DNA from: Billgrantia desiderata | GTDB lineage: Bacteria; Pseudomonadota; Gammaproteobacteria; Pseudomonadales; Halomonadaceae | Direction: 5' to 3' | Assembly (NCBI GenBank): GCA_011742915.1 | Contig: JAAQTN010000006.1 | Location: forward strand, 95,094-159,093 | DNA: 64,000 nucleotides | Shown here: one piece after another, positions 1-64,000 of the stretch | How the letters are laid out: each line of letters begins with the position of its first letter | How positions within the stretch are numbered: position 1 is the first letter of the stretch | Program-made: the position numbers and the translations under genes | Notes under the pieces: generated by a model | What the model was told of the DNA's origin: nothing | Databases searched by the model: none | What the model saw: the letters and a program-made list of their open reading frames with translations, nothing else

Positions 1-1518
1 CCCACCGGCATGATCGAGGTACTGGCCAAGGAGGTCGAAGTGCTGAACACGGCGGCCACGCCGCCGTTCCAGCTTGACGAGCATGGCAAGGTCGGCGAGG
101 AGGTGCGGCTCAAGCACCGCTACATCGACCTGCGCCGCCCGGAGATGATCGAGAAGCTGCGCCTGCGTTCGCGCATCTCGCACCACGTGCGCGCCTTCCT
201 CGAGGGGCAGGGCTTCCTCGACATCGAGACGCCGATCCTGACCCGCGCCACGCCCGAGGGTGCCCGCGACTACCTGGTGCCGAGTCGTACCCATCCGGGC
301 AGCTTCTTTGCCCTGCCGCAGTCGCCGCAGCTGTTCAAGCAGCTGCTGATGGTGGCCGGCTTCGACCGCTACTACCAGATCGCCAAGTGCTTCCGCGACG
401 AGGACCTGCGCGCCGACCGTCAGCCGGAGTTCACCCAGATCGATATCGAGGCCTCCTTCGTCGAGGAGAACGATATCATGGGCGTGACCGAGGCCATGAT
501 CCGTGAGCTGTTCCAGGACGTGCTCGACGTGGAACTGCCCGAGTTCCCGCGCATGAGCTGGGCCGAGGCCATGGACCGTTACGGCTCCGACAAGCCCGAC
601 CTGCGCATTCCGCTGACGCTGGTCGACGTCGACGACCTGATGAAGCAGGTCGACTTCCAGGTCTTCTCCGGCCCGGCCAACGCTGCCGACGGCCGCGTCG
701 CGGCGCTCAAGGTGCCGGGTGGGGCCAGCATGTCGCGCAAGGTGATCGACGACTACACCAAGTTCGTCGGTATCTACGGCGCCAAGGGGCTGGCCTGGAT
801 CAAGGTCAACGAGCGTGCCAAGGGTCTCGAAGGGCTGCAGTCGCCGATCGTCAAGTTCATGGAGAACGTGATCGAGGAGCTGCTCGACCGCGTGGGCGCG
901 GCAGACGGCGACATCGTCTTCTTCGGCGCCGACAAGGCCAGGATCGTCAACGAGGCGTTGGGTGCGCTGCGGGTCAAGCTGGGCGAGGACCTCAACCTCT
1001 ACACCCGCCCCTGGGCACCGCTGTGGGTGGTCGACTTCCCGATGTTCGAAGCCGACGACAACGGCCGCCTGAGCCCGCTGCACCATCCGTTCACCTCGCC
1101 CTCGTGCAGCCCGGAAGAGCTCAAGGCCAACCCGGCCGCGGCGCTCTCGCGGGCCTACGACATGGTGCTCAACGGCACCGAGCTGGGCGGCGGCTCGATC
1201 CGTATCCACGACCAGCAGATGCAGAGCACCGTGTTCGAGATCCTCGGCATCGGCGAGGAGGAAGCCCGCGAGAAGTTCGGCTTCCTGCTCGACGCCCTGC
1301 ACTATGGTGCGCCGCCCCACGGCGGCCTGGCGTTCGGCCTCGACCGCCTGGTGATGCTGATGGCCGGCTCGCGTACCATTCGTGAAGTGATCGCCTTCCC
1401 CAAGACCCAGAGTGCGGCCTGTCTGATGACCGACGCGCCGGGCGAGGTGAGCGGCGACCAGCTGCGCGAACTCAACATTCGTCTGCGCCAGAAGGCCAAG
1501 GCGGAAGGGCAGGAGTGA
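1..1518 (+). CDS. aspS: Aspartyl-tRNA synthetase, 5' end outside the window
   Basis: Class II aminoacyl-tRNA synthetase that charges tRNA-Asp with aspartate in the cytoplasm. The frame is open from base 1, so the start codon and roughly the first 85-90 residues (most of the anticodon-binding OB fold) lie upstream. The visible 505 residues hold class II motif 2 ([14 protein letters not shown], bases 391-432), a central bacterial-type GAD insertion around 700-1100, and motif 3 ([12 protein letters not shown], about 1324-1359). The end KAKAEGQE is a normal C-terminus. ruvC follows after 118 bp; a yebC gene, often found between them in gammaproteobacteria, is absent here. Whether this enzyme is discriminating or also charges tRNA-Asn cannot be judged from this fragment. 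Confidence 0.97.
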
Positions 1519-1547
1519 GTACGCCTGCCAGCTGTGCGATGAACGAG

Positions 1548-1570
1548 ACCGGCGCCCCAGTGGCGCCGGT
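1548..1570 (+). terminator. Hairpin terminator after aspS
   Basis: Perfect 9-bp GC-rich stem (ACCGGCGCC / GGCGCCGGT) with loop CCAGT, 29 bp after the aspS stop. Only a short TTCG follows, so the U-tract is weak. It probably separates aspS from ruvC transcription. Confidence 0.6.
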
Positions 1571-1636
1571 TTCGCGACGCCATCAGGGTGGCCGTGGCAC
1601 ACGTATGGCGACCACCTGCGCGAGGGAGAGGGTGTC

Positions 1637-2176
1637 GTGCTGATCCTCGGAATCGATCCCGGCTCACGCATCACCGGCTACGGCGTGCTCGACGTCACCA
1701 CGCCCAAGCCGCGCTACGTCGCCAGTGGCTGTATTCGGTTGCAGGACGTCGAGCTGCCTCAGCGTCTGGCGCGCATCTATACCGGCATCGCCGAGCTGAT
1801 CGGCGAGTATCGCCCGGGGGAGCTGGCCATCGAGCAGGTGTTCATGGCCAAGAATCCCGATTCCGCGCTGAAGCTGGGTCAGGCACGCGGCGCGGCCATC
1901 GTCTGCGCCGCCAATCACGGCCTGGCCGTGCATGAATACGGGCCGCGTCAGATCAAGCAGGCGGTCACCGGCAGCGGGGCGGCGACCAAGACTCAGATCC
2001 AGCATATGGTGGTGGCGGTGCTGGGGCTCGACGGTACGCCCCAGGCCGATGCCGCCGACGCGCTGGCCATCGCGCTGACCCATGCCCATGCCCGGCTGGG
2101 CCTGGTCACGCAGGGCAGTTTCGGCGGCCATCGGGCGCGTCGGCGCGGCAGCTCCTGGCGCGACTTCCAACCTTGA
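1637..2176 (+). CDS. ruvC: Holliday junction resolvase RuvC
   Basis: Endonuclease that resolves four-way junctions together with RuvAB. The four acidic active-site residues are visible at the same positions as in the E. coli enzyme: Asp7 (GIDPGS), Glu66 (LAIEQVF), Asp138 and Asp141 ([13 protein letters not shown]). At 179 aa it is slightly longer than usual because of a basic tail (RARRRGSSW). The start is a GTG preceded by the purine-rich GAGGGAGAGGG. ruvA and ruvB follow in the standard order after 136 bp. Confidence 0.96.
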
Positions 2177-2312
2177 AAGCGCGTTGACGCTTTCGGCAAA
2201 ATAATTTTCGAACACCGTTTGTAGTGGGCTGGTCAGCCGCTTGAGCGACCAGTATAGTGGCGCCAGGAAGGCCGTGCGCCTCAGACGTATTCGCATCGGG
2301 AAACAATGCCCA

Positions 2313-2927
2313 ATGATAGGACGCTTGCGTGGCACCCTGCTCGAGAAACAACCGCCCTGGCTGGTCGTGGACGTAGCCGGGGTCGGCTATGAGCTGGAGG
2401 CTTCGATGACCACGCTGGTGGCGCTGCCCGGGGTGGGAGAAGCGGTGTCGCTCTATACGCACCTCACCGTGCGTGAAGACGCCCACCTGCTGTTCGGCTT
2501 CGCCCGTGAGCAGGAGCGCGCGCTGTTTCGCGCCCTGATCAAGGTCAACGGTATCGGCCCCAAGCTGGCCCTGGCGATCCTGTCCGGCATGGACGAGACG
2601 GCGTTCATCCGCTGCGTGATGGAGGATGACGTCAAGAGCCTGACGCGCCTGCCCGGGGTCGGCAAGAAGACCGCCGAGCGCCTGGTCATCGAGATGCGCG
2701 ACCGCTTTCCTCACTGGGAGCAGAACGCTGCCGTCGACCCGGCGGACATCGCCACGCTGCCCGGCGGTCTGCGGGAGCGTCAGGATCCGCTGGCCGATGC
2801 CGAGGCGGCACTGGTCAGCCTGGGCTACAAGCCGACCGAGGCCGCGAAGATGCTGTCCGGGCTGGAAGAGGGCCAGTCGACCGAAGCCCTGATCAAGGCC
2901 GCCTTGACCAAGCGGATGGCCGGGTAG
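2313..2927 (+). CDS. ruvA: Holliday junction DNA helicase subunit RuvA
   Basis: Tetrameric junction-binding protein that loads the RuvB motor. The ATG at 2313 gives MIGRLRGTLLEK and a 204-aa product, matching the usual family length; the frame extends upstream to a TTG at 2241 but that N-terminus is not conserved. It shows the N-terminal OB domain, paired helix-hairpin-helix motifs (VNGIGPKLALAIL and LPGVGKKTAERLVIEM) and the C-terminal RuvB-interaction domain (ADAEAALVSLGYKPTEA). The 136-bp gap after ruvC suggests its own promoter. Confidence 0.96.
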   Translation: MIGRLRGTLLEKQPPWLVVDVAGVGYELEASMTTLVALPGVGEAVSLYTHLTVREDAHLLFGFAREQERALFRALIKVNGIGPKLALAILSGMDETAFIRCVMEDDVKSLTRLPGVGKKTAERLVIEMRDRFPHWEQNAAVDPADIATLPGGLRERQDPLADAEAALVSLGYKPTEAAKMLSGLEEGQSTEALIKAALTKRMAG

Positions 2928-3028
2928 GGCGCGCATGGCGGGCCACGACTCGACAGAACTCAACCGTCGTTTGATCGGAGACAGGGACTTTCGTCCTGAA
3001 TTTTTCATGAGCGCCGCGAGTGTTCGAC

Positions 3029-4062
<1,034 letters not shown>

Positions 4063-4066
<4 letters not shown>

Positions 4067-4458
4067 GTGAATTCCGTCTGCCGCTGCGCGTCTACATCGA
4101 GGATACCGATGCCGGCGGCATCGTCTACTACGTCAACTACTTCAAGTACATGGAGCGGGCCCGCAGCGAATGGCTGCGTCAGCACGGCTTCACTCAGCGC
4201 GAGTTGCTCGACGCCGGCGTGCAGCTGGTCGTGCATCGCCTGGAGTGCCGCTATGCCAAGCCTGCTCGGCTCGACGACGAGCTGTGCGTCACCGCGGCCG
4301 TCGCATCGAGCGGGCGCTGTCGGCTGAGTTTCGCTCAGTCGGTACAGCGTGGTGGGGAACCCTTATGCGAAGCGCGTGTCGACATCGCCTGTCTGGATGC
4401 CACACGCCTCAAACCCAGACCCTGGCCGCCGGCACTCGCCGCGGTTCTCAATGCCTGA
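4063..4458 (+). CDS. ybgC: Acyl-CoA thioesterase YbgC of the Tol-Pal cluster
   Basis: Hot-dog fold thioesterase encoded at the head of Tol-Pal operons, thought to act on acyl-CoA or acyl-ACP linked to phospholipid metabolism. The catalytic aspartate lies in [11 protein letters not shown] (residues 13-23), followed by [11 protein letters not shown]. It starts with GTG overlapping the ruvB stop (GTGA), so translation is probably coupled, joining the ruv and tol genes in one transcript. Length 131 aa is normal. Confidence 0.95.
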
Positions 4459-4481
4459 ATGCAAGATCAGCGAGGATGCCC

Positions 4482-5171
4482 GTGAACGACTCTATGTCAA
4501 TACCCCACCTGATCATGAGCGCCAGCACCGTGGTGCAGCTGGTCATGCTGATCCTGGTGCTTGGCTCGATACTCTCCTGGGTGGTGATTTTCCAGCGTAC
4601 GTTCGTCATGCGTCGGGCCCGTGCGGCGCATCAGACCTTCGAAGAGCGCTTCTGGTCGGGTGTCGATCTCAACGAGCTCTATCGTGAAACGCCGTCGGAG
4701 CAAGAAACCCAGGGCGCCGAGCATGTCTTTCGTGCCGGGTTCCGCGAATTCAACCGGCTGATGGCCAAGACCAAGAGCGCCGATGCCATCCTCGACGGCG
4801 TGCAGCGCAGCATGCGTGTGGCCTGGTCGCGGGAAGAGGAGCGTCTCACCCTGCATCTGGTATTCCTTGCCACCGTGGCGTCGGCGAGCCCCTACATCGG
4901 CCTGTTCGGCACGGTGTGGGGCATCATGGGCTCGTTCCAGGCGCTCTCCATGGCCCAGCAGGCCACGCTGGCCACCGTCGCGCCGTGGATTGCCGAGGCT
5001 CTGATCGCCACCGCCATGGGCCTGTTCGCCGCCATCCCCGCGGTTATCTTCTACAACCGCCTGTCGTCCGAGTCCGACCGGCTGCTGGGCAAGTACGAGG
5101 ACTTCGCCGAGGAGTTCCACTCCATCCTGCACCGCAATCTGCAGGGCCGCAGCGAAGCCGGCACCGCCTGA
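4482..5171 (+). CDS. tolQ: Tol-Pal system proton channel subunit TolQ
   Basis: Inner-membrane protein that with TolR forms the proton-motive-force-driven motor (ExbB/MotA family) powering outer-membrane constriction at division. Three membrane segments are visible: near the N-terminus (VVQLVMLILVLGSILSWVVI), around residues 125-150 (ASPYIGLFGTVWGIMGSF) and around 160-190 (APWIAEALIATAMGLFAAIP). GTG 4482 is chosen because GAGGA lies 5 bases upstream (4473-4477); ATG 4476 and ATG 4494 are in-frame alternatives. Product 229 aa, as in E. coli. Confidence 0.95.
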   Translation: MNDSMSIPHLIMSASTVVQLVMLILVLGSILSWVVIFQRTFVMRRARAAHQTFEERFWSGVDLNELYRETPSEQETQGAEHVFRAGFREFNRLMAKTKSADAILDGVQRSMRVAWSREEERLTLHLVFLATVASASPYIGLFGTVWGIMGSFQALSMAQQATLATVAPWIAEALIATAMGLFAAIPAVIFYNRLSSESDRLLGKYEDFAEEFHSILHRNLQGRSEAGTA

Positions 5172-5183
5172 GGGAGTCGCGAC

Positions 5184-5621
5184 ATGCATGGTCCTTTCAA
5201 TCGTGGCGGCCGCCGCAAGCCGATGGGGGAGATCAACGTCGTTCCCTTCATCGACGTCATGCTGGTTCTGCTGGTCATCTTCATGATCACGGCGCCGATG
5301 CTGACCCAGGGCGTTCAGATCGAGCTGCCTCAGGTCACCTCTGAGCCGATCGACTCACAGGAAGACCGCGACCCCATCATCGTGTCGGTGGATCGCGAGG
5401 GGGATTATTACCTGTCGATCGGCGGCGAAGAGATGGCCGTGGATCTGGAGGAGCTCGGCGACCGGGTGCTGATTCTGCTCGAGCGTCAGCCCGGTACGCA
5501 GGTCATGGTGCGCGGCGACCGTTTCGTGCCCTACGGCGAGGTCGTGACCCTGATGAGTACGCTGCAGGTGTCGGGTGTGACCAACGTCGGGCTGATTTCC
5601 GAGCCGCCGCCGCGTGATTAA
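5184..5621 (+). CDS. tolR: Tol-Pal system protein TolR
   Basis: Single-pass inner-membrane partner of TolQ, ExbD family. The transmembrane helix with the essential aspartate is INVVPFIDVMLVLLVIF (about residues 17-33, Asp24). A periplasmic domain of about 100 residues follows. The gene begins 12 bp after tolQ and is 145 aa long, typical for the family. Confidence 0.96.
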   Translation: MHGPFNRGGRRKPMGEINVVPFIDVMLVLLVIFMITAPMLTQGVQIELPQVTSEPIDSQEDRDPIIVSVDREGDYYLSIGGEEMAVDLEELGDRVLILLERQPGTQVMVRGDRFVPYGEVVTLMSTLQVSGVTNVGLISEPPPRD

Positions 5622-5652
5622 GAGCTTCTTGACCAGGACACTAGGAGACGTG

Positions 5653-6867
5653 ATGGCCCGACGTCAGCGCGGCCCTTCGCGCAGCTATGACAAGCCGGTC
5701 GGCTATGGCGTGCCCACGCTGCTGGCTATCGGCCTGCACGTGCTGGTCGTGGTGCTGAGCCTGGTCACTCTGCCGCAGCGTCAGCCGGCCGATCCCGAGT
5801 CGACGTCGATCGTGCAGGCGACACTGGTCAGCACCGAAACCACCACCGACCAGGCTCAGCGTGCCGAGGAGGCACGAGCGCGTGCCGCGGCGCGGCAGGC
5901 GGAAGAAGAGGCTCGCCAGGAAGAAGAGGCGCGCCAGGCCGAGGCCGAGGAGCAGGCGCGCGCCGAAGCCGAGCGTCAGGCGGCCGAAGAGCGTGCCCGC
6001 GAAGCCGAGCAGCAGCAGGCGGCACGTGAAGAGGAGGCTCGCCGGCTGCAGGAGGCCAGACAGGAAGCCGAGGCCGAGGCGCAGCGCCGGGCCGAGGAAG
6101 CCGAGCGCCAGGCGCGGCTGCGCGAGGAGCAGGAGGCCGAGCGTCAGCGCCAACAGGAAGCCGCGGCGGAAGCCGAACGCCAGCGCCAGCAGGAAGCACA
6201 GCAGCGCGCCGAAGAGGAGGCACGACGCCAGCGGGAAGCCGAGGAACAGCGCCAGCGCGAAGCCGAAGAGCAGCGTCGCCGCGAAGAGGAGGCCCAGCGT
6301 CAGCGCGAGGCCGAGGAACAGCGTCGCCGCGAGGAGGAGGCCCAGCGTCAGCGCGAGGCCGAGGAGCAGCGTCGCCGCGAGGAGGAAGCCCAGCGTCAGC
6401 GCGAGGCCGAGGAGCAGCGTCGCCGCGAGGAGGAAGCCCGGCGTCAGCGCGAGGCCGAAGAGCAGCGCCGTCGTGAGGAGGAAGCCCGGCGTGCGGCCGA
6501 AGCCGCCAGTCAGGGGCTCGATCGCGCCATCGAAGGTGAGTCGGATGCCGTGGCCAACGCCCGGCAGGCCCAGGAGGCCGCCAACAGCTTCATCAACCTG
6601 GTGCGCCGTGCCGTGGAGCAGGCGTGGGTGATTCCGCCCGGCGCCGGCGGCGGGCTTGCGGCCACGGTTCAGGTCCAGTTGGGTCCCTCAGGGGAGCTGT
6701 TTGGCGCTACCATTACTCAAAGTAGCGGAGATAGCAGTTTCGATCGCTCCGCCTTACAGGCTGTGGAAGCCGCCGCACCCTTTGGCGAACTGCGCCAATT
6801 GCCGCCGGCGGCACAACGTGACTTCCGCCAGTTCAATCTGCGTTTCACACCGGGAGATGTACGCTGA
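5653..6867 (+). CDS. tolA: Tol-Pal system protein TolA
   Basis: Inner-membrane protein spanning the periplasm to contact Pal and TolB. ATG 5653 is preferred over an in-frame GTG at 5614 because AGGAG lies 5 bases upstream (5643-5647); it gives 404 aa beginning [19 protein letters not shown]. An N-terminal anchor helix ([19 protein letters not shown]) is followed by a long Glu/Arg/Gln/Ala-rich helical domain with 16-residue repeats, then a C-terminal globular domain from about [16 protein letters not shown] onward with TonB-like topology. The stop overlaps tolB by one base (TGATG). Confidence 0.94.
6265..6504 (+). repeat. Five 48-bp tandem repeats inside tolA
   Basis: Five adjacent near-identical 48-bp units (starting 6265, 6313, 6361, 6409, 6457) each encode the 16-residue unit [16 protein letters not shown] or a close variant. 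Units 2-4 differ at only a few bases; unit 5 decays at its end into RRAAEAA. The units lie in the periplasm-spanning helical stalk, so copy-number change would alter stalk length without shifting the frame. Confidence 0.9.
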
Positions 6868-8156
6868 TGAAAGCCCTGATGACCATCTGGTTGAGCGCCA
6901 TGCTGTTGCTGTTCAGCTCGCTTGCCCAGGCCAATCTCACCATCGAGATCACACGCGGCAGTGACCGGGCCACTCCCATTGCCATAGTGCCGTTCTCCGC
7001 CGACGGCGAAAGCCTGCCCGAGGATGTGGCCCAGATCATCAGTGACAATCTGGAGCGCAGCGGCTATTTCGCGCCGCTGCCGCGCAATGCCATGTACGAC
7101 CGTCCCACTACCGGCGAAGAAGTGCGCTACGGCCAGTGGCGAGCGCTGGACGTGCGCTATCTGGTGGTGGGCCAGGTCAGCCGTGCAGCCGACGGCTATC
7201 GTATCCGTTACGAGCTGATGGACGTCAGCGGTCAGCGCCGCATGCTCGGCGAAAGCGTCAGCGCCGGCAGCAACGAGCTGCGCAGCGGTGCCCACTACGT
7301 GAGCGACCAGATCTTCGAGGCCATCACCGGCATTCGCGGTGCGTTCTCGACCCGCATTGCCTACGTCACGGCACAGGGCACCGACCAGGACATGCAGTTC
7401 GGTCTCTACGTGGCCGATGCCGACGGACACAACAGCCAGCAGGTGCTGAGCTCGCGTGAGCCGATCCTGTCGCCGGCCTGGTCGCCGGATGGACGCAAGC
7501 TGGCTTATGTTTCCTTCGAGACCGAGCGTCCCGCCATCTACGTGCAGGAGGTGGGGACCGGGCAGCGTGCCCAGGTTGCGTCGTTCGACGGTATCAACGG
7601 CGCGCCGGCCTGGTCGCCGGACGGTCGTCGCCTGGCCATGACCCTGTCCAAGGACGGCCAGCCGGACATCTATATCATGGACGTGGGATCACGCAATCTC
7701 GAGCGCATCACCAACAACTCGAGCATCGACACCGAGCCGGCCTGGTCGCCGGACGGTCGCAGCCTGATCTTCACCTCGGACCGCAGCGGCGGCCCGCAGA
7801 TCTACCGCTACAGCTTCGGCAGCGGCCAGACCGAGCGCTTGACCTTCACCGGCAACTACAACGCCCGCGGGCGGCTGTCGCCGGATGGGGAGGCGCTGTT
7901 CCTGGTCCACCGCAGCAACAGCGGTTTTCAGGTTGCGCGCCAGGATCTCGGCTCTGGCCGTCTTGTCGTGATCAGTGAGACCCGTTCGGATGAGTCGCCT
8001 AGTGTTGCGCCCAACGGGACCATGGTAATCTTCGCCACCCAGCAAGGTAACAGCGGGGTGTTGGGGGCCGTGTCGGCCGATGGACGGGCGTCCTACCGGT
8101 TGCCTTCGGCGCGTGGTGACGTGCGTGAACCCGCATGGTCACCGTTCTTGAACTAG
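6867..8156 (+). CDS. tolB: Tol-Pal system beta-propeller protein TolB
   Basis: Periplasmic protein that binds Pal and TolA. A Sec signal peptide ends AQA (cleavage near residue 22, before NLTIEI). An N-terminal alpha/beta domain (about 30-160) is followed by a six-bladed propeller with repeated WSPDGR-type motifs ([42 protein letters not shown]). Length 429 aa is standard. The start overlaps the tolA stop by one base. Confidence 0.97.
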
Positions 8157-8193
8157 TGGTACGTGTCATTCGAGTCCTTTGAGGAGTTTGACG

Positions 8194-8730
8194 ATGCAAT
8201 TCAAGTCACATGCCAGAACTCTGGCAATTGCCCTGTCTCTTGCCCTGATTGCCGGCTGTTCCAGCACCGGTGGCAGCCGTGACGGGTCCATGGATGGCAC
8301 ACGCGCCGATGGTGGCGTCGGTACGGGCACTGCCGGCGCTGGTCAGGTGAGCGGTACCGGTGTCAGCGGCGATCGTGCCGGCCAGCAGGCCGACGGCCGC
8401 ATCCCCGACGTTCGCACCATCTATTTCGACTTCGACCGTGACACCATTCGTCCGGAGTTCGAATCGGTCCTGGTCGCTCATGCCCGCTACCTGCGCTCCA
8501 ACGGCAATGCCCGCGTCGTACTGCAGGGCCACACCGACGAGCGCGGCACCCGCGAGTACAACATGGCGCTGGGTGAGCGTCGTGCCAACTCGGTGAAGCG
8601 CTTCCTCGAGGTGCAGGGCGTCTCTCCGTCCCAGCTCCAGGTGGTCAGCTACGGTGAAGAGCGTCTGGCGGTACGTGGCAACAGCGAAGATGCTCATGCC
8701 CAGAACCGTCGCGTGGTCTTTGCCTACTGA
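8194..8730 (+). CDS. pal: Peptidoglycan-associated lipoprotein Pal
   Basis: Outer-membrane lipoprotein whose OmpA-like domain binds peptidoglycan and TolB. The lipobox LIAGC places the lipidated cysteine at residue 22. A Gly/Ser/Asp-rich linker follows, then the OmpA domain (IYFDFDRDTIRPEF, GHTDERGTREYNMALGERRA). ATG 8194 (MQFKSHARTL) is chosen with GAGGAG upstream; an in-frame ATG at 8179 would precede the signal sequence. 178 aa. Confidence 0.96.
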   Translation: MQFKSHARTLAIALSLALIAGCSSTGGSRDGSMDGTRADGGVGTGTAGAGQVSGTGVSGDRAGQQADGRIPDVRTIYFDFDRDTIRPEFESVLVAHARYLRSNGNARVVLQGHTDERGTREYNMALGERRANSVKRFLEVQGVSPSQLQVVSYGEERLAVRGNSEDAHAQNRRVVFAY

Positions 8731-8766
8731 GCGAACTGGCGCCGATCAGCGCCGAGGGAGTGAAGC

Positions 8767-9537
8767 ATGAAACACAGTCTGAAAAGGCTGTGCGGCGCGG
8801 GAGCCCTGGTGCTCCCGCTGTCCGTGATGAGCCTTGTCGAAGCGCAGCAGCGCCCGATCGTGGAAGACCGCACCGCGCAGCCCCGTGGGTTCATGGAGCA
8901 GGCCGAAGTGCGTGAAGAGCCCGGTGGTAGCCTGGTGCTCTACAACCAGTTGCAGGACCATCAGCGCGAGATCCAGCAGCTGCGCGGCCAGATCGAGGAA
9001 CTGCGTCACCAGCTCGAACAGCTGCGCAACCAGACCCGACAGCAGTACATGGATCTCGACGAGCGGATCACCGCCGGTAGCGCCGGTATCCAGACCAGCC
9101 CCGAGGTCGATCAGGAAGCGGCTCGTCAGGTCGCGCAGACCCCGTCTCCCAGCGGCACCAGTCCCGACGCACAGGCCGCCTATCAGGCCGCCTTCGCCAA
9201 GGTGCAGGCGCGCCAGTTCGGCGAGGCCATCCAGGCGTTCGATGCCTTCGTCGTCGACTACCCCGACACCACGCTCACGGCCAACGGCTACTACTGGCTG
9301 GGCGAGTTGCACTCGGCGGAGGCCAACCTGGATCAGGCCGAGACGGCATTCCGCACGGTCATCGACGACTACCCGCAGAGCAGCAAGGTGCCGGATGCCC
9401 TGTACAAGTTGGGTCTGATCAAGGCGCGCCAGGGTGAACTGGAGGAGAGCCGCGGCCTGCTCGAACGGGTGCGTGACGACTATCCTGACAGTAGTGCCGC
9501 CGGCCTTGCCAACGATTTCCTGCGCCAGTCACTGTAA
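8767..9537 (+). CDS. cpoB: Cell division coordinator CpoB (YbgF)
   Basis: Periplasmic protein that links Tol function to peptidoglycan synthesis at division. An N-terminal signal peptide (about 1-26, ending VEA) is followed by a trimerising coiled coil (LQDHQREIQQLRGQIEELRH), a linker, and tetratricopeptide repeats (AYQAAFAKVQARQFGEAIQA onward). It is the usual last gene of the Tol-Pal operon, 36 bp after pal, at the usual size of 256 aa. Confidence 0.94.
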   Translation: MKHSLKRLCGAGALVLPLSVMSLVEAQQRPIVEDRTAQPRGFMEQAEVREEPGGSLVLYNQLQDHQREIQQLRGQIEELRHQLEQLRNQTRQQYMDLDERITAGSAGIQTSPEVDQEAARQVAQTPSPSGTSPDAQAAYQAAFAKVQARQFGEAIQAFDAFVVDYPDTTLTANGYYWLGELHSAEANLDQAETAFRTVIDDYPQSSKVPDALYKLGLIKARQGELEESRGLLERVRDDYPDSSAAGLANDFLRQSL

Positions 9538-9564
9538 CGGACTGGCCCTGCCCAAGGAGTGAAG

Positions 9565-10323
9565 ATGACCTGCAAGTTCGACTACGAGGCGCCCGCCGAT
9601 CTGCTTCGCGATCGCATCGTTCTGGTGACGGGGGCCGGTGACGGCATCGGTCGCGCCGCTGCGCTGGCCTATGCCCGTCACGGTGCCACGGTGATCCTGC
9701 TGGGACGCACCATCGCCAAGCTGGAAAAGGTCTACGACGAGATCGAGGCCGCCGGCGGGCCTCAGCCGGCCATCTTTCCGCTCAATCTCGAAGGCGCCAC
9801 GCTGAAGGACTACCACGACATGGCCGAGACGCTGGACAAGGAGTTCGGCCGGCTCGATGGCATTCTGCACAACGCGGGCCTGCTCGGTCGCATCACCCCG
9901 TTCGAGCAGTACAACCCCGAGCTGTGGGATCAGGTCATGCAGATCAACATCAACGGCCCGGTGTGGATGACCCAGGCTCTGCTGCCGCTGCTGAAGTCCT
10001 CACCCGATGCTTCCGTGGTGTTCACGTCATCGAGCGTGGGGCGCAAGGGGCGTGCCTACTGGGGCGCCTATGCCGTCTCCAAGTTCGCCACCGAGGGTTT
10101 CATGGAAGTGCTGGCGGATGAGGTCGAGCACCTGGGCACGATTCGGGTCAACACCCTCAACCCGGGGGCGACCCGCACCAAGATGCGCGCCAACGCCTAT
10201 CCGGGAGAAGACCCGCAGACGCTGCGTACGCCGGAAGAGATCATGCCGACCTATCTGTGGCTGATGGGACCGGATAGCAAGGGTTATAACGGCCAGCGCT
10301 TCGACGCCCAGCCGCCCAAGTAA
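9565..10323 (+). CDS. yciK: YciK-type short-chain dehydrogenase
   Basis: Classical SDR oxidoreductase of unproven physiological substrate. It has the cofactor motif TGAGDGIG, the NAG motif (LHNAGLLG) and the active-site YAVSK. ATG 9565 is used because AAGGAG (9554-9559) sits 5 bases upstream; the GTG inside that site at 9559 is rejected. It runs convergent to mupP-ubiG, the same three-gene neighbourhood seen in pseudomonads. 252 aa. Confidence 0.88.
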   Translation: MTCKFDYEAPADLLRDRIVLVTGAGDGIGRAAALAYARHGATVILLGRTIAKLEKVYDEIEAAGGPQPAIFPLNLEGATLKDYHDMAETLDKEFGRLDGILHNAGLLGRITPFEQYNPELWDQVMQININGPVWMTQALLPLLKSSPDASVVFTSSSVGRKGRAYWGAYAVSKFATEGFMEVLADEVEHLGTIRVNTLNPGATRTKMRANAYPGEDPQTLRTPEEIMPTYLWLMGPDSKGYNGQRFDAQPPK

Positions 10324-10350
10324 GCAAATGGCTGCAGCCTGCCTGGTGAC

Positions 10351-11016
10351 TCAGGCAGGCTGAAGCAGTGCCTCCACCAGCGCTTCGCAGGTCTCGAACC
10401 AGAGATCGGCCGGCCACTGCCGGTAATCCTCACCCTCCTCGATGTAACCGTAACCCACGGCGACGGCGACCATGCCGGCGGCGCGGGCGGCCTGCATGTC
10501 GCGCAGGTGGTCGCCGATGTACCAGCAGCGGGCGGGAGCGACGTCCAGCCGTTCGGCCGCCACCCACAGCGGTTCCGGCGCCGGCTTGCGCTGCGGCAGG
10601 TCGTCGGCGCAGAGCAGGGCGCCGGGGGTCAGCCCCAGGCTCTCGATCAGCGGGGCGGCGTAGGCGCGCGGCTTGTTGGTGACGATGCCCCAAGGGCGTT
10701 GCTGCGCCTCCCACCTGGCCAGCAGCCGGTCGAGATGGGGGAACAAACAGCTCTCGTCGGCCACTGCTCGGCCGTAGGCATCGAGCAGGAACTGACGCGC
10801 TTCGTCATGGCCGTGATGCGTCTTGTCCAGACCCAGCGCCAGGGCGACCAGGGCGCTGCCGCCATTCGATACCTGCGCGCGAATCACCGGGTAGGGCAGC
10901 GGTTCCATGCCGTGATGGGCGCGCAAGGCATTCGTCGCCCGCGCCAGGTCGGGGGCGGTATCGACCAGGGTGCCGTCGAGGTCGAACAGCAACGCCTCGG
11001 GAGATGGCACCTTCAT
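10351..11016 (-). CDS. mupP: HAD phosphatase, probably MurNAc-6-phosphate phosphatase MupP
   Basis: HAD-superfamily phosphatase with nucleophile motif [10 protein letters not shown] near the N-terminus and the later motifs IVTNKPR and WYIGDHLRD. The family resembles phosphoglycolate phosphatase (Gph), but the position directly after ubiG with a 4-bp ATGA overlap, next to yciK, matches the Pseudomonas gene mupP, whose product dephosphorylates N-acetylmuramate-6-phosphate in cell-wall recycling. The MupP assignment rests on this context; Gph remains the alternative. Confidence 0.8.
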
Positions 11017-11732
11017 GCCTGCTCCCGGCGGCAGTGCACCAGATAGTTGACCGACACGTCGCTTGCCGACAGGCGATAGCGCCGCGTCAGGGGATTGTAG
11101 ACCAGGCCGCTCTGTTCACGGACGCTGAGGCCATGCTCGCGGCACCATCCGGCAAGCTCGGAAGGGCGAATGAACTTGCGGTACTCGTGCGTGCCGCGGG
11201 GCAGCATCTGCAGCAGGTATTCGGCAGCGACGATGGCCAGGGCGTAGGCCTTGGGGTTGCGGTTGATGGTCGAGAAGAAGAGGTGTCCGCCGGGCTTGAC
11301 CAGGGTCGCGCAGGCCTGGATCACCGAGCCCGGGTCGGGCACGTGCTCGAGCATCTCCATGCAGGTCACCACGTCATATTCGCCGGGATGTTCGGCGGCC
11401 ATGGCCTCGGCGCTGGCCTGGCGATATTCCACCTCGACGCCGCTCTCCAGCGCATGCAGGCGGGCCACGCCAAGCGGTGCCTCGCCCATGTCCACACCGG
11501 TGACACGAGCGCCGCGATGGGCCATGGCTTCGGCAAGGATGCCGCCACCGCAGCCGACGTCCAGCACCTTGCGCCCGGCCAGGCCGCAGCGGGCATCGAT
11601 GAAATCCAGACGCAGCGGATTGATGTCATGCAGCGGCTTGAACTCGCTCTGAGGGTCCCACCAGCGGCTGGCCAGAGCCTCGAACTTGGCGATCTCGCCC
11701 TGGTCGACGTTGTGGTGGAAACTTGCACTCAT
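11013..11732 (-). CDS. ubiG: Ubiquinone biosynthesis O-methyltransferase UbiG
   Basis: SAM-dependent enzyme doing both O-methylations in ubiquinone synthesis. The SAM motif is [14 protein letters not shown], with the family N-terminus ([19 protein letters not shown]). Start ATG at 11732 ([17 protein letters not shown]) follows GGAGAG and gives 239 aa; an upstream in-frame extension to 11792 lacks conservation. It heads a two-gene operon with mupP. Confidence 0.95.
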
Positions 11733-11887
11733 GTGATCTCTCCGTGTCAATTGGGCTGGCACCCTGGCAACATTCTTTACCTTCGGTATCATGCGCTATT
11801 GTACCCGTAGCTGCCCGGGCTTTCCCATGATGGAATCTAGGACAGGCCCGGGGCAGCTTCTTTCCACCAACCGACAAGGAAGGCACC

Positions 11888-12778
11888 ATGATCCGCAAGG
11901 CCGTTCTGCCCGTTGCTGGTTTCGGCACCCGCTGTCTGCCGGCTTCGAAGGCGATCCCCAAGGAGATGATCACCATCGTCGATCGTCCCGTGATCCAGTA
12001 TGTGGTCGACGAGGCGGTCAAGGCCGGTATCCGCGACATCGTGCTGGTGACCCACGCCAGCAAGAGCGCCATCGAGAACCACTTCGACACCCATTTCGAA
12101 CTGGAGGCCACCCTCGAGGCCAAGAACAAGCAGGAGCTGCTCGATGAGCTGCGCTCCATCGTCCCCGCCGACGTCAACATCATCAGCGTACGCCAGCACG
12201 AGCCGCTGGGTCTCGGCCATGCCGTGCTCTGCGCGCGTCCGGTGATCGGTGACGACGAACCGTTCGCGGTGCTGCTCCCCGACGTGCTGGTGGATGATGA
12301 TGGTCTGTCTCGCAACGACCTCGCCGGCATGCTCGACGCCTACGAAGCCACCGGACGCTCGCAGCTGATGGTCGAGGACGTGCCGTGGGAGAACGTGCAC
12401 AAGTACGGCATCGTTAGCCCCGAAGGCGAGCCGCCAGCAGCCGGCAAGTCCTGCCCGCTGGCCGGTGTGGTCGAGAAGCCGGCTCGGGAGCAGGCCCCGT
12501 CCAACCTGGCCGTTATCGGCCGCTACGTGCTGCCGGGCAGCATCTTTGCGCTGCTGGCCGAGACGCCGCCCGGGGCCGGCGACGAGATCCAGCTCACCGA
12601 CGCCATCGAGACGCTGCGCCAGCGCGAGGGGGTCGATGCCTGGCGCATGTGCGGCAAGACCTACGACTGTGGGCATCAGTTGGGCTATCTCGAGGCCACG
12701 TTGGTATACGCCCGGCGCCATCCTCGTTTCGGCGAGGGATTCCGCGAGCTGCTCGCTCGCTATAGCCAAGCGGGGTAA
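11888..12778 (+). CDS. galU: UTP-glucose-1-phosphate uridylyltransferase
   Basis: Makes UDP-glucose from UTP and glucose-1-phosphate for envelope polysaccharides. The nucleotidyltransferase signature AVLPVAGFGTRCLPASKAIPK is at residues 5-25, followed by VDRPVIQYVVDEA and later GDEIQLTDAI. AAGGAAGG lies just upstream of the ATG. 296 aa is normal. The next gene, 5 bp downstream, is a degenerate UDP-glucose dehydrogenase relative, probably cotranscribed. Confidence 0.96.
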   Translation: MIRKAVLPVAGFGTRCLPASKAIPKEMITIVDRPVIQYVVDEAVKAGIRDIVLVTHASKSAIENHFDTHFELEATLEAKNKQELLDELRSIVPADVNIISVRQHEPLGLGHAVLCARPVIGDDEPFAVLLPDVLVDDDGLSRNDLAGMLDAYEATGRSQLMVEDVPWENVHKYGIVSPEGEPPAAGKSCPLAGVVEKPAREQAPSNLAVIGRYVLPGSIFALLAETPPGAGDEIQLTDAIETLRQREGVDAWRMCGKTYDCGHQLGYLEATLVYARRHPRFGEGFRELLARYSQAG

Positions 12779-12783
12779 GTATC

Positions 12784-14076
12784 ATGCGCGTACAGATACA
12801 TGGCAGCGAACTGGCGGCGGCTACGGCCGCCGCAGCGCTCTCCTGGGTCGGCCACCAGGTCCGTTGGGTACCGCATGCCTCGATGCGCTGGCCGGCACTG
12901 CAGGCCGCCGACTGGCTGCGAAGAGAGCCTGATCTGCTCGAGCGTCTGGAGGAGGGGCTGGAGCAGGGCACCCTGAGCCTGGCCAATGGCGAGGGTTCGA
13001 ACCCAGGCGAAGCGATCGACATTCTCTGGCTCGCGCTGTCGCCGGAACAGCGTGAGGAGGCCGACGAGCTGGTGGCGGAGGTCGCCGGGAGCCAGCAAGG
13101 CGCGCTCATTCTCATCAACAACTCCACCTTTCCGGTGGGCGAGACCGAACGCCTGGAGATACGCCTCGGTGGCAACGGCCGGCGCGCCGTCGCTCTGGTC
13201 GACATGATCGAGGAGGGGCGCGCCTGGGCCAGCTTCACCCGTCCCGGTCGCTGGCTGCTGGGCTGCGACGACGAGCATGCCGAGGCGCAGGTCCGCGAGC
13301 TGTTGAGAGCGTTCAATCGGCGGCGTGACGTGATGCAGCTCATGCCGCGGCGTGCCGCGGAGCTGACCAAGCTGGCGACGATCGGCATGCTGGCGACCCG
13401 TATCAGCTACATGAACGAGATTGCCGGACTGGCCGACAGCCTGGGGGTCGACGTGGAGTTCGTGCGCCAGGGGATGGGCGCGGACTCCCGCATCGGGTAC
13501 GAATACCTCTACCCAGGCTGCGGCTTCGGCGGGCCGCATTTCTCCCGCGATCTGATGCGTCTGGCCGATGTTCAGGAGGCCAGCGGGCGTCAATCCGCGC
13601 TGCTCGAACAGGTGCTGGACATCAACGAGCAGAAGAAGGAGACCCTGTTCCGCAAGCTGTGGACTCATTTCCACGGCCAGCTCGAAGGGCGCACCGTGGC
13701 GATCTGGGGGGCCGCTTTCAAGCCCGGCTCGGCGCGTATCGACCATGCACCGGTGCTGACCCTGCTGCGGGCGCTGTGGGCCCAGGGGGTGCGAGTGCAG
13801 CTGCACGATCCGGCAGCCGTGCCGGCACTGCGCGCCGAGGTGGGGGATCATCCCCTGCTCAGCCTGTTCGACGGCGACCCGTACGCCGCCTGCGAGAATG
13901 CCGACGCGCTGATGCTGGTCACCGAGTGGAAGCACTACTGGAATCCCGACTGGTCGCGACTGGCCGGTTTGCTCAACGAGAAGCTGCTGCTGGACGGACG
14001 CAACATCTACGACCCCGCCCATGTGGCCAGCTGGGGGCTGGTCTATCGCGGTATCGGTCGGCGTGCCGAACCCTGA
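12784..14076 (+). CDS. UDP-glucose dehydrogenase-family protein lacking the catalytic Cys
   Basis: Full-length (430 aa) relative of UDP-glucose/GDP-mannose dehydrogenases, recognisable from ELTKLATIGMLATRISYMNE, the FGG motif region, the C-terminal KPGSARIDHAPVLTLLRAL and LLDGRNIYD. Key residues are altered. The Rossmann GxGYVG loop reads HGSELAAAT. The asparagine of the NAFLA helix is missing. In CGFGGPHFSRD the nucleophilic cysteine of the usual GGxCFPKD is His252 (codon 13537-13539). It is unlikely to oxidise UDP-glucose; a regulatory or binding role is possible. Translation is probably coupled to galU, which ends 5 bp upstream. Confidence 0.85.
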   Translation: MRVQIHGSELAAATAAAALSWVGHQVRWVPHASMRWPALQAADWLRREPDLLERLEEGLEQGTLSLANGEGSNPGEAIDILWLALSPEQREEADELVAEVAGSQQGALILINNSTFPVGETERLEIRLGGNGRRAVALVDMIEEGRAWASFTRPGRWLLGCDDEHAEAQVRELLRAFNRRRDVMQLMPRRAAELTKLATIGMLATRISYMNEIAGLADSLGVDVEFVRQGMGADSRIGYEYLYPGCGFGGPHFSRDLMRLADVQEASGRQSALLEQVLDINEQKKETLFRKLWTHFHGQLEGRTVAIWGAAFKPGSARIDHAPVLTLLRALWAQGVRVQLHDPAAVPALRAEVGDHPLLSLFDGDPYAACENADALMLVTEWKHYWNPDWSRLAGLLNEKLLLDGRNIYDPAHVASWGLVYRGIGRRAEP

Positions 14077-14172
14077 GAGAGCTCGACGCGTTGAGGTGGC
14101 AGTGTGCGCGCAGGCGTGCAACCTGCTTACAATGGTGGGGCGCCTGCCGCACCTGCCCACAAGGAGTTCGAC

Positions 14173-15111
14173 ATGCCCGAAGCGCGTCCTTCCGAGCGAC
14201 GTCCCATCGTGCCCGATCCCGATAGCAGCCTGACGAGACCGCGCCGCCCAATGGCGCCCCAGCCCCGCCTGTGGCCGCTGAAGTTTGCCGTGCTGCTGCT
14301 GCTGGTCATGCTGGTTGGGGTGAGCTGGTTGGGATGGCAGGAGCGGGAGCGCATGAATGCGCAGATGCAACAGATCAGCGCCGAGATGTCCAACGTCCAT
14401 GCCCGGTTCGATGCCGAGGAGGGCCGCGGTGAACGGTTCGAGCGTCTCGAGTCGCGACTCTCCGCCGTCATGGATCATGCCGAATCCCTGGTGGCCCGCA
14501 TGGCCAGCCTGGAAGTCGACGTACAGCAGGTCGGCGAGCGGGACGGCTCGCGATTCGCAGCCATCGACGAACGCATCGACGACCTTGCTCTACGGGTCGA
14601 TGAACTTTCCGGCAACGTCGAGCGGATAGTCACCGAGGCCGAAGACCGCGAGGCGCTGCTCGGCGCCGTTCGCTCATCGCTGAATGCCCTCGAGCGGGCA
14701 GGTGAAGAGGGGCGCGAGGTCTTGGCGGCCAGAATCGATGCACTGGCCGAAGATGATCAAAGTGTTGTACAACATATAGAGGAACTGCAGAGCGCTCAGG
14801 AAACTCTGGCAGAGCAGCAGCAGGGCGTGAGAGCATCGCTCGATGAGCGGCTCGAAGCCCTGGACGAGCATGTCCAGCAGCTCGTCGAGCAGCAGCTTGC
14901 CGCCCTGGAGGAAACGTTCCTGGCTCGGGAAGCAGCGCTGGAGGAACGGCTCGAGACGTTGGCCGGCGACATTGCGGCGGCCGCCGACGCCGACGACGCC
15001 ACCCAGGCCGTCGAAGAGCTGCGCGCCAGGCTGGCAGGCATCGATACGGAACTGCGCGAGCTGCGCCAGGAGCAGCTGTCGCTGAGCGCCGGGCTGGAGG
15101 CCCTACGGTAG
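14173..15111 (+). CDS. Membrane-anchored coiled-coil protein, unknown function
   Basis: Not recognised as a named family. ATG 14173 has AAGGAG 6 bases upstream and gives 312 aa. Residues 1-34 are polar and basic; one transmembrane helix follows (LKFAVLLLLVMLVGVSW, about 36-52). The rest is an almost continuous acidic coiled coil rich in Glu, Ala, Leu and Arg (for example RFERLESRLSAVMDHAESLV and EERLETLAGDIAAAADADDA), so most of it should lie in the periplasm as a rod. It sits between the galU-ugd-like pair and tamA, so an envelope role is plausible but inferred only from context. Confidence 0.75.
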   Translation: MPEARPSERRPIVPDPDSSLTRPRRPMAPQPRLWPLKFAVLLLLVMLVGVSWLGWQERERMNAQMQQISAEMSNVHARFDAEEGRGERFERLESRLSAVMDHAESLVARMASLEVDVQQVGERDGSRFAAIDERIDDLALRVDELSGNVERIVTEAEDREALLGAVRSSLNALERAGEEGREVLAARIDALAEDDQSVVQHIEELQSAQETLAEQQQGVRASLDERLEALDEHVQQLVEQQLAALEETFLAREAALEERLETLAGDIAAAADADDATQAVEELRARLAGIDTELRELRQEQLSLSAGLEALR

Positions 15112-15157
15112 GATCGCCGGGGCCAGGGCAGGCCGGCAGCAGTCAAGACGGGAAGCC

Positions 15158-17047
15158 GTGAATATGGGAAGAGGCGTGATTTCACGCATGGGGGCGGCGG
15201 CCCTGTGTCTTGGCATGGCGCATGGAGCGCTGGCACTCGAGGCACGAATCGATGGAGTGACGGATCCGGTTGCGGAGAATATCCGTCACTATCTCAGCGA
15301 ACTGGAGGCCGCCCAGTACGACCGCCGTCGCCTCGAAGGCGTGGTGGTGCGTCGTACCCGCGAGGCCATGCGCGTCTACGGCTACTACGAGCCGCGTATA
15401 AGCCCACGGCTCGATCAGCAGGAGCCGCCGCGTTACGTCGAGCTGGCCATCGATCCCGGCCCGCAGGTGACCGTGCAGGTGCTCGAAGTCAGCATCGAGG
15501 GTGACGCCGCCCGCGACGAGCCCTTTCGTGACACCGTGGACGAACTGCCCCTCCAGGTGGGTGATCCGCTGGAGCATGCGCCCTGGGATCGCATGCGCAA
15601 CCGCTTGGCCAACCTCGCCCTGGAACGGGGCTACTTCGACTGGTCCTTCACCGACCGCCGCATGGAAGTGCGGCCCTTCGACGAAAGCGCCAGGCTCTAC
15701 CTCACGCTCGACAGCGGCCGACGCTACACCTTCGGCAACATCACCATTCGCGGCCACCATATCGTCGAAGATCGCTTGCGCAACATCGCGCCCTTCGAGC
15801 CCGGCCAGCCCTATCTTGCCGGTCAGGTGGCGCTGTATGCCCAGCGGCTCGGGCAGACCAACTGGTTCAGCTCCGTCAGCGTACGGCCAAGGCTCGATGC
15901 CCGCCGCGAGCTTGCCCTGGCCCCGCCAACCGTAGGTTGGTGGAATGCCGTGGCGACCGAGGGCGAGGCCGCACTGCCGCAGGTGCCTTCGACGCGCACC
16001 GCACTGGCGACCGGCCCCCGGCTCTCCGCCTCGGCGTTGGCTGCCGTTGCGCGGCTGCACGCACCGGAGCAGCCCAGCATGCCGATCGACGTATCCCTGG
16101 CCCCGGCCGATCGTCACCAATTCGAAACCGGCATCGGCTATGCCACCGATGTGGGGCCGCGCCTGAGCTTCGGTTGGAATCAGCCGTGGATCAACCGCTT
16201 TGGGCACAGCCTCGAGCACGACCTGTTCGTCTCGCAGCCGGAGCAGCAGTTCACCGGTACCTATCTGCTGCCGCTCGACGACCCGCTGCGCGATCAGTAT
16301 CGCTTCCAGTACGGCCTGCGTCACCGCGACAACCAGGACACCCGTACCAACGAGGTCACCCTGGAAGCGGCACGACGCTGGGAGTTCGACAACCGCTGGG
16401 TGCAGACGCTGTTCGTGCGTGCCACCTACGAAGACTTCACCCAGGGGGGCGAGGCGGAAAGCGTCTTCATCTACTACCCGGGGGTGAGTTGGTCGCGCAC
16501 CCGCACGCGCGATCCCCGCTTTCCCACCTGGGGCGATCGTCAGCGCATCACCTTCGAGTATTCGGACAGCGTGTGGGGCTCCGATGCGGACTTCCTGCGG
16601 ATGACGGGCAATACCGAATGGATCCGCATGCTGGGCGAGAACCTGCGTTTCGTCACCCGACTCGGCGTGGGGGCCATCGAAACCGATGACTTCTCCCAGG
16701 TGCCGCCCTCGCTGCGCTTCTTTGCCGGAGGCGACCGTTCGGTAAGGGGTTACGGCTTCGAGACCCTGGCACCACGCAACGAAGAGGGTCTGATACGCGG
16801 CGGTCAGCAGATGCTGGTCGGCAGTGCCGAGCTGCAGCGGCGTGTCACCGGCAACTGGTGGGGAGCCGCCTTCGTCGACAGCGGCGATGCCTTCGACGAC
16901 TGGTGGCCGGAAACGCTGAATACCGGTGCCGGCCTCGGCGTCAGGTGGATTTCCCCCGTCGGGCCGGTACGTTTCGATATCGCTCACCCCTTCGATGACG
17001 AGGAGAACTCGTGGCGTCTGCACTTCGCCATCGGCCCGGAATTCTGA
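15158..17047 (+). CDS. tamA: Translocation and assembly module outer-membrane protein TamA
   Basis: Omp85-family outer-membrane protein that works with TamB. A signal peptide ends near ALALEA, three POTRA domains follow (about 30-270), and a C-terminal 16-strand barrel has the conserved RFFAGGDRSVRGYGFETL loop and ends with FAIGPEF. GTG 15158 follows GGGAAGCC; ATG 15164 is an alternative. Between the last POTRA (VSVRPRLDARRELA) and the barrel start there is an extra Ala/Pro-rich stretch of about 50 residues not expected from the E. coli protein. tamB begins 2 bp after the stop. Confidence 0.94.
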   Translation: MNMGRGVISRMGAAALCLGMAHGALALEARIDGVTDPVAENIRHYLSELEAAQYDRRRLEGVVVRRTREAMRVYGYYEPRISPRLDQQEPPRYVELAIDPGPQVTVQVLEVSIEGDAARDEPFRDTVDELPLQVGDPLEHAPWDRMRNRLANLALERGYFDWSFTDRRMEVRPFDESARLYLTLDSGRRYTFGNITIRGHHIVEDRLRNIAPFEPGQPYLAGQVALYAQRLGQTNWFSSVSVRPRLDARRELALAPPTVGWWNAVATEGEAALPQVPSTRTALATGPRLSASALAAVARLHAPEQPSMPIDVSLAPADRHQFETGIGYATDVGPRLSFGWNQPWINRFGHSLEHDLFVSQPEQQFTGTYLLPLDDPLRDQYRFQYGLRHRDNQDTRTNEVTLEAARRWEFDNRWVQTLFVRATYEDFTQGGEAESVFIYYPGVSWSRTRTRDPRFPTWGDRQRITFEYSDSVWGSDADFLRMTGNTEWIRMLGENLRFVTRLGVGAIETDDFSQVPPSLRFFAGGDRSVRGYGFETLAPRNEEGLIRGGQQMLVGSAELQRRVTGNWWGAAFVDSGDAFDDWWPETLNTGAGLGVRWISPVGPVRFDIAHPFDDEENSWRLHFAIGPEF

Positions 17048-17049
17048 GA

Positions 17050-20000
17050 ATGCGTCTATTGCTGTGGTCGTTGCTCCGTCTGCTGATCGTGCTGCCGTTG
17101 ATGGCCATCGGCATACTCTTCCTCGTGCTGGGTCTGGCTCTGTCGCCATGGGGGGCCGGCTTGCTGCTCGAAGAAGGGGCCAAACGCGGTTTCTACCAGT
17201 TGGAGCGTGTCGAAGGGGCGCCGCTGGATCGTCTCGTGCTGCATGGGTTTCAGATCGAGGCGGGGCCTGCCGACATCGCCGCCGAACGGCTCGAGCTCAT
17301 CTGGGCGGACGACTGCCTGCTGCGGGGGCGCCTGTGTGTCGAGCGCCTGGTCATGCAGGGTGGGCGGGTCGCGTTGCGGCCAGGGCAGCCAGAGGAGCCG
17401 GCCGCGGCACCTGCGCCGGACGAGACCGGGGCGAGCGATCCGATCCGTTTGCCGTTCCCCATGGAGGTACGCGAACTGGTGCTGGTGGATACCAGGGTGA
17501 GTCTGGCCGACGGCACGCATGTCGCACTCGCTCAGTTGAACACCACCGCCATGGCCGAGAACTCAGGACTGCAACTCGGTGCTTCACGAGCCGAAGGCCT
17601 GAACGTGACGCTGCCTGCCAATGCCGAAGCCAATGTCGAAGCCAATGCCAATGCCAATGCCGAAGCCGTGGTGGAAAGGGCGGATGAGGTGGCCGCGGAG
17701 ACGGCGCAGCCGCCGTTCCGCTTTCCGCTCGACATCTCGGCGCCTGAGCTGGTCATTGAAGACGTCGCGCTGCGGCTGGGCGACGGTACCCAAGTTGGCT
17801 GGAACAGACTGCATACCGGCATCGAGGCCGAGGGCGAACGGCTGACGCTGCTGCCCACACGCCTCGAGCGGCTGCAGGTCAGCCTGCCAGCGGGCGGGGC
17901 CGAGCAACTGGCGCTGGAGGCGCCGGCAGGCACGCCGGCGTTGAGCGCTCAGGCACTGGCCGCCGCCGAGACCGTTGGTTCGGCACCGGTGCCGACCGAG
18001 GCAGGTGAGCCCGAAGTGCCACTGGCGCAGCGCGAGCGCATTGTGCTGCCGGAAATCGTCCTGCCCTTGACGATAGCGGCACCGCGCATCCATCTCGATG
18101 GCGTCGAGCTGCGGGGGCCGCTCGATTATGACCTGCGCCATCTCACCCTGGCCTTCGAGGCCAGCGGCCAGGTGGTCGAGATCGTCGCTCTGGAAGCCGC
18201 CAGCCTGGACGCCGACGTCAGACTCGGTGCGCGCGTCGAATTGCGTGACGATTACCCGCTCCAGGCGCGGCTGGAGGCCGCGCTGTGGCTGCCGGAGCTG
18301 ATGCCCGAATTGGCCGGGCAGCGGCTCGACCTCAGGCTCGACGGCACGCTGGCCGAGCTCGACGCCGAACTCGTGGCGCGCGGCCCGGTGAGCACGCGGC
18401 TGACCGCTCAGGCCGATGTGCTCGACCCGGAAGTGCCTTTCTCCGCCAGGATGAGCAGCGAATTCCTGCAGTGGCCGCTGCCGATGGCGGCCGCCTTCGC
18501 CGAAGAGGATGAAGCGCTCGACGATCCCTATGTGATCGAGGATCTCGACCTGCGTCTATCGGGCACTCTCGAGCAGTACAGCGCGGCACTCTCGGCGCGG
18601 GTCGAGGGGCCGGAGGTGCCGCTGACCCGGATTGCCCTGACCGGTAGCGGCGACCTGGAACACTTCGCCTGGACCCCGCTGTCCCTGAGCCTGGGCAATG
18701 CTTCGGTGGTCAGCCGCGGAAGCATCGAATGGCATGACGGCCTGGTGCTCGATGCCACCGTGCGCCTCGACAACCTCGACCCCGGGCAGTTCACCGATGC
18801 CATGCAGGGGCGCCTCAGCGGCAATATGGACCTCGCCTTCAGCCAGACCGAAGCGGGCTGGCAGCTGCACGTGCCGCGGCTGGCCATCGACGGTCAGCTG
18901 CAGGAACTGCCGCTGTCGCTGCGGGCACGTCTGGCCGGGGACAGTGACATGCGCTGGCAGGTACAGGAGTTCGATTTCCGCCAGGGGCAGAACCGTATCA
19001 CCGTTGCCGGCGCGATCACCGAGCAGCGCATGGACCTCAGCGGCGACATCTCGCTGACCGGGCTTGACAGCCTGCACGACGATCTCAGCGGCAGCCTGAC
19101 CGGACGCTTCCGCACCGCCGGCACGCTGAGCAGCCCGCGCCTGGAGATCGACCTGCGGGGCCAGACGCTGGCGTTTGCCGAGAATCGCCTCGAGGCGCTG
19201 CAGCTCACTGCCAGCGTTCAGGGGCTGGACGACCCGAGCCTCGATGGCAATCTCGCCATCGAGCGGCTCAACGCGGGTGGCCAGCGTTTCAGTGAGTTGT
19301 CGCTGGCCTTGTCCGGGCGGCTGTCGTCCCATCGCGCCGAGTTGACGGCGCTTGCCGGGCGAGGCATGCCGCTGTCGCGGGCGTCGCTCGTGCTCGAGGG
19401 CGGGCTCTCCACCGAGCGCCAGCGCTATAGCGGTCGCATCGATCCGCTGGAGGTCGATACCGATTACGGCGAGATGCGCCTAGACGACCCCGTGGCCTTC
19501 TCAGTGGACCTGGCGACGGCCCGTGCTCAGGTGCAGCCGTTCTGCCTGCGTCGAGAGCAGGGCGGACGTCTGTGCCTGGAGGACACGCTGCAGGCCGGCG
19601 CCGATCAAGGCCAGGTAAGCCTGGCCGTGCGCGGGCTGCCCATGAGCATGTTCAACGAGTGGCTGCCGGAGGACTGGCGCGCCAGCGGCGAGACCGACCT
19701 GCAGCTGCAGGCGCGCTGGCGGCAGGGCGGTCGCCAGTGGAGCGCCGAGGCGGATCTGGCCAGCCAGCTCGACCTGGAAGGGGTGGATATCTATGGCCAG
19801 CCCTGGTCGATGCCCGCCACCCGCCTCGCCGTGCGGCTGGATGCCACCCAGGCGCGTATGGCACTCGACCTCGAGCTCGGCCTTGGCGATGCCGGGAGGC
19901 TGGCACTCGATCTCGATCTGAATGACCCGCTGGGCAGCGGTGAGCTTACCGGTAGCCTCGTCGTCGACGCTCTCGACCTGTCTCGCTACCGGACGCTGGC

Positions 20001-21306
20001 GGCCGGACTCGACATGCTGGAGGGTACCCTGGCCGGTCGGGTCGGGATCTCCGGTAGCCGCGACAACCCGAGCCTGGATGGTGCGCTGGAGTTGATGGGA
20101 CTGCGGGCGTCGGGGCTCGATGTGCCGCTGATCGTCGAGGACGGACGCATTCGCATCGAGTTCAACGGCGACAGTGCACGCCTGATGGGCTATGTGGCCA
20201 GCGACGACGGGCGCCTGGTGATCGACGGCAACGCCAGTTGGCCCTCGCTCGACGAGTGGCGCATCGCCGTGGAGCTGGACGGTACCCGCCGTCCGCTACT
20301 GGTGAGCCTGCCGCAGTTCGGCCGTCTGCGCGTCGCCCCCGAGATCGCCGTCCGGGTGACCCCGCAGGCGCTGCGCGTGCGGGGTAACGTTGGGGTGCCC
20401 TGGGCGCGACTGGAGGTGGGCGAGGCGCCGCCGGCGGCCGTCAGCCCCAGTCCCGACGAGGTCATCATCACCCGGCGCGACGAGGCACGGGCCCAGCGGC
20501 GTGAGGAACTGGAGCCGGCCGCCGGTGGTGACGAAGCCGCCGCCGTGGCGCTGCGCGAGGCGGGCATGCAGCTGGACGTGCGTATCGAGTTGCACCTGGG
20601 GCCGGACATGACGCTCGCCGCGTCGGGGCTGGAAACCGGTTTGGCCGGCACCCTGCAGGTGCGCCAGCAGGATGGCCCGGTGCAGCTGTTCGGCGAGGTC
20701 AATCTCGTCGACGGTCGTTTCCGCGCCTTCGGCCAGGATCTGCTGATTCGCCAAGGGCAGTTGCTGTTCAGCGGACCGCCGGAACAGCCGCTGCTCGACT
20801 TCGAAGCCATACGTAACCCCGACATCACCGAGGATGGCGTCATTGCCGGGCTGCGTGTGACCGGCTTCGCCGCTGAGCCGAGTCTGGCCATCTTCTCCGA
20901 GCCGGCCATGGATGAGGCGCGGGCGCTTTCGTACCTGCTGCGCGGCCGGGCGCCGCGGGATGGTGACGCGGACGGTGCGCTGACCTCGGCGCTGGTGGGC
21001 CTGGCCTTGGGGCAGACGGGCGGGGTGGTCGGTGCCATCGGTCAGGCATTCGGCATCGACGATCTGGCCCTGGAGACGACCGGTGTCGGCGACGACAGCC
21101 AGGTGGTCGTGAGCGGCTACCTGACAGAAGATCTGCGCGTCAGCTATGGTGTCGGTATCTTCTCGCCGATCGCGGAGCTTACGCTGCGCTATACCCTGTG
21201 GCGCAATCTCTACGTGCAGGCCGTTTCCGGGGCTGCCCAGGCCGTCGATCTGGTTTACATCTTCTCCAGGCCCGGCCGGCCGCCACGACTCGAGCCCGCT
21301 CCGTGA
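17050..21306 (+). CDS. tamB: Translocation and assembly module inner-membrane protein TamB
   Basis: Very long (1418 aa) AsmA/VPS13-like bridge protein anchored in the inner membrane by one N-terminal helix (LLRLLIVLPLMAIGILFLVL) and reaching TamA through the periplasm; implicated in outer-membrane protein and phospholipid transport. The middle is repetitive beta structure; the C-terminal DUF490 domain is clear (SGPPEQPLLDFEAIRNPDI, ARALSYLLRGRAPRDGD, LTEDLRVSYGVGIFSPIAE). The start ATG 17050 lies 2 bp after tamA. An Ala/Asn/Glu low-complexity tract lies near residues 190-206. Confidence 0.94.
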   Translation: MRLLLWSLLRLLIVLPLMAIGILFLVLGLALSPWGAGLLLEEGAKRGFYQLERVEGAPLDRLVLHGFQIEAGPADIAAERLELIWADDCLLRGRLCVERLVMQGGRVALRPGQPEEPAAAPAPDETGASDPIRLPFPMEVRELVLVDTRVSLADGTHVALAQLNTTAMAENSGLQLGASRAEGLNVTLPANAEANVEANANANAEAVVERADEVAAETAQPPFRFPLDISAPELVIEDVALRLGDGTQVGWNRLHTGIEAEGERLTLLPTRLERLQVSLPAGGAEQLALEAPAGTPALSAQALAAAETVGSAPVPTEAGEPEVPLAQRERIVLPEIVLPLTIAAPRIHLDGVELRGPLDYDLRHLTLAFEASGQVVEIVALEAASLDADVRLGARVELRDDYPLQARLEAALWLPELMPELAGQRLDLRLDGTLAELDAELVARGPVSTRLTAQADVLDPEVPFSARMSSEFLQWPLPMAAAFAEEDEALDDPYVIEDLDLRLSGTLEQYSAALSARVEGPEVPLTRIALTGSGDLEHFAWTPLSLSLGNASVVSRGSIEWHDGLVLDATVRLDNLDPGQFTDAMQGRLSGNMDLAFSQTEAGWQLHVPRLAIDGQLQELPLSLRARLAGDSDMRWQVQEFDFRQGQNRITVAGAITEQRMDLSGDISLTGLDSLHDDLSGSLTGRFRTAGTLSSPRLEIDLRGQTLAFAENRLEALQLTASVQGLDDPSLDGNLAIERLNAGGQRFSELSLALSGRLSSHRAELTALAGRGMPLSRASLVLEGGLSTERQRYSGRIDPLEVDTDYGEMRLDDPVAFSVDLATARAQVQPFCLRREQGGRLCLEDTLQAGADQGQVSLAVRGLPMSMFNEWLPEDWRASGETDLQLQARWRQGGRQWSAEADLASQLDLEGVDIYGQPWSMPATRLAVRLDATQARMALDLELGLGDAGRLALDLDLNDPLGSGELTGSLVVDALDLSRYRTLAAGLDMLEGTLAGRVGISGSRDNPSLDGALELMGLRASGLDVPLIVEDGRIRIEFNGDSARLMGYVASDDGRLVIDGNASWPSLDEWRIAVELDGTRRPLLVSLPQFGRLRVAPEIAVRVTPQALRVRGNVGVPWARLEVGEAPPAAVSPSPDEVIITRRDEARAQRREELEPAAGGDEAAAVALREAGMQLDVRIELHLGPDMTLAASGLETGLAGTLQVRQQDGPVQLFGEVNLVDGRFRAFGQDLLIRQGQLLFSGPPEQPLLDFEAIRNPDITEDGVIAGLRVTGFAAEPSLAIFSEPAMDEARALSYLLRGRAPRDGDADGALTSALVGLALGQTGGVVGAIGQAFGIDDLALETTGVGDDSQVVVSGYLTEDLRVSYGVGIFSPIAELTLRYTLWRNLYVQAVSGAAQAVDLVYIFSRPGRPPRLEPAP
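17617..17667 (+). repeat. GCCAAT/GCCGAA hexamer tract in tamB
   Basis: About 51 bp of imperfect 6-bp units (GCCAAT, GCCGAA, GTCGAA) encode ANAEANVEANANANAEA in the N-terminal part of TamB. Being a multiple of three, gain or loss of units keeps the frame; it is a candidate length-variable linker. Confidence 0.75.
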
Positions 21307-21339
21307 TCGCTCTCAACGTGTTGCTGCGAGGATAACGTC

Positions 21340-21954
21340 ATGAACATCGATCCTACACATGCGCTTCCGGGGCGCGACACGCCGGTGCAGATATCCGGCG
21401 TGCATGCCGTCAGCGGCCGCTCCATGCTGCCGCCGTTTCCCGAGGGGCATGAGCAGATCGTGCTGGGGCTTGGCTGTTTCTGGGGCGCCGAGCGTCTGTT
21501 CTGGCAGCTACCGGGGGTGTATGTGACGGCGGTGGGGTATGCCGGAGGCGTGACTCCCAACCCCACCTACGAAGAGACCTCTACCGGGAGGACCGGTCAC
21601 ACCGAAGTGGTGCGGGTGGTGTTCGATGCCCGAGAGGTGGATCTCGAGACGCTGCTGAAGGTGTTCTGGGAGGCCCACGATCCGACCCAGGGCATGCGCC
21701 AGGGCAACGACATCGGCAGCCAGTACCGCTCGGCGATCTACACCACCAGCGATGCCCAACTGGCGGCCGCCAGGCGCAGTCGTGACGTCTATCAGTATTC
21801 GTTGGCTCAGGCGGGCCGCGGCCAGATCACCACCGAGATCGCCTCCCTCGAGGTCTTCTATCCGGCCGAGGAATACCATCAGCAGTATCTGCACAAGAAC
21901 CCGGGCGGCTACTGCGGGCTGAAGGGAACCGGGGTCAGCTGTCCGATCGGCTGA
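21340..21954 (+). CDS. msrA: Peptide methionine-S-sulfoxide reductase MsrA
   Basis: Repairs oxidised methionine. Catalytic cysteine 46 is in the signature GLGCFWGAE; further motifs are [19 protein letters not shown] and the C-terminal [14 protein letters not shown] with resolving cysteines. GAGGA precedes the ATG. The N-terminal extension of about 40 residues before the core resembles the longer MsrA form of E. coli. The 3' end overlaps the convergent hydrolase gene by 20 bp. Confidence 0.95.
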
Positions 21955-22984
21955 GCCGGTGATCGGCGATGGAGCGCCAGGCGTCGCCGAGGCTGGCCCA
22001 GCCATCCAGCTCGCGCGCCAGGCGACGGGCCAGCCAGGGCGAGAGACGCTTGTTGCGCCACTCCATGAAGCCGACGTGTCCGCCATGATGGGTGATTTCC
22101 AGATGCACCGCCGCGGAAGGCTGGGGCAGACGATGGAACAGCCCGGCCGGCATGAAGGGGTCGTCATCGGCATGCAAGATCAAGGTCGGTAGCTCGATGT
22201 CGCCCAGCAGCCTTCCGGCCGAAGCGCGGCGATAATAATCATCGGCCCCCTTGAAGCCGTGCAGCGGGGCGGTCACGGCATCGTCGTATCCGCGCAGGCT
22301 GTCGATGCGCTCGAGTGCCTCGCCGTTCAGCGTCAGCGGCAGTTCGCCGCGTACCAGCCTTGGCGCCACCTTGCGTTTCAGGGCCCTGAGCAGATGGCGC
22401 TCATATATCCGGGAGAATCCCTGGTGCAGGGTGTCGGCGCTGGCGGCCAGGTCGAGCGGGGCGCTGATGATGATGGCACCGGCCAGATCGAGGCCGCTGC
22501 CGCCCTGTTCCGCCACCAGCTTGAGCAACATGTTGCCGCCCAGCGAGACCCCGGTGGCTACCTTCAAGGCGCCGGGATAACGTCGCGACAGCTCGGCGAT
22601 CAGCCAATAGGCATCGGCGGTGTCGCCGCTGTGGTAGGCACGCGGCAGGCGGTTCGGCTGGCTGCCGCAGCCGCGAAAGTGCATCAGTACGGCGCGCCAC
22701 CCCATGCGGCTGGCCGTGGCCAGCAACCAGCGCGCATAGGGGGAGTGAAACGAGCCCTCCAGGCCATGAAACAGCACCAGGATCGGTGCCGTGCTGCTGG
22801 TGGGGATCGGCCGGATCCAGTTGAGCTCGACGAAGTCGCCGTCGGGGAGTTCGAACTGCTCGATGTCGCGAGCGAGTCGCGGGCGTGGCAGGCAGCGGGG
22901 CAACAGTGTCTGAACGTGCGGATTGCTCAATCCGCGCGGCGGAGCAAAGTCGGCCTCTTGCTGCCGTTCACGCATATCGTTCAC
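21935..22984 (-). CDS. YheT-family alpha/beta hydrolase
   Basis: Alpha/beta-fold hydrolase of the YheT/YbbA-like esterase group; substrate unknown. It shows the N-terminal [12 protein letters not shown] signature, the oxyanion region [17 protein letters not shown], the nucleophile elbow GVSLGGN, and a C-terminal Asp/His pair ([21 protein letters not shown]). The GTG start at 22984 overlaps the pepQ stop as GTGA, so the two are translationally coupled; ATG 22975 is an alternative. It is convergent with and overlaps msrA. Confidence 0.88.
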
Positions 22985-24288
22985 TCGTGTTCCATGGTCA
23001 GGTTGCGCACCGAATGCGTGGCGATGGCCACGTTGTCTTCGATGCGAATGCCGCCATGAGGCCGCAGACGTTCGACCAGCGACCAGTTCACGTCGCTTCC
23101 CGCAGGGCTTGCCTGCAACGGTCCGAGCAGCATGGGAATGAAGTAGAGCCCGGGTTCTATGGTGACCGTCATTCCTGGTTCCAGTTCCCGGGTCAGGCGC
23201 AGCGCCGGGTGCTCGGGCGGCGGTGGCAGGGGTATGCCCTCCCGGCTCGTGCGTCCGGCCACGTCATGTACCTGCACGCCCAGCAGGTGGCCCAGGCCGT
23301 GAGGGCAGAAGGCGCGGGTGATTCCGCCTTCGACCGCGGCCTCGGCCGAACCGGCGACCAGTTCGCTCTCGACCAGCAGTGCTGCGAGCAGGCGGTGCAT
23401 GCGCTCGTGCAGGGCGACGAAATCGACGCCGGGGGCCAGCGCCGCCACCAGTTGCTGCTTGATGTCGTGCATGCGCGTTACCAGCGCGGCGAAGGCGGGG
23501 TCGGCGTCCGGCCCCGGCCAGCTGCGGGTGATGTCCGCGCAGTAGCCGCGATAGCGGTACCCGGCATCGACCAGCAGGCTGTGACGCGACGCGGGCGCCT
23601 CGCTGTCGTAATGCTGATAGTGCAGCACCGCGCCATGGGTGCCGAGACCGACGATGTTGCCGTAGGGTACATCGCTTTCCCGCTGCCGCGATGCCTTGAG
23701 GTAGGCCAGCTGAATGTCGAGTTCGCTCTCGCCGGCCAGAAACGCCGCTCTGGCAGCCTGGTGGCCGCGCAGCGCCATCCGGTTGGCCTCGCTCAGACAG
23801 GCGATTTCGTATTCACTCTTGCGCACCCGGCCTTCATCCAGGGCGGTCAGCAGAGCGGGAGGATTGCACTCGGCGCCAAGGGCACGGGCCGTCGCTTCGG
23901 CGACGTCGCCAATCACGGCAAGACGGCTCGCCTTTACCGCCGGCGGTGTCTCGAAGCGACCGCTGATCACCTCGAGGTAGTCGGTCCAGCCCTCGTCGGG
24001 AAGGCTTGGCGGCAGGTGCCAGAAGTCGTCCGGTGCATGGACGAAGCAGGTCGTGCGCTGGCCCGGCTGCACCAGCAGCCAGCTGTGGGCCAGGCCGGCC
24101 TGACCGGTCCAGTGCTGGAAATGGCCGTAGCTGCAGAAGTTGGCGTGTTGGTCGTCGCCGAAGTGCAGGGCAGGGCGGCCGCTGAAGATCAGTACGCCGT
24201 CGTAACCAAGGGCGCTCATGGCGTCGGCATAGCGACGTTCCAGGGCCTCGAGATGTGCCATCTGAAGGTGAGCAAGAGCGTCGGGCAT
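22981..24288 (-). CDS. pepQ: Xaa-Pro dipeptidase PepQ
   Basis: Metal-dependent M24 peptidase splitting dipeptides with C-terminal proline. The metal site is visible: Asp in LLVDAGYRYRGYCADITRSW, His in CPHGLGHLLGVQVHD, and two Glu (LEPGMTVTIEPGLYF and GGIRIEDN). The N-terminal creatinase-like domain matches the E. coli protein in spacing from the ATG to LIFSG. 435 aa. Promoter must lie in 24289-24390, between the gene and the inverted-repeat element. Confidence 0.92.
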   Translation of the reverse strand: MPDALAHLQMAHLEALERRYADAMSALGYDGVLIFSGRPALHFGDDQHANFCSYGHFQHWTGQAGLAHSWLLVQPGQRTTCFVHAPDDFWHLPPSLPDEGWTDYLEVISGRFETPPAVKASRLAVIGDVAEATARALGAECNPPALLTALDEGRVRKSEYEIACLSEANRMALRGHQAARAAFLAGESELDIQLAYLKASRQRESDVPYGNIVGLGTHGAVLHYQHYDSEAPASRHSLLVDAGYRYRGYCADITRSWPGPDADPAFAALVTRMHDIKQQLVAALAPGVDFVALHERMHRLLAALLVESELVAGSAEAAVEGGITRAFCPHGLGHLLGVQVHDVAGRTSREGIPLPPPPEHPALRLTRELEPGMTVTIEPGLYFIPMLLGPLQASPAGSDVNWSLVERLRPHGGIRIEDNVAIATHSVRNLTMEHE

Positions 24289-24392
24289 GTCAGATTCCGG
24301 CTGGTTGGGACGTCGGTGGCTGGGACTTCGATAAAAGTGTAAGGCCTGGCGTGGTCGGTTTCGAGCCGGTCGGCTTCAGCCAAGGCCTACAA

Positions 24393-24533
24393 GGCTCTGT
24401 CTGAAAAGTCGGCGAGCGAAGGCCAGACAAGGAAAAAATCAGCGAAAAGACGGAGTTTACGGGGTGTAAATGAGTATTTTGAGCTGGTTTTTAACGCCGT
24501 ATGGCCGAGTGCAGCCAGTTTTCGGACAGAGCC
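24393..24533. mobile_element. MITE-like element, type 1 (GGCTCTGT ends)
   Basis: A 141-bp non-coding element bounded by inverted repeats: left AGGCTCTGTCTGAAAA (24392-24407) and right TTTTCGGACAGAGCCT (24519-24534), 15 of 16 matched. Its centre holds CGGAG, then the stem-loop TTTAC-GGGGT-GTAAA (24456-24470), then TGAGTATTTTGAG. No transposase is encoded. A TA follows the right end (24534-24535); the left flank reads CAA, so a clean target duplication is not visible. The right boundary supplies the TAG stop of the carbonic anhydrase gene. Confidence 0.8.
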
Positions 24534-25189
24534 TAGCAACTGTCAGGCGCTGCCTGAAGGCGGTCGATGCGATAGAGCGTAGCCACCTGATCCAGCCCTT
24601 CGACGGTGCAACCGAGATCGGCGATGCGACCATCGCCCAGGCCGTAGATCCAGCCGTGAATCGAGAGCTCCTGGCCGCGCTGCCAGGCGAGCTGAACGAT
24701 CTTGGTACGACACAGGTTGTTCACCTGCGCCTGCACGTTGAGCTCGCAGAGCCGATCGACCTGCTGATCCAGCGGCAAGTGGGCTAGTGAAGGGCGGTGT
24801 TGGCTATACAGCTCGCGCACCGAATGCAGCCAGTAATCCACCATGCCGCAATCGCCCCCCGTGACTGCCGCGCGCACGCCGCCGCAGCCGTAGTGGCCGA
24901 CCACCATGATATGCCTGACCTGGAGGACGTCGACGGCATACTGCACCACGGAGAGGGCGTTCATGTCGTTGTGATGCAGCAGGTTGGCGACGTTGCGGTG
25001 GACGAAGACCTCACCCGGTGGCAGCGAGACGATCTGATTGGCCGGTACCCGGCTGTCGGAGCAGCCGATCCAGAGGTAATTCGGATTTTGCTGACGGGAA
25101 AGGCGGGTGAAATACTCCGCATCTTCCTGACACATCCGCTCTGCCCAGCGCCGGTTGTTTTCCAGCAGGCAGTCGATTTCCTGGTTCAT
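24533..25189 (-). CDS. can: Beta-class carbonic anhydrase
   Basis: Zinc enzyme interconverting CO2 and bicarbonate. Zinc ligands and catalytic dyad are seen in CSDSRVP and HYGCGG, with HRNVANLLHHNDMNALSV as in the E. coli Can type. ATG at 25189 (MNQEIDCLLENN) gives 218 aa; the frame runs further upstream to 25258 without family support. The TAG stop is formed at the junction with the type 1 inverted-repeat element, so the last few residues (LQAAPDSC) should be checked against relatives for a changed end. Confidence 0.94.
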   Translation of the reverse strand: MNQEIDCLLENNRRWAERMCQEDAEYFTRLSRQQNPNYLWIGCSDSRVPANQIVSLPPGEVFVHRNVANLLHHNDMNALSVVQYAVDVLQVRHIMVVGHYGCGGVRAAVTGGDCGMVDYWLHSVRELYSQHRPSLAHLPLDQQVDRLCELNVQAQVNNLCRTKIVQLAWQRGQELSIHGWIYGLGDGRIADLGCTVEGLDQVATLYRIDRLQAAPDSC

Positions 25190-25382
25190 GGCAGAGTCCG
25201 TCCGAAGGTCAGAGAGTAGGGGAGGGCACCTTTTACCGCCATGCCCCGAGTCGGTCAACCAAGAGCCGCACCCTGGCAGAGCTCTACATGGGGCACCGCT
25301 CTACATGGTTACACCTGCACTGTTATCATCTGCCGAACGGACCGGGTATGCCACCTGACCCCGGCTAGACGAGGAGAAATGA

Positions 25383-26744
25383 GTGTCAGACTTCGACTAT
25401 GACCTGTTCGTGATTGGTGCCGGCTCCGGTGGGGTGCGCGCTGCCCGCACTGCAGCGGCAACCGGTGCCAGAGTGGCCGTTGCCGAAGACCGCTATCTGG
25501 GCGGCACCTGCGTGAACGTGGGTTGCGTGCCCAAGAAACTCTATTCCTATGCCGCCCATTTCCACGACGCCTTCGAAGACGCCCGAGGCTTCGGCTGGAG
25601 CCTGACCGAGGCGCCGCGCTTCGACTGGGCCACGCTGCGCGACAACAAGGTGCGCGAGATCAAGCGTCTCAACGAGATCTACGGCCGGCTGCTGGACAAC
25701 GCCGGGGTCGAGTTGATCCACGGCCGGGCCCGGGTGGTCGATGCCCACCGCGTCGAGGTCGACGGCCGCGCCTTCAGCGCCGCCAAGATTCTGGTGGCCG
25801 TCGGCGGCTGGCCCTGGGTGCCCGACTTCCCCGGTCGCGAACTGACGGTGACGTCCAACGAGGTGTTCGATCTGGAGCGCATGCCGCGGCGTTTCCTGGT
25901 GCTGGGCGGCGGCTACATCGCGGTGGAGTTTGCCAGCATCTTCAACGGGCTGGGCAGCGAGTCGCACCTGGTCTATCGCGGCGAACTGTTTCTGCGCGGC
26001 TTCGACCGCGAGGTGCGTGAATTCACCCGTGAGCAGATGGCCCTCAAGGGCGTGAATCTGCATTTCGAAACCAATATCGAGAGTATCGAGAAGACCGAGG
26101 GCGGGCTGCTCGTGACGCTGACCAACGGCGAGTCGCTCGAGGTGGACACGGTGCTGGCCGCTACCGGACGCAAGCCCCATCTCGAGGGAGTCGGCCTCGA
26201 CGCGCTAGGCATCGCTCTCAACCCCGATGGCACCGTCAAGGTCAACGATCGCTTCGAGACCACCACGCCTTCCATCCTGGCACTGGGCGACGTGACAGGT
26301 GGGCCGGAGCTGACCCCCGTGGCGCTGGCGGAAGCCATGCATCTGGTCAGCCAGCATTTTGGCGAGGCACCGCCCAAGCCCATGGATTACCGCAATATCG
26401 CCACGGCAGTGTTCTGTCATCCCAACATCGGCACGGTGGGCCTGTCGGAGGAGCAGGCGCGCAAGGAGTATGACGCGATTCGCGTCTACCGCACCGATTT
26501 CCGGCCGATGAAGCACACGCTTTCCGGCAGTGAGGAGCGCTGTCTGATGAAGCTGATCGTCGACGACGCCAGCGACGTGGTGGTCGGCGCCCATATGGTG
26601 GGCGAGGAGGCGGGAGAGCTCATACAAGGCATCGCCATCGCGGTAAAGGCGGGGCTGACCAAGGCAGACTTCGATGCCACCGTGGGCATTCATCCCACCG
26701 CGGCGGAGGAGTTCGTCACCATGCGGACATTATCGCGGCATTGA
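25383..26744 (+). CDS. gor: Glutathione-disulfide reductase
   Basis: FAD/NADPH flavoenzyme regenerating reduced glutathione. FAD motif [10 protein letters not shown], redox-active disulfide [10 protein letters not shown] (Cys43, Cys48), NADPH motif [11 protein letters not shown], second FAD motif [18 protein letters not shown], and C-terminal [10 protein letters not shown] are all present. GTG 25383 is the start, with GAGGAGA 5 bases upstream; the ATG at 25379 is in another frame and closes after seven codons. 453 aa. Confidence 0.95.
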
Positions 26745-26766
26745 CGCTTTGTCGGTTTCTCGTTCG

Positions 26767-26793
26767 ATCGGGCCGCCTGAAGGGCGGCCCGAT
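26767..26793 (+). terminator. Terminator after gor
   Basis: Perfect 11-bp stem (ATCGGGCCGCC / GGCGGCCCGAT), loop TGAAG, followed by TCGTTTCC, 22 bp after the gor stop. It separates gor from the ectoine operon. Confidence 0.75.
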
Positions 26794-26936
26794 TCGTTTC
26801 CGACGCCCGGGGAATTCTGAACTAGACTTTGCCATGGGCGTGACCGAACGCGATGGCGGTTGTAGTCATCGGGCACGTATTGGAAAGCGTTGATAATTTT
26901 TTGTTATGTAATTGTGCCTCAGTCATAACGCCCGTT

Positions 26937-26964
26937 TTGATTTGTCGGTTGGCTTTGTTATCAT
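26937..26964 (+). promoter_or_regulatory. Candidate sigma-70 promoter of ectABC
   Basis: TTGATT (26937-26942) and TATCAT (26959-26964) are spaced by 16 bp, 32 bp before the ectA ATG, in an AT-rich stretch (26880-26990) that contrasts with the GC-rich surroundings. H. elongata ectA is reported to have osmotically regulated sigma-70- and sigma-38-type promoters in this region; only a sigma-70-like match is proposed here. Confidence 0.5.
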
Positions 26965-26996
26965 TGGCAGTAACATCGCTACAGCGAAACCTGACC

Positions 26997-27575
26997 ATGA
27001 ACATGACACCGCAGCCTTTCACTCCCTCCGCCGACCTGGTCCGCCCCAGCGTGGCCGATGCCGTGGTCGGCAGCGATGCCTCACCGCTGTTCATCCGCAA
27101 ACCCAACCCCGACGACGGCTGGGGCATCTACGAACTGGTCAAGTCCTGCCCGCCGCTCGATGTCAATTCCGCCTACGCCTATCTGCTACTGGCGACACAG
27201 TTCCGCGATACCTGCGCCGTTGCCACCAACGAAGAGGGCGAAATCGTCGGCTTCGTTTCCGGCTACGTGAAGAGCAACGCCCCGGACACCTATTTCCTGT
27301 GGCAGGTGGCGGTGGGCGAGAAAGCGCGCGGCACCGGCTTGGCCCGGCGCCTGGTAGAGGCCGTCATGAGCCGCCCCGAGCTGCTCGACGTGCACCATCT
27401 GGAAACCACCATCACGCCGGACAATCAGGCGTCCTGGGGGCTTTTCCGCCGCCTTGCCGACCGTTGGCAGGCACCCCTCAACAGCCGTGAGTACTTCTCG
27501 ACGGATCAACTCGGCGGTGAGCACGACCCCGAGAATCTCGTGCGCATCGGTCCGTTCGATACGCGGCGCATCTGA
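26997..27575 (+). CDS. ectA: L-2,4-diaminobutyrate N-gamma-acetyltransferase EctA
   Basis: GNAT enzyme acetylating diaminobutyrate with acetyl-CoA, the second step of ectoine synthesis. ATG 26997 (MNMTPQPFTPSADL) gives 192 aa, the size of the H. elongata protein, and the sequence appears very close to it (SPLFIRKPNPDDGWGIYELV, the CoA-binding region VGEKARGTGLARRLV, ITPDNQASWGLFRRLADRW). The longer reading frame to 26853 crosses the promoter region and is rejected. ectB follows after 79 bp. Confidence 0.98.
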   Translation: MNMTPQPFTPSADLVRPSVADAVVGSDASPLFIRKPNPDDGWGIYELVKSCPPLDVNSAYAYLLLATQFRDTCAVATNEEGEIVGFVSGYVKSNAPDTYFLWQVAVGEKARGTGLARRLVEAVMSRPELLDVHHLETTITPDNQASWGLFRRLADRWQAPLNSREYFSTDQLGGEHDPENLVRIGPFDTRRI

Positions 27576-27642
27576 TCCCCATCCCATTGCCGGACGGCCG
27601 AGCGGCTCGGTCGTCCACGCAGCCTTTCGCCTGATCATCTGA

Positions 27643-28920
<1,278 letters not shown>

Positions 28921-29006
28921 GCGGCGATTTGCCGAGCAACTGCCAGAAAACGGCCGGCTGCGGTGTCAGCCGGCCAGTCCATGGATCGTATGGAGTGACA
29001 TGAGCA

Positions 29007-29402
29007 ATGATCGTTCGCAACCTCGAGGAAGCGCGTAAGACCGACCGCCTGGTCAAGTCGGAAAGCGGCACCTGGGACAGCACGCGTCTGGTGCTGGCCA
29101 ACGACGGTGGCGGCTTCTCGTTCCACATCACGCGGATCTACGAAGGCACCGAGACTCACATCCACTACAAGCATCACTACGAGTCGGTGTACTGCATCGA
29201 AGGCGAAGGTGAAGTGGAGACTCTGGCCGACGGCAAGATCTGGCCGATCAAGCCCGGCGACATCTATATTCTCGATCAGCACGACGAACATCTGCTGCGC
29301 GCACACAAGACCATGCACCTGGCCTGCGTATTCACGCCGCCGATCACCGGCAAGGAAGTGCATCGTGAGGATGGCTCCTACGCACCGCCCGATGACGCCT
29401 GA
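29007..29402 (+). CDS. ectC: L-ectoine synthase EctC
   Basis: Cupin-fold enzyme cyclising N-gamma-acetyl-diaminobutyrate to ectoine. Recognised from [54 protein letters not shown] and [16 protein letters not shown]. 131 aa, slightly shorter at the C-terminus than the H. elongata protein. No ectD or aspartokinase gene follows, so hydroxyectoine synthesis, if present, is encoded elsewhere. Confidence 0.98.
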
Positions 29403-29425
29403 CAGGCCGAGCTTGCAAGTCCGTG

Positions 29426-29449
29426 CGACCCCGGCAGCAGCCGGGGTCG
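29426..29449 (+). terminator. Hairpin terminator after ectC
   Basis: Perfect 10-bp stem (CGACCCCGGC / GCCGGGGTCG) with loop AGCA, 23 bp after the ectC stop. No clear U-tract follows. Probable end of the ectABC transcript. Confidence 0.6.
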
Positions 29450-29743
29450 TGCGTTGCGGAAAGCCGGCCGGCGCCATGGCGAGGTCGTCGAACGGCAGGC
29501 CGGCATACCGCTCATCGTATCGCAGCGACTGACCGTCCAGGCCGATGGTTCGCATAATGTATATTATGTTAAATTGACTATCTGTTGCGGTGTTGGACAA
29601 GCCCACCTCGAAATCCTTATCATCCCCCGTCATGTCCCGGCGCGATCGTTCAAGCGCCCCAGACCCCGGTCGTTACCCGGGATTGTGCCAAGCCCACTGC
29701 CGCTGCGCCGATGCGCAGTCCAATTGGAGGCTGTCGATTTCCC
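29450..29743. other. 341-bp non-coding gap after ectC; AT-rich palindrome and possible gene remnant
   Basis: No intact gene is supported between ectC and the lipoprotein gene. An AT-rich island contains CATAAT-GTAT-ATTATG (29553-29568), a 6-bp inverted repeat of operator type. On the minus strand an ORF starts inside that palindrome (ATG 29555-29553) and runs about 34 codons with mostly G/C third positions (starting MRTIGLDGQSLRYDERYAG) before its frame enters the ectC terminator. It has no obvious ribosome-binding site. It may be the remains of a truncated gene. Confidence 0.35.
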
Positions 29744-30601
29744 ATGCAACCGAGAACGCTATCCGCCACCGTCGTCTGGTTGCTAAGTTCGTTGCTGATC
29801 AGCGGATGCGCCCTCAATACCGGCCCTCAGGCCGAGCCTGAGCCCACTCTGAGTCCCGATCTTTTCGAAACCCGCATCGGTCAGCTCGAGGAGCACATGG
29901 CCTTGCGCTGCGAACGGGCCGAGGCTCACTTCGCCCAGCATGAGCGCCGCCAAGCCGAGCTGCTCAGCGAACTGCGCGATGCAGGCATCACCCTGCGCCA
30001 CCTGCGTGGCGACATCGAGCGGCTCGAACAGCGTAGCGGCGATGAGCCGGTACTGGTTCCGGCCGAATGCAACAACGAGCTGAGCGAGGCGCTCTCCTCG
30101 AAGGAAATGGTGGGCCGCGCCGAATGGATCGGCCTGCCGGAGGTAGGCACCTATCTGCGCGCCCGGGTCGACTCCGGGGCCAACACCTCCTCGCTGAGTG
30201 CGACGGACGTCACGCGCTTCGAGCGCGACGGTGAGGATTGGGTACGCTTCAAGCTGGGCCTCAACGAGAGCGATATCGTCGTCGAACATGTACGCGACGA
30301 GTGGATCGAGCGCCCGGTCGAACGTCGGGTACGAATTCTACAGGCCGCCGGCAGCGAGTCGCGCCCGGTCGTCAGTCTGATGATGACCTTGGGCCCGATT
30401 CGCGAAACCGTGGAGTTCACCCTGAGCGACCGCACTCACCTCAACTATCCGGTGCTGCTCGGTCGTCGTTTTCTCATGGATATCGCCCTGATCGACGTGG
30501 CGGAGAACTATCTCCACCCCCGTCCCGAATTCCCCGGAGGCCGCCCTGCCTCCGAGGCAGCCGAGGACCAGATCAACGACCGGGACGAAGAAGAAGGCTG
30601 A
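29744..30601 (+). CDS. Retropepsin-like 'ATP-dependent zinc protease' family lipoprotein
   Basis: Predicted lipoprotein: signal peptide with lipobox LLISGC (Cys22), then a coiled region (about 45-105), then the PF05618-type domain (about 118-265). That family was named an ATP-dependent zinc protease, but the motif ARVDSGANTSSL (Asp about 143) resembles an aspartic retropepsin site. It heads a three-gene run with a transglutaminase-like membrane protein and an ATP-grasp ligase, an association known from comparative genomics but poorly characterised. Start ATG 29744 has GGAGG 13 bases upstream, rather far. Confidence 0.78.
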   Translation: MQPRTLSATVVWLLSSLLISGCALNTGPQAEPEPTLSPDLFETRIGQLEEHMALRCERAEAHFAQHERRQAELLSELRDAGITLRHLRGDIERLEQRSGDEPVLVPAECNNELSEALSSKEMVGRAEWIGLPEVGTYLRARVDSGANTSSLSATDVTRFERDGEDWVRFKLGLNESDIVVEHVRDEWIERPVERRVRILQAAGSESRPVVSLMMTLGPIRETVEFTLSDRTHLNYPVLLGRRFLMDIALIDVAENYLHPRPEFPGGRPASEAAEDQINDRDEEEG

Positions 30602-30636
30602 TCGTGGCCTGACTGCCCTACCTGCAAGGATTCTAC

Positions 30637-32142
30637 ATGTCGCGACTGCCCTTCTACCTCATCGTGGGTCTGCTGATGGTGCTTGGCATCGGCACGAGCC
30701 TGCATCGGCACATTCAGATGGAGGTGCCCTGGACGCCCGGTGAGCAACGCCAGATCTGGGAGGTCGAGGCCATCGTCGACTTCACCGCACTGGGCGATCC
30801 CGTGCGGGTCGACCTGGCGCTGCCTTCGCACCAGCGTGGCTACCGCATTCTGACCGAGAACACGGCCTCGCCGGGATACGGCCTCTCCTTTCTGCAGGAT
30901 GAGCGCAGCCGCCGCGCGCAGTGGTCGATTCGCAGTGCCACGGGCAGCCAGCAGCTCTATTACTCCGTGCGCTTGCAGGTGACCGAAGACAGACGCCAGC
31001 AGCAGATGGTGCGTCCGCCGCTGCGTGAGATCAGCTGGGAGCGACCCTACGATACCGCGGCCGCCCAGGTCATCGAGCGGGCCTGGATGCGCAGCGCCGA
31101 TCCCTACACCTTCACCCGCGAGTTGATTCGCGATTTCGGCGAAGACCGTCAGGGCGAGAACGCCCGCCTGCTGCTGACGCAGTTCGAGCGTACTCCGCTA
31201 CTGGTGCGTCTGCTCAACCAGGCCGGCGTGCATGCCCGCGAGGTGAGCGGCCTCATGCTCGAGGATGGCCGCCGTCGGCAGGCGTTGACCTCCTGGATCA
31301 TGGTGTTCGAGGACGAGCAGAACTGGACGCTGTTCAACCCTCGTACCGCCGACCAGGGGCAGCCGGACAACCTGCTGCTGTGGGAAACCGGCGGGCGCGC
31401 GGTGCTCGAAGTACAGGGCGGCACCAATTCGCGGGTGACCTTCTCGATGCTGTCGCGCAATCAGCCGGCGGCGGCAGCGGTACGCAGTCAGCTGGCGGAC
31501 GACACCCTGCTCAACTTCTCGATCCACAGTCTGCCGCTGGAGGAACAGGCGCTCTTCCAGACCATCCTGTTGATTCCCATCGGGGCGCTGGTGGTGGTCT
31601 TCCTGCGCATCATCGTCGGCATCAAGACCTCCGGCACCTTCATGCCGGTGCTGATCGCCCTCGCCTTCATTCAGACGACCCTGCCAACCGGCATGATAGG
31701 TTTTCTGTTGATCGTGGCGGTAGGACTGGTGATACGCAACTACCTCTCCTACCTCAACTTGCTGCTGGTGGCGCGAGTGTCGGCGGTCATCATCACGGTG
31801 ATCGCCATCATTTCGCTGTTTTCGGTGCTATCGTATCGAGTGGGGCTCAACGCAGGCCTGACGATCACCTTCTTCCCGATGATCATCCTGGCCTGGACCA
31901 TCGAACGGATGTCGATCCTGTGGGAGGAAGAGGGTCCCAAGGAGGTCTTGATTCAAGGCGGCGGAAGCCTCATTACTGCCATACTGGCGTACCTGGCGAT
32001 GAACAACCCCTGGATACGCCACCTCACCTTCAATTTTCTGGGTGTGCAGCTCATCATCATGTCGCTGATCCTGCTGTTGGGTAACTACACGGGGTATCGG
32101 CTGCTCGAGCTGCGACGCTTCAAACCGGTCACCGAGGATTGA
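30637..32142 (+). CDS. Inactive transglutaminase-like domain fused to a 7TM region
   Basis: 501-aa membrane protein. A signal anchor (about 6-22) precedes a large extracytoplasmic part (about 25-300) of the transglutaminase-like fold (VIERAWMRSADPYTFTRELI, LLNQAGVHAREVSGLML) in which the expected Cys-His-Asp triad is not evident. About seven membrane helices follow from residue 305 (ILLIPIGALVVVFLRIIVGI) to the end (LIIMSLILLLGNYTGY). The family is described as an inactive transglutaminase with a 7TM domain, encoded next to the ATP-grasp protein that follows 5 bp downstream. Function unknown; a role in transferring or sensing a peptide product is a guess. Confidence 0.8.
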   Translation: MSRLPFYLIVGLLMVLGIGTSLHRHIQMEVPWTPGEQRQIWEVEAIVDFTALGDPVRVDLALPSHQRGYRILTENTASPGYGLSFLQDERSRRAQWSIRSATGSQQLYYSVRLQVTEDRRQQQMVRPPLREISWERPYDTAAAQVIERAWMRSADPYTFTRELIRDFGEDRQGENARLLLTQFERTPLLVRLLNQAGVHAREVSGLMLEDGRRRQALTSWIMVFEDEQNWTLFNPRTADQGQPDNLLLWETGGRAVLEVQGGTNSRVTFSMLSRNQPAAAAVRSQLADDTLLNFSIHSLPLEEQALFQTILLIPIGALVVVFLRIIVGIKTSGTFMPVLIALAFIQTTLPTGMIGFLLIVAVGLVIRNYLSYLNLLLVARVSAVIITVIAIISLFSVLSYRVGLNAGLTITFFPMIILAWTIERMSILWEEEGPKEVLIQGGGSLITAILAYLAMNNPWIRHLTFNFLGVQLIIMSLILLLGNYTGYRLLELRRFKPVTED

Positions 32143-32147
32143 GTCCC

Positions 32148-33143
32148 ATGTGGGCACGACCGAAGCAGCTCAAGCTCCGAGGCATCATCGGCATGAATCG
32201 GCGCAACATCCGCTATATCGGGCGCTACAACAGCCGGCGCCTGTATCCGCTGGTGGATGACAAACTGAAGACCAAGCTGCTGGCGGAAAAACACGGCATC
32301 ACCACGCCGGCGCTGATCGGCACCGTGTCCACCCAGTTCGGCGTCAAGGCGCTGGGCCGCATGATTGCCGGTCATCCCGGTTTCGTCATCAAGCCGGCCA
32401 AGGGTAGCGGCGGCAAGGGCATCCTGGTCATCGAGCAGGTCGATGGGGAGAATTTCATCAAGCCCAGCGGTGCCCGCCTGAGCATCGAGGATCTGCACCG
32501 GCACGTCTCGAACATCCTCTCCGGCCTCTATTCGTTGGGCGGTACACCCGACGTGGCCATGATCGAGGGGCTGATCAACTTCGACGAGAAGCTCTCGGAG
32601 TACACCTACGAAGGCGTACCCGACATTCGCGTGATCATCTTCCGCGGCTATCCGGTGATGGCCATGATGCGCCTCTCCACGGCGGCTTCCGACGGCAAGG
32701 CCAACCTGCACCAGGGGGCGGTGGGCGTGGGGCTGGACATCGCCACGGGCACGGCGGTACGCGGCGTCCAGTTCGACCGTACCCGGCGCGACCATCCCGA
32801 TACGGGCCACGAGCTCGCCAGCCTGCGGATTCCCGACTGGTCCAACCTGCTGGAACTGGCGGCCGGCTGTTACGAGATGACGGGGCTTGGCTATCTGGGC
32901 ACCGACATGGTCATCGATCGCAACCGCGGCCCCATGCTGCTGGAACTCAATGCCCGCCCCGGCCTGGCCATCCAGATGGCCAATGGCGAAGGGTTGCGCG
33001 CACGCCTGGACCTGGTGGAGAAACAGCCCGATGGAGTGAGCGTCAGGGAGCGGGTCGCCTTCTCGCAGCGCCACTTCGCACGCCATGGCGAACTCAAGGA
33101 GCTTCCCGAGCCCGTGCTGGCCGAGGCAAGCCTCAGCACGTAG
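32148..33143 (+). CDS. Alpha-L-glutamate ligase-like ATP-grasp protein
   Basis: 331-aa ATP-grasp enzyme related to RimK-type ligases that form amide bonds between amino acids and carboxylates. Visible are the nucleotide-binding FVIKPAKGSGGKGILVIE, LINFDEKLSEYTYEG, and the metal site MLLELNARPGLAIQMANG. It is the third gene of the retropepsin/transglutaminase cluster. The ATG at 32148 starts 5 bp after the previous stop; a TTG at 32139 is less likely. Substrate unknown; the trio probably modifies a peptide or cell-envelope component. Confidence 0.82.
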   Translation: MWARPKQLKLRGIIGMNRRNIRYIGRYNSRRLYPLVDDKLKTKLLAEKHGITTPALIGTVSTQFGVKALGRMIAGHPGFVIKPAKGSGGKGILVIEQVDGENFIKPSGARLSIEDLHRHVSNILSGLYSLGGTPDVAMIEGLINFDEKLSEYTYEGVPDIRVIIFRGYPVMAMMRLSTAASDGKANLHQGAVGVGLDIATGTAVRGVQFDRTRRDHPDTGHELASLRIPDWSNLLELAAGCYEMTGLGYLGTDMVIDRNRGPMLLELNARPGLAIQMANGEGLRARLDLVEKQPDGVSVRERVAFSQRHFARHGELKELPEPVLAEASLST

Positions 33144-33176
33144 AATGGATGCCATTCCCTACACATCGGCTCTACC

Positions 33177-33653
33177 ATGACCGACGCTACTGCCCTGCTT
33201 GCGCAGGCCGAAAGACAGTGCCAGCTTCGCGGGGTTCGCTTCACCCCGATCAGGCGCCGGGTGCTCGAGATGATCGCAGCAACCAGCGGTGGCCTGAAGG
33301 CCTATGAATTGCTCGACCGGCTTGCCGTCGAGCATGCCTCGGCCCGCCCGCCTACCGTTTATCGCGCGCTCGACTTTCTCATCGAACAGGGGCTGGTGCA
33401 CCGCATCGAGTCCCTCAATGCCTATGTGGCCTGCCCCTGCCCCGAGCATGCTCACGGCTTCCAGCTGCTGATCTGTCGTCACTGCGGACGCGTCGAAGAG
33501 CTGCATCTGGACGACGTCAATGCACAGCTGAGCGCTCGGGCGCGGGAACTCGGGTTCCGCGTCGAGCGTCAGACCATCGAGCTGCTGGGCAGCTGTGACC
33601 TTTGCCTTGCCGCGCCGGCAAGAGACAAGCCAGCCACTACGGAAACGTCATGA
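33177..33653 (+). CDS. zur: Fur-family zinc uptake regulator Zur
   Basis: Fur-family repressor. The N-terminal winged helix contains GVRFTPIRRRVLEMIAATSG and RPPTVYRALDFLIEQGLVHR; the C-terminal part has structural zinc cysteines in CRHCGRV and CDLC. The pattern fits Zur better than Fur (no Fur-type HHDH motif). It overlaps hisI by ATGA, so a zinc enzyme is translated together with the zinc regulator. No ZnuABC genes are in the window. Confidence 0.88.
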   Translation: MTDATALLAQAERQCQLRGVRFTPIRRRVLEMIAATSGGLKAYELLDRLAVEHASARPPTVYRALDFLIEQGLVHRIESLNAYVACPCPEHAHGFQLLICRHCGRVEELHLDDVNAQLSARARELGFRVERQTIELLGSCDLCLAAPARDKPATTETS

Positions 33654-34102
33654 GCGATACCTTCAAACGGCTCGAGCGCGCCGAGCTCGACGCCCGCCTC
33701 CCCCTCGAGCGCATATTGGCGGCAGTGCGTTTCAATCAGGACGGCCTGATTCCCGCCATCGCTCAGCAGCACGATAGCGGCGAAGTGCTGATGATGGCAT
33801 GGATGAACCGTGAGGCCCTCGAAGAGACGCTGGCCAGCGGGCGTGTCTGCTACTGGTCGCGCTCGCGGGGCAAGCTGTGGCGCAAGGGGGAGTCTTCCGG
33901 TCAGCAGCAGCACCTGCGCGCTGCCAGCCTCGATTGCGATGGCGACACTCTGCTGCTGCAGGTGGAACAGAACGGACCGGCCTGCCATACCGGCCGGCGC
34001 AGCTGCTTCTACGTGGCGCTGGAGGGGGAAGAAGCGAGAATCACCAGCGAGCCGCTGATCGATCCCGACACCCTCTACGGCAAGCCGTCGAAGGAAGGCT
34101 GA
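33650..34102 (+). CDS. hisI: Phosphoribosyl-AMP cyclohydrolase HisI
   Basis: Zinc- and magnesium-dependent third step of histidine synthesis. It is monofunctional (150 aa, no HisE domain). Motifs: [34 protein letters not shown], the Mg site DCDGD and zinc cysteines in [19 protein letters not shown] 33650 overlaps the zur stop. Its location outside a his operon and coupled to zur suggests a Zur-linked copy; whether another hisI exists in the genome is unknown. Confidence 0.93.
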
Positions 34103-34104
34103 GC

Positions 34105-34452
34105 GTGACTCGCCCGACGGCCTGGCTACAGCATCTCGGCAGGCTCGTGGCGCGCGCCCTGGGCCTGGCAATGATCGCTCTCGTCAGGCTCTATCAACTG
34201 GTCATCAGTCCCGTGCTCGGCCCGCGCTGCCGCTATTGGCCGAGCTGTTCCCACTACACCGTCGAGGCCGTTCAGGTGCATGGTCCGCTGCGCGGCGGTT
34301 GGCTGGCGGCGAAGCGCATCGTGCGCTGCCACCCCGGCAGCGATGGCGGCATCGATCCCGTGCCGGGCGGCCCCAGCGAGCGCATGTGCCGCGAAGACCC
34401 GGAGCTCGACGAGCACTATCGCTGTCGTGCGGAGCACACCACCAAGCACTGA
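34105..34452 (+). CDS. yidD: Membrane protein insertion factor YidD
   Basis: Small membrane-associated protein that assists YidC-dependent insertion. The core is [20 protein letters not shown] followed by [12 protein letters not shown] and [14 protein letters not shown]. At 115 aa it is longer than the usual 70-90 aa, with an N-terminal extension (about 25 residues) and a charged tail. GTG 34105 has AAGGAAGG 6 bases upstream and lies 2 bp after hisI. It is not at the usual rnpA-yidC locus. Confidence 0.9.
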
Positions 34453-34626
34453 TGAAGACGGCGCGGTCTGCGCCCGCCTCTCACCTCTCACCTCTGCCAC
34501 CCGTCCCGTTTGTCATGGTCCCCTTGGTAGCCCGCTGTAGTAGCCCGCTACCACCCTCGCCCGGTTCGCCCGTGCCAGACTGCTCGATGGCACACCCAAC
34601 ACAACGAGCCGATGAGGAGACACGCC

Positions 34627-35208
34627 ATGTCTGCCAAGCGACTGCTCTTGCTGTGCGGCGATTTCGCCGAAGACTACGAAACCATGGTGCCGTTTCAGGC
34701 ACTGCAGGCCGTGGGGCACCGCGTCGACGCCGTCTGTCCCGACAAGCGGGCCGGTGAAAGTATCGCCACTGCCATCCATGACTTCGAGGGCGATCAGACC
34801 TACAGCGAGAAGCCCGGGCACCGCTTTACCCTGAACGCCGAGTTCGCCGCCGTCGATCCTGCCGACTACGACGGTCTGGTCGTTGCCGGCGGGCGCGCGC
34901 CCGAGTACCTGCGTCTCAACGAGCGGGTCATCGAGGTGGTGCGTCACTTCTTCACCGAAGACAAGCCGGTGGCGGCGATCTGTCATGGCGCTCAGCTGCT
35001 GGCGGCGGCACGCGTGCTGGAGGGGCGCACTTGTTCGGCCTACCCTGCCTGTCGCCCCGAAGTGGAGCTGGCCGGCGGTCGTTATGCCGACATCGCCGTG
35101 GACGATGCCGTGACCGACGGCAAGCTGGTGACGGCGCCCGCCTGGCCCGCCCATCCGGCCTGGCTGGCCCAGTTCCTCGCCGTGCTGGGCACACGCATCG
35201 AACTGTGA
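34627..35208 (+). CDS. DJ-1/PfpI family protein
   Basis: Class I glutamine amidotransferase-like fold of the DJ-1/PfpI group (peptidase-, glyoxalase- or deglycase-like activities have been proposed). The nucleophile elbow [12 protein letters not shown] holds the reactive cysteine; the upstream glutamate region ([13 protein letters not shown]) and [16 protein letters not shown] are typical. ATG 34627 follows GAGGAG; 193 aa. The 174-bp gap before it holds only a short direct repeat (TAGCCCGCT twice, about 34528-34550). Confidence 0.88.
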
Positions 35209-35323
35209 CATCGAAGCCGGACATCGAACCCTGACCGGTGTCGAGCGACGGCCTTGCCCTGGCCCGCGACCGACGCCATGCTGAAGGCATCGGTCGCGAG
35301 CCGGATCAGGGGGAGAATGACTC

Positions 35324-35725
35324 ATGTGCAGGCTTTTCATCGGCGCCCAGCCGGATCTCTGGGAGCCGCAGACACGCTCCATGCGTATCGATGGCGTTTC
35401 CACCAGCGTGCGTCTGGAGCGCTTCTTCTGGACGGTGCTCGAAGAGGTGGGCAGGCGCGACGGACTGTCACTCAGCCAACTGGTGGCCCGGCTGGCGCGG
35501 GAGTGCGCCGAGGCCGGTCACGATCCCGCCAACTTCGCTTCCTTCCTGAGGGTGTGCTGCGGCCGCTATCAGGCACTGCAGCTGGCGGGTGAGATCCCGG
35601 CGCAGCCGGATGTGGCCATCGCCAGCCTGGACGCCGACGGCATACTCGCCAGGGAGCGGCGCCGCCATGCCGCGGGGCGGCGCGCGGCGAGACCTCAGGC
35701 GGCCTCGCTCTCGGCGACTTCGTAG
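35324..35725 (+). CDS. Ribbon-helix-helix domain protein
   Basis: 133-aa protein with an RHH-type region (SMRIDGVSTSVRLERFFWTVLEEVGRR split as SMRIDGVSTSVRL and FFWTVLEEVGRR, about 19-45) followed by SLSQLVARLARE. The family is common in proteobacteria as an uncharacterised small DNA-binding protein. The N-terminal MCRLFIGA and basic C-terminus are notable. GGGGGAGAA lies upstream of the ATG. The last 31 bp overlap the convergent sufE. Confidence 0.72.
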   Translation: MCRLFIGAQPDLWEPQTRSMRIDGVSTSVRLERFFWTVLEEVGRRDGLSLSQLVARLARECAEAGHDPANFASFLRVCCGRYQALQLAGEIPAQPDVAIASLDADGILARERRRHAAGRRAARPQAASLSATS

Positions 35726-36120
35726 ATCTTGGTCAGCATGGCGTGCAGACCGTTGCTGCGCGTCGGCGACAGGTGCTTGTCGAGCCCCAGATCCTGCAGG
35801 AAGTGAGGGCTGGTGGCGCGAATCTCGGCCGGCGGACGGTCGTTGTAGATGCGCATCAGCACGGCGATCAGTCCGGAAACGATGGCGGCATCGGATACCG
35901 CGTCGAAGTGCAGCGCCTCGCCTTCGCGGCGATGGTGAATCCAGACGTTGGATTGACAGCCCTGGATCTTGCGCTCCGGGGTCTTCCACTCCTCGGGAAA
36001 CGGCGGCAGCTGTTTGCCCATGTCGATGATGTACTGGTAGCGGTCCATCCAGTTGTCGAACATCTCGAACTCTTCCAGCAACGCCTGCTGGGCCTGCTCG
36101 GCCGTGGCTTCGGTGGTCAT
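35695..36120 (-). CDS. sufE: Cysteine desulfuration protein SufE
   Basis: Accepts sulfur from a cysteine desulfurase (SufS/CsdA) for Fe-S cluster assembly. The acceptor cysteine is in KIQGCQSNVW; the flanking MGKQLPPFPEEWKTP and LGLDKHLSPTRSNGLHAM are characteristic. 141 aa. It stands alone here without suf genes. The 3' end overlaps the RHH gene. Confidence 0.93.
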   Translation of the reverse strand: MTTEATAEQAQQALLEEFEMFDNWMDRYQYIIDMGKQLPPFPEEWKTPERKIQGCQSNVWIHHRREGEALHFDAVSDAAIVSGLIAVLMRIYNDRPPAEIRATSPHFLQDLGLDKHLSPTRSNGLHAMLTKIYEVAESEAA

Positions 36121-36148
36121 GTGGCCTCCCGTGATGACTCGAAGGTCA

Positions 36149-37345
36149 TTATACCGGTTCGGGCGCCCTGCCGGGCAAACCGTGAGCGGCTTGTTGACGA
36201 TGCCACTCCTCGTCCTCGCCGTGCAGGTATTGCGCCGTGGTGTCGAGCCGCGCGTGGCGCGCGGTGCTGGCCAGGTAGCGCAGTTCGACCCCGGCCTGGG
36301 CCTGGTGGGTCAGCGAGGTGTGGCGCAGCCAGTGCGGCGTGGCGGCGCGCAGCCGTGCCGCCTGGGCGGCAGCCGCCTCGCCGGCCTCGGCTTGCAGGGC
36401 ATCGGCGGCGGCGTGAAAGGCGCTTCGAATCAGCCGATAGAGCTGGTTGTCGCCTAGACGACGCTCGCCGTCCAGGCCGCGCAGCAGCGCTCCCGCCTCT
36501 CCGGGCTGGGGGTGTGGCGAGAGCCCCAGCGTTTCCCGCCACTGTTCCAGCAGCGTCAGCATGTCGGGCGGTACGGGAATGCGCGCCAGCTTTTCGCCCT
36601 TCCCCACCACGCGCCACCACCAGCGCCCTTCGCGCAGGAAGAAATCGCTCATCTCGGCGGCAGCCATCTCGCCGATACGCGGGGCCAGCAGATAGGCAAA
36701 GCCGAAGATCAGTCGCCGACGCTGGTGAAGGTAGTGCTCCCTAAGGCTGGCATCCTGTGCCGGCGGCTCGTTCAGCCACTGCCATAGCCACTCCCACAGC
36801 GGCCGCTCCAGGTAGCGCTCGATACTGGTCTGGCGGTTGTCCAGCCGGCGCCGCTTGTCGCGCATCAGGCGAAACGGATTGTGCGTGAGCCATCCTGCTT
36901 CCACCAGCCAGGCGAACATGCCCTGCAGGATCACCAGGCTCTGCCGCCGGCTGCTGGGCGACAGCGGCCCGCGGAACGGGCGCCAGTCGGGGGCGTGGCG
37001 CGGCCGCGGCGGCCCCACCCAATGCTCGCGCGGCGTGGGCGAGGCCAGAAACGCCTCGTAGGCATCCAGGTCGTGACGGCGCAGCTCGGCCAGCCCGCGC
37101 CCTTCCCGCGCCAGCCACAGCAGCAGCCGCTCAGCCTCGCGACGATAGGCGCGCAGCGTTCGCGGGCTGTCGCGATATTCGGCGAGCCAGCGCGCCACGG
37201 CTTCGGCATCGCTTTGTGCGGCGATATGGACCTGGCCTGGGCGCAGGCGGGTGGGCATCAGTCCGCCAATCGGCGCCAACTCGCTCGATTTCGGCTCGGG
37301 CCGTGAGCCCGCCTCTGCCCTGCTTGTCTCGCTCGACATCCTCAT
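36149..37345 (-). CDS. Tyrosine recombinase (phage-integrase family)
   Basis: 398-aa site-specific recombinase with an N-terminal SAM-like DNA-binding domain (about 45-150) and catalytic domain containing LLAPRIGEMA (Arg), VGKGEK (Lys), HWLRHTSLT (His-x-x-Arg) and HARLDTTAQYLH (His and nucleophile Tyr). All catalytic residues appear present. Its GC-rich composition matches the chromosome, there is no adjacent tRNA or phage gene, and it is divergent from a KfrA-type gene, so it looks like a resident chromosomal recombinase rather than a recent element's integrase. Confidence 0.85.
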   Translation of the reverse strand: MRMSSETSRAEAGSRPEPKSSELAPIGGLMPTRLRPGQVHIAAQSDAEAVARWLAEYRDSPRTLRAYRREAERLLLWLAREGRGLAELRRHDLDAYEAFLASPTPREHWVGPPRPRHAPDWRPFRGPLSPSSRRQSLVILQGMFAWLVEAGWLTHNPFRLMRDKRRRLDNRQTSIERYLERPLWEWLWQWLNEPPAQDASLREHYLHQRRRLIFGFAYLLAPRIGEMAAAEMSDFFLREGRWWWRVVGKGEKLARIPVPPDMLTLLEQWRETLGLSPHPQPGEAGALLRGLDGERRLGDNQLYRLIRSAFHAAADALQAEAGEAAAAQAARLRAATPHWLRHTSLTHQAQAGVELRYLASTARHARLDTTAQYLHGEDEEWHRQQAAHGLPGRAPEPV

Positions 37346-37434
37346 GCCCTTGTCCCACTCCCTGAGTCTCCAGTGTCAGGCGTATCGAGCAGTTTTTCAA
37401 GATAAGACGGGTAATCTTGAATTTTGATTATCAA

Positions 37435-37454
37435 CGTAATGTAAATTACGTAAT
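37435..37454. promoter_or_regulatory. Palindromic AT-rich operator candidate between integrase and kfrA
   Basis: Overlapping palindromes CGTAAT-GTAA-ATTACG (37435-37450) and ATTACGTAAT (37445-37454, perfect) lie in an AT-rich stretch (37400-37480) of the 249-bp divergent intergenic region. KfrA proteins bind AT-rich operators at their own promoters, so this is a plausible autoregulatory site also controlling the recombinase. Confidence 0.5.
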
Positions 37455-37594
37455 ACATAAAATGTAATTTTCTTTTCCGCCGCTGGGAAAACGGCTATGC
37501 TTGAACGACTCAAGCGGGCGCATGGTAGAGCAAGAACAAGCGTCGCCTGCCGCGTGATGCATGGAGCAGCAGCTACACCATCAAGGAGATCGAC

Positions 37595-38638
37595 ATGGCA
37601 CGCAGCGGTGTGCAATACGAGGATGTACTGGGCGCCATCGAATCCCTGCAGGCGCGGGGAGAAGCCCCCAGCGTGCAGAAGATTCGCGAAGTGTTGGGTA
37701 CCGGCAGCTTCACCACGATCAGCGATCATCTGCGCGAATGGCGGCTGCGGCGGGAGAGCAGCCGCGAGCAGCCCGCGTCGCAGGCCATGCCCGAGGCGGT
37801 ACAGCGGCTGGCGGAGAGTCTCTGGCACAAGGCTCAGGAAGCCGCCGGCGAGGCGCTGGCGCAATATCGCGAGCACGCCGACCGGCGTGTTGTCGAGGCG
37901 CAGGAAGCCATGCAGGAAGCGCAGCGGCAGGTCGAGGATGCCGAGCAGCGCGAGGCCGCCCTTTCCGCTCACGTGGCGGGCACCGAGCAGCGATTGGAGG
38001 CGCGTAGCGCCGCCCTGGCGCGGGTCGAGGCCGAGCGCGATCAGTGGCAGGAGCGTGCTCGCCAGTTCGAGGAGCGTCTCAGCCGTGCCCTGCAACAGCT
38101 CGACAAGCTTCAGCAGGAGAGCGAGCAGCAGGCTCAGGCGCATCAGCAGGCCCTGGCCGAGCGTGATGCGCAGCACCTGGCGCGTCTCAACCAGGAGGAG
38201 CAGCGTCATGAAGCCGCCGAGGCACGCCTCATGACGCTACTCGACGAGGCGCGCCAGGAGCGCGTGGCGGCCGAGAAGCGCTACGATGCCGCGGCCCAGC
38301 AGTTGGAGAAGCGTCAGGAAAACCTGCAGCGCCAGCTGCACGAGACCCAGGCCGCCTTGGGCCGCGAGGAGAAGCAGCACCGCGAGACCCAGTGGGCGAG
38401 AAGTCGCGCCGAAGAGCGTATCGACACGCTGCGCCACGAACAGTCGCTGCTGCAGGCACGCATCGAGGACCAGAAGCGCCACATCGAAGAGCAGGCGGCG
38501 CGGCTGCGCACCCTGGATGCCGAGCTCATGCGGCGCACTTGGCAGCCTGACGAGGAAGGAAAGCCCTCACGCCGTGCGGAGCGGGGAGCCGAAACGCAGG
38601 AAGGCTCCAAAGTGGAGCCTTCCGAGAGCGTTCGCTGA
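37595..38638 (+). CDS. KfrA-type DNA-binding coiled-coil protein
   Basis: 347 aa. The N-terminal KfrA_N-like helix-turn-helix (VQYEDVLGAIESLQARGEAP, KIREVLGTGSFTTISDHLRE, about 6-50) is followed by a very long Glu/Gln/Arg/Ala coiled coil to about residue 310. In plasmid RK2, KfrA binds its own promoter and forms filaments affecting partition; the chromosomal version's role is unknown. It is transcribed away from the tyrosine recombinase. GGAG lies upstream of the ATG. Confidence 0.82.
   Translation: MARSGVQYEDVLGAIESLQARGEAPSVQKIREVLGTGSFTTISDHLREWRLRRESSREQPASQAMPEAVQRLAESLWHKAQEAAGEALAQYREHADRRVVEAQEAMQEAQRQVEDAEQREAALSAHVAGTEQRLEARSAALARVEAERDQWQERARQFEERLSRALQQLDKLQQESEQQAQAHQQALAERDAQHLARLNQEEQRHEAAEARLMTLLDEARQERVAAEKRYDAAAQQLEKRQENLQRQLHETQAALGREEKQHRETQWARSRAEERIDTLRHEQSLLQARIEDQKRHIEEQAARLRTLDAELMRRTWQPDEEGKPSRRAERGAETQEGSKVEPSESVR
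38599..38623 (+). terminator. Hairpin within the last codons of the kfrA-like gene
   Basis: Perfect 11-bp stem (GGAAGGCTCCA / TGGAGCCTTCC) with a 3-base loop, ending 15 bp before the stop codon. There is no T-tract, so terminator function is uncertain; it could stabilise the 3' end or act on the convergent nfuA transcript. Confidence 0.4.
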
Positions 38639-38716
38639 ATGCCCGGCGCCCTTGCGGGCGGTGCACCCTGTACGAACCACGGCGATGCCGCGAAATGCGG
38701 GTCGCCGTTTCGAATG

Positions 38717-39307
38717 TCAGCGATAGTAGGCGTTGGTGGTATCCGTGTGGTCGGTCACGTCGCGGATGCCGGCCAGCTCAGGGATACGCTCCATCAGGGT
38801 CTTCTCCACCCCTTCCTTGAGCGTCAGGTCGACCGCCGCGCAGCCCTGGCAGCCGCCGCCGAAGGCCAGTACCGCGACCTGGTCCTCGGTCAGCTCGATC
38901 AGCTTGATCTCGCCGCCGTGGGCAGCCAGGCCCGGGTTAATCTCGCTGTAGAGAATGTAGTTGACGCGATCCTCGAGCGGGCTGTCGGCATTGACCTTGG
39001 GCATCTTGGCGTTGGGCGCCTTGATGGTGAGCTGCCCACCCATGCGGTCGGCGTTGAAATCGACCACTGCCTCTTCGAGGAAGGGTATGCTGTTCTTGTC
39101 GATCAATACGGCGATCTTGTCGAGCTCCAGACGCTCGTCAGTGGGCTCTTCCTCGCCGGGCCGGCAGTAGGCCAGGCAGGTCTCGGCGTAGGGCGTGCCC
39201 GGCTGGGTGATGAAGATGCGCACTGCAATGCCCTCGACGTTCTGCTTTGCCAGCAGCTCGGCAAGGTATTCCTGGGCGCTGTCGGTAATCTGGATGATCT
39301 CGCTCAT
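38717..39307 (-). CDS. nfuA: Fe-S biogenesis protein NfuA
   Basis: Carrier that delivers [4Fe-4S] clusters. The N-terminal degenerate A-type domain (about 1-100) is followed by a Nfu domain with the cluster-binding [21 protein letters not shown] at 39307 ([15 protein letters not shown]) gives 196 aa, close to the E. coli protein; the reading frame continues to 39568 but without family support. Confidence 0.95.
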
Positions 39308-39546
39308 GATGTTCTCGCTGGTCGGACGCGGCAACGGGGCCGGCCATAAGTGACATACCATCATGGTAAGCAAAAGCGGGCTTCGAGACAATCCCGACTG
39401 TTTTGCTCGGTTTTTGACCAGCCCTGCCCTCAAGCCGCTGGTTTTGCTACCATAGCCGGCCGACAAGGCCGCCCCTGCCAAAGAGCACCAGGATCCATGG
39501 GCGGCCACATACCTGGACGTGACTTCGCTGGAGACCGACCCGACCC

Positions 39547-43266
<3,720 letters not shown>

Positions 43267-43281
43267 GACGACGACCCCTGA

Positions 43282-43305
43282 TGCCCCGCGCCTCGGCGCG
43301 GGGCA
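43282..43305 (+). terminator. Terminator after metH
   Basis: Perfect 10-bp stem (TGCCCCGCGC / GCGCGGGGCA), loop CTCG, 15 bp after the metH stop. The run after it is CTCTCG, so the U-tract is poor. Confidence 0.6.
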
Positions 43306-43327
43306 CTCTCGAACCCTACGATAGAGC

Positions 43328-44656
43328 ATGCTGCCAGATTCGATCCGCCGTCGACGCATCCTGCGCCTAGCCACGCCGATCATCGCCGCGATGCTGACCC
43401 AGAGCCTGATCAACCTGATCGACGCGGCGCTGGTCGGCTCGCTCGGCGAGGTGCCGCTGGCCGGCGTGGGTATCGGCGGCTATGCCATGTTCCTGGTCAC
43501 GGCCCTGGTCTTCGGGCTCTCCTCCGGCGTGCAGTCGCAGACGGCCAGGCGTCATGGCGAGGAGGCCTGGCAGGTACGCGCCAGGCCGCTCAATGCCGGG
43601 CTGGCCATTGCCCTGTGCGTCTCCCTGCCGTTGACGCTGCTGTGCCTGTGGCAGGCGCCGCGCCTGATGGCCCTGATCAATCCCGATGCCGCGGTCAATG
43701 CCGTCGCGGTCGAGTACTTCCGCTGGCGCGTGCTGTCGCTGTCGGCCGTGGCCATGATCTTCTGCTTCCGGGGTTACTGGAACGGCATCGAGCAGAGCGG
43801 ATTCTATCTGCGCATCATGCTGGCGATGCACGTCGTCAACGTGGCAGCCAGCGTATGCCTGATCTTCGGCTACCTGGGGCTACCGGCCATGGGCGCCGCC
43901 GGCGCCGGTGCGGGCACCACCCTTTCGCTCTACGTCGGCCTCTTGCTCTGGGCGCTGCTGAGCCTGCGTCATGCCGTACCCAGCGGCTTTCTCGCGGGCG
44001 TGCCCCGGCGCCCTGCTCTGCTGACCACGCTGCGCCTGGCCACGCCTCACTCCTTTCAGCAGCTGTGGTTCGCCGCCGGCTATGCGGTGCTGTTCTGGAT
44101 TCTGGGGCGCATCGATACGGCCAGCGTCGCCGTGGGCCACGTGCTGGTTAACCTCTCGCTGCTGTTGATCCTGCCCGGCGTAGGGCTGGGCATGGCCGCC
44201 ATGAGCCTGGTCGGCCAGTCGCTGGGGCGTCAGGCCCACGGCGACGCCCATCGCTGGGGCTGGGACGTGGTACGCCTCGCCTGGCTGTGCCTGGCGGCCC
44301 TGGCGCTGCCCATGGCGCTGTTTCCGGAACAGATCCTCGGTGTGTTCCTGCGCGACCCCGAGCTCATCGCCCTTGCTCGCCTGCCGCTGCAGCTCACCAC
44401 AGTGATGATCGTGCTGGACGGTGCCGCCCTGGTGCTGGCCCAGGCCCTGCTGGGTGCCGGTGCCAGTCGCACCGTGATGACCACCACGCTCTCCCTTCAG
44501 TGGCTGGTCTTCCTGCCGCTGGCGTGGTGGGTCGGTGTGGTCATGGAGCAGGGCCTGCTGGGCATCTGGTGGGTGCAGCTCGGCTACCGTTGTCTCAACT
44601 CGCTGTGGTTCGTGACGATCTGGCAGCGGCGGCAGTGGCTGCGGCTGGAGATCTGA
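43328..44656 (+). CDS. MATE family efflux transporter
   Basis: 442-aa integral membrane protein with about 12 helices and the MATE fold: the N-terminal repeat begins RRILRLATPIIAAMLTQSLI with DAALVGSLGEVPLAGVGIGG, and the second repeat begins around TTLRLATPHSFQQLWFAAGY. Such proteins export cationic drugs or metabolites in exchange for Na+ or H+. It resembles the DinF/NorM branch. The ATG lies 22 bp after the metH terminator hairpin; substrate unknown. Confidence 0.9.
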   Translation: MLPDSIRRRRILRLATPIIAAMLTQSLINLIDAALVGSLGEVPLAGVGIGGYAMFLVTALVFGLSSGVQSQTARRHGEEAWQVRARPLNAGLAIALCVSLPLTLLCLWQAPRLMALINPDAAVNAVAVEYFRWRVLSLSAVAMIFCFRGYWNGIEQSGFYLRIMLAMHVVNVAASVCLIFGYLGLPAMGAAGAGAGTTLSLYVGLLLWALLSLRHAVPSGFLAGVPRRPALLTTLRLATPHSFQQLWFAAGYAVLFWILGRIDTASVAVGHVLVNLSLLLILPGVGLGMAAMSLVGQSLGRQAHGDAHRWGWDVVRLAWLCLAALALPMALFPEQILGVFLRDPELIALARLPLQLTTVMIVLDGAALVLAQALLGAGASRTVMTTTLSLQWLVFLPLAWWVGVVMEQGLLGIWWVQLGYRCLNSLWFVTIWQRRQWLRLEI

Positions 44657-44709
44657 TAGAGTGGTGACTTGACCTTTATATGTCTTTACGTATAAAAAAT
44701 ATGAATATT

Positions 44710-44726
44710 TATTCTTTCAAAGAATA
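44710..44726. promoter_or_regulatory. 17-bp perfect inverted repeat upstream of cysI
   Basis: TATTCTTT-C-AAAGAATA is a perfect palindrome in an AT-rich stretch (44673-44727) inside the 132-bp gap before cysI. The stretch TTTACGTATAAAAAATATG just before it could hold a promoter. A sulfur regulator (CysB or similar) is the natural suspect, but the site is not a recognised CysB consensus. Confidence 0.5.
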
Positions 44727-44788
44727 TGCCTGGGGCGTTATGGTGCCCCCTGACGCTTCGCCATTTCCCCTGCAGCAGGACCGGCTGA

Positions 44789-46441
44789 ATGTATCGCTAC
44801 GACACCCATGATCAGACTCTGGTCAATGAACGCGTCGCTCAGTTTCGCGACCAGATGAATCGCTATCTGGCCGGACGGATCAGCGACGAAGAATTCTTGC
44901 CGCTGCGCGTGCAGAACGGCCTCTATGTCCAGCGCTATGCGCCCATGCTGCGTATCGCCATTCCCTACGGCATGCTGGCCTCCTATCAGCTGCGCAAGCT
45001 GGGCGATCTGGCCCGCGACTACGATCGCGGCTACGGTCACTTCACCACCCGTACCAATCTGCAGCTGAACTGGCCGAAGCTGGAGACCGTGCCCGACATG
45101 CTGGCCGAGCTGGCCAGCGTTCAGATGCACGCCATCCAGACCAGCGGCAACGACATTCGCAACACCTCCACCGACCAGTTCGCCGGCATCTCCGAGGACG
45201 AGGAGGTCGATCCGCGGCCCTGGTGCGAGCTGATTCGCCAGTGGTCGACGTTCCACCCCGAGTTCACCTACCTGCCGCGCAAGTTCAAGATCGCCGTGAC
45301 CGGTGCCGCCGAGGATCGCGCCGCGATCCAGGTGCACGATGTCGGTCTGCGCCTGTGGCGCGACGACAAGGGCGAGGTGCGTGTCAAGGTGTTGGCCGGC
45401 GGCGGCCTCGGCCGCACGCCGATGATCGGCGAGGTGGTGCGCGACGACCTGCCCTGGCAGCATCTGCTGACCTATCTCGAGGCACTGGTGCGCGTCTACA
45501 ACCAGTTCGGCCGCCGCGACAACAAGTTCAAGGCGCGCATCAAGATCCTGGTCAAGGCGCTGGGCGTCGAGGAGTTCCGTCGTCGCGTCGACGCCGAGTG
45601 GGCGCATCTCAAGGATGGCCCCCAGACGCTGACCCGTGAAGCCGTCGAGGCGATGCAGTCCCACTTCATCGACCCGGAGCGTCGCGCCATCGGTGAAGAG
45701 GCGATTGCCCAGTTCGAGCGCCTGCGTGGCGAGAATCGCGCCTTTGCGCGTTTCGTCACCAACAACGTGCACGGCCACAAGGTGCCGGGCTACAAGGCCG
45801 TCACCCTGTCGCTCAAGCGCAAGGGTCACTCACCGGGCGACCTGACCTGGGAGCAGATGCACCAGGTGGCCGATCTGGCCGACGAGTTCAGCTACGGCGA
45901 GATCCGCGTTACCCACGAGCAGAACCTGGTGCTGGCCGACGTGGCGGTGGACCGCCTCGAGGAGCTCTGGCATCGCCTGGAAGAGCTGGGCCTGGCCAAC
46001 CCCACCGTGGGCACCCTGGCCGACCTGATCTGCTGCCCCGGCGGCGACTACTGCGCCCTGGCCAATGCCAAGTCGATCCCGGTGGCTCAGGCGATTCAGG
46101 AGCGCTTCGAGGACATCGATTACCTCTATGATCTGGGGCCGCTGGATCTCAACATTTCCGGCTGCATGAATGCCTGCGGTCATCACCACGTGGGCCACAT
46201 CGGCATTCTCGGCGTCGACAAGAAGGGCGAGGAGTGGTACCAGATCTCCCTCGGCGGCGCCCAGGGCAACGACTCCTCGCTGGGCAAGATTCTCGGCCCC
46301 TCGTTCGACCGCGAGAGCGTGCCCGACGTCATCGACAAGGTACTGCAGGTCTACGTCGGCGAGCGTGCCGAAGGCGAGACCTTCATCGAAACGTATCGCC
46401 GTATCGGCCTCAAGCCATTCAAGGAGCGGGTCTATGCCTGA
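44789..46441 (+). CDS. cysI: Sulfite reductase hemoprotein (nitrite/sulfite reductase family)
   Basis: Siroheme-Fe4S4 enzyme reducing sulfite to sulfide in assimilation. The two cluster cysteine pairs are C-x5-C (Cys416-Cys422, CPGGDYC) and C-x3-C (Cys459-Cys463, CMNAC). Paired ferredoxin-like repeats are seen at DYDRGYGHFTTRTNLQLNW and ADEFSYGEIRVTHEQNLVL. It is the one-subunit form found with DUF934 in pseudomonads and relatives, not the E. coli CysIJ type. 550 aa. The 3' end overlaps the DUF934 gene by 8 bp. Confidence 0.93.
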   Translation: MYRYDTHDQTLVNERVAQFRDQMNRYLAGRISDEEFLPLRVQNGLYVQRYAPMLRIAIPYGMLASYQLRKLGDLARDYDRGYGHFTTRTNLQLNWPKLETVPDMLAELASVQMHAIQTSGNDIRNTSTDQFAGISEDEEVDPRPWCELIRQWSTFHPEFTYLPRKFKIAVTGAAEDRAAIQVHDVGLRLWRDDKGEVRVKVLAGGGLGRTPMIGEVVRDDLPWQHLLTYLEALVRVYNQFGRRDNKFKARIKILVKALGVEEFRRRVDAEWAHLKDGPQTLTREAVEAMQSHFIDPERRAIGEEAIAQFERLRGENRAFARFVTNNVHGHKVPGYKAVTLSLKRKGHSPGDLTWEQMHQVADLADEFSYGEIRVTHEQNLVLADVAVDRLEELWHRLEELGLANPTVGTLADLICCPGGDYCALANAKSIPVAQAIQERFEDIDYLYDLGPLDLNISGCMNACGHHHVGHIGILGVDKKGEEWYQISLGGAQGNDSSLGKILGPSFDRESVPDVIDKVLQVYVGERAEGETFIETYRRIGLKPFKERVYA

Positions 46442-46970
46442 TCAGAACGCCACCCAGCGCCCTTTCATCCGTGACGGCAAGCCGGCCGAGGACCGCTGGC
46501 TGCTGATTCGCGATGCCGAAGCGGAGCTGCCGGCTTCCAGCCCTGCCATCGTGCCGCTGGCACGCTGGCAGGCGCTGGAAGGCAGCGCCGAGCTGGCGCC
46601 GTGGCTTGCCAGCGACACCGAGCTGACGCCGGAGCTGGCCGAACAGCTGGCAGCAGCCCCGCTGATCGCCATCGACTTCCCCAGGTTCACCGATGGCCGC
46701 GGCTACAGCCTGGCGCGCCTGCTGCGCGAGCGCTACGGCTTCGATGGCGAGATTCGCGCCATCGGCGACGTACTGGTCGATCAGGCCTTCTTCCTCACCC
46801 GCTGCGGCTTCAATGCGCTGTCGCTGCGGGAAGATCAGTGGCTGGAAGATGCGCTGCACGCGCTGAATGCCTTCAGCCGCGCCTATCAGCCTGCCGTCGA
46901 TGTGAGCGAGCCGCTGTTCCGCCAGCGCATGCGCGAAGCCGTCAAGCGGGCGGAGCCAGCGCTGGCCTAG
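46434..46970 (+). CDS. DUF934 protein, sulfite-reductase partner
   Basis: 178-aa protein of the DUF934 family, nearly always encoded right after this type of cysI. Visible signature: IAIDFPRFTDGRGYSLARLL, GEIRAIGDVLVDQAFFLTRC, GFNALSL. ATG 46434 lies inside the end of cysI, so translation is coupled. It is presumed to serve sulfite reductase assembly or electron supply; no activity is established from sequence. Confidence 0.88.
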   Translation: MPDQNATQRPFIRDGKPAEDRWLLIRDAEAELPASSPAIVPLARWQALEGSAELAPWLASDTELTPELAEQLAAAPLIAIDFPRFTDGRGYSLARLLRERYGFDGEIRAIGDVLVDQAFFLTRCGFNALSLREDQWLEDALHALNAFSRAYQPAVDVSEPLFRQRMREAVKRAEPALA

Positions 46971-47007
46971 CCCCGCATACGGCTCCCTTGGCGCGTCATT
47001 CAGAAAG

Positions 47008-47030
47008 AAAGCCGGCCTCGTGCCGGCTTT
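47008..47030. terminator. Bidirectional terminator between cysI operon and smr
   Basis: Stem AAAGCCGGC / GCCGGCTTT with loop CTCGT and A-rich left, T-rich right flanks (GAAAGAAAGCC ... GGCTTTTCG), located between two convergent genes. It can serve both strands. Confidence 0.75.
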
Positions 47031-47060
47031 TCGTCGTCGGGTAAACGAACGGCCTTGCGC

Positions 47061-47654
47061 TCAGCCGCGACGCTTCTGCTGACGCTCGCGGTTGTCCGCC
47101 CTCGCCCGCTCGCTCTTGCGCAGCATCACCCAGGTCGCGCCCAGACCGCCGTCGGCCTGCTGAGCAGAAGCGAAAGCCTGCACCTCCTCGAACTGCACCA
47201 GCCATTTGGCCAGGTAGGAGCGCAGCACGTTGGCGGGGCTGTCGATCTCCTGCCCGCGGCCATGCACGATCAGCAGCGAGCGCAAGTCGTGGGCGTAGGC
47301 TTCGCGAATGAAGGGCGGCAGCATCCGACGACACTCCGCCAGCGGGCGGCGCAGCAGATGCAGGCGCGACTGGGCGGGATAGCCGCCGTGTCGCAGACGA
47401 TCCACGACGCCCTGCTGGATGCCGTCGCGGCGAAAGGCCAGGGGATCGAACGGTGGCACCAGCTCGACGAAGTCGTCCGACAGGAAATTGTTCTCCCCGA
47501 GCTCTGCCTGGGCGCTCTCGCGGCGAGCCAGTTGTGCCTCGCTGGGCCGGCTGCGGCGTGGGCCCGGGTCGGCTCGATTGGCGCTCCTGCGCAGTGGCTT
47601 CACATCCCCCACCAATGCCCGGAAGTCCTGATCCTCGTGTGCTGAGTGCGTCAT
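47061..47654 (-). CDS. Smr domain protein
   Basis: 197-aa protein with a C-terminal Smr (small MutS-related) domain, a putative nicking or RNA-processing endonuclease module. The core is SRLHLLRRPLAECRRMLPPF and LLIVHGRGQEIDSPANVLR; the usual DLHG is changed to LHLL. GGAGG lies 6 bases before the ATG at 47654. It is the SmrA/YdaL type found alone in gammaproteobacteria. Confidence 0.88.
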   Translation of the reverse strand: MTHSAHEDQDFRALVGDVKPLRRSANRADPGPRRSRPSEAQLARRESAQAELGENNFLSDDFVELVPPFDPLAFRRDGIQQGVVDRLRHGGYPAQSRLHLLRRPLAECRRMLPPFIREAYAHDLRSLLIVHGRGQEIDSPANVLRSYLAKWLVQFEEVQAFASAQQADGGLGATWVMLRKSERARADNRERQQKRRG

Positions 47655-47777
47655 GGGCAACCTCCGCTGTGATCGAGCCTCGACTTGCATCCTAACAGAG
47701 CCCACTGGCGGCGGAGAACCGGACAACCGCCCTCTCACCGTGGCAGGATGTGGTTTCACATGTCACAGGGAGACGAC

Positions 47778-48227
47778 ATGCGCCTGCGTCATTACGTTCT
47801 CGTCATGCTGTTCGGCCTGCTCGCCCTGGCCGGCTGGCTGTGGCTCACCATGCTGAGTCCTTATACCTACGATCGCCCCGCTCATCTACCTGAGATCGAG
47901 GCCGGCGAGCATGCCGTGTTCGTCTACGGCACGCTGCGTTTTGCCCCGGTGCGCTGGGTGGTCATGGGGCGTGCGGGAGAGACCGAGACAGCCGTGCTCG
48001 AAGGTTTTCGCCGCGAGCGCCTCGATCTGGTCGAAGCGCCCGACGAGCGAGTGCTGGGCGAGCTGGTGGTGGTCGATGCCGACGAGCTGGAGCGGCTCGA
48101 CCGCTATGAGCGGCTGGGAATCCGCTATCAGCGTGTTCCCATGCGCCTGGCGGATGGCCGCATGGCGTGGGTCTATCGTCGCCTCGACGAGGCTGCACGA
48201 CCTGCCGAGGTCAATGCAAGCGACTGA
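47778..48227 (+). CDS. Membrane-anchored gamma-glutamylcyclotransferase-like protein
   Basis: 149 aa. The N-terminus has one hydrophobic segment (YVLVMLFGLLALAGWLWLTM, about 6-25), then a GGCT/AIG2-like domain with VFVYGTLR, EGFRRERL, and GELVVVDADELERLDRYE, where a glutamate typically acts as catalyst. These domains act on gamma-glutamyl or related compounds; the membrane anchor is unusual for the fold. ATG 47778 follows GGGAGACGAC; an upstream in-frame start at 47685 adds no recognisable sequence. Confidence 0.78.
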   Translation: MRLRHYVLVMLFGLLALAGWLWLTMLSPYTYDRPAHLPEIEAGEHAVFVYGTLRFAPVRWVVMGRAGETETAVLEGFRRERLDLVEAPDERVLGELVVVDADELERLDRYERLGIRYQRVPMRLADGRMAWVYRRLDEAARPAEVNASD

Positions 48228-48317
48228 TCGGCGCAGAGATTCCGGGCGTCACAGTTGTGGTCGACATGACCCCCCTTCTACAATACGGACCAGTTTTCAC
48301 GGATCGAGGAGTCGCGC

Positions 48318-48674
48318 ATGGCCATTACGCTCTACCACAACCCCCGTTGCTCGAAGTCGCGCCAGGCGCTGGCGCTGCTCGAGGAGCGCGGCGCCGAGGT
48401 CAGGGTGCGTCGCTATCTCGACGAACCGCTCAGCGAAGAGGAGCTGCGTGACCTCATGTCGCGGCTCGACGCCGACGGCGAGGCCCTGGTGCGCACCAAG
48501 GAGACGGAGTGGAAGGAAGTCGCAGACACTAATCTGCAGGATCAGGAGCAGGTGATAGGCGTACTGGTGCGCTATCCCAAGCTGATGGAGCGCCCCATCG
48601 CCGACGACGGTAAGCGCGCCGTCATCGGTCGGCCACCCGAAGACGTGCTGGCCCTGCTTCACGCCCGCGACTGA
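48318..48674 (+). CDS. ArsC-family reductase
   Basis: 118-aa thioredoxin-fold protein of the glutaredoxin-type arsenate reductase family, with the catalytic cysteine in YHNPRCSKSRQAL and YPKLMERPIADDGKRAVIGRPP. It could be ArsC or the uncharacterised YfgD group; no ars operon genes are nearby, which favours the latter. It precedes wrbA by 27 bp. Confidence 0.88.
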   Translation: MAITLYHNPRCSKSRQALALLEERGAEVRVRRYLDEPLSEEELRDLMSRLDADGEALVRTKETEWKEVADTNLQDQEQVIGVLVRYPKLMERPIADDGKRAVIGRPPEDVLALLHARD

Positions 48675-49720
<1,046 letters not shown>

Positions 49721-49810
49721 TGCTCCATACTGAACGTGGCGGATGCGCCGAGGGTGTTGTGCTGCTCTCGCACAGCGGCGACCATAGATGACAAAGACTA
49801 GGAGTACGCC

Positions 49811-50452
49811 ATGACACGCAACATTGCCGATATCCGGCGCGATTACGAGGGCGGCAGGCTCGAGGAAAGCATGGTGCCCGCCGAGCCCATGGTGCTGTTC
49901 GACGAGTGGCTGACGCTGGCGCTCGATGCCGAGGGCCAGGACGGCAACGTGATGACCCTCGCCACGGTGGACAGCCAGGGGCTGCCCCATGCGCGCATCG
50001 TACTGCTGAAGGGCTCCGATGAGCGCGGTCTGGTCTTCTACACCAACTACCACAGCCACAAGGGCAGCGAGCTGGCCAACGTGCCGCATGCCGCGCTGGT
50101 GTTCTGGTGGCCCTCCCTGGGACGTCAGGTACGGGTAGAGGGACGGGTGGAGCTGGTCGGCGAGGAGGAGTCGGATGCCTATTTCAATAGCCGGCCCCGC
50201 GCCAGTCAGCTGGGCGCCTGGGTTGCCACTCAGAGCGTGGTGATCCCCGACCGGCACTGGATCGAAGAGCGTCAGCACCGTTTCGAGCAGGCCTACGAGG
50301 GTCAGGACATTCCGCGTCCGGTGCATTGGGGCGGCTATCGCGTGGTGCCGGACATGATCGAATTCTGGCAGGGTCAGCCGAGCCGGCTGCACGACCGCAT
50401 CCGCTACGAGCACCGCGAGGGGAGCTGGCGCTCCTTCCGCCTCGCCCCGTGA
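49811..50452 (+). CDS. pdxH: Pyridoxine/pyridoxamine 5'-phosphate oxidase
   Basis: FMN enzyme making pyridoxal 5'-phosphate. Signature regions: MTLATVDSQGLPHARIVLLK, FYTNYHSHKGSELA, FWWPSLGRQVRVEGRVE, SRPRASQLGAWVATQS, and the C-terminal RLHDRIRYE. 213 aa with AGGAG upstream of the ATG. Confidence 0.96.
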   Translation: MTRNIADIRRDYEGGRLEESMVPAEPMVLFDEWLTLALDAEGQDGNVMTLATVDSQGLPHARIVLLKGSDERGLVFYTNYHSHKGSELANVPHAALVFWWPSLGRQVRVEGRVELVGEEESDAYFNSRPRASQLGAWVATQSVVIPDRHWIEERQHRFEQAYEGQDIPRPVHWGGYRVVPDMIEFWQGQPSRLHDRIRYEHREGSWRSFRLAP

Positions 50453-50468
50453 GCTGAGCGGCAGGAAG

Positions 50469-50519
50469 CCCTGATTTCATGTAACGAGCGAAGATATCGA
50501 GCGCAGTAATGAATCAGGG
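50469..50519. repeat. 51-bp imperfect inverted repeat after pdxH
   Basis: The arms CCCTGATT (50469-50476) and AATCAGGG (50512-50519) bracket a partly complementary interior centred on GATATC. It lies 17 bp after pdxH and 9 bp before a MITE-like element. It could be the pdxH terminator or a separate REP-like palindrome. Confidence 0.5.
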
Positions 50520-50527
50520 TTTCCGCT

Positions 50528-50673
50528 AGGGAACTGCTGAACAAATAGGCGAGCGGAGTGAAGCGCAAGGCGCACGGAGCACAGGAACCGGAGCATATGG
50601 GGTATATGTGAGGATTCCGAGCACCGCGCAACGCAGCGATTTGCCCGCGCAGACATTTGTGCAGCGTTTCCCT
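50528..50673. mobile_element. MITE-like element, type 2 copy A (AGGGAA ends)
   Basis: 146 bp, non-coding, bounded by 19-bp inverted repeats AGGGAACTGCTGAACAAAT (left) and ATTTGTGCAGCGTTTCCCT (right), 16 of 19 matched, flanked by TA on both sides (50527-50528, 50673-50674). The core is CGGAG, stem-loop CATAT-GGGGT-ATATG (50594-50608), TGAGGATTCCGAG. It is closely similar, in reverse orientation, to 60640-60851. The right end plus TA forms the TAG stop of the acetyltransferase gene. Confidence 0.85.
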
Positions 50674-53419
50674 AGTCGGGGAGGCTTTCCAGACGTAACC
50701 TCTGCCACTCGCTCTCCGGCTCGTTGAGCCGCAGCACGGCGTCCACCACCTGCTCCTCCATGTTGTAGCGGCAGCGAAAGCCCAGATGCTTCATCAGGGC
50801 CCGCATGGGGTGGTTGTCGACCATCACCTTGCCGATCATCTCCAGCGTGCCGACGCTCTTGCAGTAAGCGATCATCTTGCGCATCAACAGGCTGCCGAGC
50901 CCCTGCCCGGCCATGTCGTCGCGCACGATGATCGAGAACTCGGTGCGGATGTTGTCCGGGTCGTTCCACACCCGGACCACCCCCAGCATCTCCTTGCCGC
51001 CGTCTTCCTTCTGGTGCTCGGCAATGAACGCCATCTGACGGTCGTAGTTGATGTGCGACAGGATCGACAGGTCGCGCTGGCTGAGATCGGACTTGTTGTG
51101 GAAGTAGCGAAAGCGAATGCTCTCCTCGGAGAGCTGACTGTGGAAGCTGGTGATTAGGGGCGCGTCCTCGGCGCGAATGGGGCGCACCTCGACCTGCATG
51201 CCGTTGTTGAGCGTCACCCACTCTCGCAGCTCTTCCGGGTAAGGCATGATCGCGAAGCGAGCCGGGGTGCCGAGATCGAGGGCGAAATCCACCGCCACCA
51301 CCCCGTCGCGGTTGAGCAGCAACGGGTTGAGCTCGAGCCCGCGCAGTTCGAGCAGATCCGAGGCCATCTGCGAGAGCTTGACCAGTAGCTGGCACAGCCG
51401 CTGCAGGTCGCGCTCCGGATCGCTGGAGTGCTCGCGAATCAGCCGCGCGGCATGGGTGCGCCCCACCACGTCCGCCGCCAGGGTCATGTTCAGCGGCGGC
51501 AGTGCCACCTGTCGGTCGGCCAGGATGTTGACCTTGTAGCCACCGATGCCGAACACGATGAGCGGACCGAACACCGGGTCGCGGGTGATGCCGGCACAGA
51601 TCTGCATCGACTGCTTGCCCCGCTGCATGGACTGCAGGCAGTACTCGCGGATCTTCACCGGGGGGAATTTCTCGTGCACCTTGTGCCCCAGCCGGGTGAG
51701 GCCTTCCGCTACCTGCTGGGGATCCTGCAGGTCCTGCAGCAACCCCGCTGAAATACGGTGAGGGTGCTTGCGGTAGCGAAACGGCCGGCAGTTGCCGTCA
51801 TGCACCACCTTGAGCGCCCAGGGCCCTTCGAGATTCCGAGCCGCGGCAGCGGCTTCCTCGGGCGTGTGCACGTAGCGGCTCGACGCCACGGGGATGCCGT
51901 AGGCCTCCAGCACCTGGGCGGTCTCGGAGTGGGACAGCATCTCGCGCCCCTCTGCCCTGGCCTGCTCGATCAGGGTGCGGCAGCGGGCGCGAATGTCGGG
52001 CGTGGTACTGAACGGCAGGCTGGGCGGGGTTTCCTGCAGCAGCGCCTGCACGCGCTGGTAGTCGACCATGTGCATGAAGGCCTTGACCGCCTTCTCCGGC
52101 GAAACGTAGGTCGGTATGCCCGCCAGGCTGCACTCGTGACGCGCGTAGAGAGCGCCTTCGAGCCCCATCCAACTGGTCAGCAGGTTGCGCTTGAAGCGCT
52201 TGCGGTTGGCGATCAGCGCCTGGGCGGTGACCTTCGACGGGGCCAGACGCGTGGGGGCATGCACCACAAGCACCGCGTCGACCCCGGGGTCGGCGGCGAC
52301 GATCTCCAGGGCGTCGACGAAGCGCTCCGGTGTGGCGTTGCCGCCCAGATCCACCGGATTCTCGCCGGGCTTGCTCATGTCGAAGTCGCCCTTGCGCAGC
52401 GCCGCGCGGGTCTCCTGGCTGAAGCTGGCCAGGGTGCCCCCCGCGCTGATCAGCTTGTCGATGGCGAGCATGGCGGGCCCCAGGCCGTTGGAGACGATGG
52501 CCAGGCGGTCGCCCTTGAGCGGCCGCATCTGCGACAGCGTCATCAGTGCATCGAACAGCTCGTCGGAGTCGTTGACCCGCACCACGCCGGCGCGGGACAA
52601 GGCGGCATCGAATACTACGTCGCGGTTGGCGATGCCCGGCGTGGGCGGCATGCCGGAAAGGTCGGACTGCGGTGTGCGCCCGCTCTTGATCGCCAGCACC
52701 AGGCGATTGCGCGAGGCATCGCGCAGGGCGGTCATGAAGTGCAGGGAGTCCTGGATACGCTCGAGATGCAGCAGGATGGCCTGGGTCGGGGCGTACTGGT
52801 TGATGTAGTCGATCAGGTCGGGAAGCATGACGTCGACGCTGTCGCCTACCGTGATCAGATGCGAAAAGCCGATGCCGCGACCCGCCGCCCAGTCGATCAT
52901 GGCGTTACCGAGCATGCCCGACTGCCCGAGATAGGCGACCTTGCCGGCCTTGACCGGCTGGCTGGCATAGGAGGCGTTGATCCGGCGACCCGGCACGATC
53001 AGTCCCATGCATTCGGGGCCGAGCACACGGAGGCCCGATTCGCGTGCCGCCGTGAGCATGCGCTCACGGATCGATCCCTTGTCGTCTTCGGCTTCGTCCA
53101 GGTGAGCACCGCCGGACAGCACAACGGCCGCCTTGACACCGATTCTGCCGAGTCGCGATATCACCTTGGGCAGGGTGTCGGCCGGGGTACACACCACTGC
53201 CAGGTCCGGCGTCTCCGGCAGCTCGGCGATGCGCGACACGCAGGGCTGCTCGAAGACCGACTCGTAGCCCCTGCGGTTGACCGCCCACAGCCTGCCGGGA
53301 AACCCCGCTTCCTGGAGATTCCGGATCACGATACCGCCGATCGAATGGGGCTTTTCCGAGGCGCCGATCACCGCGATGGTGCGCGGTTCGAAGAAGTGGC
53401 GCAGGAACCGGGTGCTCAA
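50672..53419 (-). CDS. Pat-type protein lysine acetyltransferase (ACD-GNAT fusion)
   Basis: 915 aa: an NDP-forming acyl-CoA synthetase-like part (CoA-binding FEPRTIAVIGASEKPHSIGG; ligase-like domains to about 700 with an ATP-grasp section) fused to a C-terminal GNAT domain (about 735-890, GLGSLLMRKMIAYCKSVG). This is the Pat/PatZ (YfiQ) layout, which acetylates lysines of enzymes such as acetyl-CoA synthetase. The phosphohistidine of true synthetases (SHTG) is replaced (PPTPGIANRD), so ligase activity is unlikely. The start is TTG at 53419 with GGAGG 7 bases upstream. Confidence 0.9.
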   Translation of the reverse strand: MSTRFLRHFFEPRTIAVIGASEKPHSIGGIVIRNLQEAGFPGRLWAVNRRGYESVFEQPCVSRIAELPETPDLAVVCTPADTLPKVISRLGRIGVKAAVVLSGGAHLDEAEDDKGSIRERMLTAARESGLRVLGPECMGLIVPGRRINASYASQPVKAGKVAYLGQSGMLGNAMIDWAAGRGIGFSHLITVGDSVDVMLPDLIDYINQYAPTQAILLHLERIQDSLHFMTALRDASRNRLVLAIKSGRTPQSDLSGMPPTPGIANRDVVFDAALSRAGVVRVNDSDELFDALMTLSQMRPLKGDRLAIVSNGLGPAMLAIDKLISAGGTLASFSQETRAALRKGDFDMSKPGENPVDLGGNATPERFVDALEIVAADPGVDAVLVVHAPTRLAPSKVTAQALIANRKRFKRNLLTSWMGLEGALYARHECSLAGIPTYVSPEKAVKAFMHMVDYQRVQALLQETPPSLPFSTTPDIRARCRTLIEQARAEGREMLSHSETAQVLEAYGIPVASSRYVHTPEEAAAAARNLEGPWALKVVHDGNCRPFRYRKHPHRISAGLLQDLQDPQQVAEGLTRLGHKVHEKFPPVKIREYCLQSMQRGKQSMQICAGITRDPVFGPLIVFGIGGYKVNILADRQVALPPLNMTLAADVVGRTHAARLIREHSSDPERDLQRLCQLLVKLSQMASDLLELRGLELNPLLLNRDGVVAVDFALDLGTPARFAIMPYPEELREWVTLNNGMQVEVRPIRAEDAPLITSFHSQLSEESIRFRYFHNKSDLSQRDLSILSHINYDRQMAFIAEHQKEDGGKEMLGVVRVWNDPDNIRTEFSIIVRDDMAGQGLGSLLMRKMIAYCKSVGTLEMIGKVMVDNHPMRALMKHLGFRCRYNMEEQVVDAVLRLNEPESEWQRLRLESLPD

Positions 53420-53528
53420 GACGTTGCCTCCACCAGGACATGAAGATGCTTCCCTGTGTACGACTTATTGACACTGTTGTGCAAGGGCTTGCGCGCATTA
53501 AGGTGACTTCAGTCACTCTGGAGTTCAT

Positions 53529-54464
53529 ATGATCACGGCGTTCATCTCGCATCCCGACTGCGACCTTCACCATATGGGCCCGGAGCACCCCGAAAGCCCC
53601 CTGCGTCTCGAAGCCATTCGCGCCCGCCTCGCCCTCAGCGGACTGTTGCAGCAGACCATGCAGTCGGAAGCGCGTCCGGCCAGTGAAGAGGAGCTGGCCA
53701 GGGTCCATCCGCTGCGCCATCTACGTGCCCTGGACAAGTGCGTTCCCGCAACGGGCATCGTCACGCTGGACAGCGATACCCTGATGAACCCCGACAGCCT
53801 CAGCGCTGCCCGCGTAGCGGCGGGCGCGGTGATCCGCGGGGTCGATCAGGTCTATCGCGGCCAGGCCGACAACGTCTTCTGCGCCGTACGCCCGCCCGGC
53901 CACCACGCCGAGGCCACCGACGCCATGGGCTTCTGTTTCTACAACAACGTCGCGGTCGGCGCCGCCCATGCCCGCGCGCGCCACGGCGTACGCCGTATCG
54001 CGATCCTCGATTTCGACGTGCACCAGTGCAACGGCACCATCGACATCTTCAAGGACGACCCCGACATCCTGATCTGCACCAGTTTCCAGTACCCCTTCTA
54101 CCCCTGGCGCTACCTGCGCAGCGAGTGGCAGAACGTGGTCAACACGCCGCTCGAGGCAGGCACCGACAGTGCCGCCTTCCGCAAGGCGATCGAGGACGAC
54201 TGGCTGCCGGCGCTGCATGCCTTCAAGCCCGAGCTGGTACTCGTCTCGGCCGGTTTCGACGCGCATCGCGAAGACCCCCTGGCCGAGCTCTGCCTGGAAG
54301 ACGAGGACTACTACTGGATCACCCGGCTGGCGCTGGACATCGCCGCGCTGTATGCCGACAACCGCCTGGTCTCGGTACTCGAGGGCGGCTACGACCTGGA
54401 TTCGCTGGGGCGCAGCGTAGAGGCACACGTCAAGGCACTGCTGGGGTTGCCCTTCGAGCAGTGA
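53529..54464 (+). CDS. Histone deacetylase-family deacetylase
   Basis: 311-aa zinc hydrolase of the HDAC/acetoin-utilisation/acetylpolyamine amidohydrolase superfamily. The catalytic His pair is in RPPGHHAEA, zinc ligands Asp and His in DFDVHQCNGT and Asp in SAGFDAHRED, and the active-site Tyr in LEGGYDL, so it appears functional. It is divergent from the Pat-type acetyltransferase with 109 bp between, suggesting a shared acetylation/deacetylation theme. GGAG precedes the ATG. Confidence 0.9.
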   Translation: MITAFISHPDCDLHHMGPEHPESPLRLEAIRARLALSGLLQQTMQSEARPASEEELARVHPLRHLRALDKCVPATGIVTLDSDTLMNPDSLSAARVAAGAVIRGVDQVYRGQADNVFCAVRPPGHHAEATDAMGFCFYNNVAVGAAHARARHGVRRIAILDFDVHQCNGTIDIFKDDPDILICTSFQYPFYPWRYLRSEWQNVVNTPLEAGTDSAAFRKAIEDDWLPALHAFKPELVLVSAGFDAHREDPLAELCLEDEDYYWITRLALDIAALYADNRLVSVLEGGYDLDSLGRSVEAHVKALLGLPFEQ

Positions 54465-54564
54465 GCCGTCGGCGCCAGGCAAGCCAGGGGCGTGTTGGTG
54501 CGAGGCACGCCGCCCCTTCTGTGGTACGCTTTGAGAAACTCTGTTTCCAATAGTGAACCGACCC

Positions 54565-55197
54565 ATGCCCGCCAATACCGATCAGCAGGCTGCACTGCGC
54601 ATCGCCTCGGGACGCAAGCCGTTCGTCGAGCCCCTGCGCCTAGGGGAGCGACTCAAGGAAATTCGCCTGTCCAACCAGTGGACGCTGGAGGATGTCAGCC
54701 AGCGCACGGGGCTGGCCCGCTCCACCCTGTCCAAGATCGAGAACAACCAGATCTCGCCGACGTTCACCGCCGTACAGAAACTCATCAACGGTCTGGGCAT
54801 CGATCTTCCTCAGCTGCTCACCCCACCCAAGGTGCAGACACGCACCATGGGCCGCCGCGACCTGACCCGCCAGGGCGAAGGCGAACGCCACCCGACCCCT
54901 ACCTACGAGCATGAACTGCTCAGCTGCGAGCTGGCCCAGAAGCGCATGATCCCCTTCAAGACCATCGTGCGGGCGCGCAGCTTCGAAGAGTTCAGCGAGT
55001 GGGTGCGTCACGACGGGGAGGAGTTCCTGATGGTGCTGGAGGGCGAGATTCGCCTCTATACCGAATTCTACGAGCCGCTGCAGCTCTCCCGCGGCGACAG
55101 CATCTATTTCGACAGCGACATGGGCCACGCGCTGGTCTCGGTGAGCGAAGACGATGCAGTGGTGCTGTCGGTCTGCACCCGTGGCGATGCCGTTTGA
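54565..55197 (+). CDS. XRE-family regulator with C-terminal cupin
   Basis: About 210 aa. An HTH (LGERLKEIRLSNQWTLEDVS, RTGLARSTLSKIENNQISPT) is joined to a cupin sensor domain (about 125-205, EEFLMVLEGEIRLYTEFYEP, LSRGDSIYFDSDMGHAL). Such proteins sense small molecules and often control amino-acid, polyamine or sulfur genes. ATG 54565 is chosen; GTG 54553 is in frame and neither has a clear ribosome-binding site. Target unknown; it lies between the deacetylase and DUF1244 genes. Confidence 0.88.
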   Translation: MPANTDQQAALRIASGRKPFVEPLRLGERLKEIRLSNQWTLEDVSQRTGLARSTLSKIENNQISPTFTAVQKLINGLGIDLPQLLTPPKVQTRTMGRRDLTRQGEGERHPTPTYEHELLSCELAQKRMIPFKTIVRARSFEEFSEWVRHDGEEFLMVLEGEIRLYTEFYEPLQLSRGDSIYFDSDMGHALVSVSEDDAVVLSVCTRGDAV

Positions 55198-55252
55198 GCC
55201 CACCGGCGCAGCAGTTTTGCTATCCTGAGGCGATTTCAACAGGAGCCAACGT

Positions 55253-55573
55253 ATGCAGCATCTCGACGACGCCACCCGCACTCAGCTCGAGGCCGCCGCC
55301 TTCCGCCGCCTGCTCCGGCATCTGGACGCCAACAAGGACGTGCAGAACATCGACCTGATGATTCTCGCCGACTTCTGCCGCAACTGCCTGTCGAAGTGGC
55401 TGGTGGCGGCCGCCGACGAACAGGGTGCCGAACTCGACTACGAAACGGCACGCGACTACGTCTATGGCATGCCCTACGAGGAGTGGAAGGCCAAGTATCA
55501 GCGCCAGGCCACGCCGGAGCAGCTGGCCGCCTTCGAGGAGCGTCAGGCGCGCAAGCGGGAGTCGAGCTCATGA
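55253..55573 (+). CDS. DUF1244 protein
   Basis: 106-aa member of the DUF1244 family, small helical protein of unknown function, recognised by AAAFRRLLRHLDANKDVQNI, DLMILADFCRNCLSKW and YGMPYEEWKAKYQ. CAGGAG lies upstream of the ATG. The stop overlaps moaB by ATGA, joining it to the molybdopterin genes. Confidence 0.88.
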   Translation: MQHLDDATRTQLEAAAFRRLLRHLDANKDVQNIDLMILADFCRNCLSKWLVAAADEQGAELDYETARDYVYGMPYEEWKAKYQRQATPEQLAAFEERQARKRESSS

Positions 55574-56091
55574 GCGAGACGATGATTCCGCTCAACGTGG
55601 CAGTGCTCACCATTTCCGACACCCGCGACTTCAACAACGACCGCAGCGGTGCCCTGCTCGCCGAGCGGTTGACCGAAGCCGGACACCGGCTGGCCGAGCG
55701 CCGTATCGTCATCGACGACGTCTACCGTATCCGCGCGGTGGTATCGGAGTGGATCGCCAACCCCGAGGTCCAGGTGATCCTGACCACCGGGGGCACCGGC
55801 TTCACCGGTCGCGACTCCACCCCTGAGGCGATATCGGTGCTGCTGGACAAGCGCATCGAGGGGTTCGGCGAGCAGTTCCGCCAGCTCTCCTGGCAGGAGG
55901 TCGGCAGCTCGACCATCCAGAGTCGCTGCCTCGGCGGCCTGGCCAACGCCACGGTGATCTTCTGCCTGCCAGGTTCCAGCGGAGCCTGTCGCACCGCCTG
56001 GGACGGGCTGCTCGCCGAGCAGCTCGACAGCCGCCACAAGCCGTGCAATTTCGCCAATCTGGTCATTCCGGAGCGAGGCCAGCATGTCTGA
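55570..56091 (+). CDS. moaB: Molybdopterin adenylyltransferase-like protein MoaB
   Basis: MogA/MoaB fold protein of molybdenum cofactor synthesis. Motifs: LTISDTRDFNNDRSG, ILTTGGTGFTGRDSTPEAI and CLPGSSGACRTAWDGLL. 173 aa. It overlaps DUF1244 (ATGA) at its start and moeA by 8 bp at its end, forming a tight operon. Confidence 0.93.
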   Translation: MSETMIPLNVAVLTISDTRDFNNDRSGALLAERLTEAGHRLAERRIVIDDVYRIRAVVSEWIANPEVQVILTTGGTGFTGRDSTPEAISVLLDKRIEGFGEQFRQLSWQEVGSSTIQSRCLGGLANATVIFCLPGSSGACRTAWDGLLAEQLDSRHKPCNFANLVIPERGQHV

Positions 56092-57292
56092 ACTGCAATC
56101 CGTCGAGGCGGCCCTGGCTGCCCTGCTCGAGGGTGTCGTCGCCGTCGATGCGGAAATCGTCGACTGCACCCAGGCCAGCCGTCGGGTGCTGGCCGACGAG
56201 GTCATTGCCCGGCTCGACGTGCCCCCGTTTCACAACAGCGCCATGGACGGCTATGCGTTGCATCATGCAGATGCCGGTCAGCGCCTGCCGATCGTCCAGC
56301 GGGTTGCCGCCGGTGTCTCGCCGCAGCCGCTCATGCGGGGCACCTGCGCGCGCATCTTCACCGGGGCCGAGCTTCCGCAAGGCGCCGACTGCGTGGTGAT
56401 GCAGGAGCAGGTCGAGGTCGTCGGCGACGCCGCCGACATACCGGCCCAGGTACCGGCCGACAACAACGTGCGCCATCGCGGCAGCGACGTGGCGGCCGGT
56501 GCGGTGCTGCTCGAGGTCGGCCACCGCCTGGATGCCGCTGCACTCGGGCACCTGGCCAGCCAGGGCGTGGTCGAGGTAGCGGTACGGCGACGGCCACGGG
56601 TCGCGCTGCTCAACAGCGGCGACGAGATCGTCGAGCCCGGCCGGCCGCTGGCGGCCGGTCAGATCTACAACACCAATCGGCCCATGTTGAAGGAACTGCT
56701 GGAGCGCTTCGGCGCCGAGGTCACTTTCATCACCACCATGCCCGACGATGCCGAAGGCACTCGCGCCATGCTGGCGCTGGCCGCCGACCAGGCCGAGGTG
56801 GTCGTCACGACCGGTGGCGTCAGCGTCGGTGAGGAAGACCACGTCAAGGCCGCCATCGAAGAGATCGGCCGGCTCGACCTCTGGCGCCTGGCTCTCAAGC
56901 CCGGCAAACCGCTGGCGCTGGGCCGGCTCGATGCCAGCGACGGGCGCGAGGTGCGCTTCGTCGGACTGCCCGGCAATCCGGTTTCCAGTTTCGTTGCCGC
57001 CTGGCTGTTCCTGCGGCCGTTGATGGGCGCCCTGCTCGCCTGCCCTGCCCTGGCCACGCTGCCTACCCTGAGTGCGCGGGCCGACTTCTCCACCCGTGCC
57101 GGACCGCGGCGGCACTACATGCGGGTGGCGCTGAACATGGCCCAGGGCGGGGTCACCGCTCACGCCTTTCCCGATCAGGGCTCCGGCGTGCTCTCCTCCT
57201 GCGTCAAGGCCGATGCGCTGGCGGTGGTGCCGGCCAACGCCCAGGTCAACCCGGGCGACAGGATCGACTGCCTATGGTTGCGGGTCGATTGA
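56084..57292 (+). CDS. moeA: Molybdopterin molybdenumtransferase MoeA
   Basis: Inserts molybdate into adenylated molybdopterin. Motifs: FHNSAMDGYALHHAD, GCARIFTGAELPQGADCVVM-type region (RIFTGAELPQGADCVV), VVTTGGVSVGEEDHVKAAI, LALKPGKPLALG and GLPGNPVSSFVAAWLF. 402 aa, normal. It overlaps moaB by 8 bp at its start and the convergent acpH by 21 bp at its end. Confidence 0.96.
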   Translation: MSELQSVEAALAALLEGVVAVDAEIVDCTQASRRVLADEVIARLDVPPFHNSAMDGYALHHADAGQRLPIVQRVAAGVSPQPLMRGTCARIFTGAELPQGADCVVMQEQVEVVGDAADIPAQVPADNNVRHRGSDVAAGAVLLEVGHRLDAAALGHLASQGVVEVAVRRRPRVALLNSGDEIVEPGRPLAAGQIYNTNRPMLKELLERFGAEVTFITTMPDDAEGTRAMLALAADQAEVVVTTGGVSVGEEDHVKAAIEEIGRLDLWRLALKPGKPLALGRLDASDGREVRFVGLPGNPVSSFVAAWLFLRPLMGALLACPALATLPTLSARADFSTRAGPRRHYMRVALNMAQGGVTAHAFPDQGSGVLSSCVKADALAVVPANAQVNPGDRIDCLWLRVD

Positions 57293-57865
57293 GCGCTTGC
57301 CCGGCGCGGCTTCCAGCGCTTCGATGACGGCCGGCCACAGCCGGTCGAAGTCGCGCTGCAGGTTGCCGTAGTCCGCCTCCAGCCAGGGTACCAGGGCGGC
57401 CAGTCGATTGGGGCCCGACAGGCGATTGCCGATGCCCCGTACGGCGTCGCAGGTGAAGGTGAAGTCGGCGTAGCGGTGCAGCCAGTCCTGGGCGACCAGG
57501 GCCGGAATCATCCGCTCCAGGCGAGCCGGTGCGGGCCGGTGGCTCAGCACGCGATAGCTGCGCAGCACCAGGCGAGACTCCTGGGTTTCCAGCTCGAGCT
57601 CACGGGCCACGAAATGATCCCACAGCAGGTCCAGCGCGATGCCGGCGTAGCGGCGATGCTCGGCAGGCGCACGTCTGCGTGCCGACAGCACGACCGGATG
57701 CCCGTCGACGAAGGCATCGACCCGGCGATGATGGCGAATGCCCAGCGCCACCTCGGCTGGCCAGGCGGAAAGGTCGCTGCCCTTGACCCCATCGGCGATA
57801 AGATTGCCGTAGAGAAAGTCGTCGCTGCCGCCGCGGGCAAGCCAGGCGTGGGCCAGGAAGTTCAT
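57272..57865 (-). CDS. acpH: Acyl carrier protein phosphodiesterase
   Basis: HD-like hydrolase removing 4'-phosphopantetheine from ACP. The family N-terminus MNFLAHAWLAR with YGNLIADGVKG, GIRHHRRVDAFVDGHP and LLWDHFVAREL (His/Asp metal residues) is clear. 197 aa. It lies 9 bp after tusE and is probably the last gene of the tusDCBE transcript. Confidence 0.9.
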   Translation of the reverse strand: MNFLAHAWLARGGSDDFLYGNLIADGVKGSDLSAWPAEVALGIRHHRRVDAFVDGHPVVLSARRRAPAEHRRYAGIALDLLWDHFVARELELETQESRLVLRSYRVLSHRPAPARLERMIPALVAQDWLHRYADFTFTCDAVRGIGNRLSGPNRLAALVPWLEADYGNLQRDFDRLWPAVIEALEAAPGKRSIDPQP

Positions 57866-57874
57866 GTGAGGCCG

Positions 57875-58228
57875 TCAGAGGCAGTTGGCAGGTTTCGGCA
57901 GCCCGGCAAGGCGAGCCGTCACCTTGGCAGGGCTGTCGGGGAACAGGCGCATCAGATGCAGCGAGCGCCCCTTCTCCGGCCCCAGAGCCAGCCCTACCGC
58001 CTTGACCAGCGGGCGCATGGCCGGTGAGGCCTGATAGCGGGCATAGAAATCGCGGATCACCTCGATCACCTCCCAGTGCTCCTCGCCGAGTTCACGTCCC
58101 TCCTCGGCGGCCAGGGCCTCGGCCACGGCCGGCGTCCAGTCGCTGAGCTCGACGAGATAGCCTTCGGGGTCCAGGGCGATGCGTCTGTCGCCGACGTTCA
58201 GATAGCGTGCAACCTCGGTGGAAGCCAT
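57875..58228 (-). CDS. tusE: tRNA 2-thiouridine synthesis sulfur carrier TusE (DsrC family)
   Basis: Final sulfur carrier to MnmA in s2U34 tRNA modification. The conserved penultimate cysteine is in GLPKPANCL at the C-terminus. 117 aa from the ATG at 58228, which overlaps the tusB stop by one base (TGATG); the frame extends upstream to 58312 inside tusB but lacks family sequence. Confidence 0.94.
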   Translation of the reverse strand: MASTEVARYLNVGDRRIALDPEGYLVELSDWTPAVAEALAAEEGRELGEEHWEVIEVIRDFYARYQASPAMRPLVKAVGLALGPEKGRSLHLMRLFPDSPAKVTARLAGLPKPANCL

Positions 58229-58518
58229 CAGAACCAGCTCACTGTCTTGTCGGCTTCTTCGGTCAGAGTGACGAAGCCATCCACATCGACGACCTGAACG
58301 CTGGCATCGCACTGGCCCTCGAGCCCGCGTGCGTGCAGGTCTTCGCGCAAAGCGAACAGGCGCCCCTCAACCTGCTGGAAATGACGCACCTGGGACGTCA
58401 GTGCACCCAGTACGCCATCCTCGACCAGCAGCAGGCGGTCCGTGTCGCTCATGGCGGCGAGCGCTTCGCGATACACCAGGCTCGAACTGGGCGGTCGGTT
58501 GAGAATATGCAGGATCAT
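58228..58518 (-). CDS. tusB: Sulfur relay subunit TusB
   Basis: 96-aa DsrH/TusB family member of the TusBCD complex (MILHILNRPPSSSLVYREAL, LLLVEDGVLGAL, GFVTLTEEADKTVSWF). It is the third gene in the tusDCBE order, 27 bp after tusC. Confidence 0.92.
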   Translation of the reverse strand: MILHILNRPPSSSLVYREALAAMSDTDRLLLVEDGVLGALTSQVRHFQQVEGRLFALREDLHARGLEGQCDASVQVVDVDGFVTLTEEADKTVSWF

Positions 58519-58545
58519 GAAGCCTCACAGTGGCATCGAAGCCTA

Positions 58546-58923
58546 TCAGAAAGTCAGGATCTGCTTGTGGCCGGCAAGTAGTTCGGGAATCGCGGTGACG
58601 GGGATTCCCGAGGCCGAGAGCTGCAGGTCCTGCTGAGTCAGGCCGAAGCTCGCCAGGGCATCCTCGACGAAGAACAGCGATTCGATGTCGTACATGGCCA
58701 GCATGTCCAGGGTGGGCGCGGTGCTCTTCTGGCCCAGCGGCCCGGCTTGCTGGCCACGGGCCAGAGCCAGTACGCCATCGCTCTGGAACAGCAGCGTCAC
58801 CGACTGGCCGAAGGCCGCGGCCACCAGCGCCGCATCCAGGCCTTCGCGCAGCCAGCTGCTGCCATGCGGTGCATGGCGCAGGATGACCAGCAGATCTCCG
58901 GTGGCAAGGGCGTGTGACGACAT
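58546..58923 (-). CDS. tusC: Sulfur relay subunit TusC
   Basis: 125-aa DsrF/TusC family protein (LLVILRHAPHGSSWLREGLD, ALVAAAFGQSVTLLFQSDGV, GHKQILTF at the end). ATG 58923 has GAGGAGAA 5 bases upstream and lies 13 bp after tusD. Confidence 0.92.
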   Translation of the reverse strand: MSSHALATGDLLVILRHAPHGSSWLREGLDAALVAAAFGQSVTLLFQSDGVLALARGQQAGPLGQKSTAPTLDMLAMYDIESLFFVEDALASFGLTQQDLQLSASGIPVTAIPELLAGHKQILTF

Positions 58924-58936
58924 CCGTTCGTTCTCC

Positions 58937-59329
58937 TCAGGGGGCAAAGGTCACCAGGCGATCGACGCTCTGCCCCAGGTCGATCAACTGACCGAGCCCC
59001 GTCAGTTCGAAGGGCGGCTCGACGCTATGGCCGTGCTTGCCGTGGCGGCTGGCCTCTCGCTCGTCGAGCATGCCGCGGCGCAGAGCGGCGGCAATACACA
59101 CCTGCAACTGCGTACCATGTTCGGCATTGAGTGCGCACCAGGCATCGTGGAGATGCGGTTCGTCCTGGGGCGGTGCGGCCAGGCGGGCGGCGTTGTACAC
59201 CCCTTCATGATAGAAGAAGACGCACTCCAGGCGGTGGCCGCGGGCCAGCAGCGCCGAGGCGAAGCGCAGCGCGGAATGAGACGCCTGGCTGCTGTAGGGC
59301 GCTCCCTGGACGAGTAGAGCGTAACGCAT
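58937..59329 (-). CDS. tusD: Sulfur relay sulfurtransferase subunit TusD
   Basis: 130-aa DsrE/TusD family protein receiving sulfur from TusA. The active cysteine is in TQLQVCIAAALRRGM; LLVQGAPYSSQASHSALRFA and VFFYHEGVYNAAR are typical. First gene of the tus operon, which follows yccA after 71 bp and a hairpin. Confidence 0.93.
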   Translation of the reverse strand: MRYALLVQGAPYSSQASHSALRFASALLARGHRLECVFFYHEGVYNAARLAAPPQDEPHLHDAWCALNAEHGTQLQVCIAAALRRGMLDEREASRHGKHGHSVEPPFELTGLGQLIDLGQSVDRLVTFAP

Positions 59330-59356
59330 GGCGGTACCTGTCTTCTCAAACGCGCA

Positions 59357-59376
59357 GGCCCCGCATCAGCGGGGCC
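59357..59376 (-). terminator. Hairpin between yccA and tusD
   Basis: Perfect 8-bp stem (GGCCCCGC / GCGGGGCC), loop of four bases, 24 bp after the yccA stop on the minus strand. U-tract is weak, so it may attenuate rather than end transcription into tusD. Confidence 0.55.
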
Positions 59377-59400
59377 CGGCGATACCCTCGTGATCGGCGA

Positions 59401-60069
59401 TCAGTCGTTGCTCATGATGCCGAGCAGCGCCAGCAGGCTGACGAAGAGGTTGTAGATCGAGACGTACAGCGTGATGGTGGCGAGGATGTAGTTGGTCTCG
59501 CCGGCGCGGTGCACGATCTCGCTGGTCTGATAGAGGATGGCGGCCGAGGCGAACAGCACGAAGCCGGCAGATACCATCAACATCAGGGTGGGGATCTGGA
59601 AGATCAGGCCTGCGACCATGGCCAGGATCAGCACGATGGCGCCTGCCAGCAGGAAGTTGGCCAGGAAGCTGAAGTCCTTCTTGGACACCAGTGCCACGGC
59701 GGAAAGCCCGATGAAGGTCAGGCCGGTCATGGCCAGCGCATTCATGATCAGCGCGGGACCGTTGGGCAGGGCCAGATAGGCACTGAGAATCGGGCCGAGG
59801 GTGAAGCCCATGAAGCCGGTGAAGGCGAAGGTGGCCAGCAGTCCGGCAGCCGAATTGGCGGTCTTGTGGACGAGGAACATCAAGCCGTATGCGCCGATGA
59901 AGAACACGAAGATGTTCATCCGCTCGACGCCCATGGCCATGGCGGCACCCGCTGTGACGGCGGAGAACAGCAGTGTCATCGCCAGCAGCGCGTAGGTGTT
60001 GCGAAGAACCTTGTTGGCGCTGACGGCCTGGGACGAGTGCTGGGCCACATGTGTGTCGTGATAGGCCAT
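59401..60069 (-). CDS. yccA: Bax inhibitor-1/YccA family membrane protein
   Basis: 222-aa protein with seven predicted helices (LLAMTLLFSAVTAGAAMAMG, NIFVFFIGAYGLMFLVH, LATFAFTGFMGFTLGPILSA and others). YccA modulates FtsH in E. coli; the family is linked to calcium or proton leak and membrane stress. Gene order yccA-tusDCBE is shared with other gammaproteobacteria. Confidence 0.9.
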   Translation of the reverse strand: MAYHDTHVAQHSSQAVSANKVLRNTYALLAMTLLFSAVTAGAAMAMGVERMNIFVFFIGAYGLMFLVHKTANSAAGLLATFAFTGFMGFTLGPILSAYLALPNGPALIMNALAMTGLTFIGLSAVALVSKKDFSFLANFLLAGAIVLILAMVAGLIFQIPTLMLMVSAGFVLFASAAILYQTSEIVHRAGETNYILATITLYVSIYNLFVSLLALLGIMSND

Positions 60070-60178
60070 TGATCGAGAGCTCCCTGTAGTTGATCTTGGT
60101 TGATCTCAGCAGTGGACCAAGGATGCCGTCGGTTGGTTCCCGACGCAAGTCCTTAGTTCTACAACGCTCAACGCATCT

Positions 60179-60622
60179 TCATCGCGAGTATAGTGGTTCG
60201 AACAGCGAAGCGCCCACCCGCCGGGTGTTCTCGCACAGCTCAGGCTCTTCCCCGATCTGCCTGCGGTCGAGCCAGCGGATTTCACTGGCATCGTCGCCGG
60301 CAACTGCAATTCCGCCGAGCGCTCGGCAACGAACCACGACGATGACGTAGTGGTGCAACAAGCGCCCTTGGGTGTCATGCTGAATCTCCTCGACGGCCGT
60401 CACGACACGCTCCGCCTCGGCTTCGATCCCGGTCTCCTCGCGCAGTTCGCGCACGGCGGCCTCGAACAGCGTCTCGCCCGGTTCCACACGGCCACCCGGC
60501 AGTGCCAGCCTATTGGCGTTGGGCGGCTTGGTGCGTCGCACTACCAGCACCCTGCCCTGCTCGATTGCCGCCACCGCGACGGCGACGATGGGGCCATTTT
60601 GTGTGTCGTGCGGGGCAGACAT
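60179..60622 (-). CDS. Nudix hydrolase
   Basis: 147 aa with a full Nudix box (GGRVEPGETLFEAAVRELRE then ETGI, about 43-66). The setting VAVAAIEQGRVLVVRRTKPP and LHHYVIVVVRCRAL resembles ADP-ribose pyrophosphatase-like or MutT-like members; substrate not predictable. The ATG has GAGGAG 6 bases upstream, and a MITE-like element begins only 17 bp before the start, so the promoter lies within or beyond that element. Confidence 0.9.
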   Translation of the reverse strand: MSAPHDTQNGPIVAVAVAAIEQGRVLVVRRTKPPNANRLALPGGRVEPGETLFEAAVRELREETGIEAEAERVVTAVEEIQHDTQGRLLHHYVIVVVRCRALGGIAVAGDDASEIRWLDRRQIGEEPELCENTRRVGASLFEPLYSR

Positions 60623-60639
60623 GACGACTCCTCGGCGCT

Positions 60640-60851
60640 AAGGAAGCGCTGCACAAATGCCTACGCGAGCGAATCACTGCGTTGCGCGGTGCTCGGAATC
60701 CTCACATATACCCCATATGCTCCGGTTGACTCGAAGCCTGCGGCTTCTCGCCCCTTCGGGGCCAGCCTACGGCTGTTTGTCGCTTCGCTCGGTACTGCGC
60801 TCCGTGCGCCTTGTGCTTCATCTCGCTCGTCGATTTGTTCAGTGCTTCCCT
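60640..60851. mobile_element. MITE-like element, type 2 copy B (AGGGAA ends)
   Basis: 212 bp with 19-bp inverted ends (left 60640-60658, right 60833-60851, 16 of 19 matched) and TA flanks (60639-60640, 60851-60852). It matches copy A at 50528-50673 in reverse orientation, including the core CATAT-ACCCC-ATATG (60705-60719), but has about 65-70 extra bases (about 60727-60798) containing small hairpins such as GCCTGCGGC and CCCCTTCGGGG. It fills the gap between the Nudix gene and tRNA-Ser. Confidence 0.83.
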
Positions 60852-60909
60852 AACGCAGCGATGCTCTTGACCTTATGAGCATAACTGGTAATATTCGCCC
60901 CCGTGAGCC

Positions 60910-60999
60910 GGAGGGATGGCAGAGCGGTTGAATGCACCGGTCTTGAAAACCGGCAAGGGTTAACGCCCTTCCAGGGTTCGAATCCCTGTCCCTCCGCCA
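60910..60999 (+). tRNA. tRNA-Ser (anticodon UGA)
   Basis: Acceptor stem GGAGGGA / TCCCTCC, anticodon stem CCGGT / ACCGG with loop CTTGAAA (anticodon TGA at 60944-60946), a long class II variable arm (CAAGGGTTAACGCCCTT), T-arm AGGGTTCGAATCCCT and encoded CCA (60997-60999). The tRNA is intact. AT-rich foreign DNA begins right after it, so its 3' end is the probable attachment site. Confidence 0.97.
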
Positions 61000-61007
61000 T
61001 TTTTGAA

Positions 61008-61047
61008 AAAGCCCGTAAAGTCAATGACTTACGGGCTTTACTTTTTT
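61008..61047 (+). terminator. Rho-independent terminator after tRNA-Ser
   Basis: 11-bp stem AAAGCCCGTAA / TTACGGGCTTT, 10-base loop, then AC and six T. A strong intrinsic terminator 8 bp after the tRNA. Confidence 0.88.
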
Positions 61048-61049
61048 GT

Positions 61050-61072
61050 ATTCTAACCACAAATTCTAACCA
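61050..61072. repeat. Two direct repeats ATTCTAACCA next to the tRNA
   Basis: ATTCTAACCA occurs at 61050-61059 and again at 61063-61072, a 13-bp period, at the tRNA-proximal edge of the foreign region. They could be arm-type binding sites of the element's integrase. Confidence 0.5.
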
Positions 61073-61121
61073 TTTTAGATGAGATTTATTCTCAACAATT
61101 TGGCTGGATGAATTACCAGTG

Positions 61122-62504
61122 TTATGGCGAAAAATCTGGTCCTCGATTCCTCTTCATATTAGCCTTTCGTGTCTTCGTCGCTATCTCCTGCTGATTCGCC
61201 TCAGATTGCCTTGTGGGAGGTTTGATTGCCTGCCCCTGTGGATTGGCCTGCCTTATGGGCTTTTCAGGCTTAGAATGGCTTGTAGAAGGCTTCTCCACTA
61301 TCGGTTCGTCCAGTCCTTTCACTCTGAAACTCTTGATACCGTTTGATGGCCTTCCGCTCGTAGCGGGTGCTGGCTTCTTGGATATTGGCATTGGGCTTAC
61401 TTTTTTATTTTGAGCCTTTATCAATCGATCCAAGCTAAACCTGTTTTCATCTCTTATACTTCTTATATGATCCCTGGCTTGTTGATACTTTTTTGCCAAA
61501 TCATCATTTGCAGGCTCTTGGCTTTGTATAGGCTTATATCTTTTGGCTCTTTGCTTTGATTTTGACTCAATGAACTTATCAAGTCGTTCTTGCATAACTT
61601 CAAGGCTTTCGGATTTTTCCTTGCCAGACATCCTGTTTAAAGGGTCAATATCGGGTGTGTAATCATTCCAGAATATTCTATCTCGTAGCCTGAACTTTTC
61701 TTCTGTGGTAATAGGTATATTTGGGTCAACTCGCATCTTGGCCGTGATAGTTACTCCCTTTTTTGTTGGCTTTATTTTGCAATCGAATTTATCTTCAATG
61801 TCTGCGAGCATATCATTACGATTTTTATACTTCTTGTGTAGATGGTTATTGATAGCATATTCTCGTATATCAGACATTAAAAGGTCTTTATAATAAAGTC
61901 GCTCGTTTATTTCATTTGCCTCCTGCCTGTCAAAAGCTCGCATCTGTTTCATTGTATAGTCGTTATGCTTTGCCACTTTCTTTTGGTCTGGTGTAGTGGT
62001 TCCATACTTCTTGTTGAATATCTTGGTAAACAAGTCTTTTCTCTTGAAGTCGTTGTTGTCATCGTGAAGATAAGGAGTTACCTGATTACCAGTTGCCAAG
62101 TCCTCTTTTGAAATAAGCATGTGAACATCGACACGGCGACCACCATTTACCTCTTTATCTGTATGCATTACACAAAAAGCATCGTATCGGCTTCTATCAA
62201 GGCCACACATTAAAGTGTTAAGGTAGTTCTCTGCTTCTTCTGCTAGGGCGGTTTTATTAAGCCCTTTGGCCTCTAATTCTTCAATAGTCTCTTCAAAACT
62301 AAAAACAACACTTTCATACAAACAAGACTGCTTGCCGTATGCCAGCAAATCCGTAAAACTTTGCTCGTCTCCAAATAATACATTGGCTTGGTTGTCAGGC
62401 TTATCGGTTAGATACTGAACGGCTCTTACCGCTTTACGTTTTCTGGCTGATGCTGTCTTGGGTCGCTGTTTAGCACTGCCGTGCTTCAAATGCTTTATAA
62501 TCAT
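61122..62504 (-). CDS. MobA/VirD2-like relaxase
   Basis: 460-aa relaxase-type nuclease for conjugative mobilisation. The N-terminal half has a candidate nucleophile Tyr in KAVRAVQYLTDKP and a histidine metal-site region (FCVMHTDKEVNGGRRVDVHM LIS, about residues 110-131). The C-terminal third is basic and low-complexity (SKPEKPIRQANPQGQAIKPP), typical of DNA-binding tails. It overlaps mobC by ATGA and faces the tRNA. Codon use is AT-rich, unlike the chromosome. Assignment to a MOB class is tentative (MOBP-like). Confidence 0.8.
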   Translation of the reverse strand: MIIKHLKHGSAKQRPKTASARKRKAVRAVQYLTDKPDNQANVLFGDEQSFTDLLAYGKQSCLYESVVFSFEETIEELEAKGLNKTALAEEAENYLNTLMCGLDRSRYDAFCVMHTDKEVNGGRRVDVHMLISKEDLATGNQVTPYLHDDNNDFKRKDLFTKIFNKKYGTTTPDQKKVAKHNDYTMKQMRAFDRQEANEINERLYYKDLLMSDIREYAINNHLHKKYKNRNDMLADIEDKFDCKIKPTKKGVTITAKMRVDPNIPITTEEKFRLRDRIFWNDYTPDIDPLNRMSGKEKSESLEVMQERLDKFIESKSKQRAKRYKPIQSQEPANDDLAKKYQQARDHIRSIRDENRFSLDRLIKAQNKKVSPMPISKKPAPATSGRPSNGIKSFRVKGLDEPIVEKPSTSHSKPEKPIRQANPQGQAIKPPTRQSEANQQEIATKTRKANMKRNRGPDFSP

Positions 62505-62836
62505 GGGGACACTCCCTGTTGCTCAAGCATCACCCTGATGGCTCCAAGGTCATTCAGTGCTTCTCTCATCATTGCCAAATCATTGTTTTCTCTGGCAATA
62601 TGAAGGCTTCTTGATATTTGATTTAAGTTATTGCTGATAAACCTTTTAAGCCTTATCTGCTCTGGGTCTTCCGCTTTTAGGGTTTTTGTTACGACCGTGA
62701 TTTTTCCGTTAACGAGCTTATGTCTGATGTAGTCGGAAGGTGTAAAGCCAGGAAGACTTTTTGCCTCGCTCAATATTCTTTCTTTATCAATCTTCGAAAG
62801 CCTTAAAGTTATAGTTTCAGTCTTTTTTATTTTCAT
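62501..62836 (-). CDS. MobC-like relaxosome accessory protein
   Basis: 111-aa protein with an N-terminal ribbon-helix-helix-like segment (KKTETITLRLSKIDKERILS) followed by SLPGFTPSDYIRHKL and a helical C-terminus containing LNQISRSLHIARENND, which resembles the MobC/relaxosome family pattern. ATG 62836 has AGGAGA 7 bases upstream; the TTG at 62842 is too close to it. The stop overlaps the relaxase start (ATGA). Confidence 0.75.
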   Translation of the reverse strand: MKIKKTETITLRLSKIDKERILSEAKSLPGFTPSDYIRHKLVNGKITVVTKTLKAEDPEQIRLKRFISNNLNQISRSLHIARENNDLAMMREALNDLGAIRVMLEQQGVSP

Positions 62837-62889
62837 TCTCAAATCTCCTTTTGATTAAATAAATTCCATTTTTAACTCCTTCAATACCT

Positions 62890-62998
62890 AAGTGGCGAAG
62901 CCACTTGAAAGGGGTCGAGGGGAAACTTGTTTCCCCCGCAAGCCGACACTTATTACTTTCGAGCGGAGCGAGAAATGTAATACAGTGTCTCGGCTTGC
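62890..62998. other. Candidate origin of transfer (oriT)
   Basis: Directly upstream of mobC-mobA lie three inverted repeats in a row: AAGTGGC-GAA-GCCACTT (62890-62906), GGGGAAA-CTTG-TTTCCCC (62919-62936), and a 61-bp imperfect palindrome (62938-62998) with arms GCAAGCCGACACT and AGTGTCTCGGCTTGC. A GC-rich GAAAGGGGTCGAGGGG sits between the first two. Such arrays next to mobC are typical of oriT; the exact nick site is not assigned. Confidence 0.55.
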
Positions 62999-63058
62999 TT
63001 GTAATGAATTGACCACATAAGTGTGATACAGTTCATTTAAATATACTAAACAACCTGG

Positions 63059-63424
63059 TTAAATAGTATCTTCTTCCTGACGTTCCAATCTCTCTTCGAG
63101 CTCCTCTAACTCTTCGGTTTTGAGACGAAAATAATAATCAAACATATATATAGTCCCCAATGTTTGAGCATTATATTTAGTGTCCATATTTTTATGCTCA
63201 ACCATTTTTTTTATCTTCTTCTCTTTTTCTTTCATATACTCTTGAAGAATATTCAACCTCAATTCTTCAATCATTCTAAGCACTAGCCTTACTTCATGAG
63301 GTTTGCTGATATTTCTCTGCATTTCATAAACGAATTTTTCGTATATCTCATAGTCAATCTGTTTGAAAAAACTAAGCTCCGCCTCTTCTTTTATTTCATT
63401 AAAAATGTCATATAATTTATTCAT
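63059..63424 (-). CDS. Hypothetical charged helical protein of the mobile element
   Basis: 121 aa, not recognised. It is rich in Glu, Lys and Ile, almost entirely helical by composition, with a heptad-like C-terminus (LKTEELEELEERLERQEED). AAGGAG lies 7 bases before the ATG. It is 11 bp after the RepL-like gene and 222 bp before mobC, so it may be cotranscribed with the former. Possibly a replication or copy-control accessory protein. Confidence 0.65.
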   Translation of the reverse strand: MNKLYDIFNEIKEEAELSFFKQIDYEIYEKFVYEMQRNISKPHEVRLVLRMIEELRLNILQEYMKEKEKKIKKMVEHKNMDTKYNAQTLGTIYMFDYYFRLKTEELEELEERLERQEEDTI

Positions 63425-63435
63425 ATTATTCTCCT

Positions 63436-63843
63436 TTATTCTTCGGTTAATTCTTCTTTTGCTCTTTCTCTTTCTTTTTGTTTTAAGCCTTCATCTGCAT
63501 TCCCCCAATTATCTTCTCTTCCAAGCTTATTGAAAGGAGATGACTGCATCATCAATATTTGCTTTTGGTCCTCATATTCACTGCTTCGGCCTCTAAACAA
63601 CAAGTCAAAATGCAAAATCAATTCTTTTGTATCCTCTAAAGCACCAACTTCCTTTAATTTCTTTATTGACCTGCTGACTTGTGGTCGAGACATTCCGCAC
63701 AGCTCAGCTATATCTTTTTGCTTTAAAGTAATTCTATTGTAATAATCCACATGCCCCAGCAAGCATAAGAAAATCAAATAGTCTGAGCCACTAAGTTTCA
63801 TCTTGCTCAACTTATGGTAATATGCTTTTTTTTCTTTGCTCAT
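63436..63843 (-). CDS. RepL-like winged-helix protein, possible replication initiator
   Basis: 135 aa. The centre is a winged helix (GSDYLIFLCLLGHVDYYNRI, TLKQKDIAELCGMSRPQVSR, SIKKLKEVGAL, about 18-68) resembling plasmid RepL-family and MarR/IclR-type domains; the C-terminal half is charged and less structured. GGAGGGAGAT directly precedes the ATG. Upstream DNA to 64000 has short direct and inverted AGTGTC repeats. Alternatives: a transcription regulator of the element. Confidence 0.5.
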   Translation of the reverse strand: MSKEKKAYYHKLSKMKLSGSDYLIFLCLLGHVDYYNRITLKQKDIAELCGMSRPQVSRSIKKLKEVGALEDTKELILHFDLLFRGRSSEYEDQKQILMMQSSPFNKLGREDNWGNADEGLKQKERERAKEELTEE

Positions 63844-64000
63844 ATCTCCCTCCTTTACAGCCTCTATTTCTTCATCTATGATCGTATGCTTATTCTTTAT
63901 TTTATAAAAAAGACCTTTAAAGCCCCCCAGTGTCAGGATGAGTGTCGTACCCTCTGATACCCTGTTCTTATAAACCGATCAGGGGGCGAAAGGAGACACT
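63844..64000. other. Upstream region of the RepL-like gene with AGTGTC repeats
   Basis: 157 bp to the window end without a gene. AGTGTC occurs at 63929-63934 and 63941-63946 (12-bp period), with the inverse GACACT at 63995-64000. A T-rich stretch near 63890-63915 gives minus-strand AAAGGTCTTTTTTAT-like sequence that could contain a promoter. It may include a replication or expression control region. Confidence 0.4.

Follow-up and report, generated by a model that had tools for sequence, protein, structure and literature searches.

Why should short inverted repeats with unlike ends share one hairpin? The question arises from a 64,000-nucleotide stretch of the Billgrantia desiderata genome (the window), in which three copies of a 44-nt core each lie within a near-palindrome of 141–210 bp. 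The initial annotation had described three elements with a common core hairpin and unrelated-looking ends, and the sequence at these places is as it described. Element limits were taken from ends and flanks; scores are those of R1, a covariance model built from this genome's copies alone.

24393..24533, + strand: element, 141 bp, end type GGCTCTGTCTGAAAAGTCGGC
24441..24484, + strand: folded core, 44 nt, stem TTTAC/GTAAA, loop GGGGT (65.9 bits, E 1.5e-15, in the R1 training set)
50529..50672, + strand: element, 144 bp, end type GGGAACTGCTGAACAAAT, flanks CTA...TAG
50579..50622, + strand: folded core, 44 nt, stem CATAT/ATATG, loop GGGGT (69.9 bits, E 1.2e-16, in the R1 training set)
60641..60850, − strand: element, 210 bp, end type AGGAAGCGCTG..., flanks CTA...TAA, with insert
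60691..60735, − strand: folded core, stem CATAT/ATATG (47.2 bits, E 1.7e-10, outside the R1 training set)
60726..60796, − strand: insert module of about 70 nt beside the core (approximate limits), at the same place in other copies of this genome

The third element is longer than the other two because about 70 nt are inserted beside its core. The flanks of the first are CTA with three extra bases and TAG. The end types in the window differ in sequence and both resemble IS5-type ends. Between TTTAC/GTAAA and CATAT/ATATG three of the five stem pairs differ and every difference is compensated, again as first reported. The copies at 24393 and 50529 fold end to end, beating 200 of 200 dinucleotide shuffles on either strand (z of −7.9 and −3.7 for the core strand). 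Parts of the window elements are overlapped by ORFs of the program-made ORF list. Elsewhere in the window, positions 6090–6521 hold a tandem array of 24-nt period that by eye is rich in Glu, Arg and Gln codons.

Genome-wide, the pattern GGAG-N5-GGGGT-N5-TGAG has 32 exact matches, and the same pattern read backwards has none. Stems closing a GGGGT loop are of three types (TTTAC/GTAAA, CATAT/ATATG and CCTAT/ATAGG), each with its complement, and further stem types carry other loops; hence the loop is not conserved. The compensated stem differences stand, but the genome holds more than two stem types. R1 finds at least 73 matches in this genome at E<0.001 and 74 at E≤0.1, and, as scoring covered 150 of the 939 candidates of a first look, these counts are lower bounds. 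In L036, L039 and L040 the GGCTCTGT class is shortened to about 60–70 bp of ends without a core, which recalls the short Yersinia ERIC forms of 69–127 bp described in PMC2267715. In a second genome, G541, forms of about 100 bp have a different hairpin where the core would be.

A fixed mismatch pattern within covarying stems

The structure of the core was named from an alignment of 15 copies of this genome (14 distinct). It comprises 12 pairs: four pairs, a bulged A on the right, two pairs, a bulged G and two facing G-A dinucleotides, followed inward by a G.U pair, five pairs and the loop. In this alignment 99.4% of cells pair, against at most 59.5% in slid controls. Among 56 core matches taken one per genome (54 distinct) and aligned by fitting to the model, 99.5% of 648 cells pair and eight of the 12 pairs have changed on both sides. 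The 54 distinct sequences contain 126 doubly changed cells (shuffle mean 38.5), and several of their pairs show at least three standard pair types. The covariation score is 0.531, compared with 0.192 when shuffled and at most 0.114 in slid controls. The covariance-model comparison across relatives that the initial annotation had proposed thus yields covariation far beyond the two stem types of the window.

RNAalifold, unprompted on a MAFFT alignment of 66 sequences, returned the identical 12 pairs, ten of them with double changes. From 78 chosen rows, visual inspection removed three near-duplicate or irregular copies for alignment A6 and nine more for the final A7. In A7 the entropy is 0–0.27 bits at the six mismatched or bulged columns (both G-A dinucleotides, the bulged G and the bulged A) and on either side of the G.U pair. 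Among the 12 pairs, three show 0.11 bits, and the remaining paired columns 0.4–1.4 bits. The loop, which had been taken as a constant GGGGT, varies at 1.3–2.0 bits. Mismatched positions are therefore as fixed as the most fixed pairs, whereas other pairs covary, which points to selection on the fold rather than to simple correction of one arm by the other. Covariation, the RNAalifold result and the column entropies together argue that the core is kept by selection on a folded single strand, RNA or DNA, as had been suggested.

Distribution of the core

In the class, 110 of 369 genomes (88 of 272 genera) have an R1 match at E≤0.01, and in the phylum 68 of 398 genomes have one, with 15–17 candidates scored per genome; in the class scan about four genomes would be expected by chance if the E-values, which are rough, were exact. 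The false-positive rate of R1 rests on these E-values and on a scan with the exact pattern GCGGAGTTTAC-N3..8-GTAAATGAGCA. This has 22 fixed bases, for which we estimate about 0.2 chance matches in 257 Gb, and it occurs in at least 118 stretches. Among the 80 matches listed, sources include Pseudomonas, Stutzerimonas, Halomonas, Salinicola, Chromohalobacter, Marinospirillum, Methylophaga, Nitrosomonadales, Mariprofundales and Vibrio. Records with Bacteroidota titles (Alistipes, Tannerella, Tannerellaceae, Prevotellaceae, Rikenellaceae, Flammeovirgaceae, Chitinophaga and Bacteroidetes) are all MAGs among the matches listed.

The copy in a ‘Pedobacter’ MAG (L313) looks proteobacterial and may be contamination. 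Flanking genes at eight loci from MAGs labelled Bacteroidota are housekeeping genes of mixed kinds, which do not decide the phylum. Dozens of copies, with arms not seen elsewhere, occur in each of several Alistipes and Rikenellaceae MAGs that come from different animals, which speaks against binning error. The copies shown from Bacteroidota-labelled MAGs are mostly near-palindromes with their own ends; L326 and L411 are without a matching right arm, and the stem of L410 is CATAC/GTATG. Sixteen genomes were reached through exact-pattern loci, and because they were picked for holding the pattern they give no frequency. R1 matches 14 of them, with up to 46 copies in the Alistipes and Rikenellaceae genomes; the Vibrio and Methylophaga genomes gave no R1 match at E 0.01. 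A Mariprofundales MAG with a 2-Mb genome (G797) carries a very heavy element load, 149 of 150 scored candidates matching R1. The search had been framed for Halomonadaceae; the core extends well past that one family, being wide in Pseudomonadota and present in MAGs labelled Bacteroidota, and hence apparently in two phyla.

Ends, insertion and apparent core replacement

A matching arm block is present in 128 of 190 unique copies; in 93 of these 128 its starting distance from the core is 44–56 nt on either side. An ungapped matching outer arm, at a threshold set for this analysis, is found in 100 of the 190. These terminal inverted repeats and the lengths of the window copies (141, 144 and 210 bp) are those of MITEs, which lie under about 500 bp. 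Arms vary widely, including GGAARCGCTGAACAAAT, GGCTCTGTCTGAAAA, CAGGCYGTTGAAAAAC, GGGCRCCTCTAAAAAC, GAACCTGTTCACGATCT, CCTACTGTGTCACAAAG, GGGAACCTCTGATTAAT, GAGGGTGTTTACAAA and others. Single-linkage clustering put the ends of 100 copies into 17 clusters, one with 67 members, which is a poor count of end types since unlike ends were chained together.

Identical cores occur with different ends. In G541, L107 and L177 share the same 44-nt core, and in G611 L225 and L226 do so; across genomes, L076 has the core of L077 and L197 within different ends. These pairs support ends that are interchangeable around one core and bear out the earlier idea of different mobile ends around a shared cargo. Part of the insert module, too, is shared, 26–40 nt aligning at 82–92% to inserts of elements in G541, a genome of the same order.

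Some ends match those of autonomous insertion sequences, in genomes other than the elements' own. The ends of the 24393 element resemble Azotobacter IS5-family ends, CTAGGGTTTGTCTGAAAAGTCGGC; the Azotobacter element has CTAGGGTTTGTCTGAAAAGTCG at both ends and transposase pieces above the NCBIfam cut-off. Rhizobium and Sinorhizobium elements of about 1.5 kb have CTAGCAGGCTGTTGAA(A/G)AAG at both ends and IS5/IS1182-like transposase pieces that score below curated cut-offs. A decayed Marinobacter IS5 shows one end, CTAGGGAACCTCTGAATAA. The ends of ISPsy19, an IS5-family element (GAGGGTGTAGACAAAAT; Tables 1 and 3 of PMC3189936), resemble those of L147, L171 and L174 in this genome. A search for a matching insertion sequence in the same genome as its element found none; in G541 no autonomous insertion sequence was found, a 1.1-kb candidate being without transposase. 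R1 detected no core in five plasmid IS stretches (best score 11.7 bits).

Insertion can be followed by comparison with a relative, G754. In the window the 24393 element separates GGCCTA from TAGC, and the matching place in G754 (L392) reads ...GCCTAGC... without interruption; by this alignment the element is an insertion at CTAG, the target being duplicated in the flanks CTA...TAG. Five other loci were tried. At L152 and L149 the flanks are contiguous in G754, neither with CTAG at the junction, and at L149 the missing stretch is longer than the element. L145 gave no clean empty site in three relatives, and L158 had only one flank among the matches listed. For copies with unique arms we also considered that the target had been a terminator hairpin already in place; this was rejected, no hairpin being seen left at L152 or L149 in G754.

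At the fifth locus, L161, the element is present in G754 too (L408), with flanks and outer arms 95–96% identical. The middles differ: L161 has the stem CCTA/TAGG and no insert, whereas L408 combines the stem CATAT/ATATG with an insert of 66 nt. Conversion from another copy, replacing the middle, explains this most simply. Stem changes would then not all be independent compensatory events, some having been inherited as blocks. Recombination, which the initial annotation had set against its own proposal, seems to this extent real: the core has apparently been exchanged, with flanks and outer arms kept.

Relationship to sX9, ERIC and other repeats

An Rfam scan in E-value mode placed RF02228 (sX9), a Xanthomonas sRNA, on the opposite strand of the element at five loci, four with E<0.03 and L128 with 0.69; of these only L126 is above the cut-off. 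The gathering cut-off of 44 bits is exceeded by a copy of this genome (G000:C10, 45.5), by G082 (51.6) and by L126 (47.0). None of the window elements reached any Rfam cut-off, that of sX9 included. In a sample of 94 genomes sX9 matches six. Of the 18 sX9 places listed, 12 fall on R1 places that are also listed, in every case on the opposite strand. Four more belong to genomes whose R1 matches are listed incompletely, and the last two to genomes that R1 does not match (G042 and G046). The sX9 model overlaps the element and starts in its apical hairpin but, unlike the full element, describes one half on one strand. Judged by these overlaps, sX9 is the opposite strand of half the element. It is the sole transcript evidence found, on the strand opposite to the one folded in the initial annotation. 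sX9 reportedly was first described as an sRNA from Xanthomonas RNA sequencing. Several sX9 copies rise under copper in Xanthomonas, as described in PMC10924375.

ERIC (also IRU or RU-1) of enterobacteria and Vibrio is likewise an intergenic, multi-copy, imperfect palindrome, of about 127 bp, and shares with the core family the motif order AAGGCGA - GGAG - hairpin - TGA - GAGC - AACGC on the same strand. Three ERIC records from two loci score 22.7, 19.8 and 19.8 bits with R2, a model trained without ERIC. Strand and register agree, and across 8.2 kb no other match exceeds 9.8 bits; R1 gave no ERIC match at E≤10. Ends, compared by eye, and stem lengths differ, and our elements do not carry the 127-bp ERIC consensus with its ends, so that the relation runs through the core alone. 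E. coli carries ERIC as well as the core family. These comparisons are suggestive of ERIC as a distant relative. ERIC RNA affects mRNA decay in Yersinia, according to PMC2229807 and PMC10969869. The E. coli ERIC between ybhJ and ybhI (L043:109-232) scores 46.4 bits with RF02818 (V_AS5, Vibrio antisense RNA AS5), below the 96-bit cut-off, and V_AS5 is perhaps another Rfam RNA that is a mobile repeat. Nothing in the names of the Rfam models overlapping such repeats, sX9 and perhaps V_AS5, hints at mobile palindromes.

MITEPsy1 and other IS-derived MITEs of Pseudomonas share IS5-like ends, a CTAG/YTAA target and small non-coding size. MITEPsy1 moved in vivo, and its description, as far as PMC3189936 was accessible, mentions neither a conserved folded core nor exchange of ends. 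REP/BIME sequences with RAYT are also short mobile palindromes, with an unpaired sequence tag, defined as GTAG or CGTC beside the hairpin (PMC3733652). Unlike them, our hairpin is central in a longer element with IS-type ends and has neither tag; the core reads GGAG...TGAG, and the REP/RAYT reading was rejected. Judged by eye, attC sites, self-cleaving ribozymes, kink-turns and SECIS elements misfit in bulge lengths and conserved centre. A literature search from which subscription papers were mostly absent found no description of this superfamily, and a search by sequence strings returned nothing relevant by title among the matches listed.

Genomic position and strand

Neighbouring genes of the 190 unique copies were called with a simple, unvalidated ORF caller. 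Relative to the core strand they run −− in 70 copies, ++ in 38, +− in 43 and −+ in 16, with 16 copies inside an ORF and seven unclear. Tandem genes thus read the sX9 strand 70:38 (one-sided binomial p 0.0013). Of 173 right ends, 118 face the 3' end of a gene, 90 of them within −30..40 nt; of 168 left ends, 81 do so, 37 of them within that range. Orientation and end position together suggest that transcripts more often carry the sX9 strand. G541 alone runs 3:5, against this bias, and at annotated E. coli loci the sX9 strand is sense in only one of three.

The base pairs of the core point the other way. Over 165 sequences they include 21 GT and 4 AC, favouring a fold of the GA strand, with the proviso that the model itself disfavours AC; pair 15–31 is G.T in 159 of the 165. 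Inner arms have 270 AC and 99 GU, outer arms 102 AC and 207 GU, counts that disagree with each other and are dominated by repeated conserved mismatches. The strand evidence therefore conflicts, as the core favours the GA strand whereas the only known RNA, sX9, is the other, and our commitment to an RNA reading is only moderate.

Places similar to the L117 element occur in 5,375 of 5,426 E. coli genomes, with a median of 5 per genome having any. They include pheM–pheS and qseG–qseE, where R1 confirms the core, as it does in K-12 between qseG and glrK. The pheM–pheS copy (L250:1201-1312 and L251) sits between the pheM leader and pheS and might influence how phenylalanyl-tRNA synthetase is expressed. 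Another copy, in an enterobacterial genome (L117:1233-1380), adjoins the GlmY sRNA gene; the K-12 copy (L254:2573-2616) lies between glrK and qseG, with glmY upstream of glrK.

Interpretation

On balance we favour a MITE superfamily with a conserved folded core and exchangeable ends, in which the core may act in the processing of transcripts crossing the element. Its members are near-palindromes of about 144 bp in many copies, some with IS5/IS1182-like ends, and their core keeps a fixed non-Watson–Crick pattern (tandem G.A, bulged G and A, G.U pair) alongside several covarying stem pairs and a free loop. DDE transposases of insertion sequences would move the elements in trans through their ends. 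The core would form a module of its own, maintained because selection acts on its single-stranded fold, and conversion between palindromic copies would swap it among them and give it new ends. For the role of the core we lean tentatively towards transcript processing: a transcript through the element might fold into one long hairpin, within which the core might decide where, or whether, cleavage or protection occurs, along the lines proposed for ERIC RNA. The sX9 RNA would then be the surviving half, and the start of its model inside the apical hairpin suggests cleavage there. Counting against this explanation are the three of 12 core pairs as fixed as the unpaired motif, the conflicting strand evidence, the apparent core replacement at L161/L408, the search that found no transposase partner in an element's own genome, and the two genomes with an sX9 hit and no R1 match.

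The core might instead work as DNA, in single-stranded or cruciform form, bound by a host or transposition factor that raises mobility or copy number, transcription being incidental. The invariant motif and the GT excess fit a fold of the GA strand, neighbouring mRNAs more often carry the other strand, and there are many copies with many end types. Yet the five IS stretches searched were without the core and, IS5-like transposition is not known to need a single-stranded intermediate, which we count against a DNA-level role; we regard it as unlikely.

A core without function would require that palindromes correct themselves, template switching between arms and conversion matching the stem changes and shared ancestry explaining the rest. 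The replaced middle at L161/L408 agrees with this, as does the palindromic character of the arms beyond the core. Correction between arms would, however, homogenise mismatches or ignore them, whereas the G-A dinucleotides, the bulged A and the G.T pair are among the least variable positions, and most paired columns vary together, also in Bacteroidota-labelled MAGs. We consider this account improbable. It is most improbable that the stem differences came solely from recombination between a few lineages of one MITE family with changed ends: stem type is mostly linked to end type in the copies listed for this genome, but identical cores carry different ends and several pairs show three or more standard types across the 54 sequences.

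A broader reading is possible, and we hold it with less than even confidence. A single folded module, common to Pseudomonadota and Bacteroidota, could be its own unit of selection, having recruited many unrelated IS ends and moving between them by conversion. It would then unite ERIC, the sX9 ‘sRNA’ and numerous unnamed repeats in one superfamily, with a conserved host factor reading the tandem G.A fold.

The ends are what usually identifies a MITE, the sequence between them counting as filler. In this family it is the middle that is conserved and the ends that can be replaced, across many genera and apparently in two phyla, which turns that view around. This offers a reason for the place of sX9 among the 20 most prevalent bacterial sRNAs in one survey, as reported in PMC9029176. 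ERIC, which has long served in strain typing, may likewise gain a wider family and a structural core open to testing, so that the old question of what ERIC-like repeats do would become tractable through four core nucleotides.
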